This document shows, one piece after another, positions 1 through 24,001 of a stretch of 24,001 nt of DNA. Position 1 is the stretch's first letter. The number at the start of each line of letters is the position of its first letter. A program made the translations under genes and the position numbers. The DNA comes from Thermomucor indicae-seudaticae (lineage: Eukaryota; Mucoromycota; Mucoromycetes; Mucorales; Lichtheimiaceae), in assembly GCA_000787465.1 (NCBI GenBank), contig JSYX01000552.1, forward strand, positions 1-24,001, read 5' to 3'. The notes under the pieces are model-generated. The model worked only from the letters and a program-made list of their open reading frames with translations, ran no database searches and had not been told where the DNA came from.

Positions 1-3000
1 CATTACTTTTTGGAAATACTGTACAGCTGAGTAGCACCAAAAACAATGTAAGCTCCTGTGACAGACATACAGACGGCCAGATGGAAATAAATATGAAAGC
101 CCGTCATCTACGACATAAGTTAAATCAGCTCGTCGATTCGTCTTGATGATATCTGTCCGCGTGCGTCATCTAATCCCAGCCTTGACGGTGAATGCAGTTC
201 TCGCCCTTTTCCTAAACCAGGATAACTTTTGGTGATGTGATAATCTTAATGTGTCACTGAGAGAACGGCAGCCTTATAATAAACGGATTTTCGATTTTCC
301 ATGAAAGCAACAAAGACCACCAGATCTAGCACGTGTTTCCTTCTAAGAAAGGTCATCAAAGAAGCAATACGTGAAGGCCAGCGCAGAACAACTCATTGCC
401 TTGGTTAAAGAGCAGCGGCCGTTATGGCTCTGTAGATTATCCATTGAATAAGTTATGTATGTAAAGTACTGCGCAGTATGAGCCACCTAGAAATTCTATT
501 TCCATAACATAGGACAAGAATAAAGAATGGCCTTTCGTCATGTTGTCGGTTGGTTAAAGCAGAAAAATTAGAGCTACTTATGTTTCTTATCACGCAACGG
601 ATCCCTGTGCATCTCGACACAGTTAACTGAAACAAACGGAATTAACATAAAATTTCTGTAATTCGTCCGATTTTATGAACTGAATTGCAGGTCATCTTTG
701 AACGTGTACACTGGTTCTCGCCAGAAGCTGTGGGACGTGCGCAGGTCACGTGTATTTTTGCGACACGTGTGCACTCCGAAACGTGTTCTCGTCGAGCGCT
801 TCTGTTGCTGAGTCTTGAGGTATGATGGACCAGCTGGGACATGCCAGCAGTGATGTTCCTTGGAGATGGAACGCAGATGACAACGGCTAAAGAGGAACTG
901 AGAGAGTTTGTGATACACGAATAGAAAACTGCAGCTCAAGAAGTGACATGAGCAAGACATCGCATTTGCATCACCTTCGGCAAAACCTGTTGCTTATGTA
1001 TTAGTCCTTGAAAAGTGATAGTAACGTTGAGCAGCTGGTAGCCTCCGCCCGGTCTCCTGCTAGTTTACAGCCATTTATCGAAGAGCAACAGCAGTATGGA
1101 CATGTCAAGGAATCGATCGATGAAGCTTGCTACTCGTATACAGCCGACACGAAGGGCCAAATAGACAGGGTCGTAGAAAGATACGGTCCCCGTTTGGTGA
1201 AGGCAGTGCTTCTGAAATGGGAATTACCATTGTCGCCTTTGCGTGGGACGTTTTCCTGAAAATGGCTGTCGCAGGGGAAAACTGTACCCATTCTCAAAGT
1301 TATACTTGATAAACCATGGGCGTACATCAGATCCCATGAAAAGTATCAAAGAAGCGGCACTTAACCGCATGGCAATCGGCAACTTCGCTGTTGACCAGTG
1401 TTTGACTGATTAAGCGAATCCGCCAATTATACCCTCTGTAGGAAATATCGTTTTCACGCATGGAATATGTTGGGTCTCCGTTGCTTATTCGAGATTGAAA
1501 ACAAGGGTATTTTCTGCTCACGATGTTTGTAAACTGTGCGTCCGTTCCCATCAGCTGGTACTGCTCGGAGATTATGGAGATAATAACCGAGCTTTGCGCT
1601 CGAAACGCTATTGCCGTTGGTCGAGTGCCGTGGAAACTAAAGGAGGGGGTTTCTGAGTCACAAAGAAGCACGTTCGGCATGACGATATTTGAATTAGACC
1701 AGCAGGCGCCATTCGACAGCTCGATACGCTTACTACATGATTGCCGCAAACTGACAAGTGTATACAAGTGGTCCTCTCAGCTAAAAATATTTCGCGCGAC
1801 TAGGACAGGCGCTTGCGCATCCCCTGGTGCTCTGAGGTCATTATGAGAGTGGCCATCCTACTTCAATAGAAGAACGCACCGTATCTTTGCTGCTAGTAGC
1901 GATATACAGTACTCGCGGGATAATTCCATACTGTCGGCAACGCCAAAATCTGATCGGATTATCGAGATATCGGACGATGGAGCTGGAACTTCACTTTATC
2001 GGAATGAACCGAAGCTGGTAAGTCTTACACAGCATCAATATAGGAGAGCAGATGGAAGCTTCTAGGGTGCTGTGGCCTTGCAGAAAATAGAAAAATGGTA
2101 ACGGCAAGCGTGTTACGAGTGGATGATATCAGTTATTCCAATGAAAACGCCACAGTATGTAATCAGTCCGTTTTTTCCTCTTTGGTTTCAGTTTATGCGG
2201 ATAAAAGAGTATTCCGTTTTACTTATTCTGCATTGCTTCTTTTAACTTCAAGAAGAGAAAGGAAAAGTACAGTTATGATGAACCTGCTAAAGAAATTCGT
2301 TTCCGACTGGTGGTCATATCCCGGCTGATAAGCGTTATAACAATGGTGTCTTCTCTTTAGTCGATTTCAAATGTCCATCGTGTCAGTTGTCCTCTATTTA
2401 GGGAAGCGTGGTTTTTGTTTGATCTTCCTTGGACCTATCACTGAAAGTCCTCGATTGGGACGTCTTGTACAAATGCCAAGCTCACGTCCTTGGCCAATGC
2501 TGTTTAACGAGCGCGTGAAAGCCCAAGTATCAAGCCTTTCCCGCTTACATCCAATGCTGGTCGTATGCATCTATATACTTTGCGTTTTGGTCTTGTTTGA
2601 TTCTGAAAAATTCAAGTACGCTCATCAAGCTGTCGCTGCATTTCCACTGTTCATTTCTTTCTTATATTTGACTGTTATGTATCTGTATAAGTTTTTTCTT
2701 ATGCTCTTGGCAAGATTGCCTTGGACGTATCGGTGCCTGTACACAGCTCGGCAATGTTCCCATTTCTATTGCCAGTTCAAATTACATATTTGAATTTGCG
2801 TCCGCTAGGTCATTGCAGTACGGTGCGCTGACAAGCTTGGAGCTCTTGCCGTGGTTGGCTTACGGCTTACGCCCGTGACATCTTGTGGCGTCAGTTTCCT
2901 AAAATGGAAATGAAAGCAGGGGTTGTCTGGATCAGTGTGTTTCATAGTGAAATGTTCCAGTCGAGGACGGTTTTTACCGTTTTTTCATGTATAGCGGTGG

Positions 3001-3471
3001 TATCTTGTAATTAACGGAGGGTTGTCATTACATTTTCCCGCGCTACACTGTTGAAGACATCATTTAAATAACGATAGGATGCAATAATGCCAAGAAATTA
3101 CGGGCGTGCAACTTTTTCTGATGGGGAAATTCAGAATTTTTCAGTTTCACGCAAAATTTTTTTGACAAGACCCTTTACGGTCTACCCGTGCTCTATTAGG
3201 ACATCCCGCGCCAAAACGTTTACTCTAGCAGGTTATGTGATCTCGTTTTCGTATAAACGGTGCAAATAGTATGCACGACGTGCAGTCTGCCTTTTCCAAG
3301 TGCCCTTTTTGCAACACAATCGATCCCTTTGAGTGGTTAACACGGTTGAAGCTGTTTTTCCAGCAGTCACGGAGAAACACCACAAAAAATGCCGTCCATC
3401 TTCCCCCTCTTTAAACACGGGCTTTTTCGCGTTTTCTCAGCAAGCTCGCTGCGTTCTTTTTCCTTCCTGTC
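1..3471. other. Gene-poor left flank, no recognisable gene
   Basis: No reading frame here has a product I recognise. Open frames are short (up to about 146 codons), occur on both strands and overlap each other, as expected for non-coding DNA. Stretches on the + strand around 1008-1320 and 1523-1846 read as fairly ordinary protein broken by stops, so an old decayed gene is possible, but I cannot name a family. No tRNA, rRNA, long terminal repeats or inverted repeats were seen by eye. The last 150 bases or so are pyrimidine-rich and probably form the promoter and 5' leader of the sirtuin gene starting at 3472. Confidence 0.5.
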
Positions 3472-4650
3472 ATGGTTAAGATTGCGATTGCCGACCCGCC
3501 TGAAATCACAGAACATCATCTTGCAGAAGTCGCCGCCTACATAACCAAAGCAAAGCGAGCTATAGTGGTAACGGGAGCGGGTATATCGTGCAACAGTGGG
3601 ATACCAGTAAGTTCTTGCTATTACAACCTTTCAGCATATAGTTTTCGTAATCGACCAAGTGGATTCCTTTTGAATTAGGACTTTCGTTCAAGCAATGGCC
3701 TGTACAATCTCGTGAAGAAAAAGAATCCGGGCGTAGTCCTGAAAGGAATTGAACTGTTCGACGCCAATCTGTTCAAAGATGAACGAAAAACCAAATCGTT
3801 TTATCATTTTATGGCCGAACTAAAGACCCTTGTTTCTTCGGCAATACCAACGCCTACACACGAATTTTTGCGCCAATTACAAGAAGCGGGACACATTTTG
3901 CGGCTCTATACACAAAATATCGATGATCTGGAGGCATCCATTGACTTGCCAGTCGTGCAGTTGCACGGAACGATGAAGAATGTCAGATGTACGCTTTGTT
4001 CAGCGTCGTACCTCTTTACCAAAGAATACCAGAACACATATCGGAAAGGGCGCGCCCCGATCTGCCCAAATTGTAAGACCATTGGGGACGAGCGAGCCTT
4101 GTTGGGCAAACGTCAGTTGGCTGTAGGCACGCTGCGACCGAACATTGTTTTGTATAATGAAGAGCATCCTGATGCTGAAACGATCGGAGAATTACAAAGT
4201 AGCGATATTAAACGGAAACCAGACCTCTTGATTGTGCTCGGCACGTCGCTCAGAATACCGGCATTAAAACGATTTATCAAGCTCGCCGCAAAGACAATAC
4301 ATGAATCCAGTCAAGGATGCACGATTTTAGTCAACAAGACACCTCCGACCAAGGAATGGGAAAGAGTATTCGACTATTTTATTGAAGGCGATTCAGACGA
4401 GTGGGCAGACAGAATGAAGGAAAAGTTAAAAGACAATGCGTTGATTTCGGCGGCATGGAGGAGGATCCAAGATAGAATAAAGAAGAAAGAAGAGGATGAA
4501 GAAGAAGAGGATGAGGAAGAAGAAAAGGAGAACACGAGGAGAAGGAGGACGCGCAAGATGAATGAGCCTGACGAATGCCATAAATCATTACGACAATTTA
4601 AAGTTATAAAACGGCCAAAGTTGACCCGGTCGCCTGTAAAGGCTAAATAA
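3472..4650 (+). CDS. Sir2-family NAD-dependent protein deacetylase, Hst3/Hst4-like
   Basis: Exons 3472-3606 and 3679-4650 are joined across a 72-bp GTAAGT...TAG intron and give 368 residues. Visible Sir2 motifs are GAGIS (residues 35-39), GIPDFRS across the splice junction, TQNID, the catalytic His in QLHG (about 141), a zinc ribbon with Cys 149/152 and 174/177, GTSL, and a late LVNK strand. The order LFD...FYHFMAELK...PTPTH...LRLYTQNID...LRPNIVLYNE resembles fungal Hst3/Hst4, which deacetylate histone H3 Lys56 after S phase; that subfamily call is inference. The C-terminal tail has a long Glu/Asp run followed by an Arg/Lys cluster, consistent with nuclear localisation. The start is the first ATG after a pyrimidine-rich leader. 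The stop codon overlaps an AATAAA signal. Confidence 0.9.
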
Positions 4651-4651
4651 A
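4646..4651 (+). terminator. AATAAA polyadenylation signal overlapping the sirtuin stop codon
   Basis: The hexamer AATAAA contains the TAA stop at 4648-4650. If it is used, the sirtuin mRNA would have a very short 3' UTR, which fits the short spacing (142-235 bp) to the next start codon. Use of the signal is inferred from sequence only. Confidence 0.4.
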
Positions 4652-4791
4652 AATCTATCCTAGCTTGCTTACTTATTGCTGCTAATCCTTCATTTGTCGG
4701 ATATGTGTTTTGGCTCTCCGAGTCTGTTGCTCTAGCAGTCTACGAATTATACCCTGATTTTCCATTCGCTTCCGAATATCTGTATATACTC

Positions 4792-6045
4792 ATGGTTCTA
4801 TTTCGCGTTGCACGTCCCACAAAACTCTTGCAGCCTCTTCTCAGCACTCATAGTCGCTACTCCTTTAGCACCAGTCGTCTCTCAATGGCACCAAAGCACC
4901 ATAGAGTGGTCGTCATTGGTTCTGGGCCTGCCGGTAAACATAACATTACAGATTCGACACGAGGGCCGTCGTGCATCAGACTTATTCTTTTGGCCCAAAC
5001 CAGGTCATACGGCGGCCATTTACCTTGCCCGTGCACAGTTGAAGCCGACCATGTTTGAGGGCATGATGGCTAATGGCTTTGCACCCGGAGGCCAGCTCAC
5101 GACCACGACCGATGTCGAGAACTTCCCTGGGTTTCCCGAGGGCATATTGGGTGGCGAGCTCATGGACAGAATGCGAGCTCAATCCGAACGGTGCGGTACT
5201 GTCATTGAAACAGAGACGATCACAAAGCTCGATTGTCAGCAACGGCCGTTCAAACTTTGGCGTGAAGGATCCGAAGAGAATAGTGAGCCTACAGACACCA
5301 GCGATGCCGTCATTCTGGCTACTGGGGCGTCGGCGAAGCGAATGAATTTGCCAGGCGAGGACAAATACTGGCAGAATGGTATTTCTGCTTGCGCTGTATG
5401 TGATGGCGCGGTACCCATCTTTAGAAACAAGCCGTTGGTAGTCGTGGGTGGAGGTGATTCTGCTGCGGAAGAAGCCATTTATCTGACGAAATGCAAGTAA
5501 AAATTCTTGGGATAGCGATTGTCTATATTTACTCTGTACTAATGAATTTATTGTGGATAGATGGTTCGCATATACATGTCTTGGTGCGCCGTGATCGATT
5601 GCGAGCTTCCAAAGTCATGGCAAACCGACTTTTGAAGCATCCCAAGGTGACGGTACATTTTAACACAGTAGCCACCGAAGCTCTGGGTGACGGTAACCTG
5701 CTGACAGGCGTGGCAACCCGTGACACTGTGACGGGAGAGACAGGAAAGATTGAGGCCAGTGGATTATTCTATGCTATCGGTCATGAACCTGCCACGGGAC
5801 TTGTCAAAGGCCAAGTGGATTTGGATGAGAGTGGCTATATTAAGACAGTTCCTGGATCATCTTTGACAAGTGTTCCCGGTCTATTTGCTGCTGGAGATGT
5901 ACAGGATAAACGGTATCGTCAAGCTGTCACCAGTGCTGGCTCAGGATGCATGGCTGCCCTGGACGCTGAACGATACCTGAGCGAATTGGAAGCTGAAATT
6001 GTTGATCAAGGACGCTCCATCAAAGATCAACCAGCCAAAATGTAA
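4792..6045 (+). CDS. TRR1: Thioredoxin reductase (NADPH), low-molecular-weight flavoprotein type
   Basis: The enzyme transfers electrons from NADPH through FAD to thioredoxin. Exons are 4885 (or 4792)-4933, 5004-5492 and 5561-6045. From the ATG at 4885 the protein has 340 residues, the usual size. Motifs, numbered from 4885, are the FAD site GSGPAG (12-17), ATGA, the redox disulfide CAVC (Cys146/Cys149), the NADPH site [10 protein letters not shown], and the C-terminal FAD motif [16 protein letters not shown]. Intron 1 is GT-AG (70 bp). Intron 2 (5493-5560) must use a GC donor, GCAAGT, to keep the frame and restore the conserved YLTKYG; a TACTAAT branch site lies at 5537-5543. An in-frame ATG at 4792 adds 31 residues rich in Arg, Ser and Leu and lacking acidic residues, like a mitochondrial presequence. 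One gene may therefore supply both cytosol and mitochondria. Confidence 0.93.
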
Positions 6046-6420
6046 CCATATTAGCCTTTCTTGCTCAAAAATTAATCATTGCTTATAGACATCTTTGTAC
6101 AACGTTTGCATTATTTTCCATTACACTCTCCTTTCCGATAGAATTTTGAGGCGCGTTGATATTACCCCTCTTCGCCATTCTACTAAAGATTGTATTCCAG
6201 GGAAATCATTAGTTTCCCATGATCTGGGGTCCCTGATACTTTTCGAAGCGGTTACTCTGTAGAAAGCAGGATTCGCGTCGAAGTTGTCCTGTCCGGGAAG
6301 TTGGAACAAGCTTGGAGTGATTGGTGCTGCTGGTCAATTCACTTTTAAACACAGCAAAAATTCGCATTTTAAAGAGGCCGCTTCCTGGGTTTCTCGCCTT
6401 GTTCAGCCTTTCTCTATCGG
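6046..6420. other. Intergenic: TRR 3' end and KHA1 5' region
   Basis: 375 bp between two + strand genes. It should hold the thioredoxin reductase 3' UTR and the antiporter promoter. No clear TATA box, polyadenylation hexamer or repeat was noted. Confidence 0.5.
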
Positions 6421-9364
6421 ATGGCGGCGTCTCCACAGGCGGGCGTTTTTTTCGGGTTTAAACCCGGCTCAGTTCGATTCCAGTAATCCAACAGCACTCT
6501 TTATCATCCAAGTAATACCACTTCCTTGGGATTTGTGTGTTTAAGAGACCCGTTGTCTCACCTTGCAGTAGGCTACCATCATTCTTGTTTTCTGCAGGAT
6601 ATTAGCGATACCCCTTGGATGGTTACGTCAGCCCCGAGTGATTTCAGAAGGTAAGAGAAACTCGAACAACCAGCTCACACGCGTGGACAGTGAACGTATC
6701 CCTTTTTCTTTACTGCTGTAGTCATTGCTGGTATTATTCTAGGACCATCTGTGATGGGCCGTATTCCAGGGTTCAAAGACACCATATTTCCATCCGAGTT
6801 CCTTCCCTTCATAAATCTTGTATCCACGCTTGGCTTGATCTTCTTCTTGTTCCAGGTCGGTTTGGAAGTGGATATGCGCGTGATACGTCGTGATTGGCGA
6901 GAAAGTCTCGCTATTGCCGTAGCTGGCATGGCATTACCTTTTGGACTTGGAATTGCGGTCAGCGTTGGTCTTTACAAGCTTCAAAACAATCCATCTGTCT
7001 CTTTTGCGAGTTTTATGCTCTTTCTGGGTGTGGCAATGGCAATTACAGTAAGGCTGCCAAAAAGCGAATCTTCTTTTTCGTTGTTTTTTACATATTTTCA
7101 TTACGGTACAGGCCTTTCGGGTGTTGGCACGTATCCTCGCTGAACTTAAGCTTTTGCGAACCAAAGTGGGCGCGATCACTATGGCGAGTGGTCTGCTGAA
7201 TGACTGCACGGCTTGGTATGAAAGTCATATGTCTCTGTTTATTTGGGAAATAACTTCAATTCAATGACAAACAATGAAGGGTTCTGCTTGCCCTTGTGGT
7301 GGCTCTGCTGAACGCAACAGGTGGCGTCGAGGCTCTTTATGTCTTCCTGACGGCTGTCGGCTATGCTTTATTTCTCATCTTTATTGTGCGTCCGCTGTAT
7401 CGACGACTGTGCGTCGCAACAGGATCTTTGGAGCACGGGCCGTCACCTCTTCTCATGAGAGTGACCCTTTTGATGGTTCTTGTTTCTGCCTTTGTCACTG
7501 ATATCATTGGCATCCATCCCATTTTCGGCGGATTTCTGGCTGGGGCCATTGTCCCGCATGAAGGAGACTTGGCAACCAAGATTACGGAGAAAATTGAGGA
7601 CGTTGTGAATATCATCTTTCTGCCTCTGGTAAGTGACGCGAAAGAAAAGTGGGTATTTGATATCCGTCCTTGCCTTTCTAACTGTTGAACAGTATTTTAC
7701 ATTATCAGGATTGAAGACACAGATCAGATTACTCAATAGTGGCGTCGTTTGGGGCTATGTGGTTCTAGTTATCTTTGTGGCCTGCTTTGGCAAAATCACT
7801 GGCTGTACAGTAGCTGCCAAATTTTGTGGAATGACCATGCGAGAATCCTTTACGGTTGGGTTCTTGATGAACTGCAAAGGGTATATATCGAAGCATGAAG
7901 TTGGTGCGAACGATGAAACATTTGTGTATTGATTGGGTTTTACTTCAGTCTGGTAGAACTTATTGTCTTGAACATCGGACACGATGCGGGTGTTTTGAAT
8001 GACCAAGGTAAATAAGAATAAGGTTTAATTAAACTTTCCCGGTATTTGGGAAACCTTATAACTTTATTTGCATTTATGCGGTATTCGTGATCATGGTCGT
8101 CATGGCTCTGATTACGACCTTCATGACGACACCTGCTGTTATCAAGCTCTATCCCGAATGGTACCAAAAGCAGCAAGCAGAAAAGACCGGAGACCAAGTG
8201 AGCGCAAAGGCCAGCACCGTGTCACCAGACAAGACACCATCTCCTAATACTGTGCCGGCTCGCTATTGTCTGGTGACGATGCTGAACCGCCTCGAGAATG
8301 TTCCTTCAGTGATGTCTTTGATCAAGCTCTTAAAGCATCACCATCAACCATCCACGTATGCACCCACAACGCTTATAGAAATTCATGCCTTGCGCCTTTT
8401 AAAGCTGACACAGCGCGCCTCCGACGTCATGAAAATTCGAGATCAACGTGAGACTCTGCGCTATGACCCTGTCCTCAACGTAATTTGCACCTTTGCTGAT
8501 CTTGCAAGCATCGATATATTACGCACACGGCTCGAGTTTCTGATGCCAGGAGAATTTGTGAAAGCAGTCGCTGATCACAGCGAAAGAGTTCAAGCAGACA
8601 TGATTTTACTGCCATGGACGACGCATCGATTATTGAGTAGCCAGGATCTGAACACTTTGGATCCGTTTATGCATGAAGATATGCACAACTATTCTCCTTC
8701 AGATGCAGAATTTGTAGAAAATGCGTTTGCAGTGTCGCATACTACAGTCGGTATCTTCATTGACCGCGGTTTTGCCCATGATGCGACATCTTCACTGCGT
8801 ATCATTGTGCCTTTTTTCGGCGGCCGAGATGACCGAGCCGCATTATCGTTTGCGTTACGACTACAGTACCCTCAAAATGTTGAAGTTCTTGTCTTGCGTT
8901 TGATGGATGACGATACGACAGTCTGCACCGACGGTCGGCGTTATGCATCGGCACAATCGATTCATGAGATTGTTTATCCTCGACACAACATCACAGATAA
9001 CGATGATGACAACGACAGTACATGGCTTAATACACTGTTTACACTTCCAAAAGCCGAAGAAGTGAATGTGTCCTGCTTGACTATGGATGCGAACCAGCAG
9101 CAGCTATACAGCGTGATCACGATGATACATGCACAGATCAAAGAGCAACAGCTGAGAAGACAAGATCTTGTGATTATTGGACGGCACTCGTGCGCGTCCT
9201 TATCACTTCCGTCTCCATCGCTCGAGTCATCGGGCACGCATTTTAGCCGGGAATTCAAGGCGGTTCTCGGGACCCTTGCTTATGGTTTACTTTCATCAAA
9301 GGTGCAACCGAGCCTGTTGGTGATTCAGGCCGCTGCACCTGCTATGCATGAAGCACTAATGTAA
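6421..9364 (+). CDS. KHA1: K+(Na+)/H+ antiporter, Kha1-like CPA2 family, possibly disrupted
   Basis: This is a multi-pass monovalent cation/proton antiporter; yeast Kha1 works in endomembranes for K+ and pH balance. Exons are 6421-6511, 6572-6650, 6722-7047, 7112-7215, 7280-7628, 7693-7880, 7949-8007 and about 8082-9364, or about 825 residues (yeast Kha1 is 873). Family signatures are SNPTALFIIQ, LRQPRVISEVIAGIILGPS, FQVGLEVD, LLNDCTAW, GIHPIFGGFLAG, MNCKGLVELIVLNIG, then a long soluble C-terminal domain. There are three oddities. The frame from ATG 6421 stays open only if one T is removed from the T7 run at 6446-6452. The intron starting at 8008 has no AG before the coding sequence resumes. 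The conserved AFPVLAR reads AFRVLAR (Arg codon 7118-7120). The other introns (60-71 bp) are GT-AG with good phase. It is either a recent pseudogene, an allele with errors, or sequencing error. Confidence 0.85.
6446..6452 (+). other. T7 homopolymer causing a +1 frameshift in the Kha1 N-terminus
   Basis: From ATG 6421 the first ten codons read MAASPQAGVF, as expected for a Kha1 N-terminus. The next expected residues, SGLNPAQFDSSNP, are in the following frame. Six T's instead of seven would join them exactly; as written, the frame stops at 6484-6486. An alternative is an unseen upstream exon spliced to the AG at 6437-6438, but no convincing ATG exon was found upstream. Confidence 0.7.
8008..8081 (+). 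other. Intron 7 of the Kha1-like gene with a non-AG acceptor
   Basis: The donor GTAAAT at 8008 is needed because reading on gives a stop at once. Coding resumes with the conserved VFVIMVVMAL, but no AG lies between 8023 and that point. Two phase-compatible ends exist: GG at 8080-8081 (exon from 8082), which one G-to-A change would turn into a normal CAG acceptor, or TG at 8077-8078 (exon from 8079), which adds one Ala. No U12 donor or branch consensus is present. Confidence 0.65.
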
Positions 9365-9741
9365 ATATCTCTAGTCCTTGTATATGATAAGCCGCATGAT
9401 GAACCCACGCCTGTTCACCAGAACTTAGTTATTAGAGCAAGTGTTTGAAGCGAACTTCTTTACTCGCAACTCAATTTTTCCGCGACCTATGGAAAACATC
9501 AATAAAGAATTCTGGAAAACAACATGTCGGCAGAGGCATGTTTGCTAGGGCTCCAAATTCCTTCTTCAGTGTAGTGAAAATAACGCCACACGGGTCGTTA
9601 GCTCCCGGAACGAAACCGAGGTAATGAATCTGTGATATCTAAGCACATTGATGCGTATTACCAACCTGTTTCTCTCGTCTGCAGTTCAAACCCAATAATT
9701 GATTTTCATTGTCCTCCAGAACGCGATTCGCTTGATACTCC
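9365..9741. other. Intergenic: KHA1 3' UTR and next promoter
   Basis: 377 bp between two + strand genes. An AATAAA hexamer at 9501-9506, about 137 bases past the antiporter stop, is a plausible polyadenylation signal. Nothing else recognised. Confidence 0.5.
9501..9506 (+). terminator. AATAAA polyadenylation signal, KHA1-like gene
   Basis: AATAAA about 137 bases downstream of the antiporter stop codon. Confidence 0.4.
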
Positions 9742-10829
9742 ATGCCCGTAACTCGCAGCACACGTCGCCAACAGCACCAACAGCCACAGCAAGAGCTGCA
9801 GCAACAACAGCACACGGATCCAGACAATGTAACAATGTACTTGGCGCGTGAGCTGCGAAGACTGAGAGAGCAAGTTCAGAATCTACAGCGCCAAAATGAC
9901 GAGCAGCAAACGCTGCTCAAATCAATACATCAGTTGCTACTTGAACAACGGGAGCAAGCCTCATCGGGCATGAGGGACACCCCGGAAGTCCCTCATGAGC
10001 ATATGGTGCAAATTAATGTGAGTATGTGAAGAGGCCAAAGAGGGGAAAGTTGGCATACACTAACAAATGCCCTCTCTTCATTTATAAGAGTTCTATACGT
10101 ACGTGCGCCGAAGCACTCGGCGAGGAAGGATTCAGATTTTTGGACGAGCCGTTCCGGTCGCCCCATAACAGAGCCGTTACAAAGCTTGTAAAGGAATTCA
10201 TCATTGAAAACGTAAAAGGTTGCCAATTGAGTGATTCTGTGCTACAAAAGAAGATCCATACGTATTTTCACAACAAACGGTCAGCATTAAAAGCGCCTCT
10301 CGAAGTACGACAGGCCCGCAGGATCTCAAACAGACGAAATAGACGTGTTCTAGTCGTTAGTATTCTTTCTCTCTTTTGGGAAAAGCACCAAAAAGAATGA
10401 ATATACCCACTCACGTTCGAACCCTCTTTTATCTCAGAAACTGCAAAATCGTCAGCAGCAATACAATTTACATGCGGAAGAACTGGAAAGCGAGTATCCA
10501 CAAGCCGAAGCACTTCTACAGAAAGAATGTATGTCGCCCGAAATCAGTGATGTGGAAGATGAGACGACCCTGAAGGTAGTCCGGCCTGCCTGGCGCAGCG
10601 CAAGGGTAAGAGACTGTCTGTAGACCACAAGAAGAAGAAAAAGATGCTAAAACAAGTCGGTCATAAGGCGAACGAGTTTCTCGCAAAGTTAGATTCATAT
10701 ATAAATGAAGCCAAAAGCGCAGCATCATCGTCAAATCACAAGTACAAGGAGTACACTCGGCGTCCTATTGTGGGACCGTCAGTTTTGAGTGAAGAATTGT
10801 TGTCAAGTTTGCCCCCATGGAGCAAATAA
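9742..10829 (+). CDS. Hypothetical coiled-coil, Gln-rich basic protein
   Basis: I do not recognise this family. Exons 9742-10017, 10089-10355, 10438-10605 and 10668-10829 join in phase 0 throughout and give 290 residues. Introns are 71, 82 and 62 bp with donors GTGAGT, GTTAGT and GTAAGA. The N-terminus has a Gln/His run (residues about 10-26) followed by a heptad-like coiled coil (LRRLREQVQNLQRQN...). The middle has a conserved-looking block ending in KKIHTYFHNKRSALK and a basic stretch RRISNRRNRR. The acidic third exon leads to PAWRSAR and a short C-terminal domain. The YFHNKRS segment superficially resembles a homeodomain third helix (WFQNKR), so DNA binding is possible but unproven. Exons 1, 2 and 4 are reasonably secure; the donor of intron 2 is weaker. 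Confidence 0.65.
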
Positions 10830-11233
10830 TGAAGGTGAGAGTTCGCTCATGCAAGTGATTATGGATATATGGTCTCATCCAAAGTCGCTGTCGAATAGAA
10901 TGACACAAGGAATGGACTTATGAACAAATCACTATACTGCAAGGCACAGCTTTAATTCTGGGAGTCTACATTTTTGTACCTTATACAGTATTTCAAACTT
11001 TGTACAAATGTGCTTATACAACTGCAAAAAAAGGGAAAGAACACAGTACATCATGGTCAGTTTGCTTTAAACAATCATCTGTACTTGACCTTGTACGGCG
11101 CATAAAGAGGGCATCCGGCGAGAACAGACAGAGTACCATGGCCCTGTCCGCAAATTTTTGTGATAAGCCCTTCAAGCCACGCGCCACGAGCTCACTTTTG
11201 ATCTACTGTAGACTGACCTTGCAGTAATTCGAA
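10830..11233. other. Intergenic region upstream of the OPRT gene
   Basis: 404 bp between two + strand genes. Short open frames are present but none is convincing. It probably carries the 3' UTR of the hypothetical gene and the promoter of the orotate phosphoribosyltransferase gene. Confidence 0.5.
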
Positions 11234-11887
11234 ATGAAAGACTACCAAAGAGAATTCATCGAATTTGCCCTGGCCAACGATGTTCTCAAGTTCGGTTCGT
11301 TCACGCTAAAATCCGGGCGGGTATCGCCTTACTTTTTCAATGCGGGTCTGTTCAATAGCGGCAAGACGCTTGGTGCGATTGGCCGGTTCTACGCTGCTGC
11401 GCTTGTAGATGCCCAGTTCGAGTACGATGTCCTGTTTGGCCCTGCGTACAAGGGCATTCCGTTGGTGTGTGCTACTGCCCTGTCGCTGACGGCCGAACAT
11501 GGTCAAGAGGCGCCATTTGCTTTCAACAGGAAGGAGAAGAAGGACCACGGCGAAGGTGGAACCATTGTAGGAACTCCACTGCAGGGCAAGGTGGTCGTGG
11601 TGGACGACGTGATCACGGCTGGCACGGCGATCAATGAATCCATTGAGATCATCAAGGCAAACAATGCTCAGTTGGCTGGTGTGCTGGTGGCGGTGGACCG
11701 TGCCGAAGTCGCTCCGGACGGTTCTGGCAAGTCTGCCATTCAGGCTGTCCAAGAAAAAAACGGTGTACCCGTACGCGCCATCATCACTATGGATCATATC
11801 ATGGAATATATGGAAGAAAAGGGAACTTATACCAAAGAACTCGAATTGATGCGCGAATACAAGGCGCAATACGGTGTAAAAGCATAA
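11234..11887 (+). CDS. URA5: Orotate phosphoribosyltransferase
   Basis: The enzyme converts orotate and PRPP to orotidine 5'-monophosphate, step five of de novo UMP synthesis, in the cytosol. The single uninterrupted exon gives 217 residues, normal for the fungal monofunctional enzyme. Visible features are the N-terminal LKFGSFTLKSGR segment, the substrate-side FNAGLF and FGPAYKGIPL, the flexible-loop region FNRKEKKDHGEGG (about 97-109), and the PRPP-binding motif VDDVITAGTA (123-132). The start follows a short AT-rich leader and matches the family N-terminus. It is one of only two intron-free coding models in this intron-rich window, the other being a doubtful short ORF. An AATAAA at 12015-12020 lies 128 bases past the stop. 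Confidence 0.97.
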   Translation: MKDYQREFIEFALANDVLKFGSFTLKSGRVSPYFFNAGLFNSGKTLGAIGRFYAAALVDAQFEYDVLFGPAYKGIPLVCATALSLTAEHGQEAPFAFNRKEKKDHGEGGTIVGTPLQGKVVVVDDVITAGTAINESIEIIKANNAQLAGVLVAVDRAEVAPDGSGKSAIQAVQEKNGVPVRAIITMDHIMEYMEEKGTYTKELELMREYKAQYGVKA

Positions 11888-12014
11888 ATACATTCCCTTG
11901 TTCACCCAAAAATGCATTTCTTGGCATATCCCACCACAACTCAAAACATGAAGCATCCACGTCCTTCGATAGATTATAGTCTTGACACAGAAATCCACTC
12001 ACGCCGATCCGAGC

Positions 12015-12020
12015 AATAAA
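12015..12020 (+). terminator. AATAAA polyadenylation signal, URA5
   Basis: AATAAA 128 bases after the OPRT stop codon, inside the convergent intergenic region. Confidence 0.45.
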
Positions 12021-12188
12021 CTAAATATTCGCTGATTCTGTCGCGACCAGAAAGGAGACAACTTGTACTTTCGCTTGATATGCGTATTTCCTCGCAAAAG
12101 CGATGCTGATCCCTGCCATAATTAGCTTCGTACCTGTCCTAAGGGTCCATCGTTCACCTTGACATCTCGCTCGAAGGGATACCGGGTA

Positions 12189-12194
12189 TTTATT
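12189..12194 (-). terminator. AATAAA polyadenylation signal, GOT1
   Basis: AATAAA on the - strand, about 71 bases after the GOT1 stop at 12265. Confidence 0.4.
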
Positions 12195-12264
12195 ATTATT
12201 CTTACTTTGTTAGGAGCTCTATAGACAGCAAAGATATACACAGCGAAGAAAACAAGAACATGAT

Positions 12265-12867
12265 TCAGACTCTCGTGCGAGATTCCCGTGGCATAAACTA
12301 CGTCGACAACCACCAAATAAGCCTTTCCCTCTCCCTCGGACATTCGCACAGTTGAACCGACTTACCCTAGATATGGCTGGATGAGATAAAATAGGACCGA
12401 TAATAGGTAGCCTTCGCATGAATCCAAACACGACAGGAAAGAAGTCGCCAAACAGATTCAGAAATCCAAAGACTTCCAGTAGAAAACCAAGGATGGGGAA
12501 TTTGCTGATGACTAGGAATATACCGCCGAGAAAGCAAATCGTCCCGCGAAGTTTTTCGCGTCTCGAAAAGAAGACAAGTGTACTTTTTGGTCCTATAATC
12601 GCGGCAATCCCACACAAGAACAGGATCTGCAGTTTATGGCCTCTATTCAGTAACAATAAGAAATTGACCACACGGTACTAGTAAACTCACATTCCCAATG
12701 GCCATCAAGCCTGCATCAAACAGTAATAATACACCAAGGGCCATGAAGAAGACTCCAAATGCTGTCAGACCGACCCCGATTTCTAAACAAGTGCATCGTC
12801 AACTTTGCAAGACAATGCAAACATTTCTATTCAGGTATTTATTACTCTGAAAATCGCTTAACCACAT
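12265..12867 (-). CDS. GOT1: Got1-family vesicle transport protein (Golgi transport 1)
   Basis: A small tetra-spanning membrane protein of COPII vesicles and the early Golgi that supports ER-Golgi transport. Exons on the - strand are 12867-12846, 12782-12691, 12626-12366 and 12297-12265, giving 135 residues against about 138 in yeast and animals. Family signatures are the N-terminal MWLSDFQKIGVGL, LLLFDAGLMAIGN, ILFLCGIAAIIG, FFSRREKLRGT, FGFLNLFGDFFPV and RRLPIIGPILS. Four hydrophobic segments are visible. Introns are 63, 64 and 68 bp, all GT-AG. The last exon (10 residues ending SRTRV) was chosen because its 68-bp intron and final protein length fit; a longer intron to an acceptor at 12219 would give a shorter tail. 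Confidence 0.93.
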
Positions 12868-13029
12868 GGCGTTGTATAAGCTGTGTCGCTACTCAAGCCT
12901 AGTACGTGGCGGAAATTTGGATATCAGGGTTACAGAATTCATTTCCAGTTGGACATCCCAAAAAGTACAAATGCAAAATGGATTATAGTCTGCGCATTGT
13001 GCGTTTCAACGTTGAATAAATAAGCAGTA

Positions 13030-15027
13030 TTATGCAGCGGTCTCATCTAAAGTAGTCTTTCGATGACCCAGTAACGATGTAAATAACTCATCAGTCATTT
13101 CCTCATGCCAAGTTCCTGTCGGGATAGGCACCATAAAGTTTTGTAATTTTTCATGCACATTGAATCTATAGACAAATAATCTGTTAATCAACTTGCAAAA
13201 AACAGACTGGAAATCGTACGTACCGTAATTTGCGGTCTTTACTGGTCTTGCGTTCAACGACACGTTTCTTCTTTTTGGATTCAGCGGCTTTGCGTGCTGC
13301 CCAACGCATACCAAGAGCGATAGGATCGTCTGTATCCACCATTCGTGCTTCAATCAATTCTTTCAATAACTGCTGGTAAAAGTCATTATCATCAAAGATT
13401 TCGGTATCATAATTGCTTAAATGTCGGTCGACTGCTTTGGCGTCTTGTTCCCGATCTACAGGTGCTTCGTCGGGCTATAGAATCCACTAAGTACCAAGTG
13501 CTTTTCTTCATGTCTTAAGGTGACATACCTTTCCGAGCACTTTATATTCCGTTCGCTGAAGCTGTGTTCGTCGTACTAAGCTCTCCTTGTCTGCCAATAT
13601 ATTGTTCAGTTGGGTCATGATATTCTAAACTGACACGTTAGTTTATCATTGTATAATCACACATCCGCACATTTCCATGCCTGATCAAAAGCCTTGAACT
13701 TTTTGTTGAGTTTCACACCGGAAGCAACCTGAACCTTGTCACTCCACTTTTGTAGTGTCGAATTTCGGAAAGGAAGAAATCTGCAATCATAAAGCGCTTG
13801 TCAAAAGAAAAGGAGAGGATCGCAAATGCAGCCACTTACACATCATTAATTTCTGATATATCTTTCCAAAGGTTTTCAATGTATTCATCATCATCTTCAA
13901 GCTGTCTCTTTCGACTGTTCCATGTCCGGTTTTCAAAGTCAATAGCGTCATTTTCCTTGAGCATATCGACTCGTAAGTCAATCAAATCGTCCATGATACC
14001 CCGAAGTTCATTCTTCGCCGCGTCCAAATCAGTTTCAACGCCTTCTTCCTTTGCCAGGTATTCAGGCCAAACGTCATGCTGTGCGACTGTTTAGTCACCG
14101 TCAAGTCGAAATATCAAGCACAAATCCTTCTTACCTGCGGTAACTGATTGGATAATTCGACCACTTTCTGCACACGGATACGACTCTCCAAAAAGTTCTC
14201 CCACAAAGCCTACCGGGAAATAACTATTTAGAGGTTGTCGATATGTATGTAACAGTGTGACATACCAGTTGCTGTCGGACATGCTGACCCTTTTCGATAT
14301 CGCTCTGTGCGCGCTGAGACAGTTTGCTGATCATAGCTCTGAATGGAGTTCGAGTTATTATTAAAGTAAATCGCCATACATAACCTCTCCCAAGATCTTT
14401 ACTTTTCCTCCTCTTGTAACCGCCGTAGCTGCTGTCGCAGGTCTGCACTGTTTTCATCTTCCTCTGGCTCGCTTTGGGATTCTTCGCTTGCAGCAGATTC
14501 TGACGATTGCTCACCCATTTCTTCGCCGTTTTGATCTTCTTCATCCGATACTGGCTCTTCGTCTTCTGATACTTGTTCCTCGTCGGATTCTGGTTGCTCC
14601 TCGTCTGATACTTCCTGTTCGTCGTCTGATCCCAGCTCCTCGTCCGACATTGACTCGTCTTCCGAAAACAACTCTTTGCGACTCGTTCGTTGGCCGGCAT
14701 ATCGTGGATCGTCCAATACAAACTGCTGCTGATTGCGCAGGGAACTCTTGCCCACTTTAACATAGTGCTCTCGTGCCTTTTCATCGTCACCATCGGATAA
14801 TGCCGTCAGGTCGTCAGCGGTGCGGTCATTCACAGGTTCGGTGAGGTCCTCAGGATCATATTCTAAAAGTCGCGGTGACTAGGTTAACATACGTGGACCT
14901 CTCTTAGAAGAACCGGTTCCCCTCCTCACTAATAACCTTTTGGTGCAGTCAAGTCAAGATCAGCAATCTGATCGGCCAACGTCTTTTTCTCTACAGTAAA
15001 GTGGTCAGAAACACCCTTTTTTCCCAT
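13030..15027 (-). CDS. BFR2: Bfr2/AATF (Che-1/Traube) family ribosome-biogenesis protein
   Basis: A nucleolar protein of the small-subunit processome needed for early 18S rRNA processing. Nine exons on the - strand: 15027-14937, 14862-14403, 14338-14266, 14209-14135, 14078-13840, 13780-13681, 13624-13529, 13474-13224 and 13165-13030, giving 506 residues. The N-terminus [10 protein letters not shown] leads to [11 protein letters not shown], then [13 protein letters not shown] and a long acidic Ser-Asp-Glu-Glu repeat region. The AATF core follows ([53 protein letters not shown]), then a C-terminal Traube-type domain with ELIEAR, KKKKR and [14 protein letters not shown]. Introns are 54-74 bp. 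Intron 6 (13680-13625) reads best as GC-AG, giving FDQ-NIMTQ; a 38-bp GT-AG alternative would insert six residues. All phases agree. Confidence 0.93.
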
Positions 15028-15319
15028 GGGTTTATACGGCAATCGTACTTTGCAACGACATTTCTCCCAATAGATTTACGAAACAAAGAGCATAAATCCA
15101 AAATCAAGTGGCTTTGTAAACCAGTACAGTCGCACTGAGTTTTAATTACGTACAAGCGAAAGATGCTAAAGGTATTTACAGAACAATGGTATTGAAAGTA
15201 ATATATGAAAAGAGAATGTGCGAAAAGGGTATTTTAAAGGATTGAAAAAAAGAAAGCAACCATCTCGTGAAGGGGAAACTGGCACACGCGCCAGAGCGGC
15301 CGGCCCAGCCGGTCCAAAC

Positions 15320-16176
15320 CTAGACGGTCGCTGCAGGAGGAGGAGGAAGAGACACAGCAACAACAGTGGCATCTTGACTGCCAACTGCGGCAGACGAAGG
15401 AACGGAGGCAGAAGAAGAGGGAAGATGGCGTCTCTTGACGCGCAGCGCAACGCTGTCCTCGCCAGGGACGCACTTTCGCTTTTGGCTGCGCTCAGGGCCT
15501 GGAGGCGGCAAAGAAGGAGGTGGAGGAAAGCAGGCCGAGTCGGACGCGTCCGGCTGCCAGGCGTGGTCCAAGAAATCATGACTGTTGATCATGAGTAGCA
15601 GCGAGTCGTATTCTTCCTCGCTGAAAATGACTGGTTCGAGCGGTGGTGGTGATGGAGACGTGTGCGAAAGAAGTGAAGAGGATGGATCAGGGACGGACGC
15701 AACGGTGGAAGTAGGCGAGGCGGTGGAAGAGGAGGAAGGAGCGGAATCGCCAAGCCAAGGCCAGTCGTCCGTGGGCACCAAATCATCCGTCGTCATCGTC
15801 GTCTTGAGGCGGCCCTCTTGATGGGCCGTGAAGAACCAGTCCTCCTGATTGAGACTCAACATTTGTTGCTGCTCACAGACAGCGGCCCAGAGTCTGATCA
15901 AGGTGCAACAAATGGGAAATTAAAAAAATGTGGGGTCAGCGTGGACGTAAATACAATGTTCTCTCTTTTATTTTTTTCCTTTTTTCCATGTTCATGCAGG
16001 ATCGGAGACACCCATGATTGGGGGAAAGGATTACAAGCAAGAACAATGTATTACCTCGTTGTCAGCAATACTCGACGCAGTGACGCCTCCTTCCGGCTGC
16101 GGACACCCGGATTAAGTTTCAGATAAGAAGCATTGGCTAATCGCTGGAGAAGCAGATCTTTGGGTGCGCGATCCAT
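15320..16176 (-). CDS. SERTA-like protein with Ser/Pro-rich acidic tail
   Basis: Exons 16176-16055 and 15893-15320 on the - strand, separated by a 161-bp intron, give 231 residues. Residues about 8-55 read LQRLANASYLKLN...SLRRVLLTTRLWAAVCEQQQ, close to the SERTA pattern (Ile/Ser-Leu-x-Lys-Leu ... SLRRSVLIxNTLRRL) of animal SERTAD/TRIP-Br transcriptional co-regulators that bind cyclin/CDK and E2F partners. The rest is Ser/Pro/Asp-rich and low in complexity, with a possible activation-like acidic patch (FSEEEYDSLLLMI) and a basic cluster (KRKC, RVKRRH) suggesting nuclear location. The SERTA call is from memory of the pattern, not a search. The frame is open across both exons with correct phase, while overlapping + strand frames are shorter and repetitive. 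Confidence 0.65.
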
Positions 16177-16387
16177 AACTGTAAAAATGTAACGGGAACA
16201 AAAAGGAAAAGGAGAAAGAGGGACAGGAAAAAAGATTCGGTTGGGTGATTCGTAAGCTTGTTTTTATCTCCCGACGAAGGGGGATATAAAAAGATCTTCC
16301 AATCACATTGCTTCATTCCTTGTACAGCAATAGGTCTTGTGACACACCGTGCCTGCTATTGCCGTTTCCATTGATACCATTCTAACA

Positions 16388-16402
16388 TGTCAAATTTTGA
16401 CA
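16388..16402. repeat. 15-bp palindrome TGTCAAATTTTGACA
   Basis: Perfect inverted repeat TGTCAAA-T-TTTGACA in the intergenic region upstream of the SERTA-like gene. It could be a dimeric transcription-factor site; no factor can be named from sequence alone. Confidence 0.4.
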
Positions 16403-16433
16403 TTTCGTTACAATCATACTTCCAGTGACTTTA

Positions 16434-16718
16434 ATGGGGCGATTTCTGCTACGAACAGTCGAACGATCGTTTGAAACACCAGATAGTAACTCCGCTGAAT
16501 CACAATGCGGAGTGTTCATCTACTTGATCAGTCTCAAACATCCACGAAACGAGATACGCATGTCGATCGCACTCTTTCTCGCACTGGGCAAGTTGCACGA
16601 AATGTCAATGTACCACAAACCAACGCGACGAGTGTGTATGCAGCTCACTCAACTCGTGATCAAAGATGGAGTTGTCTGTGTGACACAACATGAAACAGCG
16701 CCAATCTATCACGTTTAA
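16434..16718 (+). CDS. Doubtful short ORF, unknown product
   Basis: ATG at 16434 opens 94 codons ending at TAA 16716-16718, with a TATA-like box about 140 bases upstream. The protein (MGRFLLRTVERSF...) has a mixed composition and no motif I recognise, and another frame overlapping it is also open for 62 codons. It may be a small real gene, a gene fragment, or chance. The surrounding genes are all on the - strand until 22137. Confidence 0.25.
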   Translation: MGRFLLRTVERSFETPDSNSAESQCGVFIYLISLKHPRNEIRMSIALFLALGKLHEMSMYHKPTRRVCMQLTQLVIKDGVVCVTQHETAPIYHV

Positions 16719-16784
16719 AGAGAAAGCTATACTATTACACAATAATCAGTTAAAGAAAGCAGATCATAAAAAGTTACAATCTAA

Positions 16785-18342
16785 TTAAGCTAGCAAGTGG
16801 ACCAAGTAAAGCACCAACATCATCGTCAAAGCCGTAACGGACGATACAGGAGTCAAAGAAGTCGAGCCGGACGGTTGCTCTGTGGCGTTCACGCCATTGA
16901 CTGTGCCTGGAACACCATTGGCAGCAGCAATCCCAATTCGGTTCTGACCCATGTCGAATACAAGGTAGGTGCTGCGTAGCAAGGAATCGCCCACCAGAAA
17001 CATATTGGAACTAATGCTGCCTGAGTTTCCAAGCGGAGCGATGCCCAACATGCATGCACTTGACGTCTCCGGTGTATCACCATCCAAGGGGATAACGAGC
17101 TCAGAGACTGGAACGCTGAGTACAACTGGGTTGTTTGTGGGCGAGCTAGAAGGAGCCATTTGCAGCTGAAATTGGACAGGTGACTGAGCGGTACTGCAAT
17201 CCACAATCAGAACACCGGTGTCGCGGTCAAGCTGGAAACCAGAGGGACTTGTAATAGCAGCAGCAACCTCGAGAGCAATTTTGTTTGGCATATAAGTCAG
17301 TGTGGTGCCAGTGTCCAAGATAAAGGCGCTCATGGAATCCAAACGGAAATCTTGACTTTCAGAACCATTGGCGACGGCTACGCCTTGACCATAAACCATC
17401 CAGTAATAATAACCGTTTCGACCTGATCCTCCTTGTTGGTGACCTCCAGGCTTGCCGGGCTCCAAAGGATTCTTGGATGTCGTAAGCTGGGCAACAGCAA
17501 GATACTGCAAGTCGCCAGAATATTTTGATTTGTCTATGCCGCCGAGAATGATTTCACCTGCCCAACCTTCCTTGTCTGCTCTGTTCAAGTAAACCGAAAA
17601 GACAGGTTGGTTGATCAGCTTTTGATCGACTAGATTGAATACAAAGGGATTATATGCCGGCTCGCCTTGCGTGGTGGCCGCCGTAAGCTGTGGATATCCT
17701 AAACCAAGAATACCGTTCCCTTGTACAGCCGACTGGTTATACGTCGATGGTGGAGAACTACCGTCGCCTCCGACTGTTGTTGGTGATGTCAGAATTTCTT
17801 CTGTCGTCAGTGCAAGTCCAAACTGTTGATTTGGTACGCTGACGCCTGCCACCGTCACTGTGTCCTTGGCATAGGTGCCATTGACGCTACCAATACCATA
17901 TTGGATCCCAAACTTGTCGTGCAGATCCTGAAAGGTTGAAGACGCTGACTCTTGGAATCCGCCAAACGGACACTCGTTGCGTGGACATTGACTCGAAGGC
18001 ACCCAAAGATCGGAACTAGACGGAGAGACACATCAACATTATCGTTCTCTTCCTCTTTACCCTCTTTGCTTCTTACCTTCCAGTGTCGAACGTCACTGTA
18101 AAGTTCTGGGGTGGCGTACCGATGCCTACTTGCACAAGATATTGTGATCCTTGATCATTATACAACTTTGTTGTATACGCATCTTGACGCTTGTCCAACC
18201 GTAAGTGCTTCAGCCGCGCAGCTGCAAGGATATCTTTGCTGTGAGGATTACGAATCAGAGGAAGTCGTAATAGCGGCGGCTCCTGAATGACAGACGCCGA
18301 AGCAAATACGGCAGTAAAGGTCAAGGCTAACAGGACCACCAT
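16785..18342 (-). CDS. GPI-anchored pepsin-like aspartyl protease (copy 1)
   Basis: A secreted A1-family aspartic endopeptidase. Exons 18342-18077 and 18015-16785 on the - strand give 498 residues. The ATG was chosen because it opens a hydrophobic signal peptide (MVVLLALTFTAVFASA). A propeptide ends at a Kex2-type Lys-Arg in LRLDKRQDA. The catalytic motifs are DTGS (Asp86, split by the 61-bp intron) and DTGT (Asp323); YGIGSVNGTY carries the flap region, and GNGILGLGY is typical. The C-terminus ends in a Ser/Thr-rich stretch and a hydrophobic tail (LTMMLVLYLVHLLA), the pattern of a GPI signal, so it is likely a yapsin-like cell-surface protease. It lies directly downstream of its paralogue at 18856-20549, in the same orientation and with the same intron position in DTGS. 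Confidence 0.92.
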
Positions 18343-18855
18343 TGGTAGAGAGAAACAAAGAAAAAGGCACTCCTCTTCTTTTGTTTGTTTTGGAAGAGGA
18401 AAAGTCAAAGCAAATATATGCCGAGACCTTATTGCCATATTATATTGGTCCGAAACAACACTCTTTTTTTGCTTTCTCACACAGACACACACCCCGGCAA
18501 ACGCCGGTGTTAGTGCCGCTGATAGATAGATAAAGAGGGGTCTCAGTTGCAATCTGTATTGAGACACCAACAACCTTTGCAAGGGCTTATGCCCAAAGAA
18601 GGAAGCCATTCATTGACATTTTACCAACAATGCTCTCACACACAATGAGCCATTGTGCACAGAATACCGTAGATCATTCTTTTTCTGTATAGACGACTCT
18701 CTTTGTTCTCGAGTGATCCATTATTCTTGTTCCGTTTCCGTGTCATGACGAAGATTTTTTCATGGTAAAACAGGGCAAAAATAAGTATATGATGTCATGG
18801 AAAAATGATTGTAATCGTACATTATGAGACTTCTTTTTGTACAATGTAATAATCG
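18343..18855. other. Intergenic between the two protease genes
   Basis: 513 bp holding the promoter of protease copy 1 and the 3' end of copy 2. On the - strand a CCAAT next to an AT-rich TATAATAT-like segment lies near 18435-18453. A CGG-N6-CCG inverted repeat sits at 18495-18506, and a short GATA run at about 18520-18532. Confidence 0.45.
18495..18506. promoter_or_regulatory. CGG-N6-CCG inverted repeat upstream of protease copy 1
   Basis: Facing CGG triplets spaced by six bases, the geometry bound by some Zn2Cys6 factors such as yeast Ppr1. It lies about 155 bases upstream of the protease copy 1 ATG. It may be a chance GC-rich hairpin. Confidence 0.2.
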
Positions 18856-20549
18856 TTACAACAGGTAAGCACAAGCCAGCATCATCATGACTAAGCCAGA
18901 AAGAGAATGACGCACGACAGGAAAGCCCGATGATTGTCCTTCGCCTTCCGAAGGCTTGTTAGCTGACGAATTGGTTACTGTATTATCTTGGCTACTGTTT
19001 GTAACAGGATTGGTCTTCGTCGGCGAATTATTAGATAGCGTAGTAGAGGTAGCGGTGGTATTAGTGGTAGTGGAAGGGAAAGAAGAGGGTGCATGAGAGG
19101 CGACATGGATGGCATTCTTTTGAGGTTTTGCTGCGCTTACCACGTTGGCACCTGCCAAGTTGGCGGGTGCAACACCAACACGGTAGTTTTTCATGTCATA
19201 CACGCTATATACCGAACGCAACGAGGCTTCACCCAAGATCCACGTTTCGCCTGATGTGAGCTGTGTGCTGGAGGAAGAAGTGATGCCAAACATGCAGGAT
19301 TCGGCGGTCTCTGTGTAATCGGTGTCGAGAGGAATGACAAGCTGAGACACGGGCGTGCTGATGACGACTGGGTTAGTCGACGCGCTGCTCGTCGAAATGC
19401 TGAGCTGGAACTCGACGCTGTCGGTGCTTTTGGCGAGGCTACAAGAAACACGATACACGCCATTGAACGCGTCGTAAGAGTAGCTGTCGTTGCCGCCAGC
19501 AACTGCTTCCAAGATGCCGTCTGCATATTGCTTTGGGATCATCGTAAGGGTCGTCCCGGTATCGAGAATGAAGCCCTGTAGAGAAGACAGTGATTTGGAA
19601 TACGACGATCCAGCCTTGATACCTTGACCAGCCACCGTCCAATAGAGAAAAGTGCCTCTGCCGGACTTGCTGCTGGTTCCAACATTAGCCGTAACGTAGA
19701 ATCCAGACGTGTCATAGCTCGCAACAGGGACGTATTGCAGACTGCCAGTGTACTTTGCCGCATCGACACCACCAAACATGATTTCTCCGGTCATGCCGTA
19801 AGCAAAAGGTTTGTTCAGGAAAATGGAAAAGACTGGATCCTGTAACTTGCTGGCCAAATTAAACGCGAACGGTATGTCGTCTTTGGCACCGCGCACTGAA
19901 TTCAGTCCGGGGAACCCAAGGCCCAAGATGCCGTTGGATTGCTCGCCCTCGCTTACAATGCCCAGGATATTCTCTGTCGATGAGACGAGTCCTATCATTT
20001 GGTTCTCCACCTGGGCCGTGCCGACAGTGACGGTCTCTTTGGCATAAGTGCCATTCGCACTACCAATACCATACTCGATAGAGAATGGCATGTTGGTGGT
20101 CTGCAGAGTACTAGACTTGGAAGTATCGAAACGGGAGTATGGACACTTTGATGTTGGACAACTTGTCGACGGAATCCAGAACTCAGCACTAACAATGAAA
20201 CAAAGCTTAATTCCAGCAGAACAAGGTATGGGCCAGAAAGAAAACAGACTGCTCTTTGTTACCTCCCAGTGTCTAGAGTCAGATTAAATCTTTGTGCTGG
20301 AGTACCGACGCCGACTTCGACAAAGTACTCTCTTCCCTGTGCATTATACAGAGAAGCAGTATCGGCACGCTTTTCAATGTCGTTTTCCTGCACCAAAAGC
20401 CGTCGAAGATGCGCCAGCTGGCCGTTCTTGTTTCTCGAAAGTGGAAGTCGGACGATGCCATTGGCTGACAAGACAGCTGCATGTGCAGTTGACGTGCATA
20501 CCGAGGCAAGAGCCAAAACAGCAGCGCAAGAAATGCTGAAAAAATACAT
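18856..20549 (-). CDS. GPI-anchored pepsin-like aspartyl protease (copy 2)
   Basis: An A1-family aspartic protease paralogous to the gene at 16785-18342. Exons 20549-20263 and 20188-18856 on the - strand give 539 residues. The start ATG opens a signal peptide (MYFFSISCAAVLALASVC); a Kex2-type Lys-Arg lies in NDIEKRADT. Catalytic Asp93 is in DTGS, split by the 74-bp intron at the same place as in copy 1, and Asp305 is in LDTGTTLTMIP. After the catalytic domain comes a linker of about 70 residues very rich in Ser, Thr and Asn with several N-glycosylation sequons, then a hydrophobic tail (LSGLVMMMLACAYLL) typical of GPI attachment. The longer mucin-like linker is the main difference from copy 1. 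A TATAAAT-like box near 20740 could be its promoter. Confidence 0.93.
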
Positions 20550-21266
20550 GATAATAAAGAAGGAAGGGAATGGGTCCACACACAGGCAGAAAGAGGAGAA
20601 TATGAGTACCCCTTACGAAGATAATAAAGAGGGTATTGAACTGAAGGACTCGAGCAGGTAACCCCGAAAGTAAGTAGGAAGGCAAAGGGAAAAAGAGAAA
20701 GGGTATACGGATGCCAGGGTAAAAGGAAGGACATCAATTTATATCCAAGTTACAAAGAATCGGAGGAAACATCAATGGCGGACCCAGGGATTCGATGGTT
20801 GCGCACCCACATTATACATCCAATCCTGGCGCAGGCACCAGGCGCGGAGTTGCCCTGCAATGTTACGCTGTGTGCATATTTACCACTGTTGTCATATAAC
20901 GCCACAGTGCCTGAACCCAATTTGTCGTCTCGCCACCGTGCTTAACAATTTTAAGCAGCGCCTCATTTTCGCATTCATGTTGCACCTTCCATATTACTGT
21001 TTTTTCCCATTAAAGAACCATCTTGACTATTCCCTTCTTGATGTTTGCAACAAAGTTGCGGCTTATAGGAGCAGTATTTGGCTCCTGGTTCTCCTCAATA
21101 TACACACATTGACAAACATGCGATATCTGCATATCCGTCGTTGCGGCTGCATATCAAAAGTCTGTTGCCATATACGACTTGATCCAACCTTAGCTCATTC
21201 CTCCTGAACATCTCTTTCGAATACCGACAAAAGTGTACTTTTATTCTAGGGTCTACGTTTCTGCCT
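20550..21266. other. Intergenic: protease copy 2 promoter region
   Basis: 717 bp upstream of protease copy 2 and downstream of the mitochondrial protein gene. TATAAAT on the - strand near 20740-20747 is the best core-promoter candidate. Open frames here (for example 20860-21207) are Cys/Leu-rich without similarity I recognise and are judged to be chance. No repeat or RNA gene was seen. Confidence 0.5.
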
Positions 21267-21985
21267 TTAATCTGATCGAACCTTAAGGTCGGACAAGTCA
21301 ACCTGAGTGCCTGCACTGATACCACGTGGGCTTACACGCTCAAAAGATCTATGGTTGCTACTTGTCAACAAACACCTTTCCCAAACTGTCCCGTGCATGC
21401 ATATTAATAGCTTACTCTGGGTATCTCATGCGATAGATTGGAGGGCGCTGAGCGTCCTGGACGAGCAATCTGGGTTGCGTGCATTTCAATACCATGAACC
21501 ATGTTGTTAAAAGCATCTCTCCTTACCTGTATTCGGCAAGCTTCGATGCTTCGTCGAGTGCTTTCTGGCTGACAGCATCATTTTCCGAAGCGGGAGTCAT
21601 GTGATATTCGATCCACTTGGTGAAGGGATGTTTCTCCTATCAAAACGCGTTGGGCATTTCGTCTCGGTCTCGTCTTCTCTTCGTTTCATTTTAGGTTCGT
21701 ACCTCGCCATCGCCGGTAATGTGTTGGTCAATGCGGTACCATACGACACCAGCAATCAGAGCCAGAACTGTGTTTCTCCAGATGTTACCGAAAGCTACAC
21801 ACTGATTAAGGACGACCGCGATATAAAACGTAATGTCGAGGGCAGTCCCACTCACTTTCTTCGGGAAACTGTTCGCCAGCGTGCTTGACTGCACCGTGGG
21901 TCTCGGACGCGTAGCCACGGCGAGTAACGGCACGGGTTAAAGGTGCCCGCAAAAAGCGAGTCGTGGTGAAAAGACGAGAAGCCAT
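21267..21985 (-). CDS. Small mitochondrial single-pass membrane protein, function unassigned
   Basis: Exons 21985-21856, 21794-21703, 21636-21527, 21469-21416 and 21348-21267 on the - strand give 155 residues; the introns (57-67 bp) are all GT-AG. The N-terminus (MASRLFTTTRFLRAPLTRAV) is rich in Arg, Ser and Thr and lacks acidic residues, a clear mitochondrial presequence. A single hydrophobic span (TVLALIAGVVWYRI) follows FGNIWRN, then a soluble tail with HPFTKWIEYHMTP, KLAEYRLL and DAQRPPIYRMRYPESFERV. This looks like a conserved fungal inner-membrane protein, perhaps an accessory subunit of a respiratory complex, but I cannot assign it to a named subunit. It shares a 151-bp divergent promoter with the HAP3 gene. 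Confidence 0.82.
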
Positions 21986-22136
21986 TCCGGACGTTGAGGT
22001 TCTTTGGAAATAGGATGAAGCCCATGTTTGGCCTTTTTTTGTCATTTAGAAGCTCCGCGAGCAATTGGCGACGTCACCGCCGAATTTGGCTCTTTCTTTC
22101 GTCAAAGAACAAAGAAACGAACGATTCACAGAACAA
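21986..22136. promoter_or_regulatory. Divergent promoter with CCAAT box and CRE-like site
   Basis: 151 bp separate the two start codons of the mitochondrial protein gene (-) and HAP3 (+). ATTGG at 22064-22068 is a CCAAT box on the - strand (GCCAATTG), and CGACGTCA directly next to it at 22069-22076 differs from the CRE palindrome by one base. The pair sits roughly midway, 79 and 69 bases from the two ATGs, so it could act on both genes. Confidence 0.5.
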
Positions 22137-22942
22137 ATGTCGACAGGAGGAAATCAGTCAGGTGACGAGGGCGAGTTGGATCTTAAAGAGCAAGATCGCT
22201 ATTTGCCAATTGCAAAGTAACGGAATTCTTGCGTGATCAACTTGTTCGATCTGTCATGTCCCACTCAAGCATTCCCCTTTTTCTTCGGCAGTGTCGCGCG
22301 CATCATGAAGAAATCGCTTCCAGAGAACGCAAAGATAGCAAAAGAAGCCAAGGAATGTGTTCAAGAATGCGTGTCCGAGTTTATTTCTTTCATTACGAGC
22401 GAATATCCTTTTTGTTCACTGAGCTGGACAATGCAACTCTGATCAAACCCCGCGTTTTTTTTCTCGCTAATCCTTAACCGTTTTTTCTTTACAGCTAGCG
22501 ATCGTTGTCAACAGGAAAAGCGAAAGACTATTAACGGCGAAGATATTCTTTGGGCAATGCAATCCTTAGGTTTTGAAAACTATGCAGAGGCCCTAAAGAT
22601 TTATCTTACGAAATATCGAGAGGTAATTCGAGAAAATCGAAAAAAAAAGATGACTGTTGGCTAAAAGCACGCCATATCAAGACCACAAAACTTGAACGAG
22701 CAACTTCAAGCGGAAAAGAGAAGGAAGGAGAATCAAGTACAGCTGCAGTAGCCGAACAGCAACAGCCACTTTATGTCCCGCAACAGCAGCAATCACAAGC
22801 AGCACAACAGCAGCCACAACCAAGTATGCCGAGCAGTTACTACAACGGTAAGTTATTACAAGTCACAGAAGAGAACACTTGTATTGCTAATCTTACCTTG
22901 ACAGCTATTGCGCATCAATATCTTGATCAGAACAAGAGCTAA
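22137..22942 (+). CDS. HAP3: CCAAT-binding factor subunit HAP3/NF-YB, with an AT-AC intron
   Basis: The histone-fold subunit of the HAP (NF-Y) complex, which binds CCAAT boxes with HAP2 and HAP5; in fungi it controls respiration, nitrogen and iron genes. Exons 22137-22216, 22292-22402, 22493-22622, 22682-22847 and 22905-22942 give 174 residues. The core begins at DRYLPIANVARIMKK (residue 20) and runs through [45 protein letters not shown] and [13 protein letters not shown] to YRE (107). The tail is Gln-rich. Intron 2 (22403-22492) starts ATATCCTT, ends in AC and contains TCCTTAAC: a U12-type intron. It restores the invariant TSEASD exactly. Intron 3 (59 bp) was chosen to reach the Gln-rich frame; a 45-bp alternative ends the protein at 22750. 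Confidence 0.95.
22403..22492 (+). other. U12-type AT-AC intron in HAP3
   Basis: This 90-bp intron has the donor ATATCCTTTTT, matching the U12 AT-AC donor consensus, and a TCCTTAAC branch element at 22471-22478 about 15 bases before the terminal AC at 22491-22492. No GT or GC donor in this area gives the conserved protein. The split codon (GA|A, Glu64) is phase 2. Confidence 0.9.
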
Positions 22943-24001
22943 ATACTGCCTCTTTCGTATCGAAACGTGAGTCTTGTTGTCCCTTTCTTTTTTTTCCTGG
23001 TTGCATCATGTATTACAGTTTTTGCACCCCCAAATTATACTTATTAAACCGTCAATGACAGCCAAATAGAGTTAGTCATGATAGACCAATGCTGAGTGAG
23101 TGACTAATTCATACAACCTGAACGACATGGACTGCTATTGTCGTTCCTCCGTTAGAGCAAATTGTCTATCCGTGGTCCACAAGACGTCTTTGAGCTGTCA
23201 CTTAAAGCATTGCGACATATTATCGTACTTTGTATGACCATTTTCGATGTCATATCTTGCCTGTCAGCGTACATCGATATTACATCGCGTTGAGAACACG
23301 TAATGACCATATCTGCTACGATTACATATTTCATTTGTGTCCTGATGAATACATAACTAGACGCTTTGGCTAATGACTAAAGACGGCAGCATGGGACTTG
23401 AGAATTATACAGGTCACAAGTACCAACGATTGCAGACAAAAAATTCTAACGTCGCTTGCATCCATGCACTCTAGTGCCCTTATACAAGACGTCAAAATCA
23501 GGCGTTGCGTGACCTTCGACAGCCGACTTCGAACATGCTTATATGTCAACGCATGAGTTCCCAAAACACGGACGATACAGCTGCTTTTCTTCTAATATAG
23601 TGCATTACTTAAAAGACGATGATACAGTAGGGGCTTCACAACCAATCATTACTTTAACTGCAGCACTGGCAAGCCCCTTTCTTAATATAAACAAATTATT
23701 TAGCCTAAGCTTTTATTTCTGCTGTCCAAATGCCACCTATCGTATTCGATGCAGCAATCTGATAATGAGCAAACATGGACTCTGGAGGATAATCTGATAT
23801 ATTGACATGAGCAGCTGATACATCAGTTAGCGTAGCTAAATTTTGCTGGCATGCTAATACAATTGGTTACCCCTTGTTGAAAAATCAACGAATGTGTCTT
23901 CAGGGAGTGGACGAGGAATGTGATATAAAAGCTTTAAATTCTTCGGCGCGCCTGCTTCCCTTTTTCATGCATTTTCATCTTTTCATCGCCACCCAACTTC
24001 A
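22943..24001. other. Right-hand intergenic region, no recognisable gene
   Basis: About 1.06 kb downstream of HAP3. Open frames are short and lack recognisable content. Only the TATA box and pyrimidine-rich stretch in the last 80 bases (listed separately) look functional. Confidence 0.5.
23924..23930 (+). promoter_or_regulatory. TATAAAA box of a gene beyond the right edge
   Basis: TATAAAA is followed by about 60 bases of CT-rich sequence running to the window end, like a core promoter and 5' leader. The start codon would lie outside the window. Confidence 0.5.

What the first reader, a model, noticed from the sequence alone, without database searches (positions are those of the whole stretch)
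22403..22492. AT-AC (U12-type) intron inside the HAP3 histone fold of a fungus
Seen directly: donor ATATCCTT, TCCTTAAC branch element about 15 bases from a terminal AC, and a splice that restores the invariant [14 protein letters not shown]. Known: minor-spliceosome introns are absent from most fungi, including the model ascomycetes, but minor-spliceosome parts have been reported in some zygomycetes. Inference: this organism has an active minor spliceosome, and slow U12 splicing could limit CCAAT-factor output.
Basis: partly seen in the sequence, partly recalled or inferred. Interest (0 to 1): 0.85.

Follow-up and report, generated by a model that had tools for sequence, protein, structure and literature searches.

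The report
Minor-spliceosome intron in fungal HAP3 gene
A gene for a general transcription factor in a Mucorales-like fungus is interrupted by a rare intron type that needs the second, minor splicing machine, and the rest of this genome shows that the machine is probably present and serves a few dozen genes.

Summary
Window 22403-22492 is a 90-nt AT-AC intron in HAP3/NF-YB: donor ATATCCTT, branch AATCCTTAAC, last base 15 nt after the second branch A. Of 17 printed junctions with recognised ends, only this one gives [14 protein letters not shown]. The genome holds U11 and U6atac above Rfam cut-offs, a U12 candidate below it, and a U11-25K gene. U4atac was not found. A donor-plus-branch pattern hits 32 sites (reversed control: 3 matches). 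Of these, 29 have A or G before TATCCTT (28 A, 1 G), and 12 of the 29 have homology across the splice.

Two things go beyond the finding. The U12 candidate reads GUAAGGAUU, and branch sites favour the matching A (16 of 29), as if snRNA and introns changed together. And 17 of 280 fetched HAP3/NF-YB proteins, fungal, animal and unnamed, carry SEYP at this exact point, the translation of an unspliced RTATCC donor, so the intron is probably old and often misannotated.

New member of a known kind: minor introns, and the missing U4atac, are in print for Mucorales. Transcripts and any regulatory role are untested.

The parts
22137..22942 (+). HAP3/NF-YB gene, coding exons 22137-22216, 22292-22402, 22493-22622, 22682-22847, 22905-22942 (174 aa)
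   Evidence: spliced model, no internal stop; 93-95% identity over the 107-residue query to Circinella, Zychaea, Lichtheimia and Umbelopsis HAP3; ungapped match to PDB HapC 4g91_B
22403..22492 (+). AT-AC U12-type intron, 90 nt, phase 2 in the Glu codon of ITSE|ASDR
   Evidence: splice enumeration; same position marked by SEYP read-through in 17 of 280 fetched homologues
22403..22410 (+). U12-type 5' splice site ATATCCTT (followed by TTT)
   Evidence: pairs in computed duplexes with the genome's U11 5' end and U6atac
22469..22478 (+). branch-point element AATCCTTAAC
   Evidence: pairs with the genome's U12 candidate GUAAGGAUU, -11.5 kcal/mol; A at -1 in 16 of 29 and at -2 in 13 of 29 sites
22491..22492 (+). 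terminal AC of the intron; the next exon begins AGCT, so an AG follows directly
   Evidence: that AG is the acceptor of the GT-AG, GC-AG and one AT-AG alternative
22217..22291 (+). ordinary GT-AG intron 1 (75 nt)
22623..22681 (+). ordinary GT-AG intron 3 (59 nt)
22848..22904 (+). ordinary GT-AG intron 4 (57 nt)
22440..22442 (+). in-frame stop met if the AT-AC intron is retained (protein would end ...[16 protein letters not shown])
   Evidence: reading frame 22221-22442

Best explanation
Window 22403-22492 is a genuine U12-type (minor-spliceosome) AT-AC intron in the histone-fold part of HAP3. U11 pairs with the donor and U12 with the branch site; U6atac then replaces U11 at the donor (order of events recalled); splicing joins GA to AG and restores ITSEASDR. 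If the intron is retained, translation stops 12 residues after ITSE, inside the histone fold, so a full HAP3 protein needs the minor spliceosome. Shown: the sequence elements, the restoring junction, two minor-class snRNA genes above cut-off and a third below it, one minor-class protein gene in the same genome, and many sister introns. Inferred: transcription, actual splicing, and the need for it in the cell.
For: Of 17 printed junctions only AT-AC 22402/22493 gives ITSEASDRC, and the product aligns to solved HapC without a gap. U11 73.1 bits and U6atac 48.2 bits are above cut-off; none of 14 control genomes is above cut-off for either. The U12 candidate scores 32.6 bits, with UAAUGAGUAAGGAUU and a U-rich Sm-like site. 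A U11-25K gene matches PF18036 over cut-off, and PDB 1v2y_A (4e-10) and 8r7n_B, named U11/U12 25 kDa protein (5.5e-10). TATCCTTN{30,60}TCCTTRAC: 32 distinct sites, reversed control 3 matches. Of 29 sites with A or G first, 12 have homology across the junction: HAP3, ALG6/8, prefoldin (two), MIOS, VPS11, ion channel, DCP2, ChAPs, Alg9-like mannosyltransferase, GPAA1, PPME1. U12-branch co-change: A at -1 in 16 of 29, p = 1.4e-4. SEYP read-through at the same point in 17 of 280 relatives.
Against: No transcript data. U4atac was not found by Rfam or by three patterns. CENATAC family PF14968 gave nothing, but that search rang in no control genome either. U12 is below Rfam's gathering score, and 7 of 14 control genomes gave some sub-cut-off U12 match at E <= 10. 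In-frame GT-AG, GC-AG and AT-AG alternatives exist, and the AT-AG one gives a protein of natural length, ITSESSDRC. Of the 28 other intron peptides, 17 had no homology spanning the junction above cut-off.
Confidence: 0.93

Rival explanations
1. An ordinary GT-AG intron at 22414-22494 is used and HAP3 carries three extra residues (ITSEYPFSSDRC).
For: It is in frame without a stop. Some deposited relatives carry inserts at this point, such as P0017, P0019 and P0064.
Against: The donor GTTCACTG differs from the gene's other donors GTAACGGA, GTAATTCG, GTAAGTTA. It adds residues, a proline among them, where the two solved relatives shown have none. Inserts in relatives vary in length and all 17 begin with YP, the translated donor. 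Records of the same species or genus have plain ITSEASDRC: Syncephalis pseudoplumigaleata P0094 against P0121, Gigaspora margarita P0043 against G. rosea P0084, Rhizophagus irregularis P0040 against R. clarus P0110.
Confidence: 0.02
2. The same intron is cut two bases further on at both ends (22405-22494, AT-AG), giving ITSESSDRC.
For: In frame and of natural length; 7 of 280 fetched relatives read ESS here, P0001 of Circinella umbellata among them, though such records could themselves be gene models with this shift.
Against: The donor ATCCTTTT fits neither class, whereas the full U12 donor ATATCCTT starts two bases upstream. 242 of 280 relatives read EAS followed by D or E.
Confidence: 0.02
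3. The AT-AC intron is removed by the major spliceosome, as a few AT-AC introns are in other organisms (recalled).
For: AT-AC ends alone do not prove the class: PMC2846911 lists 'other AT-AC introns' (table seen in passages).
Against: Donor and branch match the full U12 consensus, and the same genome holds U11, U6atac, a U12 candidate and dozens of sites with the same elements.
Confidence: 0.02
4. A non-functional HAP3 copy or an assembly artefact.
For: Draft assembly of 735 contigs.
Against: Complete five-exon frame and strong conservation; relatives show the same intron position at protein level.
Confidence: 0.01

Closest known systems
U12-type AT-AC introns of Phycomyces blakesleeanus and Rhizopus oryzae (Bartschat and Samuelsson 2010, PMC2846911; passages seen)
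   Same: Zygomycetes with U12-type AT-AC and GT-AG introns (RTATCCTT donor, UCCUUAAC branch as printed) and minor snRNAs
   Different: There the Burge method gives 9 AT-AC and 8 GT-AG in Phycomyces, 1 and 2 in Rhizopus; here 28 A and 1 G before TATCCTT, by another method. The paper's main text does not hold CCAAT or NFYB.
Minor introns of Rhizophagus irregularis and Basidiobolus meristosporus (PMC10639083; passages seen)
   Same: Fungal minor introns, in Rhizophagus a subset at positions shared with other fungi, animals and plants; minor snRNAs and proteins including SNRNP25 in Rhizophagus
   Different: They report 205 and 249 introns, and all four minor snRNAs in Rhizophagus; here 29 candidates by one strict pattern, and no U4atac found.
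Minor-spliceosome RNAs of Lichtheimia corymbifera (PMC4133162; passages seen)
   Same: Four of five AT-AC-splicing RNAs found, U4atac not detected, U6atac second half divergent, U12 third stem atrophied; here too U4atac is missing and U12 falls below Rfam's score
   Different: The passages seen report RNA genes, no HAP3 intron and no co-change of U12 with branch sites.

Membership tests
U12-type (minor) intron | 5' splice site RTATCCTT (rule as printed in PMC2846911) | tested here: met
   ATATCCTT at 22403
U12-type (minor) intron | branch element TCCTTAAC close to the 3' end | tested here: met
   22471-22478, second A 15 nt from the last C
U12-type (minor) intron | AT-AC or GT-AG ends giving the conserved protein | tested here: met
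   [18 protein letters not shown] restored
U12-type (minor) intron | removal by the U12-dependent spliceosome in cells | not testable with these tools
   no RNA data
Genome with a minor spliceosome | U11 snRNA | tested here: met
   C206:3366-3535:-, 73.1 bits, cut-off 39
Genome with a minor spliceosome | U12 snRNA | tested here: inconclusive
   C129:50426-50563:-, 32.6 bits, cut-off 53; motif and co-change support it
Genome with a minor spliceosome | U6atac snRNA | tested here: met
   C101:36459-36599:+, 48.2 bits, cut-off 33
Genome with a minor spliceosome | U4atac snRNA | tested here: not met
   nothing over cut-off (48 of 635 first-look candidates were scored) and no real candidate from three patterns; a diverged or unassembled gene is not excluded
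Genome with a minor spliceosome | U11/U12-specific proteins | tested here: met
   U11-25K (SNRNP25) at C180. Only PF18036 and PF14968 were searched; the latter had no match and no working control
HAP3/NF-YB | CBF/NF-YB histone fold | tested here: met
   PF00808 over cut-off in two exons; PDB HapC 2.6e-49

The most novel reading that the evidence does not exclude
The HAP3/NF-YB AT-AC intron is an ancient opisthokont minor intron. In this Mucorales branch the minor spliceosome has taken its own course: nearly all strict-consensus minor introns begin with AT, U12 and the branch sites have changed together (GUAAGGAUU with AATCCTTAAC), and U4atac is lost, replaced or changed beyond recognition.
Probability: 0.3. 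Interest if true: 0.7.

Novelty: new member of a known kind. Interest (0 to 1): 0.45.

Why it matters
A core transcription-factor subunit in this fungus appears to depend on the minor spliceosome, at a site that deposited gene models of relatives repeatedly get wrong. The translated donor SEYP is a simple signature for tracing this intron through protein databases without genomes. The genome offers a test bed for how U12 snRNA and branch sites change together, and for whether minor splicing can run without a recognisable U4atac, a gap already in print for Lichtheimia and Apophysomyces.

Tried and rejected
U4atac: the two best Rfam hits (L018, L019) score below cut-off and are two copies of one 2-kb duplication, one lacking the 5' stem-loop; the third (L020) is weaker still. 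The L019 RNA does not pair with U6atac better than shuffles (-23.8 against mean -23.9; 92 of 200 shuffles as low). Pattern one search gave no match. One search gave one match in sequence that does not look like a snRNA (L078, by eye). One search gave three, of which one is U6atac's own reverse strand and two look like coding sequence by eye (no frame test was run). The layout of U4atac used to design these patterns is recalled.

The first, looser intron pattern gave 49 matches against 19 for its control, many plainly not introns. It was replaced.

Dropped before the branch-site count: 3 of 32 sites (L069, L081, L084), because the base before TATCCTT was C or T. The animal and plant branch consensus with T at -1 is recalled.

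The read-through signature cannot tell ATATCC from GTATCC, since GAA and GAG both read Glu; AT is inferred because gene models would use a GT donor. The protein lists are capped at the best 120 of 5758, 4135 and 5435 hits, and two searches used queries holding the signature, so 17 of 280 is not a frequency. The two Caerostris records lie on contigs of equal length and may be one gene.

Acceptor ends of the sister introns were chosen by me from open frames. The prefoldin site L060 could also end in AG with one more residue.

CENATAC: no match and no working control, so no conclusion. Phage search with HAP3: none, as expected. The species was not identified; placing Syncephalis, Thamnocephalis, Gigaspora, Caerostris and Elysia in their groups is recalled.

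Full report
Observation. The gene at 22137-22942 (+) is HAP3/NF-YB: five exons, 174 residues. Introns 1, 3 and 4 are ordinary GT-AG. Intron 2 (22403-22492) begins ATATCCTT, holds AATCCTTAAC at 22469-22478 and ends TTTAC. One search found 1170 open junctions and printed 17 with recognised ends; AT-AC 22402/22493 alone gives [14 protein letters not shown]. Alternatives are GT-AG (ITSEYPFSSDRC), GC-AG (ITTSDRC) and an AT-AG two bases on at both ends (ITSESSDRC, a form that 7 of 280 relatives show). The AT-AC product aligns to HapC without a gap and to 7cvo_B without a gap across the junction. Retention would end the protein 12 residues after ITSE, at a stop at 22440-22442.

Machinery. The genome holds U11 (73.1 bits, cut-off 39), U6atac (48.2, cut-off 33) and a U12 candidate (32.6, cut-off 53). 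None of the 14 control genomes passed the cut-off for any of them, though some gave weaker matches at E <= 10 (7 for U12, 11 for U6atac, 3 for U11). The weak U12 score fits what is printed for Lichtheimia, where the third stem is atrophied (PMC4133162, passages). A U11-25K gene is present: PF18036 37.1 bits on one piece and 60.9 with its neighbour, 75.4 bits when spliced by eye, and PDB 1v2y_A and 8r7n_B (U11/U12 25 kDa protein) at 4e-10 and 5.5e-10. U4atac was not found, as in Lichtheimia; in Apophysomyces neither U4atac nor U12 was reported (PMC4133162, PMC5604411, passages). Computed duplexes of this intron with the genome's own RNAs: U11 5' end with donor -6.7, U6atac with donor -9.8, U12 with branch -11.5 kcal/mol (segments chosen by me, no shuffle control for these three).

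Sister introns. TATCCTTN{30,60}TCCTTRACN{6,20}A gives 74 overlapping matches at 32 distinct sites; the reversed pattern gives 3 matches. Three sites have C or T first and were dropped. Of 29 left, 28 begin ATATCC and one GTATCC. I spliced them in silico and scanned 28 peptides, HAP3 apart. A Pfam match over cut-off crosses the junction in 10: ALG6/8, prefoldin, MIOS, VPS11, ion channel, DCP2, ChAPs, Alg9-like mannosyltransferase, a second prefoldin (the GT-AG case) and GPAA1. PPME1 spans by PDB. With HAP3 itself that is 12 of 29. A second ion-channel site has one domain that ends before the junction and an EF-hand match (below cut-off) that begins right after it. The other 16 had no spanning match over cut-off. 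In Phycomyces the printed ratio is 9 AT-AC to 8 GT-AG by the Burge method (PMC2846911, table seen in passages). The skew here rests on one strict pattern and needs a fuller scan.

Co-change. The U12 candidate reads GUAAGGAUU where the Rfam consensus has GUAAGGAAA. The base before TCCTT in the 29 introns is A in 16, T in 6, C in 4, G in 3. With 22.6% A in the same introns' donor-to-branch interval, the one-sided binomial p is 1.4e-4; for the next base out, 13 of 29, p = 6.6e-3. This matches the two U residues of U12 and supports the sub-cut-off U12 as the working partner.

Age. Among the 120 proteins listed, 8 carry ITSEYP and 2 ITTSDRC at the junction; 109 are plain. After two more searches whose queries held the read-through, 17 of 280 proteins carry SEYP: Apophysomyces, Dichotomocladium (two), Fennellomyces, Circinella minor, Absidia glauca, Gongronella, Gigaspora rosea, Rhizophagus clarus, Syncephalis, Thamnocephalis, the spider Caerostris darwini (two records), the sea slug Elysia marginata, and three unnamed (P0140, P0143, P0147). 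E-Y-P is GAR-TAY-CCN, which fits an unspliced RTATCC donor in phase 2. In 8 of the 11 named fungal cases the insert ends in a residue plus SDRC, as expected if the AG just after the terminal AC is taken as acceptor; P0053, P0084 and P0130 do not. P0140 reads on to ...SLTSIT-ASDRC, which could be a TCCTTAAC branch and an AC end; P0143 and P0147 end ...CLR-ASDKC, which fits an AG end instead. I infer that the same minor intron sits in Mucoromycota, Zoopagomycota and some animals. DNA of these relatives was not available, so position is shown at protein level only.

Literature. Searches of the held PMC library for NFYB with U12-type, NFYB with minor intron, NF-YB with U12 and minor introns with Mucorales gave no paper. 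AT-AC intron with CCAAT gave one review on splicing in tumours (listing only). This shows only that the open-licence text held here does not use those words together. Minor introns or minor-spliceosome RNAs in such fungi are known (PMC2846911, PMC10639083, PMC4133162; passages).

Verdict. The finding is correct and ordinary in kind: a U12-type AT-AC intron in a lineage known to keep them. The added interest lies in the probable age of the intron, the U12-branch co-change, the skew to AT donors and the missing U4atac. Control of CCAAT-factor output by slow splicing is untested.

Noticed in passing
L018 (C618:7819-7939 -) and L019 (C292:33519-33656 +): Two copies of a roughly 2-kb duplication each hold a U4-like RNA with an AATTTTTGG site and an upstream TATAAAAG; one lacks the 5' stem-loop. 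Both score below the cut-offs for U4 and U4atac, so their identity is open.
   Followed up: partly
P0123 and P0135 (metagenome HAP3 proteins): ITSEGN...ASDRC looks like read-through of a GT-AG intron about two bases downstream of the AT-AC site, as if a U12 intron became U2 by a short slide using the AG that follows the terminal AC. A conversion by a short shift of the splice position is in print for nematodes (PMC2846911, passages).
   Followed up: no
L025 and L082: Two AT-donor candidates in ion-channel coding sequence (Ion_trans). The abstract start of PMC6865273 names 'voltage-gated' gene families as rich in minor introns (cut off in the listing).
   Followed up: partly
P0049, P0050 (Rhizopus microsporus): ITTSDRC in these deposited proteins equals the product of the GC-AG splice found in the enumeration for this window, so these gene models are probably wrong.
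   Followed up: partly
window 16788-20283 (-): Reading frames of two neighbouring aspartyl proteases (PF00026); also SIR2 (3679-4647 +) and a pyridine nucleotide-disulphide oxidoreductase in two frames (4736-6042 +) in the window.
   Followed up: no
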